Assembly: GCA_032027145.1 (NCBI GenBank)
Contig: JAVSMP010000001.1
Coordinates: 2,671,116 to 2,735,115, forward strand
Length of the DNA stretch: 64,000 bases
Source of the DNA: Ignavibacterium sp.
GTDB taxonomy: Bacteria > Bacteroidota > Ignavibacteria > Ignavibacteriales > Ignavibacteriaceae
Direction of reading: 5' to 3'
The position numbers and the translations under genes were made by a program. Below, one piece after another: positions 1 through 64,000 of this stretch. Under the pieces are notes generated by a model. It was not told the DNA's origin. It was given only the letters and a program-made list of their open reading frames with translations, and made no database searches. Numbering within the stretch: position 1 is the stretch's first letter; every line of letters starts with the position of its first letter.

Positions 1-143
1 ACAACAGAAAAGGTGACCGCACTCCTGAAGAAGCAAATATGAAATTATTATCACGCCCTTTTAAGCCAAGCCATATTCTTTTTATTAAGAATGTTGTAAG
101 CCGGCTTGATGATAGATGGAAACCGTATCTATATCTGTCCTGA
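1..143 (+). CDS. C-terminal end of an unidentified protein (partial)
   Basis: An open frame enters from the window edge (first whole codon at 3) and ends at a TGA at 141-143, giving about 46 residues. The tail is basic and aromatic, ending in W-K-P-Y-L-Y-L-S. I do not recognise the family. It is on the same strand as trpS, separated by 53 bases, so it may be the last gene of an upstream unit. The frame has no internal stop and reads to a natural end. Confidence 0.55.
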   Translation, partial: NRKGDRTPEEANMKLLSRPFKPSHILFIKNVVSRLDDRWKPYLYLS

Positions 144-196
144 AAGTTTTTATCATTATTTGTATCTTTAACAGTTAAAAACAAAAAATAGTTAAG

Positions 197-1177
197 ATGC
201 CGAAAAAAAGAATTTTAAGCGGAATGAGACCGACTGGCAAGCTTCATCTCGGTCATTACGCAGGTGCTTTGGAAAACTGGATTGCTTTGCAGAATCAGTA
301 CGATAGTTTTTTCCTGATTGCAGATTATCATGTTCTCACAACTAATTTGGATACAAAAGATATTTATCAGAATTCAATTGATATGCTGATAGACTGGTTA
401 GCTGTTGGGCTTAATGCTGATCAAAGTCCGATGTTCAGACAGTCTCAGATTAAAGAACATACAGAATTGAATTTGATTTGCAGCATGTTGATAACAGTAA
501 GCAGACTTGAGAGAAATCCAACTTTGAAGGATCAAATTCGGGACTTACATATTCAGAATACTGTATATGGACATTTGGGATATCCTGTACTTCAGGCTGC
601 AGATATACTATTGTATAAGGGAAGTGTTGTACCCGTTGGTGATGATCAGGTGCCGCATGTTGAAATTACAAGGGAAATTGCTCGAAGGTTCAATAAACAA
701 TATGGCAATGTCTTTCCTGAGCCAGAACCTTTGCTCACAAAATTTCCAAGGTTATCCGGTTTGGATGGAAATGCAAAAATGAGTAAGTCGCTGGGCAATG
801 CAATATTGCTTTCTGATGAACCTGAAATAGTGCAGAAGAAAATGAGAAAAGCTGCTATTGATCCGAATAAAACTAAAAAAGAAACTCCGGGAAATCCTGA
901 TATTTGTACAGTATTTTCATATCATAAATTTTTTAATAAGGAAGCAGCTAAAGAAATTGATGAGGCTTGCAGAGGCGGTACAATCAGTTGTTTTGAGTGT
1001 AAAATGAAATGTGCTGAAAAAATATCTGAGTTCCTTTCACCAATTATTGAAAAAAGAAAACATTTTGAATCAAACATGAATGAAGTAAAAGATATTCTTG
1101 CAGATGGTGAAAAGAAAGCTAAACAAGTTGCCGTTAAAACAATGAGTGAAGTTCATGATAAGATGAAGCTTGGATAA
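197..1177 (+). CDS. trpS: Tryptophan--tRNA ligase
   Basis: This cytoplasmic class I aminoacyl-tRNA synthetase charges tRNA-Trp with tryptophan using ATP. At 326 residues it has the normal length of bacterial TrpS. The HIGH-type ATP motif is HLGH at residues 17-20, within PTGKLHLGHYAG, and the second signature KMSKS lies near residue 194. The core sequence VGDDQVPHVEITREIARRFN is typical of the family. Its stop codon overlaps the scpA start by one base (TAATG), suggesting translational coupling. The upstream 53 bases are A/T-rich, and I see no strong Shine-Dalgarno. Confidence 0.97.
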   Translation: MPKKRILSGMRPTGKLHLGHYAGALENWIALQNQYDSFFLIADYHVLTTNLDTKDIYQNSIDMLIDWLAVGLNADQSPMFRQSQIKEHTELNLICSMLITVSRLERNPTLKDQIRDLHIQNTVYGHLGYPVLQAADILLYKGSVVPVGDDQVPHVEITREIARRFNKQYGNVFPEPEPLLTKFPRLSGLDGNAKMSKSLGNAILLSDEPEIVQKKMRKAAIDPNKTKKETPGNPDICTVFSYHKFFNKEAAKEIDEACRGGTISCFECKMKCAEKISEFLSPIIEKRKHFESNMNEVKDILADGEKKAKQVAVKTMSEVHDKMKLG

Positions 1178-1896
1178 TGTATAAAATTAAATTAGAACAA
1201 TTTGAAGGACCGCTTGATTTACTTCTCTTTTTTATAAAAAGAGATGAACTGAATATTTATGATATTCCTATTTCAAGAATAACAAGTGAGTTTCTGGAAT
1301 ATGTGAATCTTATTAAACTTATGGATTTAGAAGTTGCCGGTGATTTTATTCTTATGGCTTCCACATTGATGCACATAAAAGTTAGGATGCTATTGCCCCG
1401 AGAAGTTAATGAAAAAGGTGATGAAATTGATCCGCGTGCAGATTTGATTAAGGCTTTACTTGAATATAAAAAGTATAAAGAAGTTGCTGAAGATCTTACA
1501 TTTCTTGAATCAAATCAGCGTAAGCTTAATTACAGAGGTTACTTTTCTGCTGATGAAAAGACTGCTCCACCAGAGTATGATATATTATTGAAAAATATTT
1601 CTATTTATGATTTAGCTAAAGCATTCAAAAAGGCAATTGATGGAGTTAAACCGCAGGTTGTTCATGAAATTAAAAAAATAAACATCAGTATTGATGATCA
1701 GATAAAATATATACTGGATAGGATCTTAGAAAAAGGTGAAATTCATTTTTTAAGTCTTGTTTACGGTATGAAAGAAAAAATCAGAATAGTGATAACCTTT
1801 ATTGCATTGCTCGAATTAACTAAGATAGGAAGGATTGGAATAAAAGAATCATCTGAGTTTAATGATTTTGTTATATACGGATTAGCAAATGGATAA
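1177..1896 (+). CDS. scpA: Segregation and condensation protein A
   Basis: ScpA is the kleisin subunit of the SMC-ScpAB condensin, which compacts and segregates the chromosome. The 239 residues carry the family's opening pattern: LEQFEGPLDLLLFFIKRDEL near the N-terminus, then a helical middle and a C-terminal winged-helix part (about 170-239) that would contact the SMC head. It overlaps trpS by one base and scpB by eight, so the pair is co-translated as in most bacteria. No smc gene is in this window. Confidence 0.95.
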   Translation: MYKIKLEQFEGPLDLLLFFIKRDELNIYDIPISRITSEFLEYVNLIKLMDLEVAGDFILMASTLMHIKVRMLLPREVNEKGDEIDPRADLIKALLEYKKYKEVAEDLTFLESNQRKLNYRGYFSADEKTAPPEYDILLKNISIYDLAKAFKKAIDGVKPQVVHEIKKINISIDDQIKYILDRILEKGEIHFLSLVYGMKEKIRIVITFIALLELTKIGRIGIKESSEFNDFVIYGLANG

Positions 1897-2539
1897 ATCT
1901 TACAGTTCTATAATTGAAGTGCTTATTTTTTCTTCTGATGAACCGATTTCAGAAAACGAAATTATTCGAGCTATCAAGGGAATTGATGGCGAAGATATCG
2001 AAATCAGTTCAGAAAATGTTTATGAAACTATTGAGCAATTAAATAAATCTTATGAAGATAGCAGCAGATCTTTTAGAATTAAAAAAATTGCTAACGGCTT
2101 TGTCTTTGTTACGACAGAAATATTTGCAAAATACGTCGGTTATCTTTCATCTGAAAAATCAAAAAGAAGATTAAGCCAGGCTGCATTAGAAACTCTTGCT
2201 ATTATAGCTTATAAGCAGCCGGTTACAAAACCAGAGCTAGAACAAATTAGAGGTGTGAATTCAGATTACATCCTCACAACATTATTGGAAAAAAATCTTA
2301 TAACAATTATAGGCAGGGCAGAAAGTATCGGAAGACCATTGCTTTATGGTACTACAACAGAATTTTTAAAATATTTTGGGTTGTATAATTTGAGTGATCT
2401 ACCCAAACCTCGTGAAATTGAGGAAATTATGAAAGACGAAGATTTCATTGAACAAAAAAATAAAATAATGATGAACTTTGTCGAAGAATCTCTGGAAAAA
2501 GAAATTGGTGAAGATAAAAACTACGACCAGACTGAATAA
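1889..2539 (+). CDS. scpB: Segregation and condensation protein B
   Basis: ScpB is the winged-helix partner that dimerises and binds ScpA in the SMC complex. The 216 residues include two winged-helix units. The family signature is clear: LSQAALETLAIIAYKQPVTK, then the EQIRGVNSDYIL stretch and the GRPLLYGTT element. A charged C-terminal tail of about 25 residues extends beyond the core. The next gene begins inside its 3' end. It is part of the trpS-scpA-scpB-rlu-dacB-lysS run. Confidence 0.95.
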   Translation: MDKSYSSIIEVLIFSSDEPISENEIIRAIKGIDGEDIEISSENVYETIEQLNKSYEDSSRSFRIKKIANGFVFVTTEIFAKYVGYLSSEKSKRRLSQAALETLAIIAYKQPVTKPELEQIRGVNSDYILTTLLEKNLITIIGRAESIGRPLLYGTTTEFLKYFGLYNLSDLPKPREIEEIMKDEDFIEQKNKIMMNFVEESLEKEIGEDKNYDQTE

Positions 2540-3218
2540 ATATATTGCCGAAAGCGGGCTGACTTCAAGACGTAAAGCTGAGGAACTTATACTTCAGGGA
2601 AGGGTAACTGTTAATAATAAAACTATCACTAAACTTGCCTTTGAAGTTGATCCTGATATTGATAATGTTTTTGTGGATGGAGAAAAAATACAGCCAGCTG
2701 AGCATGTTTATTATCTTTTGAATAAGCCAAAGGGAGTTGTTACTACCACAGACGATGAAAAGAAAAGAAAAACTGTTGTTGATCTGATAATTTCAAAACA
2801 GAAAGTTTTTCCTGTCGGGAGATTGGATTATAATACTACCGGTGTTTTAATCCTTACCAACGATGGTGATTTTGCCCAGAAATTATTGCATCCAAAACAT
2901 AATATAATTCGAGAGTATGAAGTAACACTTGATAAAGAGCTATCATTAGAAGATGAAAAAAAATTAATCAAAGGGGTTTTTATCGATGGCAAGCGAAGCC
3001 GATTTTCAGAAATATCTTACGGTAAAAAATCCTTTGGTAAAAATGTAATTGTAAAATGCACCGAAGGCAGAAATCACTTTGTTAAAAAGATGTTTTCGAC
3101 CCTTAATTATACAGTTGAAAAATTGAACCGGAAAAGTTTTGCAGGAATAACAGCAGATATACCAGTAGGTTCTTATAGAAAGTTAAAACAAAATGAAATT
3201 CAGAAGCTTAGTAAATAG
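2478..3218 (+). CDS. 23S/16S rRNA pseudouridine synthase, RsuA/RluB family
   Basis: This enzyme isomerises a specific uridine to pseudouridine in ribosomal RNA. An N-terminal S4 RNA-binding domain (about residues 18-75, RLNKYIAESGLTSRRKAEEL) precedes the catalytic domain. The RsuA/RluB active-site motif GRLDYNTTG lies near residue 114, with its Asp as the nucleophile. The family normally starts only a few residues before RLNKYIA, so the ATG at 2478 may be too early; TTG 2505 or GTG 2508 are alternative starts. Either way it overlaps scpB, a very common neighbour of this family. Substrate position (RluB versus RsuA type) cannot be decided from sequence alone. Confidence 0.92.
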   Translation: MSKNLWKKKLVKIKTTTRLNKYIAESGLTSRRKAEELILQGRVTVNNKTITKLAFEVDPDIDNVFVDGEKIQPAEHVYYLLNKPKGVVTTTDDEKKRKTVVDLIISKQKVFPVGRLDYNTTGVLILTNDGDFAQKLLHPKHNIIREYEVTLDKELSLEDEKKLIKGVFIDGKRSRFSEISYGKKSFGKNVIVKCTEGRNHFVKKMFSTLNYTVEKLNRKSFAGITADIPVGSYRKLKQNEIQKLSK

Positions 3219-4719
3219 TTTTATAATTTTAAGTATTTCATATTTTGCCTACAACAATGTACCAGCACAGGATAGTACCTATTTGCTTAAGGATTCACTT
3301 AAAACTTACTCTTATTCAACTATATCCGATCTGCAAAAAGAACTGAATGATATTTTTGATGACAATAGTTTCAGAAACGCAAATTGGGGTGTTGTTATTC
3401 AATCGCTGAATAATGGAGAGTATTTTTATAAAAGGAATGAAGATAAATTTTTTATTCCTGCTTCTAACTTAAAACTTTTTACAAGCTCCGGTGGATTACT
3501 GCTTTTAGGAAGTGATTATAAATTTTCAACCAATGTTTTAACAAACGGTTATCAATCAGGCTCAACACTTTACGGCGATCTAATAATTCAGGGAAGAGGG
3601 GATCCAACAATATCAGGCAGATTTTATAACAACGATTTAAATTATGTCTTTGATAACTGGATAGATTCTTTACTGGAAATGGGTATTAAAAATATTAAAG
3701 GAAATATTGTCGGTGATGATAATTTATTTGAAGATACCGGACTTGGCAATGGATGGGCATGGGATTATGAAACAGATTGGTACGCAGCACAATCCAGCGC
3801 TTTATCTTACAATGATAATTGCATTGATATTACAATTAAATATGATCCTATAACTGATTCTGTATTTGTGAATTATAACCCTGCTTTAAGAAATATTGTA
3901 TTGTTGAATAATGTTTCTGTTGCTTCAAAGAATGAGAAAACTTCGATTGATGTTTACAGGGAACGTGGAACTAATGTAGTTACAGTATCAGGAACTTTCA
4001 GAAAGAATTCAGACAGTCTTATAACATATTCAACTGTGATGAATCCTACACAGTTTATGATAATGGCATTTAAAAACAGGCTCGAACAACGTAAAATAAG
4101 AGTTAATGGCTACTCAATTGATATAGATGACTATGACAGAGAGATAAATTATAATGACCTTGAATTATTGTTTACTTGGTATTCTGAGCCGCTAAGAGAA
4201 ATAATTAAAGTAATTAATAAAGGAAGCCAGAATTTCTTTGCTGAACAGCTATTAAAAACTATTGGGCTTGAAAAGAAAGGTTTTGGATCAGCAGCAAATG
4301 GAATTGCTGTGCTTAAAGAACTGTTCAGCGAAATTGGATTGAATCCGGAAAATATTGTAATGGTGGATGGAAGCGGATTATCATACATAAATATGGTTAC
4401 GCCACGACAAATTGTTGAATTGTTAAAATATATTTACTCAAATAATAAAATATATCCCGATTTTTTTAATTCCCTGCCAATTGCCGGAGTTGATGGAACT
4501 ATAGGGAAGAGAATGAATAATACTTCGGCAGAAAATAATGTAAGAGCAAAAACAGGATTTATCAGTCACGTAAGAAGTCTTTCCGGTTATGCTTTTACAG
4601 GTGATAGCGAACCGGTTGCTTTTTCAATCATTGCTAACAATTTTAATGTTCCAATCAAGCTTGCTGATAATATTCAGGATCTTGTCTGTTTAAGATTAAC
4701 TAATTTCAGGAGAAAATAA
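3193..4719 (+). CDS. dacB: D-alanyl-D-alanine carboxypeptidase/endopeptidase (PBP4 type)
   Basis: This periplasmic serine peptidase of family S13 trims or cleaves peptidoglycan cross-links. The 508 residues begin with a signal peptide (about 1-26, ending near VPAQ). The three penicillin-binding motifs are present: SxxK as SNLK near residue 91, SxN as SQN near 345, and KTG in RAKTGF near 453. The stretch between the first two motifs is the large PBP4 insertion. It starts 26 bases inside the preceding gene and ends two bases before lysS. Confidence 0.93.
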
Positions 4720-4721
4720 TT

Positions 4722-6233
4722 TTGGAGAACACTGTTCAACCTTCAATTAATGAACTTATAAAAAGAAGATATGAAGAACTTGATGAACTTTTAAAAAAAG
4801 GAATACAACCTTTTGAATATTCTTTCAATGTCAATTCAGATTCAGAAACAATAAAAAGCACCTTTGTTGAAGGTAATGAAATGAACGTAAGTATTGCCGG
4901 CAGAATTATGGCAATACGCCGAATGGGTAAAGCGTCCTTTGCTCATATTCAAGATCATAAAGGAAGAATTCAAATCTATTTAAAGAAAGATGATATTGGC
5001 GAGTATTATGATATTTTTAAATTGATGGATATAGGTGACATAATTGGTGTAGAAGGATTTGTGTTTAAAACAAAAACCGGTGAGATTTCTGTCCACACCA
5101 AGCTTATGAAGTTATTGAGTAAATCCCTATTGCCGCTTCCTATTGCAAAAGAAGTTGTTGACGAACAGGGTAATAAAACTATTTTCGATCAGTTTGCTGA
5201 TAAAGAATTACGATACAGAAGAAGATACCTTGATTTGATCGTTAATCCTGAAATCAAAGATGTTTTTATCAAAAGAAGTAAAATTATTTCTTCAATGAGG
5301 AATTTTCTGGATTCAAATAATTATCTTGAAGTAGAAACTCCTGTTTTGCAGCCGCTTTATGGAGGGGCTTCTGCAAGACCGTTCATTACTTATCATAATA
5401 CGCTTGATACCCAGCTTTATTTAAGAATTGCCGATGAGCTTTACCTTAAAAGATTAATTGTTGGTGGATTTAACGGAGTTTATGAAATATCTAAAGATTT
5501 TAGAAATGAAGGAATGGATAGATCGCATAATCCTGAGTTTACTATGATGGAACTCTATGTTCCTTACAAAGATTATAACTGGATGATGGAATTTGTTGAA
5601 TCAATGTTTGAACATATTTGTAAAAGTGTTTTTAATACACTTGAGTTTCAGATTGATGATAAACTTGTAAGTTTTAAAGCACCCTGGAAAAGAGTATCGA
5701 TGATTGAAGAGATTCAGAATAAAACCGGTTTAAATATTTTAAACTGTTCACTTGAAGACTTAAAAAACACTGCAAAGAAACAAGGCTTAGATGTTTCTGT
5801 TAATAATTCTAGAGCTAAATTAGTTGATGAATTGTTTAGTGCGACTGTAGAACCAACATTAATACAGCCTACATTTATTATAGATTATCCAATTGAACTT
5901 TCACCATTGGCAAAAAAACACCGGACTAAAGAAGGAGTTGTGGAAAGATTTGAAGGGTATGTTATGGGCAGAGAAATCTGTAATGCTTTCTCCGAACTTA
6001 ATGATCCGATTGATCAAAGAAAAAGATTTGAAGAACAAGTTAAGATGCGTGAAGCTGGTGACGAAGAAGCTCATCAGATTGATGAAGATTTTCTTCGCGC
6101 ACTTGAATATGGAATGCCGCCAACAGCTGGGTTGGGAATTGGTATAGACAGAATTGTTATGCTTTTTACTAATCAACCTTCTATCAGAGATGTAATCTTT
6201 TTTCCTCAGATGAAACCGGAAGTAAAAAGTTAA
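4722..6233 (+). CDS. lysS: Lysine--tRNA ligase, class II
   Basis: This class II synthetase charges tRNA-Lys. Its 503 residues match the usual length. An OB-fold anticodon-binding domain occupies about residues 55-145. Motif 2 ([20 protein letters not shown]) is near 260, and motif 3 ([12 protein letters not shown]) is near 470. The start is TTG at 4722, supported by an AGGAG ribosome binding site at 4708-4712. No in-frame ATG lies between that site and the family's conserved N-terminus. It closes the trpS run, followed by a 75-base gap before ctpA. Confidence 0.97.
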
Positions 6234-6308
6234 AAAGATTAATATTTGACTATTTAAGTTGATGTTTTTTATTTATCTATAAACTGAAATTATGGAGTAT
6301 TTAACTAA

Positions 6309-7916
6309 ATGTTCAGATCTGTAAAATTTCCTTATCTTCTGTTTGCAACTGTAATAGGCATTGTCCTGGGTGTGTTCTTAAATAAAGCTTTCTCCGTTGA
6401 TAATCTTCGCGAAAGCATAAGAAAATTTAACGATGTATTGACTTTTACCGAGAAGTATTATGTTGAAGAGGTTGATACACAAAAGCTTGTTGAATCTGCA
6501 ATAAATGGAATGCTTAATGAATTAGACCCTCATTCAGTTTACATCTCACCTGAACAGTTTACACAGGTTGAAGAATCTTTCAGAGGTGATTTTGAAGGCA
6601 TCGGAATTGAATTTCAGATAGTAAACGATACCTTAACTGTTGTTTCAGCAATCTCTGGCGGTCCTAGTGAAGCGCTCGGAATATTACCCGGTGATCGAAT
6701 AGTGAAAATTGATGGCGAAAACATAATTGGTATTACTAATGACGTTGTTAGAAAAAAATTAAGAGGTAAAGCCGGTACTGAAGTTAATGTTTCAATTATT
6801 AGAACAGGAATTGCAAAAGTAATTGAATACACAATTGTAAGAGATAAAATTCCGCTCTATTCGGTTGATACATATTTTATGATTGATAACAACACTGGTT
6901 ATGTAAGTGTTTCAAGGTTTTCAGAAACTACCTATGATGAACTTAATAAAGCATTACAAACACTTAATAAAGATGGAATGAAACAACTTGTTCTTGATTT
7001 AAGAAGTAATCCTGGTGGATATTTAAATCAGGCAGTAAAGATATCTGACCTTTTTATTGATGGTAAGAAAAAGATCGTTTACACTGAAGGAAGAAGACAG
7101 GAATTTGATGAACAATATTTTGCTTCAGAATCATCTATCTTTGAAAAAACTCCAATTATTATATTGATTAATCACGGCAGTGCTTCTGCAAGTGAAATAG
7201 TATCCGGCGCAGTTCAGGATTGGGATAGAGGTTTGATTGTAGGTGAAACTTCGTTTGGTAAGGGTCTTGTTCAAAGACAATTTGATTTACCGGATAACTC
7301 TGCACTAAGATTAACAATATCACGATACTATACACCAAGCGGAAGATTGATACAGAGGGACTATAAAAACAAAAAAGATAAGACTGAATATTATTCCGAG
7401 TTGAATGAAGAAGATACTACTGAGGGTGAAAATCTGTACCACACTGCAGAAAAAGACTCTGTTAAACCTGTTTATAAAACTAAAAAAGGAAGACTTGTTT
7501 ATGGAGGCGGTGGTATAACTCCTGATTATATTATCAAATCAAAATCTGTAACATTGTTTACTCAAAACTTATTAAGAAAAAATATTTTTTATACTTACAT
7601 ACTTTCATATCTCGATAAAAATAATGGAATGATTAAGGAAAAATATCCGGATCTTAAATCATTTAAAGATAGTTTTATAATATCTGATTCGTTCGTAAAA
7701 AACTTTATAGATTATGCTAAATCAAAAGATGTTGAGTTTGATGAAAAAGAATTTAATGAAGATAAAGATTATATTATTGCCAGATTAAAAGCTCAAATAG
7801 CAAGAAATTATTGGAAAAATGAAGGCTGGTATTCAATATTGTTAACTGCTGATGAACAAATGAACAAAGCTTTAACTCTGTTTGACGAAGCAAAAAACAT
7901 AGCTGAATTAAATTGA
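6309..7916 (+). CDS. ctpA: Carboxyl-terminal processing protease, family S41
   Basis: This periplasmic, membrane-anchored serine protease degrades or processes proteins from the C-terminus. The 535 residues comprise an N-terminal membrane or signal segment (about 6-26), a PDZ domain (about 85-170) and an S41 core. The catalytic Ser is in HGSASASEIVSGA (near residue 290) and the Lys in TSFGKGLVQ (near 317), the normal Ser-Lys dyad. The C-terminal 130 residues are charged and helical. A TTGACT at 6246-6251 may be the -33 element of its promoter. The stop overlaps the next start by four bases. Confidence 0.94.
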   Translation: MFRSVKFPYLLFATVIGIVLGVFLNKAFSVDNLRESIRKFNDVLTFTEKYYVEEVDTQKLVESAINGMLNELDPHSVYISPEQFTQVEESFRGDFEGIGIEFQIVNDTLTVVSAISGGPSEALGILPGDRIVKIDGENIIGITNDVVRKKLRGKAGTEVNVSIIRTGIAKVIEYTIVRDKIPLYSVDTYFMIDNNTGYVSVSRFSETTYDELNKALQTLNKDGMKQLVLDLRSNPGGYLNQAVKISDLFIDGKKKIVYTEGRRQEFDEQYFASESSIFEKTPIIILINHGSASASEIVSGAVQDWDRGLIVGETSFGKGLVQRQFDLPDNSALRLTISRYYTPSGRLIQRDYKNKKDKTEYYSELNEEDTTEGENLYHTAEKDSVKPVYKTKKGRLVYGGGGITPDYIIKSKSVTLFTQNLLRKNIFYTYILSYLDKNNGMIKEKYPDLKSFKDSFIISDSFVKNFIDYAKSKDVEFDEKEFNEDKDYIIARLKAQIARNYWKNEGWYSILLTADEQMNKALTLFDEAKNIAELN

Positions 7917-8725
7917 AAAAATATTTTTTTCTGATTTTATCTTTTATAATTTTATTTTGTTCTTTACCCTCATCAAATAAGGTGTATAGTTTCACTAATG
8001 ATTATAAACCTAAAAAAATAATTGTTGGTGAGGATATAACCTATGTCGTAAAATACCTTGCTTTTGAAATAGGGGAGATAAGATTAAAAGTTACTAGTGC
8101 AACTACAGAAAAAAATGATACAATTTACAGTGCAATTGCTTTTATTGATTCATATTACGGGATACCTTTTGTAGATCTGCATCAAATCTATGAAACAAAG
8201 TTTGATCAAAAGCAGCATTCCCGTTACTTCAAAGGAACGATAATAAAAAGCGATACAACCTTTACAATCTATCAGTATGATAAAAATAAAAAAACAATTC
8301 ATGTTAAAAAGGGTCGCGAAGGAACAAATGAAATCTGGACAGATTCATTAGGTAAATCAGATAAAGATTATCTGGATGGTTTATCGTTGTTTTATTATGC
8401 CCGAATGAGAACCGGACTTCAGAAAAAATTATCTGTCCCGGTTTTTATTAATGAAAAATTTGAAAAAACTAATATTAATTTCTATAAGGATAATGAAGAC
8501 CGGGATATTGATGCGGTTAATTACGATATTGATTGTGTTTATCTTGATGGTGAAACAGAATTCAGAGGTATTTTTGGTTTAACGGGTTATTTTGAAGGAT
8601 GGTTTTCAAATGACGAATTTGCAATTCCGATTCGTGCTAAGATGCAGGTAATAATTGGAAGTATTACATTAGAATTAAAAAACTGGAATAAGAAAGAATG
8701 GATGCCTCCAAAATACAAAGATTAA
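7913..8725 (+). CDS. DUF3108 domain-containing secreted protein
   Basis: The 270-residue protein has a signal peptide (about 1-26), then the DUF3108 pattern: a Y-x-V-K-Y-L-x-F-E-I-G-E-I-R beta segment near residues 43-60 and a final GSITLELKNW strand. DUF3108 proteins are periplasmic beta-rich proteins of unknown biochemical role in many Gram-negatives. The start is TTG at 7913 overlapping the ctpA stop (TTGA); no other start precedes the signal peptide. It overlaps the carbonic anhydrase gene by 28 bases. The family assignment rests on motif memory, and the function is not known. Confidence 0.8.
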   Translation: MKKYFFLILSFIILFCSLPSSNKVYSFTNDYKPKKIIVGEDITYVVKYLAFEIGEIRLKVTSATTEKNDTIYSAIAFIDSYYGIPFVDLHQIYETKFDQKQHSRYFKGTIIKSDTTFTIYQYDKNKKTIHVKKGREGTNEIWTDSLGKSDKDYLDGLSLFYYARMRTGLQKKLSVPVFINEKFEKTNINFYKDNEDRDIDAVNYDIDCVYLDGETEFRGIFGLTGYFEGWFSNDEFAIPIRAKMQVIIGSITLELKNWNKKEWMPPKYKD

Positions 8726-9282
8726 ATAAACATTATAATGAAGTTAAACTTTTTCCTTATAAAGATTTATTTCCAAAGATAGATAAAACAGTTTTTCTTG
8801 CTTCAGGAGTAAAAATTGTTGGTGATGTTAAAATTGATAAAGACTCAAGTATCTGGTACAATACTGTAATAAGAGGTGATGTACATTATGTAAAGATCGG
8901 GTCAACAACAAATATTCAGGATAATTCAATGCTGCATGTAACAAATGGAAGATTCCCACTGAATATCGGTAATAAAGTTACAGTTGGTCATGCTGTTAAA
9001 TTACACGGTTGTACTTTAATGGATCTTTGTTTAATTGGAATTGGTGCTATAGTATTAGATGGGGCAGTGATTGAAGAAAAGGCAATGGTTGCTGCTGGTT
9101 CTGTAGTTAAACAAAATTTTGTGGTTCCTGCCGGAAAATTAGTTGCTGGTGTACCGGCTAAGATTGTGAGAGATTTAACTGAAGCAGAGATAAATGAATT
9201 TGAAAAATCAGCTTTAAGATATGCCGGTTACACAGAAATTACTGTTGATTCATTATTAAGTTCATTTGAGTCTTTAGGATGA
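8698..9282 (+). CDS. Gamma carbonic anhydrase family protein
   Basis: This is a left-handed beta-helix protein of the gamma carbonic anhydrase/YrdA-PaaY group, normally a trimer binding zinc or iron between subunits. The three metal-ligand histidines are visible in NSMLHV, TVGHAV and KLHGC. Hexapeptide repeats run through residues 40-160 (GDVKID, IWYNTVIRGD, MVAAGS). The 194 residues slightly exceed the usual ~170 because the ATG at 8698 adds about 15 residues before the conserved start. It overlaps ybeY by four bases. Whether it hydrates CO2 cannot be told from sequence. Confidence 0.9.
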   Translation: MDASKIQRLNKHYNEVKLFPYKDLFPKIDKTVFLASGVKIVGDVKIDKDSSIWYNTVIRGDVHYVKIGSTTNIQDNSMLHVTNGRFPLNIGNKVTVGHAVKLHGCTLMDLCLIGIGAIVLDGAVIEEKAMVAAGSVVKQNFVVPAGKLVAGVPAKIVRDLTEAEINEFEKSALRYAGYTEITVDSLLSSFESLG

Positions 9283-9698
9283 AGAACCTTAGTATATCTG
9301 ATAAAACAAAATCCCTGAATAAAAAAAAAATTCATCAATTAGTTTATTATTTATCAAAAGAAATCAGTTTTTCTGTACAAGTTTTGCAAATAAACTTTAT
9401 AAATAATAAAGAGATAAGAGAGTTAAACAAAAAGCACTTATCACACGATTATACTACAGATATATTAACATTTGATTATTCAAATGATAAAGAATCAATT
9501 GATGCAGAAATCTATATCTCGTTAGATGAAGCATTAACAAACTCAAAAAAATTCAAAGTAAGCTTTGAAACCGAGATAAAAAGACTCGTTATTCACGGTA
9601 TTTTACATTTGACCGGTTATGATGATAAAACACCGAGTGAAAAAAAAATAATGAAAAGGTTAGAAAACAGATTGCTTTCGAAAATTAATTTTACTTAA
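9279..9698 (+). CDS. ybeY: Endoribonuclease/rRNA maturation factor YbeY
   Basis: YbeY is a metal-dependent RNase involved in 16S rRNA 3'-end processing and ribosome quality control. The 139-residue protein carries HGILHLTGYDD near the C-terminus. The first two His ligands match the H-x3-H-x5-H motif, while the third ligand is Asp, a variant I recall from Bacteroidota YbeY. The sequence DYTTDILTFDY is also diagnostic. The ATG overlaps the previous stop (ATGA), so it is translationally coupled and ends this operon. Confidence 0.94.
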   Translation: MKNLSISDKTKSLNKKKIHQLVYYLSKEISFSVQVLQINFINNKEIRELNKKHLSHDYTTDILTFDYSNDKESIDAEIYISLDEALTNSKKFKVSFETEIKRLVIHGILHLTGYDDKTPSEKKIMKRLENRLLSKINFT

Positions 9699-9796
9699 TT
9701 GTAATCAGATTTTAATCAATTAATATAAACCTCAATTGATCCCGATGTATAAATATTTTTTCCGGATCATATCATACAGTCATTGTAATTTAACCA

Positions 9797-9804
9797 TAGT
9801 TTTG
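9797..9804 (+). promoter_or_regulatory. Possible -7 promoter element of the Xer gene
   Basis: TAGTTTTG fits the TAnnTTTG -7 element and lies 13 bases before the GTG start. No good -33 TTG is visible at 16-18 bases upstream, so this is only a weak call. Confidence 0.3.
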
Positions 9805-9817
9805 ATTTCTAAATATT

Positions 9818-10699
9818 GTGACAATAGAATCGCTGATAAATAATTTTTTGTCAAATTTACGCAACATTAGCAGGTATTCTGAGCATACACTTAAGGCTTA
9901 TACCAATGATCTTGCTGAGTTTGAAAAATATTGTACTCTTAAAGGAAAGTTTAAAAATTCTGATATTACAGAGCGGTTCTTAAAATCGTATTTGGTATAC
10001 TTAAATGAAAAAGAACTTGACAAAAAAACAATTTCAAGAAAATTAGCAGCAATCAGAAGTCTTTTTAAGTATGCTTTTCAAAATGATCTGATAGAAGAAA
10101 ATCCTGTACAATTAATTAAAAATCCAAAATCAAAAAGAAAATTGCCGGAAATAATATCTGATGCAACTTTTCCGGAATTACTTGATAATGTTAAAGAGAC
10201 AAATGAAAAACCAGAGCTAATATCAGTTATTTTTGAGATTTTATACGGATCTGCTTTAAGGGTTAGTGAGCTTTGTAATCTGAAGTATAAAGAGTATAAT
10301 TCAAATAAAGGACAGTTTCTTGTTACTGGTAAAGGAAATAAAACCCGCATAGTACCGGTTGGAGAAAAAGCAATGCTTGCAATTTCAAAATATTTGGAAT
10401 TAAATCCTGTTGCTTCAAAGAATGATTACTTGATTAGAACAAAAAAAAATGATAAACTTTACCCAAGATTTGTTTATCGGATTGTTAACAAATATTTATC
10501 GAGAGTTTCAGACATTAAAAAGAAAAGTCCTCATATTCTACGTCATAGTGCCGCAACACATATGCTGGATAAGGGTGCTGATTTGAGAGCTGTAAAAGAA
10601 ATATTAGGACACGAAAATTTATCAACAACACAAATCTATACACATGTAAGTATAGAAAGATTAAAAACTACATATAAAAAATCTCATCCAAAATCATAA
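9818..10699 (+). CDS. Tyrosine recombinase XerC/XerD
   Basis: This site-specific recombinase resolves chromosome dimers at dif during division. The 293 residues contain an N-terminal SAM-like core-binding domain (about 1-90) and a C-terminal catalytic domain. All catalytic residues are visible: Arg in SALRVSEL (near 147), Lys in TGKGNKTR (near 171), HxxR in HILRH (near 239), His in LGHEN (near 265) and the Tyr nucleophile in IYTHV (near 274). The start is GTG at 9818. It is a stand-alone chromosomal gene with housekeeping neighbours, so Xer function is more likely than a mobile integrase. XerC versus XerD is undecided. Confidence 0.9.
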   Translation: MTIESLINNFLSNLRNISRYSEHTLKAYTNDLAEFEKYCTLKGKFKNSDITERFLKSYLVYLNEKELDKKTISRKLAAIRSLFKYAFQNDLIEENPVQLIKNPKSKRKLPEIISDATFPELLDNVKETNEKPELISVIFEILYGSALRVSELCNLKYKEYNSNKGQFLVTGKGNKTRIVPVGEKAMLAISKYLELNPVASKNDYLIRTKKNDKLYPRFVYRIVNKYLSRVSDIKKKSPHILRHSAATHMLDKGADLRAVKEILGHENLSTTQIYTHVSIERLKTTYKKSHPKS

Positions 10700-10714
10700 T
10701 TAACGGAGGATAAA

Positions 10715-11017
10715 ATGAATATTCAGATAACAGCCAGAAAGTTCAAAGCTCATGATACCTTAAAAGAATTTATCAGGGATGAAATTACTGCACTTGAAAA
10801 ATTTAATGATGATATCATCGGAGCAGACGTAATCCTTAGTTATCAGAATAATCAGAATAGTATAAAAAAAGCAGAAGTTGTTTTGTACATCCCTGGGCAA
10901 ACATTAAATGCAGCAGATCAATCAGAAGAATTTAAAGTAGCTATAAGTTCTGCTGCTGAAAAACTAAGGAGACAGTTAAAAACTATAAAATCAAAAAGAG
11001 TTTCTAAAGCAAGATGA
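10715..11017 (+). CDS. hpf: Ribosome hibernation-promoting factor, short form
   Basis: This 100-residue protein of the HPF/RaiA (YfiA) family binds the 30S subunit and silences ribosomes in stationary phase. It opens MNIQITARKFKAHDTLKEFI and has the beta-alpha-beta pattern ending in a basic tail (KTIKSKRVSKAR). It lacks the C-terminal dimerisation domain of the long form. A strong GGAGG lies at 10704-10708, unusual here because most genes lack a Shine-Dalgarno, and suggests high expression. It overlaps hprK by four bases. Confidence 0.92.
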   Translation: MNIQITARKFKAHDTLKEFIRDEITALEKFNDDIIGADVILSYQNNQNSIKKAEVVLYIPGQTLNAADQSEEFKVAISSAAEKLRRQLKTIKSKRVSKAR

Positions 11018-12027
11018 TGAAGTTTGATCAGAATGCTGTTAGTCGAAAAGAATCTATTACAGTAGGATTTCTTTTTGAAAACGCAAAAAAGATTTGCAAG
11101 TTAGAACTATTGAGTGAAAACAACGATTTTGAAAAAAAAATATATGAACAAAACTTACACCGGTCAGGTTTAGCCCTGGCCGGTTTTGTTGATTTGTTTT
11201 CTTACACCAGGGTTCAGGTTTTTGGTAATACTGAAATGAGATATTTAGAACATTTAACACCTGAAAAATTGAATGAATCACTTGAAAAAATTTTTAAGTT
11301 TAACATCCCCTGTATTATTCTAACCGATAATAATAAACCAATCCCTTTATTAATAGAAAAAGCAAATAAATTTCGTATCCCATTGTTTCAAACCAGCTAT
11401 TCTACCACAAAACTAGTTTATTTCTTAAGCGATTTTTTAGACGATCAGTTTTCTCCACGAATGTCATTCCACGGATCCTTTATTGATGTTTATGGTGTAG
11501 GTATTATGGTTATTGGAAAATCAGGAATTGGAAAAAGTGAAGTTGCATTAGACCTTATCGAAAGAGGTCATCGCTTAGTAGCTGATGATGTTATTATTCT
11601 TACAAAAAAAGGTGAAGGAATTTTGATTGGTTCTGCAACTGAAATTGGTCAGAAATTTATGGAAATAAGGGGATTAGGAATAATTGATATTCAAAGCATT
11701 TTTGGAATAAGAGCCATTAGATTACAAAAAAGACTTGAGATTGTTGTAGAATTAGAATTCTGGGATGATAATTCTGATTATACCAGAACTGGATTAGAGG
11801 ATAAAACTATGAATATAATGGATGTAGATATTCCTTACATTAAATTACCGATTATTCCCGGCAAAAATATTACAGTTATCCTGGAAATTATTGGATTAAA
11901 CTATTTACTAAAGCATTATGGATACGATGCTGCAAAGGTATTTCAAAGCAAACTGAATGAAAAACTAAAAAGTAAAAATTCCGCTTTAAGCAGAGAAGTT
12001 GATTATTTCGAACATGATTTCGAATGA
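11014..12027 (+). CDS. hprK: HPr kinase/phosphorylase
   Basis: HprK/P phosphorylates and dephosphorylates a serine of the phosphocarrier HPr in response to metabolite levels. The 337-residue protein has the N-terminal HPr(Ser)kinase_N domain (about 1-130). The P-loop GKSGIGKSE is near residue 168, and the family signature MEIRGLGIIDIQSIFGI follows near 215. The start overlaps hpf (ATGA). No HPr, EI or EII gene is in this window. In Gram-negatives lacking sugar PTS uptake this enzyme is usually part of a regulatory, non-transport PTS. Confidence 0.95.
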   Translation: MMKFDQNAVSRKESITVGFLFENAKKICKLELLSENNDFEKKIYEQNLHRSGLALAGFVDLFSYTRVQVFGNTEMRYLEHLTPEKLNESLEKIFKFNIPCIILTDNNKPIPLLIEKANKFRIPLFQTSYSTTKLVYFLSDFLDDQFSPRMSFHGSFIDVYGVGIMVIGKSGIGKSEVALDLIERGHRLVADDVIILTKKGEGILIGSATEIGQKFMEIRGLGIIDIQSIFGIRAIRLQKRLEIVVELEFWDDNSDYTRTGLEDKTMNIMDVDIPYIKLPIIPGKNITVILEIIGLNYLLKHYGYDAAKVFQSKLNEKLKSKNSALSREVDYFEHDFE

Positions 12028-12048
12028 GTTTTTTCTATCTTTTTGATA

Positions 12049-12078
12049 TTGACAAAGCAGACTCATTTCTTTAAGTTG
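12049..12078 (+). promoter_or_regulatory. Promoter of the M23 peptidase gene
   Basis: TTGACA at 12049-12054, a 17-base spacer, then TAAGTTG at 12072-12078, ending 11 bases before the ATG at 12090. It matches the arrangement ahead of nuoA and rho, with one T missing from TAnnTTTG. The leader would be very short. Confidence 0.65.
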
Positions 12079-12089
12079 CACCACAATTT

Positions 12090-13001
12090 ATGAAAAAGTT
12101 TTACTATTTCTCTGAAAAAAGCCTCAATTTCCTTGAAATAAAGCATTTCAAGAAAAAGCTTGTAACTTATTTTACTGTATCTGTATTTGTTTTAAGTGCA
12201 GTGATATTTGGAATATTTTATCTCGTTACAGGACTTCTTAACAACGAGAATGATGTTGCAATTTTAAAAAATGAAAATAAAGAACTGAAGGGAAAAATTT
12301 TAAAATTATCCCAGAAGTATTCTGATTTAGAAAAAGAATTATCTTCAGTTACAGAGATCAGTAACGAATTAAGACTTGCAACCAATTTAACACCCATTAA
12401 CCCTGAAGAAAGAATATTTGGTATTGGCGGAAGCAGTACAATAGAAAATTTGTATCACGATTTTTCTGGGGAAGTATCTGATGCTTTGAATTATATTGAT
12501 AAAGTTACAAAAAGATTTGAATTTGAAAAGTCGCAGTATAATGAGATTGTGATCAAGCTAAATGAAAATAAAGATTTCTATGAAAGAATTCCGGCTATTT
12601 TACCTACCAATGGAAATTATAGTAGTGAAAGTTATGGAATGAGAATACATCCAGTCTTAGGTGTTAATAAAATGCACAATGGTATTGACATTATTGCTGA
12701 TGTTGGGACAAATGTTAAATCCTCTGGTAAAGGTAAAGTAATCTTTTCTGGACCAAAACAAGGCTATGGGTTGGCAGTAGAAATTGATCATGGATTTGGT
12801 TATAGAACAATTTATGCTCACTTATCCAAAATCCTAGTTCGTGAGGGACAGAGTGTTAAAAGAGGTGAGATTATTGCAAAGACAGGCAATACTGGTCTTT
12901 CTACTGGTCCGCATTTGCATTATGAAGTTCTGCACAATGGAGAAAACCTGAATCCTGTTGATTTCTTTTTTGATGAATATAATTATTTTGAATCTAATTA
13001 A
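12090..13001 (+). CDS. Membrane-anchored M23 (LytM) peptidase
   Basis: This is a murein endopeptidase, or a degenerate LytM regulator, acting in the periplasm. The 303 residues have a short cytoplasmic start, one transmembrane segment (about 28-48), a coiled coil (about 58-92) and a C-terminal M23 domain (about 180-295). The zinc ligands are present: His and Asp in HNGIDI and the HLHYE motif, so the enzyme is probably active. This TM-coiled-coil-LytM layout resembles MepM-like and DipM-like division hydrolases. It has its own promoter immediately upstream. Confidence 0.9.
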   Translation: MKKFYYFSEKSLNFLEIKHFKKKLVTYFTVSVFVLSAVIFGIFYLVTGLLNNENDVAILKNENKELKGKILKLSQKYSDLEKELSSVTEISNELRLATNLTPINPEERIFGIGGSSTIENLYHDFSGEVSDALNYIDKVTKRFEFEKSQYNEIVIKLNENKDFYERIPAILPTNGNYSSESYGMRIHPVLGVNKMHNGIDIIADVGTNVKSSGKGKVIFSGPKQGYGLAVEIDHGFGYRTIYAHLSKILVREGQSVKRGEIIAKTGNTGLSTGPHLHYEVLHNGENLNPVDFFFDEYNYFESN

Positions 13002-13032
13002 GTGCTAATAAAGTTGGAGGATTTTTACTTAA

Positions 13033-13254
13033 ATGATCTGGACAGTTGAACTAGCGGCTTTTCTTGACGATGCTCCCTGGCCCGCAACTAAAGAAGAACT
13101 ATTAGAATATGCTGATAGAATTGGTGCCCCTTATGAAGTAATTGAAAATTTAAAAGAGCTTGAAGATTCGGATGAACCCTACGAATCAATTGAGGATATT
13201 TGGCCAGATTATCCTTCTGATGAAGATTTTTTCTATAACGATGAAGATAATTAA
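13033..13254 (+). CDS. DUF2795 domain-containing small acidic protein
   Basis: This 73-residue, strongly acidic protein has the DUF2795 pattern: an ELAAFLDDAPWPATKEELLE start followed by a short helical hairpin and a Y-E-S-I-E-D-I-W element. The C-terminus is an acidic run (PSDEDFFYNDEDN). It is preceded by a GGAGG ribosome site at 13016-13020 and followed at once by a terminator. The molecular function of DUF2795 proteins is not known to me. Family recognition is by pattern, so moderate confidence on that point; the coding call is firm. Confidence 0.85.
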   Translation: MIWTVELAAFLDDAPWPATKEELLEYADRIGAPYEVIENLKELEDSDEPYESIEDIWPDYPSDEDFFYNDEDN

Positions 13255-13258
13255 GTGC

Positions 13259-13281
13259 AGGCGCCTTGAGCGCCTTTTTTT
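13259..13281 (+). terminator. Rho-independent terminator after the DUF2795 gene
   Basis: Perfect 6-bp stem AGGCGC (13259-13264) with GCGCCT (13270-13275), a five-base loop and a run of seven T. The holB ATG begins on the very next base. Confidence 0.9.
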
Positions 13282-14400
13282 ATGAATAGTTTTTTGAATG
13301 AAATAGCAGGTAATCAAAAAGTAAAATTAGTGCTGGCTAATATTCTTAGAAGTAAAAATATTCCTCACGCTTTTTTATTTTCTGGAAATGAGGGACTCGG
13401 TAAAGACAATGCTGCAATTAGTTTTGCTAAAGAACTCACTCTGATTAATAGTAATGATGAGTTAAGAAACTCAAAACTTGTTCAATTTATTAATCACTTA
13501 TCAGAACCTTATATTAAATATATTTTTCCGCTTCCCAGAGGAAAAAACGAAACTGATCAGAATGGTCCTTTAGAAAGATTATCACAGGATGAAATGGATA
13601 TAGTCAATTCTGAATTTCAAGTAAAATCTAATAATCCATATTACAAAATTCGAATACCTAAGGCTAATCAAATAAAAGTAAGTAGTATTCGTGATATCAA
13701 AAAGTTTTTAACATTAAACTATGATGATATAAACTATCGGATAATTTTGATTTCACAAGCTCATTTAATGAATGAAGAATCGCAAAATGCCTTACTTAAA
13801 AACCTTGAAGAACCACCAAACGGAGTTGTATTTATTTTAACAACTTCAGCACCAGAAAAACTTAGAGAAACTATTAAATCCCGTTGCTGGAATATTGCTT
13901 TTCAACCAATACCCGAGCAGGAATTAAAGAAGATATTAGTTGAAAGATTTAACATTGAAGAAGAATTAGCTGATGAAGTTATCCCATTTTCAGAAGGTTC
14001 AGTTCAAACGGCATTATCTTTAATTGAAAGTAATCTTTTTGAATTATTAGAAAAAGTTATCAAAATTCTTAGATATTCTTTCGGGAAAAGATATAATTCT
14101 GCACTTGCTGAGTTTGAAGAAATAGTTTCAGAATCAGACTTGTTAAAATTTAATCTAATAATCCGCTTGATATTAACCTGGTTCAATGACTTGCAGCGAT
14201 ATCGGTATAACTCAAATTCTAAGTTGTATTTTAAGGGATATTTGGACACTTTTCAAAAATTCCACGAGAAATTTCCAGAAGCAAATATTCAATCTGTAAT
14301 TAGTAAACTTGATAACATCTCCAACTATACCAGGAATAATATTAATCTGAATGTTGCAGTTAGTAATGTTATTGCACAAATCTCTTTGATTACTTCATAA
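13282..14400 (+). CDS. holB: DNA polymerase III subunit delta' (clamp loader)
   Basis: Delta' is a subunit of the clamp-loader complex that places the beta clamp on DNA. The 372 residues show an AAA+ fold: the Walker A variant GNEGLGKD near residue 36, HLMNEESQNALLKNLEEPP near 155, and the SRC motif in IKSRCW near 195. An insertion (about 65-115) replaces the usual zinc-binding cysteine cluster. The ATG abuts the T-run of the preceding terminator with no Shine-Dalgarno; TTG at 13294 is the only nearby alternative. A gap of 83 bases separates it from the thiolase. Confidence 0.9.
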   Translation: MNSFLNEIAGNQKVKLVLANILRSKNIPHAFLFSGNEGLGKDNAAISFAKELTLINSNDELRNSKLVQFINHLSEPYIKYIFPLPRGKNETDQNGPLERLSQDEMDIVNSEFQVKSNNPYYKIRIPKANQIKVSSIRDIKKFLTLNYDDINYRIILISQAHLMNEESQNALLKNLEEPPNGVVFILTTSAPEKLRETIKSRCWNIAFQPIPEQELKKILVERFNIEEELADEVIPFSEGSVQTALSLIESNLFELLEKVIKILRYSFGKRYNSALAEFEEIVSESDLLKFNLIIRLILTWFNDLQRYRYNSNSKLYFKGYLDTFQKFHEKFPEANIQSVISKLDNISNYTRNNINLNVAVSNVIAQISLITS

Positions 14401-14413
14401 TTATTCTTCCGAA

Positions 14414-14448
14414 TTGTAATTCTTTTAGCATTTATTTTTTTATTTTTG
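14414..14448 (+). promoter_or_regulatory. Possible promoter of the thiolase gene
   Basis: TATTTTTG at 14441-14448 fits TAnnTTTG, with a TTG at 14414-14416. The spacing (21 bases when TTGTAA is counted) is longer than in the better promoters of this window, so the call is weak. Confidence 0.3.
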
Positions 14449-14483
14449 ATAAAATAATATTAACTATTTAAACCGAGGGTATT

Positions 14484-15662
14484 ATGAAGAAAGTAGTTAT
14501 TGTATCTGCAAAAAGAACAGCTATTGGTTCATTTAACGGTGTCTTATCACCTTTTTCAGCAGCACAATTAGGCAGTTTTGCCATTAAATCTGTTTTAGAA
14601 GATTCTAAACTTGATCCTAAGATTGTGGATGAAGTAATAATGGGAAATGTTTTAATGGCTGGACAGGGACAAGCACCAGCCAGACAAGCAGCGTTGTACG
14701 CAGGTCTTCCGGTAAAAACTGAATGTTTAACAATAAATAAAATGTGTGGCAGTGGATTGAAAGCAGTAATGCTAGCACAGCAGGCAATAGCATTAGGCGA
14801 TGCTGATATTGTAATAGCCGGAGGACAGGAAAGTATGACCAACGCTCCATATCTTCTTTCAAGTGCAAGAAATGGTTATCGTTTAGGACACGGAGAATTA
14901 AAAGATTCTATAATTACTGATGGATTGTGGGATGTTTATAATAATATTCATATGGGTAATTGTGCTGAATCTTGTGCAAGAGATTTTTCTTTTACAAGAG
15001 AAGAACTTGATCATTTTGCAATTGAATCTTACAAGAGAGCAAATGAAGCAGTAAATTCGGGAAAATTTGAAGAAGAAATATATCCAATAAAACAAACTTC
15101 TAAATCAGGCGAAATCATTATTAATAAAGATGAGGAACCTGGCAAAGTAAAATATGATAAGATCCCTTCACTTAGACCTGTTTTTGATAAGAACGGAGTT
15201 GTAACTGCTGCCAATGCTTCAAGTATTAATGATGGTGCAGCAGCACTCATTATTATGAGTGAAGAAAAAGCCAAAGAACTTAATATTACTCCTTTAGTTG
15301 AAATTGTTGCACAAGGATCTGCAGCTAAAGCACCGATCGAATTTACGACTGCACCAGCTGATGCAATAAATAAAGTATTGAAAAAAGCTGGTATGAAAAT
15401 AAATGATATAGACCTCTGGGAAATTAATGAAGCTTTTGCTGTTGTATCATTGGCAGTAAATAAGTTATTGGGACTAACAACCGAAAACGTTAATGTAAAT
15501 GGAGGTGCAATTGCTTTAGGTCATCCGATTGGGGCAAGCGGGGCAAGAATACTTGTAACTCTTATTCATGAAATGAAAAGAAGGAAACTAAATTTAGGAT
15601 TAGCATCTTTATGTATAGGCGGGGGAGAAGCATCTGCAGTTATAGTAAAAAATTATTTATAA
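14484..15662 (+). CDS. Acetyl-CoA C-acetyltransferase (thiolase)
   Basis: This biosynthetic-type thiolase interconverts two acetyl-CoA and acetoacetyl-CoA. Its 392 residues match the family's length. The acyl-binding Cys is in NKMCGSGLKAV (near residue 88), the catalytic His in IALGHPIGASGA (near 347), and the second Cys in CIGGGEA (near 377). A purine-rich CGAGGG precedes the ATG. The 3-hydroxyacyl-CoA dehydrogenase gene follows after 13 bases, so the pair could run acetyl-CoA to 3-hydroxybutyryl-CoA or the reverse. Direction of flux cannot be inferred. Confidence 0.94.
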   Translation: MKKVVIVSAKRTAIGSFNGVLSPFSAAQLGSFAIKSVLEDSKLDPKIVDEVIMGNVLMAGQGQAPARQAALYAGLPVKTECLTINKMCGSGLKAVMLAQQAIALGDADIVIAGGQESMTNAPYLLSSARNGYRLGHGELKDSIITDGLWDVYNNIHMGNCAESCARDFSFTREELDHFAIESYKRANEAVNSGKFEEEIYPIKQTSKSGEIIINKDEEPGKVKYDKIPSLRPVFDKNGVVTAANASSINDGAAALIIMSEEKAKELNITPLVEIVAQGSAAKAPIEFTTAPADAINKVLKKAGMKINDIDLWEINEAFAVVSLAVNKLLGLTTENVNVNGGAIALGHPIGASGARILVTLIHEMKRRKLNLGLASLCIGGGEASAVIVKNYL

Positions 15663-15675
15663 TAAGGAGTTAAAA

Positions 15676-16527
15676 ATGGATATCAAAAAAGTTGCTGTTA
15701 TTGGAGGCGGTACTATGGGAAATGGAATTGCTCATGTATTTGCATTAAATAATTTTGAAGTTCATTTAACTGAAACATCTGAAACACTTGTTAACAGAGC
15801 AATCAATACGATTACTTCTAATTTAGATAGACAGGTTAAAAAGCAAATTATTTCAGAGACTCAGAAATCTGAAACATTAAAAAGAATAATTAGCACTGTT
15901 GGTGTTGAAAAAATTCCGTCTGATGTACAATTAATAATAGAAGCTATTTTTGAGAATAAGGAGATAAAGATAGCTCTTTTTAAGGAGTTAGAGAATCGAA
16001 TAAATGAAGATTGTATCTTTGCTTCAAACACATCTTCAATTTCTATAACTGAGCTTTCTGCAGTTTGCAGACCTGATAAATTTATAGGAATGCATTTTAT
16101 GAATCCGGTTCCAGTTATGAAATTAGTTGAAGTCATTCGTGCTTATTCTACTTCAGATCAAACATACAATACAATAAAGGAATTATCTTATAAATTAGGC
16201 AAGGAGCCAGTAGAAGTATTTGATTACCCAGGATTTATATCCAATCGTATTTTAATGCCGATGATAAATGAAGCTGTTTTTGCACTAATGGAAGGTGTTG
16301 CCTCCAAAGAATCTATCGATTCAGTTATGAAACTTGGAATGGCTCATCCAATGGGTCCCTTAACTTTAGCTGATTTTATTGGATTGGATGTTTGTCTTGC
16401 AATAATGAATGTTATTTATGAGGGTTACAATGATTCTAAATACAGACCTTGCCCGTTGTTAAAAAAAATGGTTGCTGCAAATAAACTTGGCAGAAAAACT
16501 GGTGAGGGATTTTATAAATATGACTGA
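15676..16527 (+). CDS. 3-hydroxybutyryl-CoA dehydrogenase
   Basis: This NAD(P)-dependent enzyme interconverts acetoacetyl-CoA and 3-hydroxybutyryl-CoA. Its 283 residues match the Hbd/PaaH length. The dinucleotide fold has GGGTMGNGIAH at residues 10-20. The catalytic His-Glu region is GMHFMNPVP followed by MKLVEVI near residue 140, and the C-terminal domain has GPLTLADFIGLDV. An AAGGAG site precedes the ATG. It is co-transcribed with the thiolase, and no crotonase is adjacent. Confidence 0.93.
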   Translation: MDIKKVAVIGGGTMGNGIAHVFALNNFEVHLTETSETLVNRAINTITSNLDRQVKKQIISETQKSETLKRIISTVGVEKIPSDVQLIIEAIFENKEIKIALFKELENRINEDCIFASNTSSISITELSAVCRPDKFIGMHFMNPVPVMKLVEVIRAYSTSDQTYNTIKELSYKLGKEPVEVFDYPGFISNRILMPMINEAVFALMEGVASKESIDSVMKLGMAHPMGPLTLADFIGLDVCLAIMNVIYEGYNDSKYRPCPLLKKMVAANKLGRKTGEGFYKYD

Positions 16528-16547
16528 AAGTAATTGAGGATAAAATT

Positions 16548-18605
16548 ATAATTTCTAAAAGAATAAATTCAGTAAAAGATTATTTCGAAAGACATTCATT
16601 CCCTGAATATATTTCTTTCAGCATTTATGCTATTATAATTGGTGTAGCTGCGGGGTTATCGGCAGTATTCTTTCATCTTTCAATAGAATTTTTTAACAGA
16701 ATCTTTTTTGAAAGAACAGCCGGTGGTTTGTTTTTCTTAGGTGCAGCAGCTGTTATCCTGTTACCAGCAATTGGAATGTTTATTCAGTTTCTGATGATTA
16801 AAGCCGCACCCGAAGTTTCTAAAAGAAGGGGAGTGTTGGATATAATTAAATCGGTAGCTACAAGAGATGGAATCATTTCTTTCAGAACTACAATTTTCCA
16901 CTTCTTTGCACCGGTTATTTCGATTGGCTCCGGAGGTACTGTAGGACCTGAGGGACCTGCTGCTCAGATAGGTGGGGGTGTTGCCAGTAAGATTGCAACC
17001 TTATTAAAAGTTTCTGATCAACGAAGAAGAGTATTTACAACTGCAGGCTCAGGCGCTGCCATTGCTGCAATTTTCAATACTCCATTAGGCGGAGTGTTTT
17101 TTGCTCTCGAGATAATTTTACTTAATGATTATCATACCCCAACTTTTTCAGCTTTAATTCTGGCTTCTGTTACAGCTAGTGCAATCGCAAGAATATTCTT
17201 AGGTAACAATTCAGTTTTTATGTTTAATGTACCGGATATCGGAGGTTACTATTATTTATATCTTTTTATAATCTTAGGTCTTCTTGGTGGTATTTTATCA
17301 ATTCTGTTTTTGAAATTTGATTTTTTCTCTGAAAGAATAATAAAGAATAAAATCCGTAAAGTAATTCCAAAATGGATGCTTATGATTATTATTGGGCTTT
17401 TAGTAGGCGTCAGTGGCTATTTTTATAAAGAGATATTCGGAATTGGTTATACTGGAATTAACCAAATACTAAAATCAGTTTTAGACTGGAGAGTAGTGCT
17501 TGTTTTACTGTTACTGAAGTTTTTTCTGGTCCCTTTAACTTTAAACTCAGGTGGTTTTGGCGGTACTTTTGCTCCTTCATTATTTATGGGAGCAGCTTTA
17601 GGGTACCTTTTTTCTGTTTTAATGTCCGTTTTATTTGGTTTAAAGCTTGATTCGACAACATACACTTTAGTTGGGATGGGCGCAGTTTTAGGAGGTATTA
17701 ATTCTATTCCAATTACTGCAATACTAATGATTTTTGAAATGACAAGGGAATACTCTTTAATTTTACCGCTTATGCTTGCTGTTATTGTCAGTTCAACTAT
17801 CACTCAAATTGTTTTTAAAGGTCCGGTTCATTTAAAAAGATTAGAAAGACAAGGTTTTAAACTAACATCCGCAAAAGAAACAAGTATTCTGAAAAATATG
17901 ATTGCTGAACACTATATGCAAAAGAATCCTGTCCTTATAGATCAAAACGTTACATTACAAGAAGTTGTTACAAGTTTAATGAAATCTAAATTTCACAGAA
18001 TCTATACTGTTGATTCTAATAAAAGCCTTACGGGTGTTATATCTGATAAACATGTTCGAAATCTAATCACTGAATTCGATTCTTTAAAAATGTCACTTAT
18101 TGCCAGTGATATCGCTGATAACAAGCCGGCTTATGTAATTAAAGATCAGGATCTTGATTATGCTTTAAAAATTTTAACTAAGGGTGAAATTGAGGAATTA
18201 CCTGTGATAAACAATTCAATTAATAGAAATATAATCGGAGTAATAACCAGAAATGATATACTATCAATTTATAATAACCTGAGCTTGAAAAGTGATTTGG
18301 CTGAAGGACTGACAAGAGAGATTTCCACTCTAAATGAATCGAGGACTTCTAAAATTTCAGATGGTTATTCTATTGTTGAGAGAAAACCTAAGTATGAATT
18401 TATTGGAAAGACTCTGAAGGAATTAAGAATCCGAAATATATATGGATTAGAAATTTTGATGATAAAAAAATATGATGAAATGTTTGATGAATCCGGATTG
18501 AAAGAAAAGATAGTGATGCCAGGACACGATTATATCATAGAGACTGACGATATATTGGTTTTATTTGGTAAAGATGAAAATATTGAAAAAACCAAGGAAT
18601 GGTAA
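16548..18605 (+). CDS. ClC-family chloride channel/transporter with CBS pair and TrkA-C domain
   Basis: This is an integral membrane Cl- channel or Cl-/H+ antiporter. From about 16548 the frame encodes some 685 residues. The first helix begins PEYISFSIYAIIIG, and the filter region has GSGGT followed by GPEGP (canonical GREGP; the gating Glu is kept). GGFGGTFAP corresponds to GxFxP. The Glu of the proton path is not obvious. Two CBS domains follow (about 435-550), then an RCK_C/TrkA-C domain ending PGHDYIIETDDILVLFG. No ATG, GTG or TTG lies before the first helix: the first is TTG 16728, which would delete it. A GAGGA at 16536-16540 points to ATT 16545, ATA 16548 or ATT 16551. The start is uncertain. 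Confidence 0.85.
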   Translation: MISKRINSVKDYFERHSFPEYISFSIYAIIIGVAAGLSAVFFHLSIEFFNRIFFERTAGGLFFLGAAAVILLPAIGMFIQFLMIKAAPEVSKRRGVLDIIKSVATRDGIISFRTTIFHFFAPVISIGSGGTVGPEGPAAQIGGGVASKIATLLKVSDQRRRVFTTAGSGAAIAAIFNTPLGGVFFALEIILLNDYHTPTFSALILASVTASAIARIFLGNNSVFMFNVPDIGGYYYLYLFIILGLLGGILSILFLKFDFFSERIIKNKIRKVIPKWMLMIIIGLLVGVSGYFYKEIFGIGYTGINQILKSVLDWRVVLVLLLLKFFLVPLTLNSGGFGGTFAPSLFMGAALGYLFSVLMSVLFGLKLDSTTYTLVGMGAVLGGINSIPITAILMIFEMTREYSLILPLMLAVIVSSTITQIVFKGPVHLKRLERQGFKLTSAKETSILKNMIAEHYMQKNPVLIDQNVTLQEVVTSLMKSKFHRIYTVDSNKSLTGVISDKHVRNLITEFDSLKMSLIASDIADNKPAYVIKDQDLDYALKILTKGEIEELPVINNSINRNIIGVITRNDILSIYNNLSLKSDLAEGLTREISTLNESRTSKISDGYSIVERKPKYEFIGKTLKELRIRNIYGLEILMIKKYDEMFDESGLKEKIVMPGHDYIIETDDILVLFGKDENIEKTKEW

Positions 18606-18608
18606 TCT

Positions 18609-18641
18609 GTCCGATAATGTATATTATGTAAACTATTGGAC
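18609..18641. terminator. Weak hairpin between convergent genes
   Basis: GTCCGATA (18609-18616) can pair with TATTGGAC (18634-18641), one G-U pair, with a 17-base loop. There is no T-run on either side. It lies in the 40-base gap between the ends of the ClC and small membrane protein genes. Confidence 0.3.
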
Positions 18642-18645
18642 TACC

Positions 18646-18849
18646 TTATCTAACGCTAAGTTTGTAAATGATAAAAAGTACTGCAAGTATAAATACTAAC
18701 CATAAAACAGGATTCTTTTTCTTACGCGTGTATTTCCTGTAGCTTGTAAACCCAAGTTTCCGTTTTCTTCGTTCTTGTTCATCTTCTTCAGGTTTATAAT
18801 GCCTGAATGGATAATCAAAAATTCTGTGTCTGGGTCTTTTCATTAACAT
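18646..18849 (-). CDS. Small basic single-pass membrane protein (unknown)
   Basis: This is a 67-residue protein. The first 45 residues are highly charged and mostly basic (KRPRHR, ERRKRKLG, YRKYTRKKK), and a single hydrophobic segment (about 48-63, WLVFILAVLFIIYKL) ends the chain. This suggests a tail-anchored protein with its basic part in the cytoplasm. It starts eight bases after the ftsY stop on the same strand and so is probably the last gene of the purF run. I do not recognise the family. A second ATG two codons in (18843) is an equally possible start. Confidence 0.7.
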   Translation of the reverse strand: MLMKRPRHRIFDYPFRHYKPEEDEQERRKRKLGFTSYRKYTRKKKNPVLWLVFILAVLFIIYKLSVR

Positions 18850-18857
18850 GTTCGAAC

Positions 18858-19784
18858 CTAATTAAATATTGCATTTACAAATGAATCAGGATTAAATTCC
18901 ATAAGGTCGTCAATACCTTCACCAACTCCGATAAATTTAACCGGAATTTTATGAGCAGCTACAATCTGGAAAACTACTCCGCCTTTAGCAGTGCCATCCA
19001 ATTTAGTAACAACTAAACCAGTAACGTTGGTAACTTTTGAGAATTCTTCAGTTTGTTTAACCGCATTTTGTCCCGTATTACCATCCAAAACTAAAAAAGT
19101 TTCATTTGGAGCAAGAGGTATAATTTTTTTAATAACCCGTCTTATCTTATCAAGCTCGTTCATAAGATTAGTTTTATTATGCAAACGACCAGCAGTATCA
19201 ATTAAAACAACATCATATTTTTCGTCAACTGCCTTTTTTAATGTATCAAAAACAACAGAAGATGGATCAGTACCTTTTGTGCTTTGAATAATATCTACTT
19301 CAGCTCGTTCAGCCCAGATTTCAAGTTGCTCATTAGCAGCAGCACGAAATGTATCAGCAGAGCCAATAATAACTTTTTTGCCTATCTTTTTGTAATTATG
19401 TGCTAATTTACCTACTGTTGTTGTCTTCCCTGCTCCGTTAACCCCTATAATAAGAATAACAAATGGTACATTTTCGTCAAAACCATTTGAAACTGAATTA
19501 TAAGAAACAACTTTTGTTAATTCTTCTTTAACAACTTCAATTATTTTTTCACTTGACCTTTCTTTTTCTAATTTAAGATTTTTCCTGACATTTTCAATTA
19601 TTCTTTCAGTTGTATCAAATCCTATATCAGAACTTAAAAGTATTTCTTCAATTTGATCAATTGATACTTCGTCAAGTACAGCTTTACCTGTTACAACTTC
19701 TGTAATCGAATTAACAATTTTATTTCGGGTTTTACTTAAACCTTCTTTTAATTTATTTAGATTAAAATTTTTAAACAGACTCAT
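18858..19784 (-). CDS. ftsY: Signal recognition particle receptor FtsY
   Basis: FtsY is the SRP-receptor GTPase that delivers ribosome-nascent chains to the Sec translocon. The 308 residues cover only the NG domains: G1 as GVNGAGKTTTVGKL (near 113), TFRAAANEQLEIW, the DTAGRLHNK G3 motif and the TKLDGTAKGG G4 region. There is no acidic A domain, as in many short FtsY proteins. The start overlaps pgsA by 14 bases. Placement in one unit with phospholipid synthesis (pgsA) fits membrane targeting, though the link is contextual. Confidence 0.96.
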   Translation of the reverse strand: MSLFKNFNLNKLKEGLSKTRNKIVNSITEVVTGKAVLDEVSIDQIEEILLSSDIGFDTTERIIENVRKNLKLEKERSSEKIIEVVKEELTKVVSYNSVSNGFDENVPFVILIIGVNGAGKTTTVGKLAHNYKKIGKKVIIGSADTFRAAANEQLEIWAERAEVDIIQSTKGTDPSSVVFDTLKKAVDEKYDVVLIDTAGRLHNKTNLMNELDKIRRVIKKIIPLAPNETFLVLDGNTGQNAVKQTEEFSKVTNVTGLVVTKLDGTAKGGVVFQIVAAHKIPVKFIGVGEGIDDLMEFNPDSFVNAIFN

Positions 19785-20343
19785 TTTTTTTCTTTTTTAT
19801 AAATTCAACTGCTCTGTAAACATAAGCAAGAAATGAAATAAACATTAAAACAATACTTGAAAAATAGAACAAAGTAAATATTAAACTATTTCTATCAATT
19901 CCCAGCAATATTAAAAGTACTACCATACCGATGCACAATACGGTAATCTTGCCAAGTATGTTTGAAGGTAAAACAGTTCCAAGTATTTTGGTAACGATTA
20001 AACCGCCAAAAAAAATAAGTATATCACGAAGAAATATTGTCAGGAAAAAGAATAAATTTATTTCGCCAATTAAAAACAATTTAATTACAACAACTGCCAT
20101 TGCAGCTTTATCAGCTAATGGATCAATAATTTTACCTAACTCTGTTATTTGATTTAATTTTCTGGCAAGATATCCATCAAGGATATCAGTAGCAGCAGCA
20201 AACAGACACAAGGCAAATGTAATATATCTTACTGATTGCAATTCATAATGATCAAGCAAAAACCAAAGAGGAATTACCAAAAGAAGTCTAAGTAAACTAA
20301 TTCCGTTTGATATCGTAAATATTTCCTGACTGGAAAATTTCAT
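19771..20343 (-). CDS. pgsA: CDP-diacylglycerol--glycerol-3-phosphate 3-phosphatidyltransferase
   Basis: This membrane enzyme makes phosphatidylglycerol phosphate from CDP-diacylglycerol and glycerol-3-phosphate. Its 190 residues match PgsA. The CDP-alcohol phosphotransferase signature DG-x2-AR-x8-G-x3-D-x3-D is complete (from DGYLARKL to DPLADK, near residues 58-80). Several hydrophobic segments follow (about 88-175). It overlaps the subtilase gene by four bases and ftsY by 14. The family is shared with other CDP-alcohol transferases, so the glycerol-3-phosphate substrate is the likely rather than proven one. Confidence 0.88.
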   Translation of the reverse strand: MKFSSQEIFTISNGISLLRLLLVIPLWFLLDHYELQSVRYITFALCLFAAATDILDGYLARKLNQITELGKIIDPLADKAAMAVVVIKLFLIGEINLFFFLTIFLRDILIFFGGLIVTKILGTVLPSNILGKITVLCIGMVVLLILLGIDRNSLIFTLFYFSSIVLMFISFLAYVYRAVEFIKKKKNESV

Positions 20344-23300
20344 CTTATGATTGCAAACTTTCCGAGTTTTTCCTCACCTTCATTTCTCATATTATCCAGT
20401 TGAACAATACGATAAATATATACACCGCTCGATATTCTATTTCCTGAAAAATCTTTTAGATAAAAATCTACACCACCATTACCATCATTTTCTTCTAATT
20501 CATATATTATTTGTCCATCTATAGACCAGATTGTAATCTTAGCCCTTTGAGGAAGATTTGCGAATGTTATCTTTTCTGCGTTTTCTTTCGTTGGATTTGG
20601 ATATACAAAAACACCTGATAAATCTTTTGCAAATGTTGATAATACCAGGTAACTGCCGGCTCCCGAGTTTATGGTAACTCCACCGGATGCTGCATCAGAA
20701 ATAAGATCTTTAATTCTTAAAACATACTCCTTCCCTATTGAACCTACTGGTTTATTACCAGTTAAATCAAGATAAATGATTTTGGGATCTGTTTGATCTA
20801 TATATACTGATGAAACTTTGTTATCTGGAGTAAAAATATAATTATTTGTATTTAAAGCTGAATTTTGATCTACCGGAAAATTAAATGTGAGTTTTATTTT
20901 ATATGAATTTATAATTTCAAAATTTGAAACATAAAATGAAGGATCTTCCGGGCTGGATATCGTTGTAAAAGTTAAAGTATCTGTTTGAATCGGCGAACCA
21001 TAAAAATCTCTAATATCTTTTATAACGATCTGATGCTCACCGTTTGAAAAATCTGAATTAAAAGTTAATAAATATGAATATTGATTATTTGCAGTGATAG
21101 AATTAGGATAACCAAAACCTAAAACATTAAATGACTGAAGATTATCAATTGTGTTTTTCATCTTTTCTGAAAAAGTAACAATAACACTTCTGTTACTGTT
21201 GCTGACAGCATTAATAGCGATTGCAGGTGTATGGGAATATACACTGATAATATTACTCATTCCCGAAAGCGGAATCAGGTTAAAAGGATTATACGACCGA
21301 ACTCCATAATAATAATTCTTATCTGGCTCTACAAAATTATCAATATAGCTTGGTTCAAAAACAAGTGAGTCAATCAAAATCAAATTATCGGGAGTTAATC
21401 CTTTGTAAATATAAAACCGTTCTGCAAGAGCAGACCATTTTAACTGTATAGCCGAAGCAGATATACTAAAACCATTTAAGCCAAGTGGTTTAGGAGCCTG
21501 CTCAGAAAAAGTAAATTCGATAAACTGTATTCCGTTTTCTGTGGGGAAAGCAACTTCAGGTACACCGTTATCGTTCAAATCGCCAACAAAAATCGAATTT
21601 GAATTTATATTCTCTCTGTATGAAACTACCCTGACAGATCCAAAATCATATTTGAAGATATAAGAGTATGGAAAAACAAAAAGAATTAACTCATCTGAAC
21701 CATCATTATCAAGGTCTTTAAGTCTGATACTATTTTCAGATCTTCTAAATGTGTTATTAAATTCTGTAGAAGCATCTATTAAAGCTTTATCAAATAAGAA
21801 ATTAACCTGATTATTTAAAATATTAAATACAACAAGTCTATAGAACGGTGAAATATCGAGATCCTCAACTGAATGTAATAAGACAGCTAATTCTTGTTTT
21901 CCATCACCATCAAAATCACCAGAAGTAAGATGTGCAGAAGAACCAAGAAAACCTGTCCGGATTACGAAGCCCTTTTCGAATTTATTATTTCCAGTAATTT
22001 TATATCCAAAAATATCACCATCCTGATCTACCATCCAGAATTCATTTATTGCATCCCCATCTATATCAGTAATTACAGCATTAGGAGAATTAATTATATT
22101 GAAACCAAATCCTGAAGGTGAGAAATTAGTAAGTGTAGCTACTTTATTAAGATTTAATGATGAATTTACTTCCCATACTTCAATGGTTGAGTCATTCAAA
22201 ACACTAAATATTTCAGTAATACCATCATTATCAACATCCTTTGCTAAAATCGGCCAAAACTTACCGCCAACATTAGAATATTTTTCTGTAAAAGAATAAG
22301 AGTTAGAACTGCTTTGTTCATCTATAAAGCCATCCCGAACAAAATAATCTAACAAGTCTGTTAAACCATTATTATTAAAGTCGCCAGCCGCTTTCACAAT
22401 TCTATCATTAAGTGAATCTACGAGAACAAATTCATTATTCTGAAAAGAATAAATTGATGATACTTTTGGTGATGTATTTTTTCTTATGATAATATCTTTT
22501 GAGTTATTTGATAAAGAAATTTGATTTTCAAAAACACTACCGGGCGGTAAAGTAAATGATTGTATATAATCTGTAGAAAGTTCAGCTTCAAATGAAGTTG
22601 AAATCAAGAAATCTGTGTTATTATCTTTTATTATCGTTTTTAATCCAACAAGATTTTCAGCTTCTAAGTAAATCTGATATAAAGAGTTTTGTACAATCAG
22701 ATCTTTTGGGATGAAACCATAATGAATAGACTTAACAAATTGATTATTAATAGTAAATCCATCCAAGGTAACAAAATTATAATCGGCAGTTCCATAAAGC
22801 TTATAATAAAGACGCACGATTGAAGGATCATCAGTATAAACAGAAGCAAGTATAGTTGTTTTATCACCATAGAATGCTGGAATTATTGAAATCAACTCAG
22901 TAACAGGCGCACTTCTGTCAACATAAAAATTAATTCTTTCTTCAAGCGTCCTCCCTGTTGTCTGATTTACAATTAACCTTAAAGTATAAACTGTATCTGC
23001 AAATCCTGAAACATCCAAATCCAATATTTCTTCATTTGCAATCTGATATTGCTGATTGCTAATCAAGCTGATCCAATTTTTAGGATTAAGTCCAATTCCA
23101 TAATCCATACTAAATGATGAAAAATAAGGAGACAGAACTGAAACTTTAATCGGAATATTATTGCCAGAGGTTGCAAAATCCTGAGTTGGCGAATGAAATT
23201 TTATTGCGGATGGAGCAGTAACCGAGAGAACTTTAAATAAATTTAATCTTCCTGCTCCACTTTTTATATCCCAGCCAGGTTCACCAATATCATCAGTTGT

Positions 23301-24551
23301 AGATTTAATAATCTGTTTTACTTCTTCATTAGTAAAATTATTAAGTGAAAGAATTAAAGCAGCGGCTGCAGAAACAAAAGGTGCTGATGCTGAAGTTCCG
23401 CTAATTTCAGCATAACCATTATTACGGGCAGTTGTTAAAATTGAAGAACCAGGGGCAACCAGATCAATTGTAGAACCGTAATTTGAACTTCCTGCAACAT
23501 AATCTTCACGGGTAGAATTACCAACAGAAATTACTTCCGAATAACCAGATGGATAATGCGGCAAATTCGAACCTGTATTTCCGGCACTTGCTACAAGCAC
23601 AACCCCTTGACTGTAGGCATACCTGATAACATCACGCAGTACATACGAAAATGCATTATCACCAAAACTCATATTAATAACTTTTGCACCTATTTGTACT
23701 GCGTAAAGAATTGCAGCGGCGGCATCATCTTCTTCACCGTATCCTCCAGGATCAAAGGCGCGCAGATTAAGTACTTTAATCAGCGGAGCTGCCCCGGATA
23801 TGCCAGAAAAATTATTTGTTTGAGCTGCTGCTATTCCTGCAATATAAGTTCCATGCCCATTTTCATCAAAAGGATCATTGTCCCAGTCTAAATAATCTCC
23901 TCCGGTTGAATCGAAAGGAAATCCCAATCTATCAGTAAAATCCCATCCCATATAATCATCGATAAAACCATTTCCATCATCATCAATTCCGTTTGTTCTT
24001 TTATCATTTCCAAATTGATCGATTCCAATTTCACCGGAGTTTATATAAATTTTATTTTTTAAGTCAGGATGATCATAATCCATTCCGGTATCAATAATAG
24101 CAAGCAAAACTGTATCAGAACCTTGAGTAATATCCCATGCATTGAATGCTTGTATCTTTTCCAATGCCCATTGCTGAGAGACAAGACTGTCATTAGGTAT
24201 AAAATCAATCTTGTAATTATTTGCTTGTTGTATGTATTCAATATCAGGATCATTAGAAAATATTGAGTTGAGATTTTCTGCATCAACATTTTCAAAAAAT
24301 TTTATTTTCAGAATTCTCTCCAATACTTCATCTCCCATCCCGAGACCTTTTGCAAAATAGTTAATTTGAAATTCGGGAAAATTAATTTGTCTGTTTGCAA
24401 ATGTATCAGAGATTTTCTGTTCCGAAACTTTGTCAGCTATAATACTAAGTGGTACATTGTTTTTATATTTAATAAAAAATGTTGTTTGTGCTATTGATGT
24501 AACCGAAAAAAGTATTGATGTGATAAAAAGAAAAGCTGGATTAAACTTCAT
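20340..24551 (-). CDS. Secreted subtilisin-family (S8) protease with FG-GAP repeats and T9SS sorting domain
   Basis: This is a 1403-residue exported protease. A signal peptide (1-21) and an inhibitor-like N-region (about 22-115) precede the peptidase S8 domain. The triad is intact: D154 in IIDTGMDYDHPD, H233 in NGHGTYIAG, S387 in GTSASAP, with N325 as the oxyanion residue. The middle holds at least six VCBS/FG-GAP Ca-binding-like repeats of the GDFDGDGKQEL type (about 730-1020). Fibronectin-like segments follow, and the last ~80 residues form a T9SS type A sorting domain (VYPNPTKENAE). It overlaps purF by 11 bases and pgsA by four, an odd place for a secreted protease. Confidence 0.92.
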   Translation of the reverse strand: MKFNPAFLFITSILFSVTSIAQTTFFIKYKNNVPLSIIADKVSEQKISDTFANRQINFPEFQINYFAKGLGMGDEVLERILKIKFFENVDAENLNSIFSNDPDIEYIQQANNYKIDFIPNDSLVSQQWALEKIQAFNAWDITQGSDTVLLAIIDTGMDYDHPDLKNKIYINSGEIGIDQFGNDKRTNGIDDDGNGFIDDYMGWDFTDRLGFPFDSTGGDYLDWDNDPFDENGHGTYIAGIAAAQTNNFSGISGAAPLIKVLNLRAFDPGGYGEEDDAAAAILYAVQIGAKVINMSFGDNAFSYVLRDVIRYAYSQGVVLVASAGNTGSNLPHYPSGYSEVISVGNSTREDYVAGSSNYGSTIDLVAPGSSILTTARNNGYAEISGTSASAPFVSAAAALILSLNNFTNEEVKQIIKSTTDDIGEPGWDIKSGAGRLNLFKVLSVTAPSAIKFHSPTQDFATSGNNIPIKVSVLSPYFSSFSMDYGIGLNPKNWISLISNQQYQIANEEILDLDVSGFADTVYTLRLIVNQTTGRTLEERINFYVDRSAPVTELISIIPAFYGDKTTILASVYTDDPSIVRLYYKLYGTADYNFVTLDGFTINNQFVKSIHYGFIPKDLIVQNSLYQIYLEAENLVGLKTIIKDNNTDFLISTSFEAELSTDYIQSFTLPPGSVFENQISLSNNSKDIIIRKNTSPKVSSIYSFQNNEFVLVDSLNDRIVKAAGDFNNNGLTDLLDYFVRDGFIDEQSSSNSYSFTEKYSNVGGKFWPILAKDVDNDGITEIFSVLNDSTIEVWEVNSSLNLNKVATLTNFSPSGFGFNIINSPNAVITDIDGDAINEFWMVDQDGDIFGYKITGNNKFEKGFVIRTGFLGSSAHLTSGDFDGDGKQELAVLLHSVEDLDISPFYRLVVFNILNNQVNFLFDKALIDASTEFNNTFRRSENSIRLKDLDNDGSDELILFVFPYSYIFKYDFGSVRVVSYRENINSNSIFVGDLNDNGVPEVAFPTENGIQFIEFTFSEQAPKPLGLNGFSISASAIQLKWSALAERFYIYKGLTPDNLILIDSLVFEPSYIDNFVEPDKNYYYGVRSYNPFNLIPLSGMSNIISVYSHTPAIAINAVSNSNRSVIVTFSEKMKNTIDNLQSFNVLGFGYPNSITANNQYSYLLTFNSDFSNGEHQIVIKDIRDFYGSPIQTDTLTFTTISSPEDPSFYVSNFEIINSYKIKLTFNFPVDQNSALNTNNYIFTPDNKVSSVYIDQTDPKIIYLDLTGNKPVGSIGKEYVLRIKDLISDAASGGVTINSGAGSYLVLSTFAKDLSGVFVYPNPTKENAEKITFANLPQRAKITIWSIDGQIIYELEENDGNGGVDFYLKDFSGNRISSGVYIYRIVQLDNMRNEGEEKLGKFAIIR

Positions 24552-26022
24552 ACATCTCCTTTTTGAAGCTAGTATCTATTTTTGTTGGATACTGACCTGA
24601 AAAACAAGCTGTACAAAAATTATCTTTACCTGCTTCAGAAACTGCTTCCAACATCTCTTCGATAGTTAAGTATTCCAAGCTATCTACTTCAAGATACTTT
24701 TTAATCTCTTTTATATCTCCTTTTTTTTGGAAAGCAATTAATTCCTCACTGCTTGGAAAATCCATCCCATAAAAACAGGGATACATTATTGGTGGAGATG
24801 ATATTCTTAGATGAACAGCTTTTGGTTTTGCTTCTTTAATTAAGTGAACAAGTTGTTTTGATGTAGTACCGCGGACAATCGAATCATCAACAAGAACTAT
24901 TGTTCTACCTTCGAGAACACCTTTAACGATATTAAACTTGATTCTTACTCCCATTTCTCTGTTTGATTGACCAGGTTTAATAAAAGTTCGCCCAATATAA
25001 TGACTCCTTATCAAACCGATTTCTAATCTTGAATCAATTCCCATCTTTTCTAATTCCCGTGCATATCCTAATGCAGTAGTGTTTGAACTATCAGGAACAC
25101 TAATTACAAAAACTTTATCTCCATCAGGGTCCACAACAGGATGATTTTTTGCAAGAACCTTTCCTAGTCTTCTGCGCATTTTATCAACATTATGTCCGAA
25201 GATAAAACTATCGGGGCGTGAAAAATATATATATTCGAAAACACAATATTTCTTTGGCTGATGGTCGCCATTTATTTTATAAGATTTTATTTGTTTGGTC
25301 TTAATAACTTCATCATCAATAACTATAAGTTCACCTGGTTCAACTTCTCTGACAAAGTCTGCATGTTGAATGTCAAATGCACAGGTTTCAGAGGCAGCCA
25401 AAAAAGCATTACCAAGTTTTCCGATTGATAATGGTCTGAATCCAAGCGGATCCCTTGCTGCAATTAATTTATCATCAGTTAAAATAACAAGGCAATACGC
25501 GCCTTCAATTCGTCTCAATGCTTCTACTATCTGATCAATCTGATTATCAAGTCTGCTTCGAGCAATTAAATGTAGGATAACTTCTGTATCGCTTGTAGTT
25601 TGAAAAATAGCACCTTCATTTACTAACTCTTCACGAAGTTCTTTTGCATTTGTCAGATTTCCGTTATGTGCAACAGCCAGATTCCCCATTCGATAATTAA
25701 CCATAAACGGCTGAATATTCTTTCTTGATTTAGCAGTGCCTGTTGTAGAGTATCTATTATGTCCGATTGCTGAATTACCAATCAAAACATCTGAAAGTAA
25801 TGACAGATCTTCAAATACTTCCGAAACTAATCCCTCACCTTTAACAATATTAAAGTGAGGTTTATTATCACCATTAAACGACCTTGTAACAATTCCGCTG
25901 GCTTCCTGTCCCCGATGCTGTAAAGCATGCAACCCATAATATACCTGAGCAGAAGCACCTTCATAACCATATATCCCAAATATACCGCAATAAGAAATAG
26001 GTTTATCTTCTATGTAATTCAT
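24541..26022 (-). CDS. purF: Amidophosphoribosyltransferase
   Basis: PurF catalyses the first committed step of purine synthesis, making 5-phosphoribosylamine from PRPP and glutamine. The 493-residue protein carries an 11-residue propeptide before the N-terminal nucleophile Cys12 (YCGIFGIYG), so it must be processed. The PRPP site is VLVDDSIVRGTTSKQ near residue 360. Cysteines in KYCVFEY, MYPCFYG and FCTACFSG match the [4Fe-4S] ligand pattern of the Bacillus-type enzyme. It is the first gene of the purF-subtilase-pgsA-ftsY run. Confidence 0.96.
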   Translation of the reverse strand: MNYIEDKPISYCGIFGIYGYEGASAQVYYGLHALQHRGQEASGIVTRSFNGDNKPHFNIVKGEGLVSEVFEDLSLLSDVLIGNSAIGHNRYSTTGTAKSRKNIQPFMVNYRMGNLAVAHNGNLTNAKELREELVNEGAIFQTTSDTEVILHLIARSRLDNQIDQIVEALRRIEGAYCLVILTDDKLIAARDPLGFRPLSIGKLGNAFLAASETCAFDIQHADFVREVEPGELIVIDDEVIKTKQIKSYKINGDHQPKKYCVFEYIYFSRPDSFIFGHNVDKMRRRLGKVLAKNHPVVDPDGDKVFVISVPDSSNTTALGYARELEKMGIDSRLEIGLIRSHYIGRTFIKPGQSNREMGVRIKFNIVKGVLEGRTIVLVDDSIVRGTTSKQLVHLIKEAKPKAVHLRISSPPIMYPCFYGMDFPSSEELIAFQKKGDIKEIKKYLEVDSLEYLTIEEMLEAVSEAGKDNFCTACFSGQYPTKIDTSFKKEMYEV

Positions 26023-26054
26023 TTTAATCCGATTTAGTATGAAAAAATTATAAA

Positions 26055-26062
26055 CAAAATTA
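26055..26062 (-). promoter_or_regulatory. Possible -7 promoter element of the purF run
   Basis: On the minus strand this reads TAATTTTG, a full match to TAnnTTTG, 33 bases before the purF ATG. No good TTG is seen at the -33 position, so the call is weak. Confidence 0.35.
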
Positions 26063-26113
26063 AGTAATAGTACATATTTTATGAAATTTGAAATTACTGT
26101 AAATATTTTTTTA

Positions 26114-26130
26114 AAAAGAATAATTCTTTT
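26114..26130. repeat. Perfect 8-bp inverted repeat between divergent genes
   Basis: AAAAGAAT and ATTCTTTT flank a single central A. It lies between the divergent purF and CoA-binding protein genes, a place where an operator could serve either. A/T-only composition makes chance likely. Confidence 0.25.
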
Positions 26131-26178
26131 GTGAATGAATTATTTTAATTTTAATGTAAAAATAAAAGGAATTTTATA

Positions 26179-26655
26179 ATGGATTTATCAGTAATAGAAT
26201 CATTTACAAAACAAAAGAATATAGCTGTTGTTGGTGTATCGTCAAAAGGCAAAGGATTTGGAGCCTCAGTTTTTAAACATCTGAAAGATAACAACTATAA
26301 TGCTTTTGCTGTTAATAAGAACGGCGGGACCTTAAATGATATTAAACTTTATAATTCACTTTCTTCTATTGAACATACTATTGATGGAGTTATTACTGTT
26401 GTGCCGCCATTTGAAACAGAAAATATAGTTAAAGAAGCCAAAGAGTTAGGTATAAAATTTATCTGGATGCAGCAAGGATCAGAATCGAATAATGCTATTA
26501 ACTACTGTAAAGAAAACGGAATGCTGGTTGTATCAGGCGAATGTATTTTGATGTTTGTTGAACCGGTAAAATCAATTCATAAGTTTCACCGCTGGATTGA
26601 TAAAGTTACAGGAAAAGTTACAGGAAAATTTCCACAAGCTGAAAAAGCGAATTAA
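26179..26655 (+). CDS. CoA-binding (Rossmann-fold) domain protein
   Basis: This 158-residue protein belongs to the CoA_binding/YccU group, a stand-alone version of the nucleotide-binding domain of succinyl-CoA ligase. The pattern is VVGVSSKGKGFGASVFKHL near residue 17, ITVVPPFETENIVKEA in the middle, and FIWMQQGSES near 95. The Cys in SGECILMF corresponds to the conserved position before the C-terminal helix. An AAGGA site lies 10 bases before the ATG. The cellular role of this family is not well defined. Confidence 0.88.
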   Translation: MDLSVIESFTKQKNIAVVGVSSKGKGFGASVFKHLKDNNYNAFAVNKNGGTLNDIKLYNSLSSIEHTIDGVITVVPPFETENIVKEAKELGIKFIWMQQGSESNNAINYCKENGMLVVSGECILMFVEPVKSIHKFHRWIDKVTGKVTGKFPQAEKAN

Positions 26656-26657
26656 TC

Positions 26658-26721
26658 TTATGGAATAATTGAATAACTGAATAGTGGATTGATGTATCCT
26701 GATATATATATTATTCCATAA
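26658..26721. repeat. 12-bp perfect inverted repeat between convergent genes
   Basis: Arms at 26658-26669 (TTATGGAATAAT) and 26710-26721 (ATTATTCCATAA) are perfect complements, separated by 40 bases. It fills the gap between the ends of the CoA-binding and MetX-like genes. It may act as a bidirectional terminator or be a small inverted-repeat element. Confidence 0.45.
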
Positions 26722-26744
26722 TACAAATACTCCTATATTCTTTA

Positions 26745-27761
26745 CTAATCTAAAAAATTTGCAATCTCCTCTCTCACTCTGTCTATTTCACATGAAACTG
26801 CGAGATGACCGCAATTATTATCAAGTACTAAAAGTCTCGATGAAGTTAAGTTAGCAAGATCAATTGCTTCAGAAGGGTTTAGCAATAAATCCGATTTGCT
26901 TACAATGATGAACATTTTAGCTATGATCTTTTCAGATGCTTCTGTCATTGATTCATTTGTATCTCTGGAAATATCATGTTTCATCATAGCTTTTAATTGT
27001 GTAAGATAATTTTGTAATGTAAAAATCTTTTTTGATTCCTTATCAAATGAATCCAGATAATTTTGAAATTCAGACCTGTCAATATCTTTAGTAACATAAT
27101 CAGGAGTTCTGGCAAAGTTAGCTGATAGTATTTCTGATAACCTGGTTACCTCCCTTTCACTCATTCCGCAATTTAAAGATGACTCAATCAGATTTTGTTG
27201 AGTTGCCATCCATAAAAGATCTGAACTGCTTAATCGTGGTGTAGCGACATAACCAATTATTTTTTTAGCAAACTCAGGATATGTAACAGCCATTTGAAGA
27301 ACCTGCATGCTACCCATCGACCCGCCGATTGCTGCATAAATTCTATTTAATCCGAAATGTTCAGTAAGCAATTTGTAATTTGCATTTACCATATCAGAAA
27401 TTGATAAGCTATAAAACACAGAATCGGATATATCAGAGTTTGAAATCGAGGATGATACTCCATTTCCTAATGCATCCACTGCAATTATAAAATATTTTGT
27501 TGTATCAATAAACTTGTATTTATTTATCAGGATTCCGATCGCTTCTGAGTTGCCTCCGAACCAGCTGCAATAAAGCACAACATTGGATGAATCTTTACTA
27601 ATAGAGCCGAAAGTTCTATAGCCAATTTTACAATTATTGATAGTATAGCCGGCTTCTGTTTCAAAACTATTTATCTGATAGAACTTCTGTATTGATTGAG
27701 CATTCAAACAAATGTCTAACGAAAGTAAAAATAACAAGGTCAAGAAAAATGTTTTTCTCAT
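26745..27761 (-). CDS. Secreted alpha/beta hydrolase, MetX (homoserine O-acetyltransferase)-like
   Basis: The 338 residues open with a signal peptide (1-22, ending CLNAQ) and then the MetX-type alpha/beta fold. The nucleophile elbow is AAIGGSMGSMQ (S148), with D291 in VSKSDLLLNP and H319 in NNCGHLAV completing a triad. The GGSMG elbow and the preceding DALGNG segment are characteristic of homoserine acetyltransferase relatives. The family is normally cytoplasmic, so the export signal points to a different substrate outside the cytoplasm, perhaps an ester or amide. No methionine genes are adjacent. Confidence 0.82.
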   Translation of the reverse strand: MRKTFFLTLLFLLSLDICLNAQSIQKFYQINSFETEAGYTINNCKIGYRTFGSISKDSSNVVLYCSWFGGNSEAIGILINKYKFIDTTKYFIIAVDALGNGVSSSISNSDISDSVFYSLSISDMVNANYKLLTEHFGLNRIYAAIGGSMGSMQVLQMAVTYPEFAKKIIGYVATPRLSSSDLLWMATQQNLIESSLNCGMSEREVTRLSEILSANFARTPDYVTKDIDRSEFQNYLDSFDKESKKIFTLQNYLTQLKAMMKHDISRDTNESMTEASEKIIAKMFIIVSKSDLLLNPSEAIDLANLTSSRLLVLDNNCGHLAVSCEIDRVREEIANFLD

Positions 27762-28199
27762 TGAAATACTGTCTTAAAGTTGGTTTATTAATGTAATGAT
27801 CAATTGTTATCGTAAAAGTAATTAATTATCCTTTAAAATGGTTATAAAAAAATATTGTCTATTTCCCTCCATATTTAAATCTTTATTAAACATAATCAGC
27901 ACTCAGCCAAATAATTCAAATTTATACCTTTAACAGAGAGAGAATCAAATTCAGTAAATATTATTAAGATAATTGTAAACATAGCAATATGTCTAAGAAG
28001 TGGTTTATATATTGCATTAAATGCCGGAAACTTTTTAATACGTCATGCAAATAACCTAATTTTCCATGCATTTCTAAATGCATGAAACTACTATTTTTAA
28101 CATATTTATTAAGAGTATTTTGAATTTTCCAGTTGGCACAATTCTTTGGAAGGTGATTTTCAAAAACAAAACATCTTTCAATAAAAACAGGAGAATAAA
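27762..28199. other. 438-base intergenic region
   Basis: No open frame of note on either strand. It holds the upstream sequences of two divergent genes, a palindrome at 28065-28084, a TTGGCAC at 28133-28139 and a GGAG site at 28190-28193 ahead of the lipoprotein gene. Confidence 0.6.
28065..28084. promoter_or_regulatory. 9-bp palindrome upstream of a lipoprotein gene
   Basis: CATGCATTT (28065-28073), CT, AAATGCATG (28076-28084): perfect arms with a two-base centre, in non-coding DNA 116 bases before the next ATG. It resembles a dimeric transcription-factor site and is not followed by a T-run. Confidence 0.4.
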
Positions 28200-29165
28200 A
28201 TGATTCGCATAAATAAAAACTCTCAATTATTCAAAAAATTTTGGATAATACTTGTATTTGCAATGGTATCTATTTTTGTCGGATGCCAGGATGATATGAC
28301 AGTTCAAACTACCGATGATCCTGCAACTGACCAGGAGGCACTGGTAAAAATTGTTTCAGAAGATTCAGTATTAACTTCCTTCGAGCCAAACTATAACGAA
28401 GGCGGTGATATGGATATTCTTCAAAAAACGAATACTGAAATTTATCCATTCAGAGTTGGTCATAAAATGAGATTAGTAAATCGTAATGTGAACATAAATA
28501 TTGTTGGTGATACAGCATACGGATTGATTACGAATACTTTTGAAGGAATACTTTATATTAAAGGATCGTATGACCCTAATGCAACTAATCCTGATACACT
28601 AATCACTAAACCTTTTACTTCCGTTGTTACCAGGAATATTGTTTTTGTTAAGATTGCGAATACTCGTCATCCATTACTTAATTGGAAAATTGCTGCTATA
28701 TCTTTGCCTGAAGGCGGAACTCAAAGTTCAAATATAAACATCACAAAATTAACTGCATTCTTACCTAATGGAGATACACTCGAAATAAATTCACCAAATG
28801 ATTATTATCTTGTAAGACATTGGGGCTTCTGGTGGAGATGGCATCATATACCGGTAATTCCCCAAAATCAAGATGTATTACTACGAGTTGAACTAACTTC
28901 TGCTTATGCTGATACAGATTTTGTTACCTTAACTTACGGTGCAAATCGATTTGGAATGCACAGAACAAAGAAAAAATTTGAGTTAATTTCTTCAACTCAA
29001 AATGGTAGTGTATTCAATAAAATTTATGAACAGACTTACAGAACACATCAGTATGTAGGATTTTATCATGCAATAATTAATGCAATGCCGAAACAGGTCG
29101 TTTTTGATGATGCAACACCAGTTGAAATGGAATCCTGGGGAATACCATATTTTGTTAGACCATAA
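28200..29165 (+). CDS. Lipoprotein of unknown function
   Basis: This 321-residue protein has a lipoprotein signal: a basic start, a hydrophobic segment (about 13-27) and the lipobox VFVGC-like sequence IFVGC (Cys29), followed by acidic residues. The mature part is beta-rich. A striking aromatic/His motif, RHWGFWWRWHHIP, lies near residue 208, and the end is MESWGIPYFVRP. I do not recognise the family. A GGAG ribosome site precedes the ATG, and a strong hairpin follows the stop. It begins the + strand block that ends with the FecR-TPR gene. Confidence 0.82.
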   Translation: MIRINKNSQLFKKFWIILVFAMVSIFVGCQDDMTVQTTDDPATDQEALVKIVSEDSVLTSFEPNYNEGGDMDILQKTNTEIYPFRVGHKMRLVNRNVNINIVGDTAYGLITNTFEGILYIKGSYDPNATNPDTLITKPFTSVVTRNIVFVKIANTRHPLLNWKIAAISLPEGGTQSSNINITKLTAFLPNGDTLEINSPNDYYLVRHWGFWWRWHHIPVIPQNQDVLLRVELTSAYADTDFVTLTYGANRFGMHRTKKKFELISSTQNGSVFNKIYEQTYRTHQYVGFYHAIINAMPKQVVFDDATPVEMESWGIPYFVRP

Positions 29166-29182
29166 TTAAATTAATGGTTATA

Positions 29183-29219
29183 AAGCAAACCCGATTTCCA
29201 AAAGAAATTGGGTTTGCTT
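29183..29219 (+). terminator. Long-stem hairpin terminator
   Basis: A 16-bp stem (29183-29198 with 29204-29219, one G-U pair) closes a five-base loop CAAAA. Only a short T-run follows (AGTTTTAC). It sits 17 bases after the lipoprotein stop and 40 bases before the next gene. Confidence 0.75.
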
Positions 29220-29259
29220 AGTTTTACTAAAGTTATCAGAACTTAAAGATTAAATACAA

Positions 29260-30165
29260 ATGAAAAAATATTTTTTTATACTGTTAATCATTCCGCTATT
29301 TTTTTACACAGCTTGTGATGAACCGGCTCCAACTGAATTAGTTGATAATGATTCGTTTGAAGTGGAAATACTAGGAAAAGATATTGAAAATGAATATTAC
29401 ACAAACGGATATGATACCAGCGGTGTACCAAATGAAATCCTAAACTATTCAAGTGTTATATCTGTAAGTGGAATAAAGATCACTAGCAACGGAAGAACAG
29501 ACAACATTTCTTCGGCTCAGGTTTTTGTTTTTGATAAATCAAAACCTTTTCGTTCACCAATAAATAATGTTCTGCTTGGTTATGGAACAATTATTCCGGG
29601 TATAATTCGTTTTGATAATGTTGTTGCTCGGTTGTCTGATTACAGAATCAGATTTCGGGAAGCAGGAAACTTGATTGATACAGTTCTTGGAAAAAAATAC
29701 GAACTTTTTAATCTCAATAACAGACCATTCTTTGATCCTTTCATATTTAAGTATAATGCAAATATCGACTTTAATTATAATGCATTTCTTGGAGGACAAA
29801 ATTCAAACTTTGAAATAACTACTCCCAAAGAGATAACCGGAACTATTAAGTTTATCAATCACGGAAAACAAAACAATCCATTTATTGAAATTAACTGGGA
29901 TGGTGAATCGGTAGATAATTTCTATTTAATACTTGGCGGAATAAAATCAGCGAACAATAAAGCTTTTCCGTTTTATAAAATAAAAACAAATGACGACGGT
30001 AGGCTGATCATTCCTGATTATTTGCTTAAGAATATCCCAAGAAATAAGTTTAACAAGTTTGCAATAAGTCTGGTCCGCAAGTATAGTGGAGTTAAAAGTC
30101 TAAATGAAAATGAGCTTTATGTTGTTTCTCAAAGTGTTCACACAATTTTGGTAGATATTCCTTGA
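29260..30165 (+). CDS. Lipoprotein of unknown function
   Basis: This 301-residue lipoprotein has a signal peptide with the lipobox FYTAC (Cys19), then an acidic linker. The mature part seems to hold two beta domains: the first (about 40-135) carries ISVSGIKITSNGRTDNISSA, and the second (about 185-300) carries ITGTIKFINHGKQNNPFIEI, reminiscent of an Ig-like or fibronectin-like fold. The family is unknown to me. Its TGA overlaps the TTG start of the next gene, so the two are translationally coupled and probably act in the same envelope. Confidence 0.8.
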   Translation: MKKYFFILLIIPLFFYTACDEPAPTELVDNDSFEVEILGKDIENEYYTNGYDTSGVPNEILNYSSVISVSGIKITSNGRTDNISSAQVFVFDKSKPFRSPINNVLLGYGTIIPGIIRFDNVVARLSDYRIRFREAGNLIDTVLGKKYELFNLNNRPFFDPFIFKYNANIDFNYNAFLGGQNSNFEITTPKEITGTIKFINHGKQNNPFIEINWDGESVDNFYLILGGIKSANNKAFPFYKIKTNDDGRLIIPDYLLKNIPRNKFNKFAISLVRKYSGVKSLNENELYVVSQSVHTILVDIP

Positions 30166-32144
30166 GATTAATTATAATAACAATACTTATGATTTCATTA
30201 GGTGAAATATATGCTCAATCTGCATTGGGACTAAATCCAGTAAATTCAATTTCTGAATTGTCTTTCTCATCTATTAATTCAATAGAGTTTAATCCCTCAA
30301 ATTATAATGTGATAAAAGACTGGGCATTTTCTTTTACATTAGGTGGTGAAGTTTTATCAAGGAATTTTTACAGCAGTCTTTATCAGATTTCTGCAGGCAA
30401 AAAAATTAATGATCACTATTTACAATTAAGATATTCACCTGGATTTCAAAAAGAATTTGTGATAAAATCTGAACAGCAAGTGATTTATGGAAATGAAAAT
30501 AAATCAACTCTTGAAACCAGATATCTTTTTAAGGAACTATTTTCAGCCGGATACTCGTACAAGTTTAATGAAAAGATTTCTGCGGGATTCAATGTAAGGT
30601 ATTTAAAAGAAGAATTTTACAAGGATATAGTTACAACAATTTTTTCTGATACTGTATATTTTATTCCAGAAACGGAACAAAATATTTTTAATAATTGGAA
30701 AATTGATCTTGGATTGGTTTGGGATTTAACAAAAGATATTAACATTAATATTTGTTCAGTTAACCTGCTGAATCTGACAGAGAATGCTAATCAAAGTGAA
30801 TATCAAAACCTGAGATTAAAACAAGAAAAAGAATTATTAGTTGGTTTAAGCTATAGCCTTATTGATCAATTTAGTTTAAATCTTTCTTATGAAACTAGTT
30901 CAAGTTTTATTTTTGGTTTTAATGCATTGCATAATATTGGTCCATTTAATGCCGGACTTTCAATCTCTAGTTTTCATGATAAAAAACAGAATCCTTTTTT
31001 TGCAGGGATTAATTTATCCGGTTTAATTATCACTAAATATTTTGATCTCGCTTTAACCTGGTTAAAATATTTTTCAAATAGAACTTCTAGTTACGATTTA
31101 AATGAATTTACAGGACAAGGAATATCAAACATTATAAATAATCAATTCAGTAATGATAAAATATTATTGAATGCTGTATTCAAAATAAACACTTTAAATG
31201 AACAGAAAGTAAAATTCCTTGATATTGAAATAATTAAAAGTATTTATCCGGCACTTTCAGATCTTTATCTTGATGAGCCATTTGCTACAGCAAAAGTAAT
31301 AAATCTTACTGAGACAAAGATTGAGGTTAATCCTTCAATAAGAATAAACAATTTCAGCAATGAAATATTTTCTTCTTCTCCAGTTGTCATTAATGCTTTT
31401 GATACTGCTGATGTTAAATATTATCTGATAATTCCGGAAAATTATCGCTCTGCCAATCCTGATTTGACTTATGCTGATTTTTTGATTTCAACTTCTAATG
31501 ATTTTATTGATGATGAAATACAAAAGCCATTATTAATTAATGGTATAAATGCGTGGGATGGTAAAGTAATTAACTTAAAATATTTTATTAAGAATGATCT
31601 GGATTTCTCTATTAAATATTCAAAAAATATTCTTTCTGGATATAAATCACTTTTAGATTCCACTATTAGCTCATTACTTACCTTTCGGAAAGCGGAAATA
31701 ATTTTTAATTCATTTGTTAAAAACATGACTTACATTGCAGATCCGAGAGCAACCGGAGAATATGTGCAGTATCCTCAACAGACACTTGAATTAAAAGGCG
31801 GCGATTGTGATGACTTAAGCGTCTGTTACAGTTCTCTCCTGGAAAGTATAGGAATTGAGACTGCACTTATAGATTATAAATCTGATGGCTCTATAAGGCA
31901 TGTTAGTGTATTGCTAAATACAAAATTAAATCCGGAACAGGGATATCTGCTTGGAGCAAATGATACAAAATATTTTTTAAGAAAAAATGCTAAGGGTGAT
32001 GATGAAATCTGGATACCTATTGAAACAACAAGTTTAACTGATTTTAATGATGCCTGGTCAATTGCTGCTGCAAAGTTTAACAATGATGCAATAAATAACT
32101 TTGGTCTAATTACTGACAAGGTTGAAATAATAGATATTTATTGA
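30162..32144 (+). CDS. Outer-membrane-type beta-barrel protein with C-terminal transglutaminase-like domain
   Basis: The 660 residues begin with a signal peptide (about 1-19, EIYAQ). A beta-rich region (about 20-350) follows, with repeated alternating strands and aromatic girdle residues (YSLIDQFSLNLSYETSSSF and similar), resembling PorV/FadL-like outer membrane proteins. A linker beta domain (about 365-470) leads to a helix and a transglutaminase-like core: C549 in GGDCDDLSVC and H580 in IRHVSVL, a likely Cys-His pair, with IWIPIETTSL near 612. The start is TTG at 30162 (TTGA overlap). The barrel prediction is by eye; the transglutaminase motif is clearer. Confidence 0.78.
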   Translation: MRLIIITILMISLGEIYAQSALGLNPVNSISELSFSSINSIEFNPSNYNVIKDWAFSFTLGGEVLSRNFYSSLYQISAGKKINDHYLQLRYSPGFQKEFVIKSEQQVIYGNENKSTLETRYLFKELFSAGYSYKFNEKISAGFNVRYLKEEFYKDIVTTIFSDTVYFIPETEQNIFNNWKIDLGLVWDLTKDININICSVNLLNLTENANQSEYQNLRLKQEKELLVGLSYSLIDQFSLNLSYETSSSFIFGFNALHNIGPFNAGLSISSFHDKKQNPFFAGINLSGLIITKYFDLALTWLKYFSNRTSSYDLNEFTGQGISNIINNQFSNDKILLNAVFKINTLNEQKVKFLDIEIIKSIYPALSDLYLDEPFATAKVINLTETKIEVNPSIRINNFSNEIFSSSPVVINAFDTADVKYYLIIPENYRSANPDLTYADFLISTSNDFIDDEIQKPLLINGINAWDGKVINLKYFIKNDLDFSIKYSKNILSGYKSLLDSTISSLLTFRKAEIIFNSFVKNMTYIADPRATGEYVQYPQQTLELKGGDCDDLSVCYSSLLESIGIETALIDYKSDGSIRHVSVLLNTKLNPEQGYLLGANDTKYFLRKNAKGDDEIWIPIETTSLTDFNDAWSIAAAKFNNDAINNFGLITDKVEIIDIY

Positions 32145-32162
32145 GATTTATTAGGTGATAAA

Positions 32163-32840
32163 ATGAAAATAATAATTATAGTATTAATTCTGATTAGAAT
32201 ACTTCCAGCTCAGGATTACGAGATTGAAAAACTAAAGGGTGACGTTAAATTCATTTTGCCTGAACAAAATAACTGGCAAAAGGTAAATACCAAAACATCT
32301 GTTTCAGAAAATACTATCGTAAGCACAGATAATAATTCAAAAGCAAAAATTACCGGAGAAGGATTAAATTTTATATTGAAAGACAACTCGGCACTCAACA
32401 TCTCGAGTATTAAAAAAATATCTCTGGATGAATTAATTATGGCACTTGCTCTTGACCGTGTACTGAATGCTCCGAGGCAAAAAGAGAAACTTAAATCAGA
32501 ATCAACAAGTGTGTATGGTAATAATCTTTCCGCTTCAAATGAAGTAATACTTTCAAATGATTTCGGTTGGAAACGAATAAAAGGTGCAAAACAGCTCGCA
32601 GAAAATGGCTATATCGAATCCTCAATTATTGCCGCAAAAGAAATTTTCAGAAAATATCCTGAAACGAGTAAAGAACCTGATAATCGTATTTACTTCGCGA
32701 ATTTGTTGTTTTCAAAAAAACTTTATGACGAGGCATTAGAGGATTTTATTTCTATAAAAAAACTAAATCTCTCAAGTGATCAAAAAGAAGAAGTTGAAAG
32801 CAAAATAAATTCAATTAGCAAATTATTATTGAAAGATTAG
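32163..32840 (+). CDS. Secreted FecR-like protein with TPR segment
   Basis: This 225-residue protein has a signal peptide (about 1-17, RILPAQ). A FecR-like beta domain follows (about 20-90), with the pattern LKGDVKF, then TSVSENTIVSTDNNSKAKIT and LNFILKDNSALNIS. The C-terminal half is helical and TPR-like (about 135-220; GYIESSIIAAKEIFRKYPE, LYDEALEDFI). It lies 18 bases after the transglutaminase-type gene. Its 3' end overlaps by four bases the 3' end of the convergent CHASE2 regulator gene. FecR-domain proteins often accompany CHASE2 proteins, which supports a functional link. Confidence 0.78.
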   Translation: MKIIIIVLILIRILPAQDYEIEKLKGDVKFILPEQNNWQKVNTKTSVSENTIVSTDNNSKAKITGEGLNFILKDNSALNISSIKKISLDELIMALALDRVLNAPRQKEKLKSESTSVYGNNLSASNEVILSNDFGWKRIKGAKQLAENGYIESSIIAAKEIFRKYPETSKEPDNRIYFANLLFSKKLYDEALEDFISIKKLNLSSDQKEEVESKINSISKLLLKD

Positions 32841-35260
32841 TGTTTATTTAGAAGTTCTTTAATAACAAGATCAAGATATGCGTGATATTTTTGAGGCAGG
32901 TTTTTATACTTTGAAATTAATTCCGACTTTACAACGTCAAAATCTTTTGATTTACATTTATCAACATCTTTTTTAATGTTTGCCAGCCAGGTTTCAAGTT
33001 TTGATTTAACTTTAATATTTACATCCACATCACTTGTTTGTGAAATAATATTTACAGCTTTTTCAATATCATAATTAGTCTCAGAATATAATTTAAGCGA
33101 ATAACCCCTGAAATTTTCTGATATCAATGTTCTGCTGACATTCCCTAGCTCCTTAGCAGTTTCGTTAATTGCAGAATGTGAAAATCTTTTACTTCTGAGT
33201 GATTCAAGTACCATTTCTTCAAAACCATGTTTTCCTGTTTGTACTAGCTCTTTGGGAAGATCATTTAGTTGGATTAATATACGATTATCAGTCTGGCAGA
33301 AGACCTTTGCCCTTTTTAATGTTGATTCGAGCTCACGAACATTTCCTTTCCAATCATGATTTATTAATACATCTTTAGCCGCCAAAGATATTTGATATTT
33401 AATTTCTTCTTCTGTCAGGAAATAACTTATTAATACCTCTATATCTTCCTTTCTGTCTCTCAGCGGTTCTATATGTATGTTGATTACATTTAATCTGTAG
33501 TAAAGATCTTCTCTAAATTTATTCTCATTGATTAACTTCATCAAATCTTTATTTGTTGCAGCAATTATTCTAACATCAACTTTAGAAGTATTTTCAGAGC
33601 CGACTTTATCAAACTCACCCGATTGTAAAACACGAAGTAATTTAACCTGAAAATTTTCAGAAGTTTCTCCAATCTCATCCAAAAAGATCGAACCTTTATC
33701 CGCGAGTTCAAACTTACCCAGTTTATTATTATAGGCTCCTGTAAATGCTCCTTTTACATGTCCGAACAATTCGCTTTCAAGCAAAGATTCAGTTAAGGCA
33801 GCACAATTTACAGCTACAAATTTCTGTTCACTTCTTTTACTTAGTTGATGAATAGCTCTTGCAGCTAATTCTTTACCTGTTCCGCTTTCACCTGTTATTA
33901 ATATTGTTGCATCGGTTGGTGCAGCCTTCTTTATCAAATCAACAACCAATTGCATCTTAGGTGATTTATAAACTATCCCATAAAAATTATTGAAGTTTGC
34001 ATTGCTTTCAAGGATTGTTTCTTTAAGATCTTCCTCAGATTTTTTTAAAATGGCTAAACTGTTTTTTAGTTCCCGGATTTTACCCAAAAGCAAACTTGAA
34101 TCTCCGTTTGCAGTTAGATCCATTTCTTTTTCCAGCTGAAATAATTGTTTCTCATATTTTACCAGCAGATTTTTTAAGACTTCAGTTTCATTAAAGTATC
34201 CGCTGATTACTGCCCTGCTTTCTTTTGTTTTATAATAAACTTCCACAACAATCTGAGCTAAAGCAGGAATCAGAAAATAAGTGTAAGCGAGTTCAATATT
34301 TAAAATCCTGCTAATTGTAAGTAATAAAAATAAAAGAGAGAGAACTGTAATTAATTTCCAGTGCAATCTTGTATTTCTGAATATAAAAATTAGTGCTAAT
34401 GAAAATATTATAAATACAGGGATTGAAAAATCATAATACTCATCTAAGATAAATCTGTTATTAATTAAGTTATCAAGAGCAAAAGCATGCAATGCAACAC
34501 CTGGAATGACATCGTCAAAAGTTGTAGAGATACCGGATGAGAGTTGTCTGTCACTGATTCCTATCAAAACTATTTTATGCTTGAACAAATTCAGTTGAGA
34601 ATTTTTCGATTGTACCATCTGAAGAAATTCTATAAAAGAATAATTAGTAAACCTATTCCAGTTAGAAATAAAGTTTATTTTTATATCCGGTCTTTCAATA
34701 TTTTTATCAAACAGATTCAAAGAAAAGGCTTTTTCGGAATTATTGCCATATCTGATACTTAAGGGAATTTTAATTCCAAACTCACGAATAAAATTAGTAT
34801 GCCCTGAATTTATACTGCTATTTAATAATTTTGGACTAGGTAAGCTCAAGGAGTCAGTAAAATATTGATTATCATTTTCTTTAATATCTCCAGCAACAGA
34901 ACTCAAAACTAAGCTATCAAACTTTTCTAATTCCTTTTGAAGAACTCGATCATAAACAGACTGAGAAGCAAACTTTGCACTTAAAAATATTTCAAACCCA
35001 ACTTTTTTAGTTTCCAATTGATCCAAATATTGAAGTAGCAAAGCATAATAACTTCTTTTAATTGGCCAGGGTCCAATCTGCTGAATATCATTGTCGGTTA
35101 TATGAATAATAATAATTGAAGAGTCAGGTTGTCTCTCCCCTATAATTTTATTGAAAGAATTGCTAATTGTTAGGTCAGCATCTCTAAAAAATGAATAGAA
35201 AATGACAAGAAATAGAATAATTGAGAAAGCAGTAATTATTTTGAGTAGAACTTGATTCAT
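32837..35260 (-). CDS. Membrane CHASE2-domain sigma54-dependent transcription activator
   Basis: The 807 residues hold an N-terminal membrane helix (8-24), an extracytoplasmic CHASE2 sensor (about 30-275), three membrane helices (about 278-340) and a coiled coil (about 355-420). An AAA+ sigma54 activator domain (about 425-660) follows: Walker A GESGTGKE at 457-464, ESELFGHVKGAFTGA with the sigma54-contact loop at 504-509, and GSIFLDEI. The WKGNVRELESTLKRA motif and a Fis-like helix-turn-helix (near 695-715) come next. There is no receiver domain, so the signal would pass directly from the periplasm through the membrane. The extra C-terminal ~90 residues are unexplained. Confidence 0.92.
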   Translation of the reverse strand: MNQVLLKIITAFSIILFLVIFYSFFRDADLTISNSFNKIIGERQPDSSIIIIHITDNDIQQIGPWPIKRSYYALLLQYLDQLETKKVGFEIFLSAKFASQSVYDRVLQKELEKFDSLVLSSVAGDIKENDNQYFTDSLSLPSPKLLNSSINSGHTNFIREFGIKIPLSIRYGNNSEKAFSLNLFDKNIERPDIKINFISNWNRFTNYSFIEFLQMVQSKNSQLNLFKHKIVLIGISDRQLSSGISTTFDDVIPGVALHAFALDNLINNRFILDEYYDFSIPVFIIFSLALIFIFRNTRLHWKLITVLSLLFLLLTISRILNIELAYTYFLIPALAQIVVEVYYKTKESRAVISGYFNETEVLKNLLVKYEKQLFQLEKEMDLTANGDSSLLLGKIRELKNSLAILKKSEEDLKETILESNANFNNFYGIVYKSPKMQLVVDLIKKAAPTDATILITGESGTGKELAARAIHQLSKRSEQKFVAVNCAALTESLLESELFGHVKGAFTGAYNNKLGKFELADKGSIFLDEIGETSENFQVKLLRVLQSGEFDKVGSENTSKVDVRIIAATNKDLMKLINENKFREDLYYRLNVINIHIEPLRDRKEDIEVLISYFLTEEEIKYQISLAAKDVLINHDWKGNVRELESTLKRAKVFCQTDNRILIQLNDLPKELVQTGKHGFEEMVLESLRSKRFSHSAINETAKELGNVSRTLISENFRGYSLKLYSETNYDIEKAVNIISQTSDVDVNIKVKSKLETWLANIKKDVDKCKSKDFDVVKSELISKYKNLPQKYHAYLDLVIKELLNKH

Positions 35261-35369
35261 TAAATCTAATTTTCATTTGAATAAATCAAATTTAACTAAA
35301 TAAAAATAATTCTTATAAATAATTATTCTAAAAATAATTGAGTGTTGAAAAAAACAATTAAAAGTAGAT

Positions 35370-35406
35370 GTCTGAGGATATTGCATAATTGCTGCTATCC
35401 TCAGAC
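35370..35406 (-). terminator. Hairpin terminator of the Gly-rich lipoprotein gene
   Basis: GTCTGAGGATA (35370-35380) and TATCCTCAGAC (35396-35406) form a perfect 11-bp stem with a 15-base loop. On the minus strand the T-rich stretch ATTGTTTTTTTC follows about 12 bases later. Confidence 0.75.
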
Positions 35407-35414
35407 TAAATATA

Positions 35415-35954
35415 TTAGTTAACGTCGGGCACTCTGGTTGCAGAAAAATTTCCACTTACAGAAACCTCAGTAAGGGCAGCGGTTTGAAGAATCAATTTTC
35501 CTGAGACACTGCCTTCTATCTTACCACCAACTGCTCCATAATTTGAAACAGTAGTTGTCCCTTGCTGTGAACCTAAATAGTAGCTCATTGCTGAAGAACT
35601 TTTTTTCGACAGCATTACACCAAAATCACCTCCCCAATTTTGAGCTCCAGTTTGTTTACCTTTAAACACAATATAAAAGTATAAAGAGTCAGAATTTACT
35701 GTGCCCATAAAAAGAGCTACAGTTGCTGTATCTGATACAGAATATCCTGCTGTTCCATTTTTTAATGTAACTACCTGGTTATTAAAAGTATCACCATTCA
35801 GGGTTAATTTTGCTTCATTACTACTTCCGCCTCCGCCGTTATTACCTCCGCCGCCAGGATTAACAGGGTTATTTGAATCACTTTTCGAACAACTTATAAA
35901 TAGTACTACTGAAAGTAGTGAGAGAAAGAAAAAAACAAATTTTATGTTTTTCAT
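35415..35954 (-). CDS. Lipoprotein with glycine-rich linker (unknown)
   Basis: This 179-residue lipoprotein has the lipobox LFISC (Cys22), then a flexible linker NPGGGGNNGGGGSSN (about 33-47). The mature domain (about 48-179) is beta-rich, with KLTLNGDTFNNQVVTL at its start and a final SVSGNFSATRVPDVN strand. The pattern is like small surface lipoproteins of Bacteroidota, but I do not recognise a named family. A hairpin terminator follows the stop. It is on the same strand as the T9SS cargo genes upstream, 49 bases from the nearest. Confidence 0.8.
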   Translation of the reverse strand: MKNIKFVFFFLSLLSVVLFISCSKSDSNNPVNPGGGGNNGGGGSSNEAKLTLNGDTFNNQVVTLKNGTAGYSVSDTATVALFMGTVNSDSLYFYIVFKGKQTGAQNWGGDFGVMLSKKSSSAMSYYLGSQQGTTTVSNYGAVGGKIEGSVSGKLILQTAALTEVSVSGNFSATRVPDVN

Positions 35955-36003
35955 TTTAGTTCCTTAATTAGTTTATAAATTAATTTAGTTAGTTAGTTAT
36001 TTA

Positions 36004-36861
36004 TTACCTTAATATAATAAGCTTTTTTGTATCTGAAAAATTTCCTGCTGTGATCTTATAAAAGTAAACTCCGCTCGAAAACTGATTAGCATTAAAATTA
36101 ATTTCATATTTACCGGCATTTTTAAATTCATTTACTAGGGTTCCTACATCCTTTCCTAATAAATCAAATACTTTGATTTCAACATCAGCACTTACTGGTA
36201 TTTGATATCTAATTGATGTTATCGGATTGAAAGGATTCGGAAAGTTTTGAAATAATTCAAATTCGTTTAATAGATTTTCATCACTTGAAATATCTGATGA
36301 ACCATTTATAAATCCAATTTCATCAATGGTTAATTCAGTTCCAACTTGTACATTTACAAAGCCAGAGGATACTATTATAATCAAGGAATCCGGTATCAAA
36401 TTAGACTGATAAGTAATAGGAAATTCTAGATTAGTAAACTGCGTTATAGTTGAATCGATTTTAAAAGTGCAGCTATCCATAACTGCTACTGCACTATCAC
36501 CCTTCATTAATGCAATCATTATAAGAACTTGGTCACCTGACATAATATTTGACTTAACACATGCATAAAACTTAGTTGGTCTCTCATTGAAGTTTATGGC
36601 AGTCTCTAAAAGTGCAAAGCCCGGAAATGCAAATCCGGCATTTATTGTTTTTACAGTCATTGCAAATTGCCCCTGACAACCGGGAGAAAAAGGCTCAACA
36701 TTAATTAATGGGAAATCATTAGTTGTTTGCCAGCCCACAGGGTTATAATTTCCTGCAGAGTCTGTTTCCCAATTCTCAAATCCATTATTTGTAATCTGAG
36801 CATTCAGATTAAATGAATAGGACATAAATAAATAAAAGCAACAGACAGTTAAACATTTCAT
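36004..36861 (-). CDS. Secreted protein with T9SS type A sorting domain (binding-domain type)
   Basis: This 285-residue exported protein has a signal peptide (about 1-21, NLNAQ), then ITNNGFENWETDSAG, an opening common to carbohydrate-binding-like jelly-roll domains of Bacteroidota (about 22-190). The C-terminal ~85 residues are a T9SS sorting domain containing NFPNPFNPITSIRYQIP and ending ISSGVYFYKI-type strands (here FSSGVYFYKITAG). The sorting domain differs clearly from the three near-identical copies in the next genes. The ligand is unknown. Confidence 0.82.
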   Translation of the reverse strand: MKCLTVCCFYLFMSYSFNLNAQITNNGFENWETDSAGNYNPVGWQTTNDFPLINVEPFSPGCQGQFAMTVKTINAGFAFPGFALLETAINFNERPTKFYACVKSNIMSGDQVLIMIALMKGDSAVAVMDSCTFKIDSTITQFTNLEFPITYQSNLIPDSLIIIVSSGFVNVQVGTELTIDEIGFINGSSDISSDENLLNEFELFQNFPNPFNPITSIRYQIPVSADVEIKVFDLLGKDVGTLVNEFKNAGKYEINFNANQFSSGVYFYKITAGNFSDTKKLIILR

Positions 36862-36925
36862 ATTTTAATCCTTTATTATTATTAGAAAATTATTTAGTTA
36901 AAATTATTTTATCTGAACAAATTCA

Positions 36926-37070
36926 CTACATTCTAAACGGCAAACATATTGTCCGTGCATATTCATCATCGGCTAAAGAGTTAATAGTCATATTTAGTTG
37001 AGCATTCAACTGCAGCATCATTATCAGAAGTGTAATGAATAAAGCAAACAAATATTTTTTTTGATTTCAT
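36926..37070 (-). pseudogene. Decayed 5' copy of the neighbouring beta-helix gene
   Basis: Read on the minus strand from the ATG at 37070, this encodes a signal peptide and the first mature residues of the gene at 37090-38964 (LNMTINSLADDEYA versus LNMTVNSLADDEYA). Reading needs a one-base shift in the A8 run after the fifth codon. After DEYA the similarity stops, and the frame ends at TAG 36926-36928. Bases 36957-37006 match 38846-38895 at 46 of 50 positions. Confidence 0.8.
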
Positions 37071-37089
37071 TATCATATTCTTCTGATTT

Positions 37090-38964
37090 TTACCTAAGAT
37101 AAATCATCTTTTTTATATCTGAAAAACTTCCGGCAGTTAGTTTGTAGAAATAAATTCCACTTGATAATAAGCTTGCATTAAAGGAGATAGAATAACTGCC
37201 AGTTGATATTTCTTCTTTAATTAGTTCAGCAACTTCTTCTCCCAGAGAATTAAAGACTTTCAGTGAAACAAATTCCTCTTCCGGGATTGAAAAGTTTATA
37301 GTTGTCGTTGGATTGAAAGGATTCGGATAATTTTGCAGAAGCGCAAATTCAGTCGGGATTTTATCATCTACTTTTTCAACATCGGTTATTAATTCAAGAT
37401 ATCCAAAAGCAGATGTATTCCCTGTACTTGTTGTTGCAGTTAATGAAACTGCTTCTATTGACGGATCGGTAATTTCATAAGAAAAAACATTGTTCGAACC
37501 GACTGTAGTTGATCCAATCCACTCATAAGCTGATGAAGAAAATTCATTTATGTTTGCCTTATAAATATCTATAAGTGCACCAGAAACATCGCAAATCCCT
37601 GCAATGGTATTGTTGTTAAACGATAAACCATATGGTGGTAATAATCCATTATTAGCCTGAGATGACATAAATACATTTGCTGAATTATTCTGATATATAA
37701 TATTTTTTCTGAATTGAATTTTTGAAGGGTTGTAACCAAAATCAGACATAACTGCTATTCCCCTATTTTGATTTCCAATAATGCTGTTAGGCAAATGCAA
37801 TCCAGCTAAATTTGTTCCAATAGTTACCTCCTCAACATTTCCCTGGATGGTTATACCATCCATTCCATTTGGGAATTGAACATTATTTGAATTAACACCT
37901 ATCTTGTTCTCAGCAATTGTATGCCCATAAGTTTTTGTTTCATTATCAAAACCGAAAATGTGAATACCACTAGTTGAATTTCCGGCAATTATGTTTCGAC
38001 TCAGAAATTCAATTCTTGCGCCATTTGTTATAATGATGCCTTTCCCATTTGGTATTACATATGATTCGGTAGGATCCAAACCTATGATATTGCTCCATAC
38101 TCCATTTGCAATAGAATAGTTATCAGGCGGTACACCGCCTAAAGTAATTCCGGCAACTGAATTTCCGGATATAACATTTTTCTCATCAAGAGTTTCTCCC
38201 CCGATAAGGTTGTAGTCTGATCCGTCGATACTGATTCCAATCGTATTTCCAAGTCCTGATTGACCCTGGGAATTTGTTCCTATATAATTTTTTCTGATAA
38301 CGTTATCACTACCTTCACCAATTGATATCCCCACCAAGCTACTGCCACAAATTATATTTGAGGCAATCGTATTGGCAGAACCAGTAATATTAATAGCTAT
38401 AGCATTGGGTCCCAGATTATTATTTTGATCAATTCCAAAGCGGTTAAAACCAACCGAATTTGAGTCACCCCATATATCGACAGCAAAGGAGTTATTTAAA
38501 AAAATATTAGTGGAACCAATTGTATTATTATCACCATGGATGGTAATAGCAGAGTATGTCAATCCATTAAAAATCAATCGTTCAATTTGACAATCATTTT
38601 CAAGCTCGAAGCCGGCATTACCAGTTATTTCAACCTGATCATTACCAAGAATCTCTGATCCATCTACAGGATAAAGCGCATCCATCAAGTTAATTTGCCC
38701 ATTTACTGAAAAGAAAAGAGTCAGCGATTGATCCATATTATTCGATTCATCGATAGCTGCCCGTATTGTACATCTTCCCAATTCATCCTGACATATTCCA
38801 TCTTCTGATTCATCAGCAGTTGTGTTTGGATCATCATACGCATAAGCATATTCATCATCTGCTAAAGAGTTAACAGTCATATTCAGTTGAGCGTTTGATT
38901 GAGATGTGATTACCAGGAATAAAATGAATACGGCAAGCAAAGAGATATTTTTATTTGTTTTCAT
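37090..38964 (-). CDS. Secreted right-handed beta-helix protein with T9SS sorting domain
   Basis: This is a 624-residue exported protein. After the signal peptide (about 1-25, QSNAQ) comes a CSLREAD-like N-terminal motif: VNSLADDEYAY, acidic stretch, then GICQDELGRCTIRAAIDESN (about 31-75). Residues 80-480 consist of parallel beta-helix rungs with repeated N-x-I-x-G-N and G-I-x-I turns (NVISGNSVAGITL, NIIAGNSTSGIHIF, NSIIGNQNRGIAV). The last ~85 residues are a T9SS domain (NYPNPFNPTTTINFSIP). Such helices often bind or cleave polysaccharides; no lyase residues can be assigned here. A 5' copy of this gene has decayed downstream. Confidence 0.85.
   Translation of the reverse strand: MKTNKNISLLAVFILFLVITSQSNAQLNMTVNSLADDEYAYAYDDPNTTADESEDGICQDELGRCTIRAAIDESNNMDQSLTLFFSVNGQINLMDALYPVDGSEILGNDQVEITGNAGFELENDCQIERLIFNGLTYSAITIHGDNNTIGSTNIFLNNSFAVDIWGDSNSVGFNRFGIDQNNNLGPNAIAINITGSANTIASNIICGSSLVGISIGEGSDNVIRKNYIGTNSQGQSGLGNTIGISIDGSDYNLIGGETLDEKNVISGNSVAGITLGGVPPDNYSIANGVWSNIIGLDPTESYVIPNGKGIIITNGARIEFLSRNIIAGNSTSGIHIFGFDNETKTYGHTIAENKIGVNSNNVQFPNGMDGITIQGNVEEVTIGTNLAGLHLPNSIIGNQNRGIAVMSDFGYNPSKIQFRKNIIYQNNSANVFMSSQANNGLLPPYGLSFNNNTIAGICDVSGALIDIYKANINEFSSSAYEWIGSTTVGSNNVFSYEITDPSIEAVSLTATTSTGNTSAFGYLELITDVEKVDDKIPTEFALLQNYPNPFNPTTTINFSIPEEEFVSLKVFNSLGEEVAELIKEEISTGSYSISFNASLLSSGIYFYKLTAGSFSDIKKMIYLR
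37220..37337 (-). repeat. T9SS sorting-domain DNA repeat, copy 1
   Basis: 118 bases coding for the PNPFNP to EEVAELI part of the sorting domain. It is close in DNA to copies at 39111-39228 and 40431-40548, beyond what protein conservation needs. Confidence 0.75.
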
Positions 38965-38980
38965 TTTTATACTCCTTTTT

Positions 38981-40258
38981 TTATTTGATGTAAATCATTT
39001 TTTTAACCTGTGTAAATGAACCGGTTGAGAACTTGTATAAATAAACACCAGTTGAAAGTTCTGAGGCATTGCATGAGACAGAATAATTACCAGCAGGTTT
39101 GGTCTCGCTTATTAATTCAGCAACTTCTTCTCCCAGAGAATTGAAAACTTTAAGAGAAACAAATTCTTCTTCCGGAATCGAAAAGGAAATTGTTGTTGAT
39201 GGATTAAATGGATTAGGGTAATTTTGATTCAAAGTAAAAACACCCGGAAGATTATTATTTAAGTTACTTATATCAGAAGTCTCATCAATCAGTCTTCTTA
39301 GAACTCCATCCTGTGTTCCTGCTAAAATATAATCACCGTTTATGGCGAATACATAATTGTTTGTATTTGGATTTACGGGACCATAATCCTCCCAAAGCAA
39401 ACCGTTATTCGTAGTTCTATAACAACCACCCAAATCTGACCCCGCAAAAACTATTGGTGCAGATGAATCGCCCGGAGTTGAAGTGAGTGCCCAAATCCAA
39501 TTACTGATAACTCCGTTATTAATCTGAGTCCAGCTATCACCCTCGTTTGTTGATAGATACATTCCACCATTATGTGTTCCGGCAAATAAGTTAGTAACAC
39601 CAGAAGTAATGTTTGATGCGAATACTCTAACATCAAGATGATTGAGACCATTGTTTGAGGTGAACCAGGAATTGCCAAAGTCTGTTGATTTATAAATCCC
39701 ATCACCATTTGAAGCTGCAAAAATCTGTGGATCAGAAGTACCATTGCCTAATGTAATGAAGGAAAAAAGATAAAGATTTGAAATTCCATTATTCGCTGGT
39801 AACCAATTCGACGCGAAATCGGTGGATTTGAAAATCCCTCCTCCAAAAGTCGCAGCAAAAAGAGTAGTATCGCCTAAATTGTTAGCGACAATTTCAACTC
39901 CTCTGATATTGAAAGATGGCAGACCATTACTGCTTAATGACCAGTTCTGTCCATTATTCGATGATCTTATCAATCCGCCATTTTTAGTTCCGGCAAAAAT
40001 CCAATCATTAGCTGTTGCCAAACAATAAACAAGAGTATCAGTTTGAACTGCCCATAACGTATCCCAATTAGCACCACTATCACTCGAATTGTAAATTCCT
40101 CGAAAGGTGCCTGCATACAAGTCTGTTCCGGCAGTATCATATTTTGGAGCTAATGCAGGCGTTATCTCTGTTAATGAAGTTGACATCCATTGGGAGAATA
40201 TTTCATTTGAAGCAAGTAGTAAATAAATTATGATCAGAAATAATAAATAGTTTTTCAT
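38981..40258 (-). CDS. Secreted Asp-box beta-propeller protein with T9SS sorting domain
   Basis: This 425-residue exported protein has a signal peptide (about 1-22, NEIFSQ). The body (about 35-320) is a beta-propeller marked by six Asp-box-type motifs (SSDSGANW, SSNNGQNW, STDFASNW, STDFGNSW, STNEGDSW, TTNNGLLW), like sialidase/YCF48-type repeats, but without visible sialidase catalytic residues. The C-terminal ~85 residues are a T9SS domain (NYPNPFNPSTTISFSIP). A gap of 42 bases separates it from the upstream HAF gene, so they may be co-transcribed. Likely a cell-surface or released binding protein. Confidence 0.85.
   Translation of the reverse strand: MKNYLLFLIIIYLLLASNEIFSQWMSTSLTEITPALAPKYDTAGTDLYAGTFRGIYNSSDSGANWDTLWAVQTDTLVYCLATANDWIFAGTKNGGLIRSSNNGQNWSLSSNGLPSFNIRGVEIVANNLGDTTLFAATFGGGIFKSTDFASNWLPANNGISNLYLFSFITLGNGTSDPQIFAASNGDGIYKSTDFGNSWFTSNNGLNHLDVRVFASNITSGVTNLFAGTHNGGMYLSTNEGDSWTQINNGVISNWIWALTSTPGDSSAPIVFAGSDLGGCYRTTNNGLLWEDYGPVNPNTNNYVFAINGDYILAGTQDGVLRRLIDETSDISNLNNNLPGVFTLNQNYPNPFNPSTTISFSIPEEEFVSLKVFNSLGEEVAELISETKPAGNYSVSCNASELSTGVYLYKFSTGSFTQVKKMIYIK
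39111..39228 (-). repeat. T9SS sorting-domain DNA repeat, copy 2
   Basis: Second of three closely matching 118-base segments. The shared text includes CAACTTCTTCTCCCAGAGAA (39121-39140 on the + strand), identical to copy 1 over that stretch. Confidence 0.75.
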
Positions 40259-40300
40259 TTTTTAACTCCTTTAAATTTTAATTTAAAATTGAATGGGCGC

Positions 40301-41614
40301 TTACTTCAATAAAATCATTTTTCTTATTTGATTAAAAGTACCTGACTGTAGTGTGTAGAAATAAACACCGGATGATAATCCTGTTGCATTGAAATCAACT
40401 TGATAATTACCAGCAGGCTTGGTTTCATTAATTAGTTCAGCAACTTCTTCTCCAAGAGAATTGAAAACTTTCAGTGAAACGAATTCTTCTTCAGGAATAG
40501 AAAAAGAAACTGTTGTTGATGGGTTAAAAGGATTAGGGTAGTTTTGACTTAACTCAAAATCCGATGGATAATCGGATAACTCGTTGATTGAACTTATTCC
40601 ATTGATTGCCAACAGATATCCCTCATTCTGTGAAGTCAAACCATTCGTTCCCTGACCAACTATAAATTGACCATCGGAAGAAATATCAAGAGCAGTAGAT
40701 AACTCAGAACCAGTTGTAAGCAAGCTTGAATAAACCTGGTTCAGTGAATCCAGTCCACCAGCATTAGAAAGCCGAAATGCACCATCACCAAAAGATCCAA
40801 CAATAATACTTCCATCTCCGGATACAGCATTTCCCTGGCTGAAATTTCCTGCAATGTTAAACTCAAAACCACCGCTTTGTGTCCAACGAAATGCTTTGTA
40901 AATCCCGGCACTGCCTGTCTCAAAACCGGTAATTGTATTTCCATCTTCAGATATGCCTAATGCAAAACTGTAGAAAGTACCAATCTGTTCCATTCCAACA
41001 CCATCAACCCAGCGAAATGCATAAGGATCTCCAGCACTGACATAAGAATAACCACAAATTTTTGAACCATCAGCCGATATATCAGTCACACCAGATAAAC
41101 TACCACCGAGAGTACCTAAGTCTTGAATACCTCCAGCTTGTGTCCAGCGATAAGCACTTGGATAGATATCAATTATAATTGCTGCACCGTCTGCTGAAAT
41201 ACCAAGGGCTTTGCTATAATCACCGGCACCTAAATCCTGTATACCGGTTCCAGCAGTCCATTTAAATGCACGGTAAATATTATTAGCATCATAAGACCAA
41301 CCGACGATAACAGAACCATCAGCAGATACATCAGTAGCTTCGCTCCAGTCACCCCCTAACGTCCCAAGATCCTGGATTCCGCTTTGTACTGTCCATCTGA
41401 AAGCACGGGGATTACCGTTCTGATCATTAGCAACTCCAACAATAACTGAACCATCTGAAGATACTGATCGTGCTTCACTGTTATTTCCGCCAAGTGTGCC
41501 GAGCCAGATTAATTCCGGTTGTTGGGCTAAAGCATCACAAAAGGATAGTGCTAAAATTGAAATAACAGTACAGCCAATTTTCAAAACGAGCTTTCTTGGT
41601 AAAAAATGTTTCAT
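40301..41614 (-). CDS. Secreted HAF-repeat protein with T9SS sorting domain
   Basis: This 437-residue exported protein has a signal peptide (about 1-30, DALAQ), then HAF-type repeats (about 35-330). The unit is a 'DLGTLGG-x-S-x-A-x-x-V/I-S-x-D-G-S-x-I-V-G' block followed by an AFRWT strand, repeated about six times. These repeats form extracellular propeller-like folds of unknown ligand. The C-terminal ~85 residues are a T9SS domain (NYPNPFNPSTTVSFSIP). It is the first gene downstream of the hybrid regulator on the same strand, with a 202-base gap carrying inverted repeats. Confidence 0.85.
   Translation of the reverse strand: MKHFLPRKLVLKIGCTVISILALSFCDALAQQPELIWLGTLGGNNSEARSVSSDGSVIVGVANDQNGNPRAFRWTVQSGIQDLGTLGGDWSEATDVSADGSVIVGWSYDANNIYRAFKWTAGTGIQDLGAGDYSKALGISADGAAIIIDIYPSAYRWTQAGGIQDLGTLGGSLSGVTDISADGSKICGYSYVSAGDPYAFRWVDGVGMEQIGTFYSFALGISEDGNTITGFETGSAGIYKAFRWTQSGGFEFNIAGNFSQGNAVSGDGSIIVGSFGDGAFRLSNAGGLDSLNQVYSSLLTTGSELSTALDISSDGQFIVGQGTNGLTSQNEGYLLAINGISSINELSDYPSDFELSQNYPNPFNPSTTVSFSIPEEEFVSLKVFNSLGEEVAELINETKPAGNYQVDFNATGLSSGVYFYTLQSGTFNQIRKMILLK
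40431..40548 (-). repeat. T9SS sorting-domain DNA repeat, copy 3
   Basis: Third copy; closest to copy 2 by eye, including the flanking AGCAGGCTTGGTTTC-like bases just before it (copy 2 has AGCAGGTTTGGTCTC). Confidence 0.75.
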
Positions 41615-41743
41615 ACTTAACTCCTGAAAGAATTATTAAAATTATTAGAAGAAAGTTAATTTTTATGGCAGGCGTTTGCTGTCGCAGATGTGTCAATGTT
41701 TAGCGGTTTTGTTGCAAATTGTGGAAAAAAGGTATAGAATATG

Positions 41744-41825
41744 AGGGTATAAGGGTATAGGGTAGGATTATCAGTTTTTAAGAATCTTGTTAACTTATAC
41801 CTTATACCCTGTTTCCTTATACCCT
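41744..41825. repeat. GGGTATA-type inverted and direct repeats after the hybrid regulator
   Basis: AGGGTATAAGG at 41744-41754 is the exact complement of CCTTATACCCT, which occurs twice, at 41800-41810 and 41815-41825. Further GGGTATA units follow at 41753-41765. The last copy covers the stop codon of the hybrid regulator, so on the minus strand the repeats can fold just past that gene. A terminator or a small repeat element are both possible. Confidence 0.6.
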
Positions 41826-44800
41826 ATTGGCGAACTCTGTTGGCAGGCAATTAAATTGCTGTCGGAATGCTTTTGTGAAATGAGATGGACTGCTGAATCC
41901 AACTTCAAATGCAATTTGAGTCATGCTGAATCTTTTTTCCAATATAAGTGAAGCTGCTTTTTTAAGTCTGAAAGATCTTGCAAATTCTCCCGGTGCCTGA
42001 CCGGTGATTGCCAGTAGTTTCCGGTGAAGCTGACTTCTACTTACAAACATTTCTTGTGCAAATAATTCTGAACTGAATCCGGTGTTGGAAAGATTTTTCT
42101 CCACGACTGCAAAAGCTTTTTCGAGGAATTCATTATCAATCGCATTTACTGTAATTGATGCTGGTTCGATTTCAATTTCTTTACTGAACTTTTCACGTAA
42201 TTTTCTTCTTTGCTCAAGAAGGTTTTTTACACGAACTAATAATTCTTTTGAACTGAATGGTTTAGTCAGATAATCGTCAGCACCTGTTTCAAGTCCTTCA
42301 ATCTTACTTTCAGATGATGCTTTAGCAGTCAAGAGTATTACAGGAATATGACTCGTCTGCCAATCAGTCTTTATTTTTTTGCAGAACTCAAATCCATCCA
42401 TCGAAGGCATCATAACATCACTGATAATAAGATCAGGTGATTTTTCAGAGGCTATTTCTAAACCGCTTCTTCCATTTTCAGCTTCGAGTATAGTGAAATT
42501 TTCAAATAGTATTCCTTTTAAAAACTGTCTTACCTCTTGTGAATCCTCAACTAATAGTATAACTGCCTTTTTATCGGTATCACTCTCAGTAGTTTCAAAA
42601 TCATTAATCTGAATATCCTGAAATGTTTTTACTAAATTGTTTGAGCTTTCATAAGCTTTTTTATCAACAGAAGTACTTTTTAATGCTACAGCTTCAACAC
42701 TTGGTATTGAGATTAAGAATTCAGTTCCAATCCCTAAGCTGCTTTTCACAGAAATACTCCAATGATGTAAATCCACAAACTCCTTAACTAAAGATAAACC
42801 AATACCTGAACCGCCATAACTTCTGCTTGAGGAATCATCAACCTGATAAAACCTGTCAAATATTTTAGGCAATTTATCTTCATCAATTCCTATCCCATTA
42901 TCTTTAATAATTAAATCGAAGAATGTTTTTTCTTCCGAGAATCTTTTTTTAAGACTAACTGAAATTGAACCCTTTTTGTCTGTAAACTTATAGGCATTTG
43001 ATAACAGGTTATTTATTATCTTTTCAAATTTATCAGAATCAACCATCGCGATAAACTTTTCATCAGGGCAATCTAGTGTAAGCGAGATTTCTTTCTGCTC
43101 TGTAATTGAATTAAATAAAACAACAAGTCCTTTTAATAAAGTAGATATGTCTTCTTCGCGGGCATCTAACGGAATTAAGTTTGATTCAAGTTTTGATATA
43201 TCAAGCAGCTGATCTATTAACAATTTCAATTTTTCTGTATTGTTATAAGCAAGTCTGGTATGTTCATCAGCATTACCTTTTTTCATGAGTAATTGTTCAA
43301 GTGGTCCCTTAATCAGCATTAATGGGGTTCTGAATTCGTGTGAAATATTTGCAAAGAATCTTGATTTAAGCGTTTCAATTTCCTTTTGCTTTTTAGTTTC
43401 AAACTCAAGATTCTTTATCTCATTTCTAAGTTTTGTTCTGTTAATTTCAAACTTTCTAATAAAGAACAGGATACTCATAATTACAATTACAAACATTACA
43501 TAAGCCCAACCGGAGCGCCACCATGGAAATTTAATGATTACTTGTATCTCCGCCTTATTTGTGCCCCATTGTCCATCACTATTAGTACCCCGTATCTTAA
43601 AAACATAATTGCCAGGATTTAGATTTGTGTAAACAGCAATGTTTGATGTGTTTGAATAAATCCAATCTTTGTCAAATCCCTCCATTTTATAAGCATACTT
43701 AATATTTTCTCTTGAATTAAAATCCAAAGAAGAAAATTTGAATGTCAGAGCATTTTCATCACTCTCTAGTCTAACAATTTTGGAATATGAAATACTTGAA
43801 TCAAGAATTTTGTTATCGTTACTTGAAACACTTTTATTAAAAACTAAGAAATCAGTAATAACTATATCAGGATCATAATCAGATTGTTTAATTTTTTCCG
43901 GATTAAAAAATGTCGGACCTTTTACACTGCCAAAAACAATAATGTTATTCATAATTCCGGTACCAGCACCTGAATTAAAAATTTCTGAACCGTAACCCTC
44001 AGAAATTCTAAAATCTAAAAGTTCCTTACTATCAGTTTTATATTTATAAATACCCTTATTGGTACTCATCCACAGTTCATTAGAGTTAACCACAATACTT
44101 CTTATTGAAGCATCAGTAATGTTATGTTGATAAGAAAGGATATCAAAACTTGCATCAAAATTGTAAATATCATTACTATGATTTTTTATAGTCATCTTAT
44201 TTAATCCGGCATCGGTTCCGATATATAGAATAGTCTCGTCTGTATTATCAGCTTGTCCTTCTGCAATACTTTGAATACTATTATTAAGCAGGCCTGCTTG
44301 TTCAGTATCAAAGCTTGTCCAATGCAAAAACTCACCATTATTTCTTGGCAGAAAGAGATTTAATCCGCCGCCATTGGTAGCAATCCAAACTCTGCCAAAT
44401 TTATCCAAATGTATATACCAGACATCGTTATAACTGAGGCTGTTCGGATCCTTTTTATCATTTATCCATATCTTATATTTTCCTGATGAACTATTTAATG
44501 CAGCTAATCCGCCGCCCCAAAAACCAATCCAAAGTATTCCATCCTTACTTAATCTCAGAGCTTTAATATATTCAAATGCTGATGTTTGAAATGTTGGAGA
44601 TACAATAGGATACTTTACTAAAGTTTGCGTTTTGAAATTATAATTAAAAAGTCCTTTACCATAAGTACCGATCCAGATAGAGCTACCTTCACCTTTTTCG
44701 AGCGACCAAATATTTAAACCGTTCAGTTTATCAATTTTAGAAACAGAGACTTCATCATTTTTTATGATAACTGAAAACATCCCGTCATTTGTCCCAAGTA

Positions 44801-45950
44801 ATGTAGTATTATTGTCTAAACTTAAAACTGATTTTATATCAGCACTCAAAAGATCCTGCACCAATGGCTGAGTCAAATATTCTGAAAAAATATAATTTAT
44901 TTTTTTTGTACTAGCAGGTAGATAGTTTAATCCGTTATCAGTAGCTAACCACAGAACACCAGATTTATCAATTATAAGCTGATCAATTTGATTGTTAAGT
45001 AAACCGGAGATATTCTTTTTATCAGCCACATATTGTTTTGATTTATGTGTATTTAAGTCTAAGTGATATATTCCCCCGTATGTAGCGATCCATAGTGCTT
45101 TTTTGCCATCACTTCTATCTTCAACAACAGAAGCAATACTTTTGCTGAATTGTGATGGGAATTCGATATTGAAATTTATCTGTTCAAATTTTTTGCTGAT
45201 CAAATTATAAGTACACAAACCGTCAGAGGTGCAGATAAATAACAGGTTATTATCAAATTTTGACTGTAAAATCTTCCAGACCAGGTTACCTGGTATTGAG
45301 TTTGAATTGTTTTTTATGTTCTTAAAAAGTGTAATTTTATTTTCATCCGGATTCAAGTAATTCAATCCGTTATATGTTGATATCCAGATTCCACCGTTTT
45401 TATCAAGTAATAATGAAGTGATATAGTTATTACTTAAACCATTTGGTTTATTTTCTTCATACTGCCAATTTGTAATTTGCCCGCTTGTTACTTGATATCT
45501 GAATAATCCTTTAGAGTAAGATCCAAACCAGATATTCCCTTTTACATCTTCCAGGATTGATGTAATGCTATTTCCAGTATTCTCTGAATCCTCGAACTCA
45601 ATTGTGGTAAACTTATCAACAAAAGGAGAATATTTAACTAAGTCTCCATTTTTAGTCCCGATCCAAATATTTCCGGTTCTATCTTCATAAAGCGACCAAA
45701 TGCTATTATATGGTAAACTAGCAGGATCATTTTGTTTATTTTTGAACACCTTAAATTCATAACCATCATATCTATTTAGCCCGCTTTCAGTTCCAATCCA
45801 TAAGAATCCCATTCTATCCTGAATTATGCAATTGACATCACTATCAGACAGACCATCCTGAACAGATAGACTGAAAAATAATTGTCTTTGTGATAATGCT
45901 TGAACATTAAATAAGATTAAATATAATAGTATGTGAACTACGATTTTCAT
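41817..45950 (-). CDS. Hybrid two-component system regulator (one-protein sensor kinase and response regulator)
   Basis: This 1377-residue HTCS protein has a signal peptide, then a periplasmic sensor of two-component-regulator propeller repeats (about 25-745, units such as GFLWIGTESGLNRYDG and GNIWIGTKNGDLVKY). A Y_Y_Y domain (about 750-815) and one membrane helix (about 820-838) follow. The kinase has HisKA with ISHEFRTPL (phospho-His near 870) and HATPase (NNLLSNAYKFT, DNGIGID, GGSGIGLSL). A receiver has its Asp in ISDVMMPSMDG (near 1178), and an AraC HTH closes the chain (about 1266-1377). HTCS proteins usually control glycan-use loci; here the neighbours are T9SS cargo, not SusC/SusD. Confidence 0.95.
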   Translation of the reverse strand: MKIVVHILLYLILFNVQALSQRQLFFSLSVQDGLSDSDVNCIIQDRMGFLWIGTESGLNRYDGYEFKVFKNKQNDPASLPYNSIWSLYEDRTGNIWIGTKNGDLVKYSPFVDKFTTIEFEDSENTGNSITSILEDVKGNIWFGSYSKGLFRYQVTSGQITNWQYEENKPNGLSNNYITSLLLDKNGGIWISTYNGLNYLNPDENKITLFKNIKNNSNSIPGNLVWKILQSKFDNNLLFICTSDGLCTYNLISKKFEQINFNIEFPSQFSKSIASVVEDRSDGKKALWIATYGGIYHLDLNTHKSKQYVADKKNISGLLNNQIDQLIIDKSGVLWLATDNGLNYLPASTKKINYIFSEYLTQPLVQDLLSADIKSVLSLDNNTTLLGTNDGMFSVIIKNDEVSVSKIDKLNGLNIWSLEKGEGSSIWIGTYGKGLFNYNFKTQTLVKYPIVSPTFQTSAFEYIKALRLSKDGILWIGFWGGGLAALNSSSGKYKIWINDKKDPNSLSYNDVWYIHLDKFGRVWIATNGGGLNLFLPRNNGEFLHWTSFDTEQAGLLNNSIQSIAEGQADNTDETILYIGTDAGLNKMTIKNHSNDIYNFDASFDILSYQHNITDASIRSIVVNSNELWMSTNKGIYKYKTDSKELLDFRISEGYGSEIFNSGAGTGIMNNIIVFGSVKGPTFFNPEKIKQSDYDPDIVITDFLVFNKSVSSNDNKILDSSISYSKIVRLESDENALTFKFSSLDFNSRENIKYAYKMEGFDKDWIYSNTSNIAVYTNLNPGNYVFKIRGTNSDGQWGTNKAEIQVIIKFPWWRSGWAYVMFVIVIMSILFFIRKFEINRTKLRNEIKNLEFETKKQKEIETLKSRFFANISHEFRTPLMLIKGPLEQLLMKKGNADEHTRLAYNNTEKLKLLIDQLLDISKLESNLIPLDAREEDISTLLKGLVVLFNSITEQKEISLTLDCPDEKFIAMVDSDKFEKIINNLLSNAYKFTDKKGSISVSLKKRFSEEKTFFDLIIKDNGIGIDEDKLPKIFDRFYQVDDSSSRSYGGSGIGLSLVKEFVDLHHWSISVKSSLGIGTEFLISIPSVEAVALKSTSVDKKAYESSNNLVKTFQDIQINDFETTESDTDKKAVILLVEDSQEVRQFLKGILFENFTILEAENGRSGLEIASEKSPDLIISDVMMPSMDGFEFCKKIKTDWQTSHIPVILLTAKASSESKIEGLETGADDYLTKPFSSKELLVRVKNLLEQRRKLREKFSKEIEIEPASITVNAIDNEFLEKAFAVVEKNLSNTGFSSELFAQEMFVSRSQLHRKLLAITGQAPGEFARSFRLKKAASLILEKRFSMTQIAFEVGFSSPSHFTKAFRQQFNCLPTEFANRV

Positions 45951-46037
45951 TAGCTTAATTTATTGAATATACTGAATTAGTATTGAGAAGATAGATAATA
46001 ATTCAAACATTAAAAATAATTCTATCATGCACTTTGT

Positions 46038-46058
46038 TATAATTCAAACTGAATTATA
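46038..46058. repeat. 9-bp inverted repeat upstream of the hybrid regulator
   Basis: TATAATTCA (46038-46046) and TGAATTATA (46050-46058) are perfect complements around AAC. It lies 88 bases before the hybrid regulator ATG and 18 bases after the aromatic fusion gene stop. No T-run follows on the minus strand, so an operator is as likely as a terminator. Confidence 0.35.
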
Positions 46059-46075
46059 GTAATCCCCACTTTTCC

Positions 46076-48094
46076 TCAATTCATTTTCTGAAGCTCGTAT
46101 GTCATTTGTCTGAATTGGTCAAATCTCATAGATTGTTCACCGTCACTAAGTGCTTTCTCAGGTTCAGGATGTATTTCAACCATTATGCCATCAGCACCAA
46201 CTGCTTTTGCAGCTTTTGCAAGCGGGATAACCTTATCTCTTTGTCCGATAGCATGTGAGGGATCAACAATAATTGGTAGGTGAGTTAATTCTTTCAGGAC
46301 AGGAATTGCACTCAAGTCCAATGTATTTCGGGTTGCTGTTTCAAAAGTTCTGATTCCGCGTTCACATAAAATTACTTGTCTGTTTCCTCTTGCAAGGATA
46401 TATTCAGCCGCATTTAAAAACTCCTCTATTGATGCCATTAAACCGCGTTTAAGTAAAACAGGTCTGAATGATTTACCAACTTCCGAAAGCAATGAAAAGT
46501 TCTGCATATTTCTAGCACCTATCTGAAGTATATCAGATTGAGCAGCAACTTTTTCTACCTGATCAATCGAAATTACTTCAGTTATAATCGGCAAATCATA
46601 ATTATTACCAGCAGACTTTAAATAATTGAGAGCTTCAAAACCAAGTCCTTGAAATGCATAAGGAGAAGTTCGTGGTTTAAAACAACCGCCTCTTAAAACT
46701 TGTGCAAAATTTTCTTTAACCTCTCTGGCACATTGCATAATCTGATCGTAGGATTCAACAGAACAAGGTCCGGCAATTATAACGAAATTATCACCGCCGA
46801 TTTTAACATCCTTTACAGTAATCACGGTATCTTCTTCTTTATACTCCCTGCTGGCGAGTTTATATGCAACTCTTTTCTGAGATTTTTTATCAACAGCTTT
46901 TTGCTCCGGAATATTTTTCTTGATACTCTCGCCATTCCTAACCGGAATACTCTCTATCTTTGTATTATCAGCTTCTTTCATTGGATAACATCCCAAAACT
47001 TTTAAATATCTTGTGTGTTTACCAACTTCATCAAGTAAAGATTTAACTTTCTGATCTTGTATGTTTCCTTGAAAATCGAGATAAAACATTTCTTCCCACG
47101 GGTTACCTATTATTGGTCTGGATTCAAGTTTGGTTAGATTAAAATTAAAATCCTTAAAAACCGATAATACTTCGACAAGTGATCCGGGTTTTTGAGAAGT
47201 AGCCAGGATTAAAGATGTTTTAGCTGGTATCCGTTCATCAACAATTATTGGTTCACGCGAACAAATAATAAAACGAGTAAAATTGCCCTGCTGATTTGCG
47301 ATGTCTTCACGTAACACTGTTGTATTAAAAATATCTGATGCTTCTTTACTTGCAATTGCAGCAAATGTCTTATCACCTTTATTCATAATGTACTCAACAG
47401 ATCTGGCTGTATCCTGTAAAAGTTCAACTTCCGCATTTGGAATTGATTTTAAAAATTTACTGCATTGTCTTGCTGCCTGATAATGAGTAAAAATTTTTTT
47501 AATACTATTTAATGGTATCGTATCAAGTGCCAGCAGACAGTGCTTAACCTGAAAAATCTCTTCACCCACAATATGAAGATTACCGCTCATTAATGCATCA
47601 TATACATCGTTGATACTTCCGCTGGTTGTGTTTTCTATAGGCAGTACTGCATAATCTGAAGTTGCATCAACAACAGATTCAACTGCTTCATCAAAACTAT
47701 TTAACTTAAAATAGTGTACTGATTTTCCTGAATTACTGAAGAACTGCTGTGAAGCAAGATAACTGTATGATCCTTCAATTCCCTGAATTGATATCTTTAT
47801 TACACCGGATTTATCCTCTGCGTCGTTACTTACGAGTACAAATTTATTTTGAATCCTTATTGAATCGTTTATTATTTCATAAAACACTTTTGTTATAAAG
47901 TGTTTATCTAATCCATATTCTCTGCCGGCTTCAATTAATCTTGTTAATAGTTGTTTTTCGCGGTCCTTATCACGGATTGAAGATCTATCCTGATTTTTTA
48001 ATTTGATAATTTCAATGCTCAATTGTCTTCTATCGCCCAGTAGTTTCAAAATCTGGTTATCAATAGTGTTTATTTTTTCTCTTATCTCTTCCAT
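46076..48094 (-). CDS. Fused chorismate mutase / prephenate dehydratase / ACT / DAHP synthase
   Basis: This 672-residue polypeptide joins four parts. An AroQ chorismate mutase (about 1-85, [19 protein letters not shown]) is followed by prephenate dehydratase (about 105-285, with [25 protein letters not shown] and GNFTRFIIC). An ACT domain (about 292-368, [12 protein letters not shown] and [18 protein letters not shown]) binds phenylalanine in relatives. After a ~45-residue linker comes a type I, AroF/TIGR01361-like DAHP synthase (about 430-670, [36 protein letters not shown]). Thus the first step of the shikimate pathway and the last steps to phenylpyruvate share one chain, with a possible shared Phe switch. 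The CM-PDT-ACT half alone would be a normal PheA. Confidence 0.93.
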
Positions 48095-48178
48095 CGTTAG
48101 TAAATTTTATGTTTATGAATTTTGGTAACGAATATCGTTTTATTTTTGTTTGCAGTCAAGAAACCTATAACTCCAATT

Positions 48179-48208
48179 TTGAACAAAATATTCTTAATGT
48201 TAATTTTG
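48179..48208 (+). promoter_or_regulatory. Promoter of tRNA-Arg
   Basis: TTGAAC at 48179-48184, a 16-base spacer, then TAATTTTG at 48201-48208 (full TAnnTTTG match), ending six bases before the tRNA 5' end. Confidence 0.7.
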
Positions 48209-48213
48209 CACAC

Positions 48214-48287
48214 GCACCCGTAGCTCAACTGGACAGAGCATTTGACTTCGGATCAAAGGGTTGAGGGTTCGAATCCTTCCGGGTGTA
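48214..48287 (+). tRNA. tRNA-Arg (anticodon TCG)
   Basis: A 74-base cloverleaf: acceptor GCACCCG (48214-48220) with CGGGTGT (48280-48286), closing with one G-U pair. The D stem is GCTC/GAGC and the anticodon stem TTTGA/TCAAA, with the seven-base loop CTTCGGA at 48246-48252. The T arm is GAGGG-TTCGAAT-CCTTC. Anticodon TCG at 48248-48250 reads CGA-type arginine codons. The discriminator is A48287; CCA is not encoded. Confidence 0.95.
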
Positions 48288-48405
48288 CTTAGGTGTAATG
48301 TTATTGTGAATTTAGTCTATTAGTAAAGATTTTCAAGTTTGAGATTAAATTATTAAAAACTAATATTTCCTATCATCTTTCTAAATAAATGTTTAAAATA
48401 AAAAT

Positions 48406-48442
48406 CCCGCAGCAATTCCATTTAATCAAGAATTATTGCGGG
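48406..48442 (-). terminator. Terminator of the LamG-like gene
   Basis: CCCGCA (48406-48411) pairs with TGCGGG (48437-48442), and AATTC (48414-48418) with GAATT (48430-48434), with a two-base internal bulge. On the minus strand the stem is followed by ATTTTTATTTT. It lies 21 bases past the stop of the gene at 48463. Confidence 0.8.
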
Positions 48443-48462
48443 TTAAATTAAATAATCATCCC

Positions 48463-49308
48463 TTATTTTAAATCATAAGTTTTCTTCATCAAATTGAAAA
48501 GATTATTGCGTGCTTGTTCGTTTAAAGAATTCTGTATAATACCTATTTCATAAATGGAACCTTTTAAGTGGTTATATTTATTATTTACTGTTCCCTTACC
48601 AATCTGAATGCCGTCGAAATCACTTAGACCAATAAAATTATTATAAACAAGTTTTTCATTTATAAAAACTCGAGAATCTTTCATATTATATTCAATCAAA
48701 ATATAATTAATGCCATTAGTCAGTCCTGGTATTCTATAAGTTCCAGCACTTTCAATAACTAATTCTGGTTTTCCATCTTTCCCGTTTTCAACTCTGATTT
48801 GATTAACTTTTGCTCCTGCTGATTCCAATAAAACACTCTCTGTTTTTGTATCATCAGTTTTATAAACAATAAAAATGCTAAATGGCTGCACAGTTTTAAA
48901 TGATGAATTTACCCAGTAATCATTATCTCCATCGAAATTAATCCCGAAATATTTACCCTCAGATATTTTAGCTGGTCTATTTCCGTTTCCGATTGAGGTA
49001 AGATGATTGCCTTTTAATTCAAATTGTTTGGAGACAAAGCCTTTATACTCTATCGTTCCCCATTGAGCAGAGACCCAGAATTGAATCTCATTATTCCAGC
49101 CATCTTTAAACGCATCAGCAAGAAAATTGTTCAAATTTTCTTTACTTGATATACTGCCTTTATCAAGATTTACAGTTTTTAGATATTGGTTTATTTCCCT
49201 TATGACTTCGGGGTTATTGGAATTAGATATGTTTTGTGCAAATGATAATTGTGAGAAAGAAATTGTAATAGCAATAAGAATGAAGAATTTTATATATGTC
49301 TTAATCAT
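48463..49308 (-). CDS. Secreted concanavalin A/LamG-like domain protein
   Basis: This 281-residue exported protein has a signal peptide (about 1-24, LSFAQ). A helical lead (about 30-75) is followed by a LamG/concanavalin-like beta-sandwich (about 80-281). The pattern includes YFGINFDGDNDYWVNSSF, PFSIFIVYKTDD, YILIEYNMKDSRVFINEKL and a final GSIYEIGIIQNSLNEQARN, typical of laminin-G-like modules that bind glycans. There is no T9SS sorting domain, and the length ends with the module. Monocistronic, with its own terminator and a TAAGTTTG -7-like element upstream. Confidence 0.8.
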   Translation of the reverse strand: MIKTYIKFFILIAITISFSQLSFAQNISNSNNPEVIREINQYLKTVNLDKGSISSKENLNNFLADAFKDGWNNEIQFWVSAQWGTIEYKGFVSKQFELKGNHLTSIGNGNRPAKISEGKYFGINFDGDNDYWVNSSFKTVQPFSIFIVYKTDDTKTESVLLESAGAKVNQIRVENGKDGKPELVIESAGTYRIPGLTNGINYILIEYNMKDSRVFINEKLVYNNFIGLSDFDGIQIGKGTVNNKYNHLKGSIYEIGIIQNSLNEQARNNLFNLMKKTYDLK

Positions 49309-49688
49309 TTCAAATATTCCTTAATTTATATGAAAAATATTTACACTTACAAACTTACTTTTTTATCTTCAAAATATTACTACCACTCATCATAACATCT
49401 TAGATCTGATAATAATCCTCTATGGCAATATTTACTTTCAGACTGTTCTTATAAATTCTTTTAATAAAGGCAGTTACTATAAAAATATAATATTTAAGAT
49501 CGTACCTGTTTGTATGTACTTCATTAGCAGGCAGGATTTATTTACCGTTCATCATCAAACCTGATTGAGAAAAAGATTGAACAGAGAATTTTCAAATGAT
49601 AGTAATCATTTATAAAAAATTATTGGTTATTTTTACAATAAAAATTGGATCTAATCCTTAAAGAACAATTCAAGCAGGTTATCTTTTC
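49309..49688. other. 380-base intergenic region
   Basis: Between the divergent LamG-like and tadA genes. No convincing open frame. On the minus strand TAAGTTTG occurs at 49350-49357, a possible -7 element for the LamG-like gene without a clear -33 partner. I see no structured repeat. Confidence 0.5.
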
Positions 49689-50168
49689 ATGTTATTTGAA
49701 GAATATCAATATCGTTTTATGTATGCGGCTCTACAGGAAGCAGAAAAAGCTTTTGAGGAGAATGAAGTTCCGGTTGGAGCAGTTGTTGTTCATAATAATA
49801 AAATCATTGGAAAAGGTTATAATCAGGTAGAAAAATTGAAAGATGCAACTGCACATGCTGAAATGATTGCTTTAACCTCAGCTTCTAATCATCTTGGTAA
49901 TTGGCGATTAAATGAATGTGATATTTATGTAACCTTGGAACCTTGCATTATGTGTACAGGTGCTTTATTGTCTTCAAGAATTAATCGGCTTTTTTATGGT
50001 ATCAGTGATCTAAAATCCGGTGCCTGCGGAAGTATTCATAACCTTGCTGAAAATTCCCTGACAAATCACAATATCAAGGTATTTAGCGGAATCTTAGCAA
50101 AAGAAAGTGAACAATTATTAAAAACATTTTTTAATCAACACAGAAAGGGGGCAGAAAAAATATCCTGA
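49689..50168 (+). CDS. tadA: tRNA-specific adenosine deaminase
   Basis: TadA deaminates the wobble adenosine of tRNA-Arg(ACG) to inosine. The 159-residue protein belongs to the cytidine/deoxycytidylate deaminase fold. The zinc site is visible as HAEMIAL (His ligand and catalytic Glu, near residue 57) and PCIMC (two Cys ligands, near 85). VPVGAVVVHNNKIIGKGYN and ELNECDIYVTLE are family hallmarks. The ATG at 49689 has no obvious Shine-Dalgarno. Guanine deaminase is a related alternative, but the length and motifs favour TadA. Confidence 0.92.
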   Translation: MLFEEYQYRFMYAALQEAEKAFEENEVPVGAVVVHNNKIIGKGYNQVEKLKDATAHAEMIALTSASNHLGNWRLNECDIYVTLEPCIMCTGALLSSRINRLFYGISDLKSGACGSIHNLAENSLTNHNIKVFSGILAKESEQLLKTFFNQHRKGAEKIS

Positions 50169-50183
50169 CAGATTCATAAAACC

Positions 50184-50214
50184 TTGCTTAGGTATTTAAA
50201 TAAATCTAATTTGC
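50184..50214 (+). promoter_or_regulatory. Promoter of adk
   Basis: TTGCTT at 50184-50189, a 17-base spacer, and TAATTTGC at 50207-50214, about 20 bases before the adk ATG. One T is missing from TAnnTTTG, as in the M23 peptidase promoter. Confidence 0.55.
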
Positions 50215-50234
50215 ATAAAAAAAAAAAATAAATT

Positions 50235-50894
50235 ATGCGAATAATACTTTTCGGCTCACCAGGCGTGGGTAAAGGCACACAAGCAAAAATCATTTCAAAA
50301 AACTTTAACATTCCTCATATTTCAACCGGTGATATTTTACGCAAAGCAGTTAAAGAACAAACTGAACTTGGAAAAAAAGCAGGCGAAATAATGTCGCGGG
50401 GTGAACTTGTTCCTGATGATCTGATGATTGCTTTAATTAAAGAGGTGCTTACTTCTGCTGAATGTGTGAATGGTTTTATTTTAGATGGTTTTCCAAGAAC
50501 AACAGTTCAGGCGATAGCACTTGATAAATTGTTTTCACAAATTGAAATTAGTGACGCGGTTTTAATATACATTACAGCAGATGAAAATGAGATTATCAAA
50601 AGATTGAACAACCGGCGCGCTTGTAAACAGTGCGGAAGTATTTATGTTCTAAAGGATATCGAAAACTTGAATACTTGTCCTAATTGTGGAGCAAAAAACA
50701 GTTTCTATTTACGTAATGACGATAAAGAAGATGTAATTAAAAACAGATTGGAAGTTTTTAAATCTACAACTATGCCTGTTCTGGATTATTACAAAAGCAA
50801 AGGCAGGGTAATAGAGGTAAACGGACTTGATACAATTGAAAATGTTAATAAAAAAATAATTGAATCATTAAAAGCAAAGAATCTTTATCACTGA
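50235..50894 (+). CDS. adk: Adenylate kinase
   Basis: Adenylate kinase interconverts ATP+AMP and two ADP. The 219-residue long-form enzyme has the P-loop GSPGVGKGT at residues 7-15, the AMP-binding DGFPRT near 85, and a LID domain (about 125-165) with a zinc-type cysteine set: C-x2-C in ACKQC and C-x2-C in TCPNC. The ATG follows an A-run rather than a Shine-Dalgarno, a pattern common in Bacteroidota-type leaders. The 3' end overlaps the 3' end of the convergent ftsE by seven bases. Confidence 0.96.
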   Translation: MRIILFGSPGVGKGTQAKIISKNFNIPHISTGDILRKAVKEQTELGKKAGEIMSRGELVPDDLMIALIKEVLTSAECVNGFILDGFPRTTVQAIALDKLFSQIEISDAVLIYITADENEIIKRLNNRRACKQCGSIYVLKDIENLNTCPNCGAKNSFYLRNDDKEDVIKNRLEVFKSTTMPVLDYYKSKGRVIEVNGLDTIENVNKKIIESLKAKNLYH

Positions 50895-51562
50895 TCTTTT
50901 GGTTTTAGATATCCTTTTAGAATTTTTCCTGATTCAATCTTGAATACTCGTGTATTCCCTTTTCTTACCATATCATAATTATGTGTAGCTACCAGAATAG
51001 CAGTCCCTCGTTTGTTGATCTTCTGAAGCAAATCAAGAATTTCATTTGAAGTTTCCGGGTCTAAATTACCTGTGGGTTCATCCGCAAGAATAATCAACGG
51101 ATTGTTCAGAATCGCTCTTGCAATTGCTACTTTTTGTTTTTCTCCGCCAGAAAGTTTATCGGGTTTTGTCAGTCTCTTGTGAGAAAGTCCAACTTCATTC
51201 AGAACATCATTAACTCTTTTTTTAATCTCTTTTTTATGAGTTGCAGTTACTTCAAGAACAAAGGACAGATTCTCAAAAACATTTCTATCAGTTAATAGTT
51301 TAAAATCCTGAAAAACAATTCCAATCTTTCTTCTTAGATATGGCAGCTCACTTTTTTTAATGGTTTTACTGTTAAAATCACCTACCGATACTGATCCCGA
51401 ATCCGGTAGTACATTCATATAAACCATTTGGAGCAATGTGGTTTTACCTGATCCGCTTTTACCAATTAGAAATGCAAATTCTCCTGCACCAAGCTCAAGA
51501 CTTACATTTACAAACAACGGCTGATTTTCATAATTAAAAGATACATTTTGTATTGATAGCAT
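50888..51562 (-). CDS. ftsE: Cell division ATP-binding protein FtsE
   Basis: This is the ATPase of the FtsEX complex, which activates periplasmic murein hydrolases at the septum. The 224 residues show Walker [12 protein letters not shown] (near 35), the Q-loop, the signature [14 protein letters not shown] (near 138) and Walker [29 protein letters not shown] is typical of FtsE rather than LolD. No ftsX lies next to it: the gene is the last of a run with GWxTD, pdxA and a methyltransferase. The start overlaps the methyltransferase stop by one base. LolD-like function is a less likely alternative. Confidence 0.85.
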
Positions 51563-52293
51563 TAAGTAATCCTTTTCATAATAAACTGAACTCTATCTGA
51601 AGTCGGTTTTCCCTTTTGAAATGTAAAAGCTTTAAAACACTCTGCAACATACAAATTACATTTATCTGCAATTTCAAAATAAGTTTCAAAATCAAAAATT
51701 TTTTGTTTATGAGTTTCAGTAATTGTTTTTCCAGAATGGATAATCCTGAATATGTTTTTATGTATTCGGCTAAACGGATAAAACTTGCTAATCCGACTAT
51801 ATTCTATACCATTATGATATCCATTAATTGATGCCGTTTTTTGATGCTTCAAACTATTATTAATTAATGCTGCATCAAATGTAAATATTCCATTATCCGA
51901 AAGATGAGCATTAACAGCATCTAATAAAGATTTTAGTTTTGCTTTATTTGTAAGATAATTAATACTGTCGAAGGCTGAAAATATCAAATCAAATTTTTTA
52001 TTAAACGGTATTGCCGTCATATCGCAGCAAACTTTTTTGATTTTATTATCAGCTCCGGAAAGCATACTAAGGGAAATATCTGAAGCAATATAGTCCTTAT
52101 AATTTTTTGATAGATGATTTGCTAATTTGCAGTTACCTGCTCCTAACTCAAGCACTGAAGGAGATTTACTTAAATGGTTTGCAGTGATGGAGTAGATATA
52201 TTTTGCCCACCATTTATAGTCAACAAAATCCATTAAATGAATGTAAATTGAAGAAACATACTTATAAGGATCAATATGATTTTTCTTTTTCAA
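51562..52293 (-). CDS. Class I SAM-dependent methyltransferase
   Basis: This 243-residue methyltransferase has a Rossmann fold. Motif I is VLELGAGNCKLA (near residue 42), followed by DYIASDISLSMLSGADNK and DLIFSAFDSINYLT, the usual order of motifs II-IV. The C-terminal beta strands end with RVQFIMKRI. The substrate is unknown; small-molecule methylation is more usual for this subgroup. It overlaps pdxA by 23 bases and ftsE by one, so it is translated with them, but no shared pathway is evident. Confidence 0.88.
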   Translation of the reverse strand: MKKKNHIDPYKYVSSIYIHLMDFVDYKWWAKYIYSITANHLSKSPSVLELGAGNCKLANHLSKNYKDYIASDISLSMLSGADNKIKKVCCDMTAIPFNKKFDLIFSAFDSINYLTNKAKLKSLLDAVNAHLSDNGIFTFDAALINNSLKHQKTASINGYHNGIEYSRISKFYPFSRIHKNIFRIIHSGKTITETHKQKIFDFETYFEIADKCNLYVAECFKAFTFQKGKPTSDRVQFIMKRIT

Positions 52294-53272
52294 TTATTCT
52301 CTTCCTGCTATAATAAATCTTTAATGCAGTACGATATGCTTCGTAAAAGCTTGCTTCGTTAGCTATTCCTCTTCCAGCAATATCAAACGCTGTACCGTGA
52401 TCAGGAGAGGTTCTTATCATCTTTAGTCCTGCTGTATAATTAACTCCTCTATCAAAGTTCAGTAATTTAAATGGTATCAATACCTGATCGTGATACATAC
52501 CCAATACAAAATCAAATTGCTTGAATAATTTTGCACCCCAAAATGCATCGGGAACAAAAGGACCGGCAGCATTAATCTTCTTACCTAACAATTTAACAAC
52601 AGGAGTGATTATTTCTTTTTCCTCAGTGCCGATATTCCCGTTTTCTCCGGAATGTGGGTTTAATCCAAGCACTGCAATTCTTGGATTGTGCATAGCAAGA
52701 TCATTTATTGCAGTCTTTTGAATAATGATTAAAGCCTCAATGATTTTTGCTTTTGATACAAGAGAAGGTATTTTATTTAACGGTTCATGAATTGTTAACA
52801 AAGCAACATTAACTTTTTTCGATAAGAACATCATCAAATATTTATTCTGTTTTTCTGATGCAGCTAACAATTCAGTGTGTCCAGGAAATTTTATTCCAGC
52901 TAAATTAAAAGCTGTTTTTGAAATTGGTGCAGTTACTAATACGTCAGCAAATCCTTCTTTTAAAAATTCAATTGATTTTACAATTGATTTGTATGCTGCT
53001 TTACCTGAATCCTTTGTTGCTTTACCAATTGTTAGTTTTGAATTTTCTATCGGTATTAAGTTTAAAGATGAACCATTACTCAATTCTCTATCGAAAAGAT
53101 GATATTTAAAATCAGCTTTCAGTAGTTTATAATAGTATTCAAATACATTTAATGGGCAAACAAAGGCTATTGTTTTTCTGGATTCAGATCTGAATAGTTT
53201 TGAAAAGAGTTTGATTGCTATTTCTGGTCCGATACCATTTGTATCTCCGCAGGTAAATACAGCTCTGCTCAT
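52271..53272 (-). CDS. pdxA: 4-hydroxythreonine-4-phosphate dehydrogenase
   Basis: PdxA oxidises 4-phosphohydroxy-L-threonine in the DXP-dependent pathway to pyridoxal phosphate. The 333 residues match. The start has TCGDTNGIGPEI. The metal-binding His are in FPGHTEL (near 137), then VLGLNPHSGENG and LGMYHDQVLIPFK near 270, and the end has the TSPDHGTAFDIAG signature. It overlaps the GWxTD gene by four bases. No other PLP genes are in this window; alr, a PLP user, is encoded 8 kb away. Confidence 0.94.
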   Translation of the reverse strand: MSRAVFTCGDTNGIGPEIAIKLFSKLFRSESRKTIAFVCPLNVFEYYYKLLKADFKYHLFDRELSNGSSLNLIPIENSKLTIGKATKDSGKAAYKSIVKSIEFLKEGFADVLVTAPISKTAFNLAGIKFPGHTELLAASEKQNKYLMMFLSKKVNVALLTIHEPLNKIPSLVSKAKIIEALIIIQKTAINDLAMHNPRIAVLGLNPHSGENGNIGTEEKEIITPVVKLLGKKINAAGPFVPDAFWGAKLFKQFDFVLGMYHDQVLIPFKLLNFDRGVNYTAGLKMIRTSPDHGTAFDIAGRGIANEASFYEAYRTALKIYYSRKRIIEKEKSY

Positions 53273-54549
53273 TGATTACCAACCAACTGAAATTTTCCGG
53301 TGCCATCACTATCAATAAAGATAAATGATCTATTTAATTGCTTAAAGAACCAGGTTTCTACAACTTTATCGTTTATATCAGAATCCCGTTTAATAGTATC
53401 GGGAGACCCATATTTAATAAATATTTTCCCTCGATCAGTTTTTGCACCACTATTTCCGCTTATCGGTTTAAACTTCACTTCACAATAATCAATACGCGAA
53501 TAAAATTCATTCATCAATTCATTATAATTTGTCTCGGGTGTTGGGTCTTTTGTTTTCCAATATTGATATAGCGTATTTGTATAATCTTTTTTACTCAGCA
53601 ATTCGGCTACTTTTTCTTTCGGTTCAATGTTTTCAAGAAATTTAATCGCCTGTTCAGAATCACTCAATGAATTTGGTTTATGAATCCAAATAACATCAAC
53701 ATTGAATATTTGCTTGTATGTATTTAAGCTGTCTATTGCAATTTCAATTTTGATAGGAGACTCGGTAAGTCTGGACGAAAAATTTTTAATGACGAAGTAT
53801 TTAAGCGAGTCCTGTCCTGCTGATTTTCTCAATACAGCATTCTTATCACAAATTGAAATATTATTATTTAGAAAGACCATCTCGTCTATTACCTGATCTT
53901 TAACGATGCTGCTTTCAGCACTAAAGATTGAATACCTTAATTTATTTATATTATTCTGAGTAACAGGGATTAATAAAGAGTTCGATGGCTGATTAAAAGG
54001 TACTGCAGAAGAATTATTAATTATCTGATAAAATTCAGATTCATCAGAACAGATATTTACACTTGGATTAATAACAATCGGATTAAGAATTAAATTGGAA
54101 TCAGAAATATCAATCTGAATGGAAGATAACTTTCTTTCTCTTTTGGATATCAAATCAGAAATAAAAGGGAAAAAAGAATATTTACCTTTTGGTAAATTAA
54201 ATTTTATAAGTCCATTTATAAAAAGCTGATCTGAATTTGATTCATCAAAGTCTTTGGTGGACACATTTTGTTTATCAAAACCTCTGTCAACAATTTGTCC
54301 AGCAGAATCTTTTATTTCTATATTAACTGCAATTCCCGCTTTAAATTGATCAGATATTTTTTCAAAAAAAAGTTGTGAATTAGAAATCTTATAAATGTAA
54401 AAAACATTAAAACTTCCGCTGGCAGGAAAAAAATGTATCTCAGAATTATAATACTTACCTGATTGAATGACTTCCCGATTGCTGCGAAACTCTGATTGTG
54501 CAAAGGTACTGTAAGTAAGCAGAATTATGACAAAAAATAATTTTTTCAT
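53269..54549 (-). CDS. GWxTD-type secreted protein (variant motif)
   Basis: This 426-residue exported protein has a signal peptide (about 1-17, STFAQ). It is followed by beta-rich domains (about 20-300) and a C-terminal GWxTD-like domain (about 310-426) with LYQYWKTKDPTPETNYNEL, YYSRI-type helix (EFYSRIDYCEVKF) and TDRGKIFIKYGSPDTI. The naming motif G-W-x-T-D reads G-A-K-T-D here, so the Trp is lost while T-D-R-G is kept. GWxTD proteins occur in Bacteroidota, Chlorobiota and relatives; their role is not known. It has its own promoter and leads the pdxA run. Confidence 0.82.
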   Translation of the reverse strand: MKKLFFVIILLTYSTFAQSEFRSNREVIQSGKYYNSEIHFFPASGSFNVFYIYKISNSQLFFEKISDQFKAGIAVNIEIKDSAGQIVDRGFDKQNVSTKDFDESNSDQLFINGLIKFNLPKGKYSFFPFISDLISKRERKLSSIQIDISDSNLILNPIVINPSVNICSDESEFYQIINNSSAVPFNQPSNSLLIPVTQNNINKLRYSIFSAESSIVKDQVIDEMVFLNNNISICDKNAVLRKSAGQDSLKYFVIKNFSSRLTESPIKIEIAIDSLNTYKQIFNVDVIWIHKPNSLSDSEQAIKFLENIEPKEKVAELLSKKDYTNTLYQYWKTKDPTPETNYNELMNEFYSRIDYCEVKFKPISGNSGAKTDRGKIFIKYGSPDTIKRDSDINDKVVETWFFKQLNRSFIFIDSDGTGKFQLVGNQ

Positions 54550-54556
54550 TCTGGCA

Positions 54557-54587
54557 CAAAGTATAAAAGCTGATAATAAAAAAGCAA
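54557..54587 (-). promoter_or_regulatory. Promoter of the GWxTD-pdxA run
   Basis: On the minus strand TTGCTT (54582-54587), 18 bases, then TACTTTG (54557-54563), a one-base-short TAnnTTTG, seven bases before the ATG. Confidence 0.5.
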
Positions 54588-54647
54588 TCGATTAATTAAA
54601 ACCGGAAGACTAATTGCCCTGATAATAAATAATTAAAAATAAGATAT

Positions 54648-55910
54648 TTAACTATTCATATTATTTAAGAACTCTTTATTGTTTTTTGTTCCCCTTACTT
54701 TATCCAACAAAAATTCCATTGCTTCAACAGGATTAAAATCGCTTAGTATTTTCCTTAAGATCCAAACCTTAGCAAGCTCATCTTCTTTCATTAATAAATC
54801 TTCTCTTCTGGTGCCTGATCTGTTTACATCAATTGCAGGAAAGATTCTTCTATCGCTTAAATCCCTGTTAAGAACAAGCTCCATATTACCTGTTCCTTTG
54901 AATTCCTCAAAGATAACATCATCCATTCTGCTTCCAGTATCAATCAAAGCAGTAGCGATAATAGTAAGGCTTCCGCCGTCTTCAGTATTTCTTGCAGCAC
55001 CAAAAAATCTTTTTGGTTTATGTAGTGCATTGGAATCAACACCACCTGATAATATTCTTCCGCTATGCGGAATAACTATATTATGTGCACGGGCTAATCT
55101 GGTAATACTATCTAATAGAATAACCACATCTTCTTTAGCTTCGACAAGTCTTTTTGCCTTTTCAATAACCATATCAGCAACCTGTACGTGCCGGTCAGCT
55201 GGTTCATCAAAAGTGGAACTGATAACCTCTGCTTTTACCGAACGTTCCATATCAGTAACTTCTTCCGGTCTTTCATCAATAAGAAGGATTATTAGTTTTA
55301 CTTCAGGATGATTTCTGGTAATAGAGTTGGCAATCTTTTGAAGCAGCACTGTCTTTCCACTTTTAGGCGGTGATACAATAAGTCCGCGCTGCCCTTTACC
55401 AATTGGTGCAAGCATATCCATAATTCGTGTGGAGTATTCACCGGGGACTGATTCAAGAATTAACTTTTTGGTAGGATAAACAGGTGTAAGGTTATCAAAT
55501 AAAGTTCTGTTTCTTATATGATCAGGTGATTGACCATTAACAGCCTCTACTCTCAGCAAAGCAAAGAACCTTTCGCCTTCCTTCGGAGGTCTTACTTGAC
55601 CGCTTACAAAATCGCCAGTACGAAGGCTGAATTTTTTTATTTGAGATGGAGAAACATAAATATCATCTGGTGAAGGGAGATAATTATAATCCGAAGATCT
55701 GAGAAAACCATAACCATCCGGAAGAACTTCCAAAACACCTTTTGAGAAAGTTAGACCATCTTTAACACTTTGAGCTTCCAGAATTTTGAAGATAAGCTCC
55801 TGCTTTCTCAAATCACTGTAACCAGCAATGTTAAGTTCTTTTGCTATTTCATTAAGCTCTACAATCTTTTTCGATTTAAGATCGGAAATGTCCATCGGCA
55901 TCTTAAGCAC
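54648..55910 (-). CDS. rho: Transcription termination factor Rho
   Basis: Rho is the hexameric RNA helicase that ends transcription. The 420 residues contain a Rho-N helix region (about 5-50), a cold-shock-type RNA-binding fold (about 60-130, [11 protein letters not shown] and [12 protein letters not shown]) and the ATPase core. Walker A is [11 protein letters not shown] (near 180; usually PPKAGKT, here Ser for Ala), Walker B is [14 protein letters not shown], and the Q-loop region has [20 protein letters not shown]. Starts at codons 1, 4 or 6 (ATG) are all possible; most relatives begin near the MDISDL Met. A clear promoter lies about 110 bases upstream. Confidence 0.96.
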
Positions 55911-56020
55911 CTGTTATTTTGTTAATTGATTTTATTTATGATTTTTTTTTCAAACTGGTATTATCCTGATAAGCTCTCGTGGTATTTCTGTACGTATGAA
56001 AGGAACTCGAGGTCTTAACC

Positions 56021-56051
56021 CAAAATTAAATACTTAGATTTATATTGTCAA
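56021..56051 (-). promoter_or_regulatory. Promoter of rho
   Basis: On the minus strand TTGACA (56046-56051), exactly 17 bases, then TAATTTTG (56021-56028). Full matches in both elements. It overlaps the folC stop codon and leaves a leader of roughly 105-120 bases before rho. Confidence 0.8.
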
Positions 56052-57310
56052 GAAAGAAGTTCAGTCAAAATTGGCTTAACTTCACCTAATAAATACATAC
56101 TTCCGGCAGCCACAAGGCAATTTTCTTTTGTCCCATTGATATATTGAGTCAAAAAGAATCTCAGATCATTGATAATTGAATATTTGATTGAAATTGAATC
56201 CGCAATAGATTTAAGTGTTTCTATATCTGCTGCTCTTTCATAAGACAATTCATAAAAGCAAACTTCATCAAATACAGCTTTAACAGATAAAAGCATCTGT
56301 TTGATGTTTTTATCCTTCATTACACTAAACAATAAAGTAGATTTTTGGTAATTATTCTTTTCAATTTTGAATGTATTAACCAGAGATTCAATACCTTGAG
56401 GATTATGTGCTGAATCAAGAATAATACGGGGTTTATTCAGAGCAATTTCATATCTGCCCTGAATTCGTGTATTCTTAACTACATTTTTTATTCCATTTAT
56501 TATAATTGAAGGATCATCAATGTGAAAGGATTTGGTAAAACAAAGCGCAGCAAGTGCAGCGTTATATTTCTGATGTTTACCAATTAATGGAACTTCCCAT
56601 TCATCAAATTGAATTTCCTCTGTGTATAGTTGAATATTATTATTCTTTTCTACAATATATTCTTCAAGACAAAACAACTCAGCTTTTACAGTATTAACTT
56701 TCTTTTCTATTACTTTGATTGCTTCTTCCGGAATCAGCCCAATAAAAGTTTTGCATCCGGGTTTAATTATTTCAGATTTCTCAAATGCAATATGTTCTAA
56801 ATCTTCGCCAAGTATATTAGTATGTTCAAGACTTAGCGGTGTAATTATACAAGCTAATGGATTCAGTACATTAGTAGCATCAAGTCTTCCACCCAAACCG
56901 GTTTCTATAACGGCAATATCTACACCCATAAAAACGAAATATTCAAAAGCCATTGCAGTAGTTACTTCAAAGAAAGTAAGATGATACTCTTCCATCTTTT
57001 TCTGATTGCGATCAATAAAATTTGCTATGTAATCATCAGAGATCAGCTTTCCGTCAATTGAAATTCGTTCATTAAATTTTACGAAATGCGGAGAGGTATA
57101 TAAACCTGTTTTATATCCGGATTCCATCAAAATACTGGCAGTAAACGAAGCAGTACTGCCCTTTCCATTTGAACCTGCAATGTGTATGGCATTTAATTTT
57201 TTCTGAGGATTACCAATAGCATCAAGAAATCCTTTGATATTATCAAGTCCAAGCTTTACATCAAACTGATGAAGAGCAAACAGTTTATTTAATGAGTCTT
57301 GAATATCCAT
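56048..57310 (-). CDS. folC: Folylpolyglutamate synthase/dihydrofolate synthase
   Basis: FolC joins glutamate to dihydropteroate and then extends the polyglutamate tail of folates. The 420 residues have the Mur-ligase-like P-loop HIAGSNGKGSTASF (near 45), the second signature VDIAVIETGLGGRLDATN (near 135) and the C-terminal domain with RIILDSAHNPQGIESL (near 300). It overlaps pyrD by one base and is the last gene of the pyrK-pyrD-folC run. The rho promoter begins within its final codons. Confidence 0.94.
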   Translation of the reverse strand: MDIQDSLNKLFALHQFDVKLGLDNIKGFLDAIGNPQKKLNAIHIAGSNGKGSTASFTASILMESGYKTGLYTSPHFVKFNERISIDGKLISDDYIANFIDRNQKKMEEYHLTFFEVTTAMAFEYFVFMGVDIAVIETGLGGRLDATNVLNPLACIITPLSLEHTNILGEDLEHIAFEKSEIIKPGCKTFIGLIPEEAIKVIEKKVNTVKAELFCLEEYIVEKNNNIQLYTEEIQFDEWEVPLIGKHQKYNAALAALCFTKSFHIDDPSIIINGIKNVVKNTRIQGRYEIALNKPRIILDSAHNPQGIESLVNTFKIEKNNYQKSTLLFSVMKDKNIKQMLLSVKAVFDEVCFYELSYERAADIETLKSIADSISIKYSIINDLRFFLTQYINGTKENCLVAAGSMYLLGEVKPILTELLS

Positions 57311-58227
57311 TAAATTATATACGATGCTGTTAAATCTGAAATTTTATTAATCTGGTTTGATACACAAAAATCTTCTAATTCTTTTATCATTTTTTCAGGT
57401 GCAGCGGGATCAATAAAATTTAATGTTCCTGTTTGAATTGCTGATGCACCGACAATCATAAATTCAATAACATCTTTCCAATTCATAATACCGCCGATTC
57501 CAATTATCGGAATATTAACTTTACGTGAAATCTCTAATACTTTAGCTAGTGCAACAGGTTTAATTGCCGGTCCTGAAAGTCCGCCGTTAATATTATAAAT
57601 TTTAGGTTTTTTAGTTATGATATTAAATGCTGTTCCGACCAGAGTATTAATTGCTGAAACTGCATCTCCGCCTTCATCTTTAACTACCTGTGCAAATTCT
57701 GAAATATAAGATACATTAGGCGATAGTTTAATAATCAATGGTTTATTAGTTACCGCACGAACTTTTGAAGTAATCAAGCCAACTGCTTTAATATCATTTC
57801 CGAATTGTAATCCTCCGTCTTTAACATTCGGGCAAGATACATTTATCTCAAAGGCTTTTACTGTTTCTTCTGAATCAAGTATTTTTACACATTCAACATA
57901 TTCTTCAACACTGCTTGCAGCAACATTACAAACGAGCGGAACATCGTACTTTTTTAAAAACGGAATTTTTTCTTTTAAAAAGACATCAACTCCAACATTA
58001 GCCAGACCAATTGCATTTAACATGCCTGAGGGAGTTTCTACAATTCTCTGCGGAGGATTACCTTTCCTTGGTTTCAGCGAAAGTGATTTTGTTACTATTG
58101 CACCAAGCTTATTTAAATCTGAGAATTCCGATATTTCATTACCATAACCAACTGTGCCCGAAGCAAGCATAATCGGATTACGAAGTTTTAGTTTTCCGAT
58201 AGTTACTGATAAATCAATAGTACTCAT
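57310..58227 (-). CDS. pyrD: Dihydroorotate dehydrogenase B, catalytic subunit
   Basis: This is the class 1B dihydroorotate dehydrogenase, an FMN enzyme of pyrimidine synthesis that passes electrons to the PyrK subunit and NAD. Its 305 residues match. The opening is LKLRNPIMLASGTVGYG. The active-site base is Cys in EINVSCPNVKDGG (near residue 130), which marks class 1 enzymes (class 2 uses Ser). FMN motifs GGLSGPAIKP and IIGIGGIMNWKD follow. It overlaps pyrK by four bases, giving the normal 1B heterodimer in one unit. Confidence 0.96.
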   Translation of the reverse strand: MSTIDLSVTIGKLKLRNPIMLASGTVGYGNEISEFSDLNKLGAIVTKSLSLKPRKGNPPQRIVETPSGMLNAIGLANVGVDVFLKEKIPFLKKYDVPLVCNVAASSVEEYVECVKILDSEETVKAFEINVSCPNVKDGGLQFGNDIKAVGLITSKVRAVTNKPLIIKLSPNVSYISEFAQVVKDEGGDAVSAINTLVGTAFNIITKKPKIYNINGGLSGPAIKPVALAKVLEISRKVNIPIIGIGGIMNWKDVIEFMIVGASAIQTGTLNFIDPAAPEKMIKELEDFCVSNQINKISDLTASYII

Positions 58228-58985
58228 ATATTAACATCTTTGACATTGAATACAGGACCGTCTTTGCAGACAAGCAAATACTTATCAGGGTCTTTGGTTG
58301 ATTCAATCGGACATCCCTGGCATATTCCAAATCCGCATGCCATTGCTGACTCAGTTGAAATCTCACAGTTATAATCGTATTTAAGGCAGAACTCTTTTAA
58401 ACTCCTTAACATTGCATTAGGACCGCATCCAAAAATTTTAATTTTATCTTTATCCAGTTTATCCCGGTTTTTTTCAAGTAATTTTACCACATTTCCCTTA
58501 TATCCTTCAGAACCATCATCAGTTGAAGTATGAAAATTCAACATTGAATATGTAATTAAATCTTTTTTACTTCTACCGCCAACAAAAGAAATTATTTTTT
58601 TTGATTGTCCAATTTTTCTTGTAAGATAAGGAAATGGTGCTGAGCCTAAACCACCGGCAACTAAAACAGCAGTTTCAAAATCATCATTCAAATTAAATCC
58701 GTTGCCAAGCGGACCTAATATATCCACTAAACTGCCAGGTTGCCTGCAAGCAAGTATTTTAGTCCCCTCGCCCATTACATTGAACAAAATAAAAATATTA
58801 TCACCATCAACATCGCAAATGCTGAAAGGTCTTCTCAACAATGGATTTGTTGTTTCAGAAACCCTGATATTAAGAAACTGTCCCGGATTAATATTTTGTG
58901 CAATTTCAGGTGAAAGTATCTTTTGTATAAAAATATTTTCGTGAATTTGTATAGTCTCTACAACCGGAGAGTTTACAATGAGCAA
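58224..58985 (-). CDS. pyrK: Dihydroorotate dehydrogenase B, electron transfer subunit
   Basis: PyrK carries FAD and a [2Fe-2S] cluster and passes electrons from PyrD to NAD. The 253-residue protein has an FAD-binding barrel (about 1-100, RRPFSICDVDG) and the nucleotide part with VLVAGGLGSAPFPYL (near 115). The cluster ligands are four Cys: ACGFGICQGC and a fourth in LLVCKDG (near 240). The start is TTG at 58983-58985, preceded on the minus strand by AAAGGA; no ATG lies upstream of the conserved region. It is the first gene of the pyrK-pyrD-folC run. Confidence 0.94.
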   Translation of the reverse strand: MLIVNSPVVETIQIHENIFIQKILSPEIAQNINPGQFLNIRVSETTNPLLRRPFSICDVDGDNIFILFNVMGEGTKILACRQPGSLVDILGPLGNGFNLNDDFETAVLVAGGLGSAPFPYLTRKIGQSKKIISFVGGRSKKDLITYSMLNFHTSTDDGSEGYKGNVVKLLEKNRDKLDKDKIKIFGCGPNAMLRSLKEFCLKYDYNCEISTESAMACGFGICQGCPIESTKDPDKYLLVCKDGPVFNVKDVNI

Positions 58986-59098
58986 GTTTATTCCTTTACT
59001 AAACGTGTTTTGATTTTAGGAAATTATTGTTGGATAATATTAAAATAAAACTTCTTACTAAAACTAAAATGTTTCAGTTAAATTTCCGAATAATTTTT

Positions 59099-60166
59099 TT
59101 ACAGATGTTCATCCATTTTGTTGATTTTCAGATAATCAACAATTTCTTTAACATCCTGAGCCTTATCCCGCCGGCATACAAGCAATGTATCGCCCTGATT
59201 AATTACAATTACATTATCAAGTCCGATAACCGCAGTCATTTTATCGGGTGAATAAATATATGAATCATTAACCATATTAGTATAAACTTGCCCAAAGGAA
59301 GCAACACCATTTTCATTTTTAGGCGATAATTGATAAACCTCTTCCCAGCTGCCAACATCACTCCAACTGAACGAGCCTTTTGTAAGATACACTTTGGATG
59401 ATCTTTCCATTATACCGTAATCTATAGAAATTTTTTTAAGCTGGGCATAAATATTTTTTAATTCTTCTTTAAAGTTATTTGAAAACAGACTTTTTTCGAT
59501 ATCAACCAATCCTTCGTGCAGATCTATCATTAAATTTTTTATTTCATCAAGTATTACATCAACTCTCCAAATAAACATCCCCGAGTTCCAAAGAAAATCG
59601 CCGCTTTCTACAAACCGGACAGCTGTAGCATAATTTGGTTTTTCGGCAAAGGTAAAAACTTTAAAAATATTATCTGCAACAGGTTTATCATCAATTTGAA
59701 TATAACCATAACCGGTTTCAGGGCGCGTTGGTTTAATACCGATAGTAACTAATCCTTTTGACTCATTTGCAAATCTTGCAGCATTTTCAATTATGTTTTT
59801 AAATTCATCAACATCTTTTATGATATGATCTGCGGGCAAAACAACGGTAATTGCATCCGGGTCTTTTGATTTAATCATTACAGAAGCAAGTCCGATACAG
59901 GCAGCAGTATTTCTTCCAAACGGTTCTTCGATAATATTTTCAACCGGTAAATCAGGCAATTGTTTTTTTATCTCAGAACTTTGAAGCTCATTTGTAATAA
60001 TATAGATCTTATCTTTTTCAACCATTCCTGTCAATCGTTTAACAGTAGCCTGAATCATCGTATCATCACCAAATATATTTAATAATTGTTTAGGCATTCT
60101 CTTTTTGCTTCTTGGCCAGAAACGTGAGCCAACACCGCCTGCCATAATTACAGCATATAAATTCAT
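59099..60166 (-). CDS. manC: Mannose-1-phosphate guanylyltransferase
   Basis: This enzyme makes GDP-mannose from mannose-1-phosphate and GTP for surface glycans. The 355 residues have the nucleotidyltransferase signature GGVGSRFWPRSKKRMPKQLL at 10-29, VVLPADHIIKD near 115, and ESGDFLWNSGMFIWR near 205. There is no C-terminal isomerase (ManA-like) domain, so this is the monofunctional form. It overlaps the upstream unknown gene by one base and is the last of the alr-unknown-manC run. Confidence 0.93.
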   Translation of the reverse strand: MNLYAVIMAGGVGSRFWPRSKKRMPKQLLNIFGDDTMIQATVKRLTGMVEKDKIYIITNELQSSEIKKQLPDLPVENIIEEPFGRNTAACIGLASVMIKSKDPDAITVVLPADHIIKDVDEFKNIIENAARFANESKGLVTIGIKPTRPETGYGYIQIDDKPVADNIFKVFTFAEKPNYATAVRFVESGDFLWNSGMFIWRVDVILDEIKNLMIDLHEGLVDIEKSLFSNNFKEELKNIYAQLKKISIDYGIMERSSKVYLTKGSFSWSDVGSWEEVYQLSPKNENGVASFGQVYTNMVNDSYIYSPDKMTAVIGLDNVIVINQGDTLLVCRRDKAQDVKEIVDYLKINKMDEHL

Positions 60167-61029
60167 TACTTAGTATCCTTGCTTTTTATTTTTAATAATT
60201 GATTGCCAAACCGTTCTGCTTTATTTAAATAATTATTAATATCAACATCTTTACCGCGTACTACTGCTACAATAACAATTAAACAAGCTCTTAAACTTTC
60301 TATTACTTCTTTACCTGGCATCAAATCCCGATTCTTAATCAGGATCAGAGCTTTAGAAACAATTCTATGCATGCCTGATAAAATTTCAAATCCGATCTTT
60401 CTGGATAATGATGCATTTTCATCCATTATTTTTGAGAACTTAATCAGCTCTTCATATTCAACATCATTATCGGATAATTTTTTTAATAGGTTATCTAATG
60501 GTTTAATAGGACTTAAAATTATTGATTCAAAATTCTGAATAATCTCTTCAGTTTCTGTTTCCTCAGCTTCTTCGAAGATAATTTCTTCTTTTATTTCATC
60601 TGTTTCAGATTTTTCAAATTGCTGATCATCATAAACCCGTTTAGATAAATCAACTTTTATTTCCTCATTAGAATCAGTATCAGTCCCTCTTAATTTTTCA
60701 ATTGCAGTTTTAAAAATAGCCGGTGTGCAAATATCAAGCATATGCCCTAAATCTTTTATTAAATACCTGCTGTGCTCTTTAAATTGATCAGACATTTTTA
60801 AGAAGTCTATTGGATTCTGTGTTAATGAATTATATATATCGTTTAATCTGATAGCCAGTGTGGAAAGCTCTGTTATTTTTTTCATATTAATAAGATCATC
60901 ACTAAGCTTATCCGATTTGGTAATAGTTTCTTTAAGCAATGCAACAACTTCAATCTGCTGATTGTTTAACCGCAGGTTATTTGCTGCTATTGATATACTC
61001 TGGTTAATATAGTTTTTAATCAGATCCAT
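60166..61029 (-). CDS. Conserved-context helical protein of unknown function
   Basis: This 287-residue protein lacks a signal peptide or membrane segment and is probably cytoplasmic. The N-terminal half (about 1-115) and C-terminal part (about 195-287) are predicted by eye to be helical. They are joined by a strongly acidic, Glu-rich linker (about 118-172, with EEIIFEEAEETETEEIIQ). The C-terminal part has ASLSRKIGFEILSGMHRIVSK and a Val-rich helix (RACLIVIVAVVRG). I do not recognise a family. It overlaps alr and manC by one base each, so it is surely translated with them. Confidence 0.75.
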   Translation of the reverse strand: MDLIKNYINQSISIAANNLRLNNQQIEVVALLKETITKSDKLSDDLINMKKITELSTLAIRLNDIYNSLTQNPIDFLKMSDQFKEHSRYLIKDLGHMLDICTPAIFKTAIEKLRGTDTDSNEEIKVDLSKRVYDDQQFEKSETDEIKEEIIFEEAEETETEEIIQNFESIILSPIKPLDNLLKKLSDNDVEYEELIKFSKIMDENASLSRKIGFEILSGMHRIVSKALILIKNRDLMPGKEVIESLRACLIVIVAVVRGKDVDINNYLNKAERFGNQLLKIKSKDTK

Positions 61030-62150
61030 TATTTTACTAATACTCTTGGAACTCTTTTACTAATTCCACAAAGAACTTCATAAGGAATTGTATTAAGTTT
61101 TTCAGACCAATCCCATGCGTCTATTGCTAATTTACCGTTTTTACCAATTAAAATTACTTCGTCGCCGATTTTTATATCATCACGTCCTACATCAAACATT
61201 ACTCTGTCCATCGTAACAATACCAACCTGATTGTATAATTTACCTTTAATAATTGCTTTAGCTTTGTTGGTTAAATTTCTTGAAAAACCATCAGCGTAAC
61301 CCATCGGTATTGTAATAATTTTTGTTTTCCGTTTAGTATAGTACTTTCTGCCATAGCTTATTGATTCACCCTTATTAACAATCTTAATAGAGCCTACTTT
61401 TGAAATTACTGACATTACCGGATTTAATTTTAACTTTTTTGATGTTTCCAATGATGGATAATATCCATATAAAGAAATTCCAGGTCTAACCATATCATAA
61501 TATGCTTCAGGAAAATCTAATATTGCACCGGAGTTAGCTGAATATGCAAATCCGAAGTTTATTTTATTTTCTTTAAGTTTATTTATAACAGAATCAAATC
61601 TTTTTATTTGCAGTTTTGCAAATTTACTTCCTGCTTCATCTGAGGTTGCAAAGTGTGTATAGATTCCATCGATAATAATTTGTTTAACTTTTGATAATCT
61701 CTTTATAAATTCAAATGCATCCTGAAAATCAACACCTAATCTGCGCATTCCTGTATCAATATTTACATGCACCTTTATTTTTCTTTTTGAATTTGTTTTT
61801 TTGAGTTCGTCAGTTAATACCTTTATGTGCCTCTCAGTAAAAACAGTTGTTATTAAATCCATCTCAATAATATCTTTTACTGAATCTTCGTCAATAAGAT
61901 CAAAAATAACTACAGGTTGAGTAACTTTTAATTTTTTTAATTCTATCCCTTCTTCAATAGTGGCAACTGCATAGTAATCAGGTTTTTTATTTCCAAGCGA
62001 ATTTAATGTTTGAACAACAAACTTTACATTATGTCCGTAAGCATCTGCTTTGACAACTGCCATAACTTTTACATTGCCAACTTTCTTCCGGATGTTCAGA
62101 TAATTCTTTTTAAGATTTACAGCACTAATTAAAGCTTTTGTTGGACGCAT
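61029..62150 (-). CDS. alr: Alanine racemase
   Basis: This PLP enzyme makes D-alanine for peptidoglycan. The 373 residues have the PLP lysine in MAVVKADAYGHN (Lys34) and an R-x-G-x-D pattern in DTGMRRLGVDF (near 135). The second catalytic base is Tyr in ESISYGRKYY (near 266), with the YEVLCGISKRVPRV signature at the end. It opens the alr-unknown-manC run. The upstream 600 bases to nuoA hold its leader. Confidence 0.95.
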   Translation of the reverse strand: MRPTKALISAVNLKKNYLNIRKKVGNVKVMAVVKADAYGHNVKFVVQTLNSLGNKKPDYYAVATIEEGIELKKLKVTQPVVIFDLIDEDSVKDIIEMDLITTVFTERHIKVLTDELKKTNSKRKIKVHVNIDTGMRRLGVDFQDAFEFIKRLSKVKQIIIDGIYTHFATSDEAGSKFAKLQIKRFDSVINKLKENKINFGFAYSANSGAILDFPEAYYDMVRPGISLYGYYPSLETSKKLKLNPVMSVISKVGSIKIVNKGESISYGRKYYTKRKTKIITIPMGYADGFSRNLTNKAKAIIKGKLYNQVGIVTMDRVMFDVGRDDIKIGDEVILIGKNGKLAIDAWDWSEKLNTIPYEVLCGISKRVPRVLVK

Positions 62151-62754
62151 AAATATCTTGAATTGCTTTTTTAGAAATTGTTAAGGTTTACTGATAAAAT
62201 TTACGAAAATATTGCTATTTGATAAAACGTGCCGTAAGAAAATTGAAAATGCTAAACTTTTACTGCTGAGATTATTAATAATTATTGTCTAAGATTCGTA
62301 TTCATAACATCAGCCTTAAAAGAAGGAAAGTCTTTTACTGAAATGCACAATGTATTTTAAAATTATTATCAGAGAATTAAATCAGTTAATTAAAAACATA
62401 AATTATGCTTTACCTACTTTAACCCTATCTACATTTAAAATATTACTCAAAGAGTACTTGAAAGAAAAAAAGCAAATACAAAACTGGTTAAGGAAACATA
62501 AAAGACTATTATTATTGATTAATCAGTTTATATCTGTTAAATCAGTTAAATCCGTGTTCCAATGTATGCAAAATAACAGAATAAGCTTTGAAGAAGCAGA
62601 AAATCTAAAATAAAGATTAGTGTGAAACAGCAATTGACACAATAATTTACTAACAATAATTATCAACTTTTCTGAATCATCAATGTTTTTATTTAAGAAT
62701 TCTTGACATTCCACAAAGGCAATGGTAACTTTGAGCCAATAATTTTTAAAAGTT
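62151..62754. other. 604-base region between divergent alr and nuoA
   Basis: It contains an open frame at 62350-62613 (87 codons, + strand) that lacks a good ribosome site and recognisable features, so I do not call it a gene. The right end holds the nuo promoter. A short imperfect tandem, TCTGTTAAA/TCAGTTAAA, occurs at 62531-62551. Confidence 0.5.
62703..62733 (+). promoter_or_regulatory. Promoter of the nuo operon
   Basis: TTGACA at 62703-62708, exactly 17 bases, TAACTTTG at 62726-62733: a full match to TTGACA-N17-TAnnTTTG, 21 bases before the nuoA ATG. Confidence 0.8.
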
Positions 62755-63183
62755 ATGCTAACAGAATTCGGAAAAGCTTTTATTTTTATTTTAATAGCAA
62801 TGATATTTGTTATTGGGCTTGTATTCCTTTCAAAACTTATTCGTCCCCACAGACCAACAAAAGAAAAGTTATTGACTTATGAATGCGGTGAAAATCCGGA
62901 AGGCTCACCTTGGATAAAATTTAATATTAGATTTTATGTTGTCGCTCTTATCTTCCTGATTTTTGATGTTGAGGTTGTATTGCTTATTCCCTGGGCTTTA
63001 GGTTACAAAGCATTTGGAATGACCGGCTTCTTAGTTGGCTTAGTATTCTTAGTGCTCTTAGGTATCGGTATGGCTTATGAGTGGCGTAAAGGTGATCTGG
63101 AATGGGAAAAGCCAAAAGTTCAACCTCCGGTAATAAATAAGCAGCCTGCAGCAAAAGTAGAAGAAGAATTAGTTGAGGTTTAA
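62755..63183 (+). CDS. nuoA: NADH-quinone oxidoreductase subunit A
   Basis: NuoA is a small membrane subunit of respiratory complex I. The 142-residue protein has three membrane helices (about 8-28, 62-82, 90-110). The conserved loop [20 protein letters not shown] (42-61) holds the Cys whose exposure changes between active and resting enzyme states in relatives. [19 protein letters not shown] is the family hallmark. The C-terminus extends about 25 residues beyond the core. The stop overlaps the nuoB start by one base (TAATG). Confidence 0.95.
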
Positions 63184-63674
63184 TGGGTTTACTCGATAAA
63201 GAATTTACTGATGGTAACATTGTTATAGCTAAAGCTGAAGACTTAATGAACTGGGCAAGATTGTCATCATTATGGCAAGTTAGTTTTGGATTAGCCTGTT
63301 GTGCAATCGAAATGATGGCAACATCAGCATCGCATTATGATTTTGACAGATTTGGAGTTATTCCCCGCCCTTCTCCAAGACATGCAGATATTATTATCAT
63401 ATCTGGTACTGTTACATTAAAAATGGCAACCCGGATTAAAAGACTTTATGAACAAATGCCTGAACCAAAGTATATTATCTCGATGGGCAGTTGTTCTAAT
63501 AGCGGAGGACCTTACTGGGAGCATGGTTATCACGTTCTTAAAGGTATTGATAGAGTAATTCCGGTTGATGTTTATGTACCAGGTTGCCCACCAAGACCTG
63601 AAGCATTATTGGAAGGATTAATTAAACTTCAGGAGAAGATCCGGAAAACAAGTTTAGTAAAAAAATCAACATGA
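63183..63674 (+). CDS. nuoB: NADH-quinone oxidoreductase subunit B
   Basis: NuoB carries the last iron-sulfur cluster (N2) that hands electrons to quinone. The 163 residues contain the four ligands: adjacent Cys-Cys in [11 protein letters not shown] (near 38), Cys in [11 protein letters not shown] (near 103) and Cys in [15 protein letters not shown] (near 133). It overlaps nuoA by one base and nuoC by four (ATGA). Subunit order A-B-C matches standard nuo operons, with B and C separate at this point. Confidence 0.97.
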
Positions 63675-64000
63675 AAAACACTGAAGAAATTTTACAGGTA
63701 TTAAAAGATAGTTTTCCAGATTTTAGTTTTGAACTTAAATCAGATTTACCTGTTGAAAGTTTTATTATTTGTAGTTCGTTAGTAATTGACAAAGTAGCAC
63801 ACTTTTTACACGATACTGCCGAGCTTAATTTTGATTCGTTAATCAATTTATCCGGAGTTGATGAAATTAAAGCAAATCAATTAAGCGTGTATTATCATCT
63901 CGAATCAACAGAATTAAAACATAAATTAGTTTTGAAAGTAGTAACAGATAGAAATAATCCGGAAGTAGCATCCGTTGTTGATATCTGGCAAGGCGCTAAT
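63671..64000 (+). CDS. nuoC: NADH-quinone oxidoreductase subunit C (partial)
   Basis: The ATG at 63671 overlaps the nuoB stop, and the frame stays open to the window edge (110 codons seen). NuoC hallmarks are [16 protein letters not shown] (near 56), the SVYYHLES strand and the [14 protein letters not shown] segment just before the edge. This is the peripheral-arm 30-kDa subunit. A fusion to NuoD cannot be ruled out because the 3' end lies outside. Confidence 0.93.

Follow-up and report, generated by a model that had tools for sequence, protein, structure and literature searches.

The gene at positions 26745..27761 (minus strand, ATG start) encodes a MetX-like alpha/beta hydrolase of 338 amino acids, which we regard with reasonable confidence as a serine esterase of the MetX-like type that is exported by Sec, most likely to the periplasm. 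Positions refer to the window, i.e. the whole stretch of 64,000 nucleotides that was analysed. Because the protein appears to be an exported relative of MetX without the residues that bind the MetX substrate, it most likely cleaves esters, and would do so outside the cytoplasm. The host genome is a single contig of 3.67 Mb with a completeness of 99.54%. Among named records the nearest is 'Ignavibacteriota bacterium isolate IGN3' (CP053447.1); its homologue shares 95% identity with the window protein. Comparisons of the mature part with this homologue (dN 0.014, dS 0.21) and with a 77% identical homologue (dN 0.125, dS 0.87) demonstrate that it is under purifying selection.

A close, near-full-length homologue scoring at least 214 bits was carried by 27 of the 59 genomes searched (its own and relatives), the next score being 75. 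Within the same family the gene was present in 25 of 37 genomes, its own included. In an even draw of the phylum (395 genomes, again with its own) 17 genomes had a copy at 325 bits or more, after which the scores dropped to 176 or less. A total of 33 clade sequences were taken for the counts given below. Left out of the counts were L043 with its in-frame stops, a second G035 copy for which there was no locus, the frame-broken L104 of Spirosoma, L075 and L079, for neither of which a start had been chosen (L079 and L039 are one gene), L041 and L042 (the same record as, or near copies of, L012 and L013), and those loci of the phylum draw that repeated genes of the 59-genome search. The tree comprised 64 sequences, eight of which were flagged for odd letter make-up (L065, L066, L068, L072, L105, L109, L118, and 5w8o), and was midpoint-rooted for drawing only. 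The 33 exported sequences formed one side of a 100/100 branch, and the 23 MetX and six PRK07581-type sequences each formed one side of a branch of their own (100/97 for PRK07581). The clade did not group with the PRK07581-type sequences and 5e4y/5d6o but stayed separate. A phylogeny including members with signal peptides had been proposed in the initial annotation; its outcome is that the exported sequences stand apart from both MetX and the PRK07581/MekB esterases.

The signal peptide, the MetX-type hydrolase and the complete triad of the initial annotation were confirmed, as the open reading frame, the N-terminus and all three catalytic residues are present. The nucleophile S148 lies in a GGSMGS elbow (codon 27318..27320), the acid is D291 (codon 26889..26891), and the base is H319 (codon 26805..26807), located within CGHLAVSC where MetX has GHD; all three codons are on the minus strand. 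Each residue was kept in 33 of 33 clade sequences and was invariant also in a 27-row family alignment, and the residue following H319 was L in 27 and D in one of the 33. Pfam assigned Abhydrolase_1 (52.8 bits, cut-off 25.8), and this domain, the triad, and the predicted signal peptide together describe a putative exported alpha/beta hydrolase.

The best NCBIfam match was PRK07581 (NF005757; 6e-50), a model matched by 27/27 family members; the window protein scored 170 bits, below the cut-off of 332, compared to 433-495 for three plasmid-borne PRK07581 members. Matches to the MetX models reached 7.9e-36. TIGR01392 yielded 124 bits against a cut-off of 500, which does not decide the matter since the MetX of relatives also score below 500 (at most 467; L039, 477). 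PRK00175 (NF001209) yielded 121 bits, below its cut-off of 331, and the positive control L039, the true MetX of a relative, yielded 469. The E22 model (NF005262) gave 107 bits, below its cut-off of 450. The best PDB matches were 5e4y (6.5e-30) and 5d6o (1.8e-26), followed by deacetylcephalosporin C acetyltransferase (2vat), E22, and MetX. An AlphaFold model built from three sequences (window, L041, and L042) had a mean pLDDT of 44. Since no NCBIfam or Pfam model except Abhydrolase_1 reached its cut-off for the window protein, the clade, predicted to be exported in all sequences taken and mostly carrying a cysteine pair, appears to be without an existing name. In the literature searched, a weak guide as it consisted mostly of papers available without subscription, no paper was recognised as being about an exported MetX-like esterase. 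What is already known is that there are MetX-like esterases without transferase activity, and that export occurs in single sequences elsewhere in the superfamily (L107 and L072).

The predicted signal peptide covers residues 1-22 (27696..27761, minus strand; MRKTFFLTLLFLLSLDICLNAQ) and consists of a charged n-region, a hydrophobic core, and an A-Q end. It was assigned from hydropathy and the n-region, and the probable cleavage near A21-Q22 was judged by eye. The Kyte-Doolittle 12-residue maximum of the window protein was 2.42, at residue 4. A hydrophobic N-terminal stretch was found in 33 of 33 clade sequences (12-residue maxima 1.82 to 3.74), and K or R preceded it in 26 of the 28 examined. 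Of the 23 MetX sequences, 12 retain their own starts and gave 12-residue N-terminal maxima of no more than 0.95; the remaining 11 had been cut down to the matched region and were excluded from this comparison. The absence of an export signal, a feature of MetX, does not extend to the clade, where all 33 N-termini resemble signal peptides. The pattern suggests that the initial annotation was probably right in calling the protein exported. No lipobox was seen in the window protein by eye and no C-terminal sorting domain was found by the Pfam scan, which makes the periplasm its likely location.

A wrong start would turn the signal peptide into an artefact and the protein into a cytoplasmic one. 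In-frame TTG codons occur at residues 7, 9, and 19 of the window gene; a start at the last of them would remove most of the signal peptide, and no strong ribosome-binding site was seen by eye upstream of the ATG. Arguing against a wrong start, the 95% and 77% identical homologues contain no other ATG, GTG, or TTG within the approximately 40 codons scanned, and hydrophobicity has been retained in a signal region that drifts fast (against the 95% homologue, dN is 0.15 in residues 1-22 and 0.014 in the mature part). Because the hydrophobic N-terminus is present in all 33 clade sequences and in none of the 12 own-start MetX sequences, a start-site artefact is unlikely, as is the later true start lacking a signal peptide that the initial annotation had allowed for; we assign scarcely any probability to a cytoplasmic protein with a mis-called start.

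Two cysteines flank the catalytic His319. C317 and C324 (in CGHLAVSC; codons C317 to C324 at 26790..26813, minus strand) were both present in 27 of the 33 clade sequences and both missing from six, and neither was ever found singly. The pair was found in 0/23 MetX and 0/6 PRK07581-type sequences; C317 was absent from all six of the latter, two of which (PDB sequences) end before C324. On a tree with both columns masked, each cysteine changed six times. In independent pairs on well supported branches the two cysteines changed together in five cases out of five, and the sign test value of 0.0625 is the best possible with five pairs. Seven cysteine columns were filled in five sequences or more; of the 21 pairs that they form, only C317-C324 was linked, with a Fisher value of 9e-7 that ignores relatedness; the next value was 0.073. 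The two residues probably form a disulfide that would hold the His loop. Such a pair would suit an oxidising compartment and in that way lends support to export; as six of the 33 clade sequences manage without it, the clade as a whole does not require it.

PMC6937278 describes Thr61, Arg227, Tyr234, and Asp351 (MtMetX numbering) as conserved tunnel residues of homoserine acetyltransferases (HTAs), located in the HALTGD and GHD(G/A)FL motifs and in the lid. Each of the four was present in 23/23 MetX sequences. In the exported clade Thr61 was found in 1/33, Arg227 in 2/33, Tyr234 in 1/33, and Asp351 in 1/33, and all four were absent (0/6) from the PRK07581-type sequences, 5e4y and 5d6o included. 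The window protein kept none, having G, E, A, and L at these positions; positions in the lid (Arg227 and Tyr234) are aligned with less certainty than those in the His loop. The protein shares with MetX (TIGR01392, PRK00175) the fold family as judged by sequence, the triad, and the GGSMG elbow, and differs in its predicted export and in lacking the HALTGD and GHD motifs and the lid Arg and Tyr. By its residues the clade is unlike MetX and resembles the MetX-like esterases, though it branches outside their group. The new substrate suggested in the initial annotation is supported to the extent that, with residues that do not fit a homoserine acetyltransferase, the enzyme probably acts on another substrate, such as an ester. 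A single clade sequence, the long-branched L067, combined a Tyr234-like with an Asp351-like residue, and its genome (G096) contains a MetX as well.

The absence of these residues bears directly on the possibility that the protein is after all the genome's own homoserine acetyltransferase, with a mis-called start or a dual location. The methionine pathway of the host gives this reading some ground. In a search of its own genome with the MetX model only the window gene matched, and neither MetA/HTS nor HcyBio had a match. The genome also contains three S-methyltransferase-domain matches, one of them within a frame of 1265 aa, as MetH has, and seven Cys/Met PLP enzyme matches, of which the two strong ones were both best to the methionine gamma-lyase model, below its cut-off. 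Because MetX, MetA and HcyBio are unmatched although genes of the methionine-synthase type are present, the start of the pathway could not be recognised, which may reflect a need for methionine or an unrecognised route. The other genomes with a clade member were divided: 19 of 32 had no clear MetX (a few of these 19 are less than 90% complete), and 13 of 32 carried MetX too (314-467 bits). All four tunnel residues were present in the ten of these 13 MetX that were checked by residue (L109-L118; those of G013, G096, and G031 were not among them). Clade presence is thus not tied to methionine synthesis. The separate cytoplasmic MetX that the initial annotation wished to see checked is, in sum, missing from its own genome and present in 13 of the 32 others. 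Given also the four missing tunnel residues, the 121 bits for PRK00175 against 469 for a true MetX, and the hydrophobic N-termini throughout the clade, we consider a homoserine acetyltransferase very improbable. The description of the gene as an exported paralogue holds, probably, for export; a recent paralogue of a resident MetX it is not, because the genome has no second match to the MetX model and the clade is separate and well supported.

The closest known proteins, by both family and structure match, are the PRK07581-type esterases (NF005757; 5e4y and 5d6o). They share with the window protein the triad, the lack of the four tunnel residues, and the W in a PTW/CSW motif. They differ in that the window protein is predicted to be exported, whereas three of the four full-length PRK07581-type sequences have no such N-terminus. 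Identity to the Rhodococcus PRK07581-type relatives was 27-29%. We take 5e4y and 5d6o to be MekB of Pseudomonas veronii and CgHle of Corynebacterium glutamicum, with activity on acetate esters, and presumably the two enzymes of Tolzer 2016, where structures of two proteins homologous to HTAs reportedly led to the suggestion of a novel esterase subfamily. The E22-family MetX-like putative esterase (NF005262; 5jkf and 5jkj) has the MetX-type sequence match in common with the window protein, which scored only 107 bits where 450 are required. Its structures presumably belong to the work of Li et al. 2017, in which an HTA-like protein is said to have 'no transferase activity'. Two further MetX-like hydrolases, L107 and L072, have a hydrophobic N-terminus as the window protein does; unlike the clade they lack the cysteine pair and belong to other branches (L107 with PRK07581, L072 with L068), and export has thus probably arisen on more than one occasion. 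L107:1396-2508, on a plasmid of Vibrio sp. THAF191d, is a PRK07581-branch protein with its own signal-peptide-like N-terminus, at a place where the (incomplete) gene table has no entry; L072:1012-2160 (minus strand) encodes the other of the two. In PMC9226776 a 'homoserine transacetylase' family is counted among putative lipolytic proteins.

The mechanism we propose begins with export, after which the signal peptide would be cleaved near A21-Q22 and the His319 loop pinned by the C317-C324 disulfide. A small ester would enter the tunnel under the lid and lose its acyl group (most likely acetyl) to Ser148, with His319 and Asp291 activating this nucleophile, and the acid would then be released by water. 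The preference for acetyl-type esters is only carried over from distant characterised relatives, because the tree places the clade outside the PRK07581 group, and it may not apply here.

Alpha/beta hydrolases with this triad often act as amidases, peptidases, or lactonases, and an exported enzyme of one of these kinds in place of an ester hydrolase is a reading we consider unlikely. Weak matches to proline iminopeptidase-family models occurred in 12 of the 27 family members (best 5.9e-7) and to enol-lactonase models in eight (best 1.4e-7), far weaker than those to the MetX-like models, which were found in 27/27 members (best 5.6e-68). An ester is consequently the better bet of the 'ester or amide' named in the initial annotation, and the amide has no particular support.

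The acyl-enzyme could also be resolved by an alcohol acceptor, i.e. a surface sugar, a lipid, or a small alcohol, in which case the protein would be an exported acyltransferase using a donor other than CoA. Acyl-enzyme chemistry suits transfer as well as hydrolysis, the same fold performs transfer in MetX and in deacetylcephalosporin C acetyltransferase (2vat), and the gene is frequent in its family, as given above. HTA-like proteins have, on the other hand, reportedly been called esterases in both papers mentioned, and no neighbour shared beyond the nearest genomes points to a donor or an acceptor. The gene adjoins that of a CoA-binding protein (26179-26655) and lies beside purF (24541-26022); the same region holds a large subtilase (20340-24551, minus strand) with FG-GAP repeats and a C-terminal T9SS-type sorting domain (NCBIfam 32 bits, cut-off 23; Pfam 25, cut-off 27). 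We compared 20 loci (the window and 19 stretches, several of which end at contig ends), omitting the near-identical nearest copy, L081. With the window included, the CoA-binding protein was shared by 7/20, purF by 7/20, and the S8 protease by 6/20 loci, all among the closest in sequence, which is local synteny. No other neighbour cluster occurred in more than three of the 20 loci, and there is no operon partner from which a substrate could be named. We judge an acyltransferase to be improbable, and esterase activity remains the preferred reading. In three loci another apparently exported protein is encoded beside the homologue by a divergent gene (L084:5013-5936, minus strand, and relatives in L086 and L087); to us the L084 protein looks to be of the SMP-30/gluconolactonase kind.

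A bolder proposal, which we would call quite doubtful, is that a MetX-derived clade left the cytoplasm, traded the homoserine-binding GHD for a disulfide-pinned CGHL....C, and now acts on acyl groups in the periplasm independently of CoA, either as a transacylase or as an enzyme dedicated to stripping them from a specific envelope component or a scavenged metabolite. Periplasmic acyl transfer, if true, would clearly exemplify the re-use of a CoA enzyme fold in a compartment that lacks CoA. Because the MetX models match such proteins well (7.9e-36 for the window protein), they could be annotated as homoserine acetyltransferases, and metabolic models could wrongly credit a step of methionine synthesis. 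A simple sequence test would separate the clade from MetX: the presence of a signal peptide, a catalytic His that is not part of a GHD motif, and usually CGH....C.

Among more distant or damaged copies, a scan of viral contigs yielded one distant relative, L119, at 24% identity. The homologue at L043:5941-6951 in the metagenome-assembled genome Ignavibacteria bacterium RBG_16_34_14 has two in-frame stops and represents either a decayed gene or a sequence error. On a plasmid of Spirosoma sp. KNUC1025 (L104:1501-2415) a frame-broken relative of 35% identity lies in three pieces, with the CGH....C pair still there.
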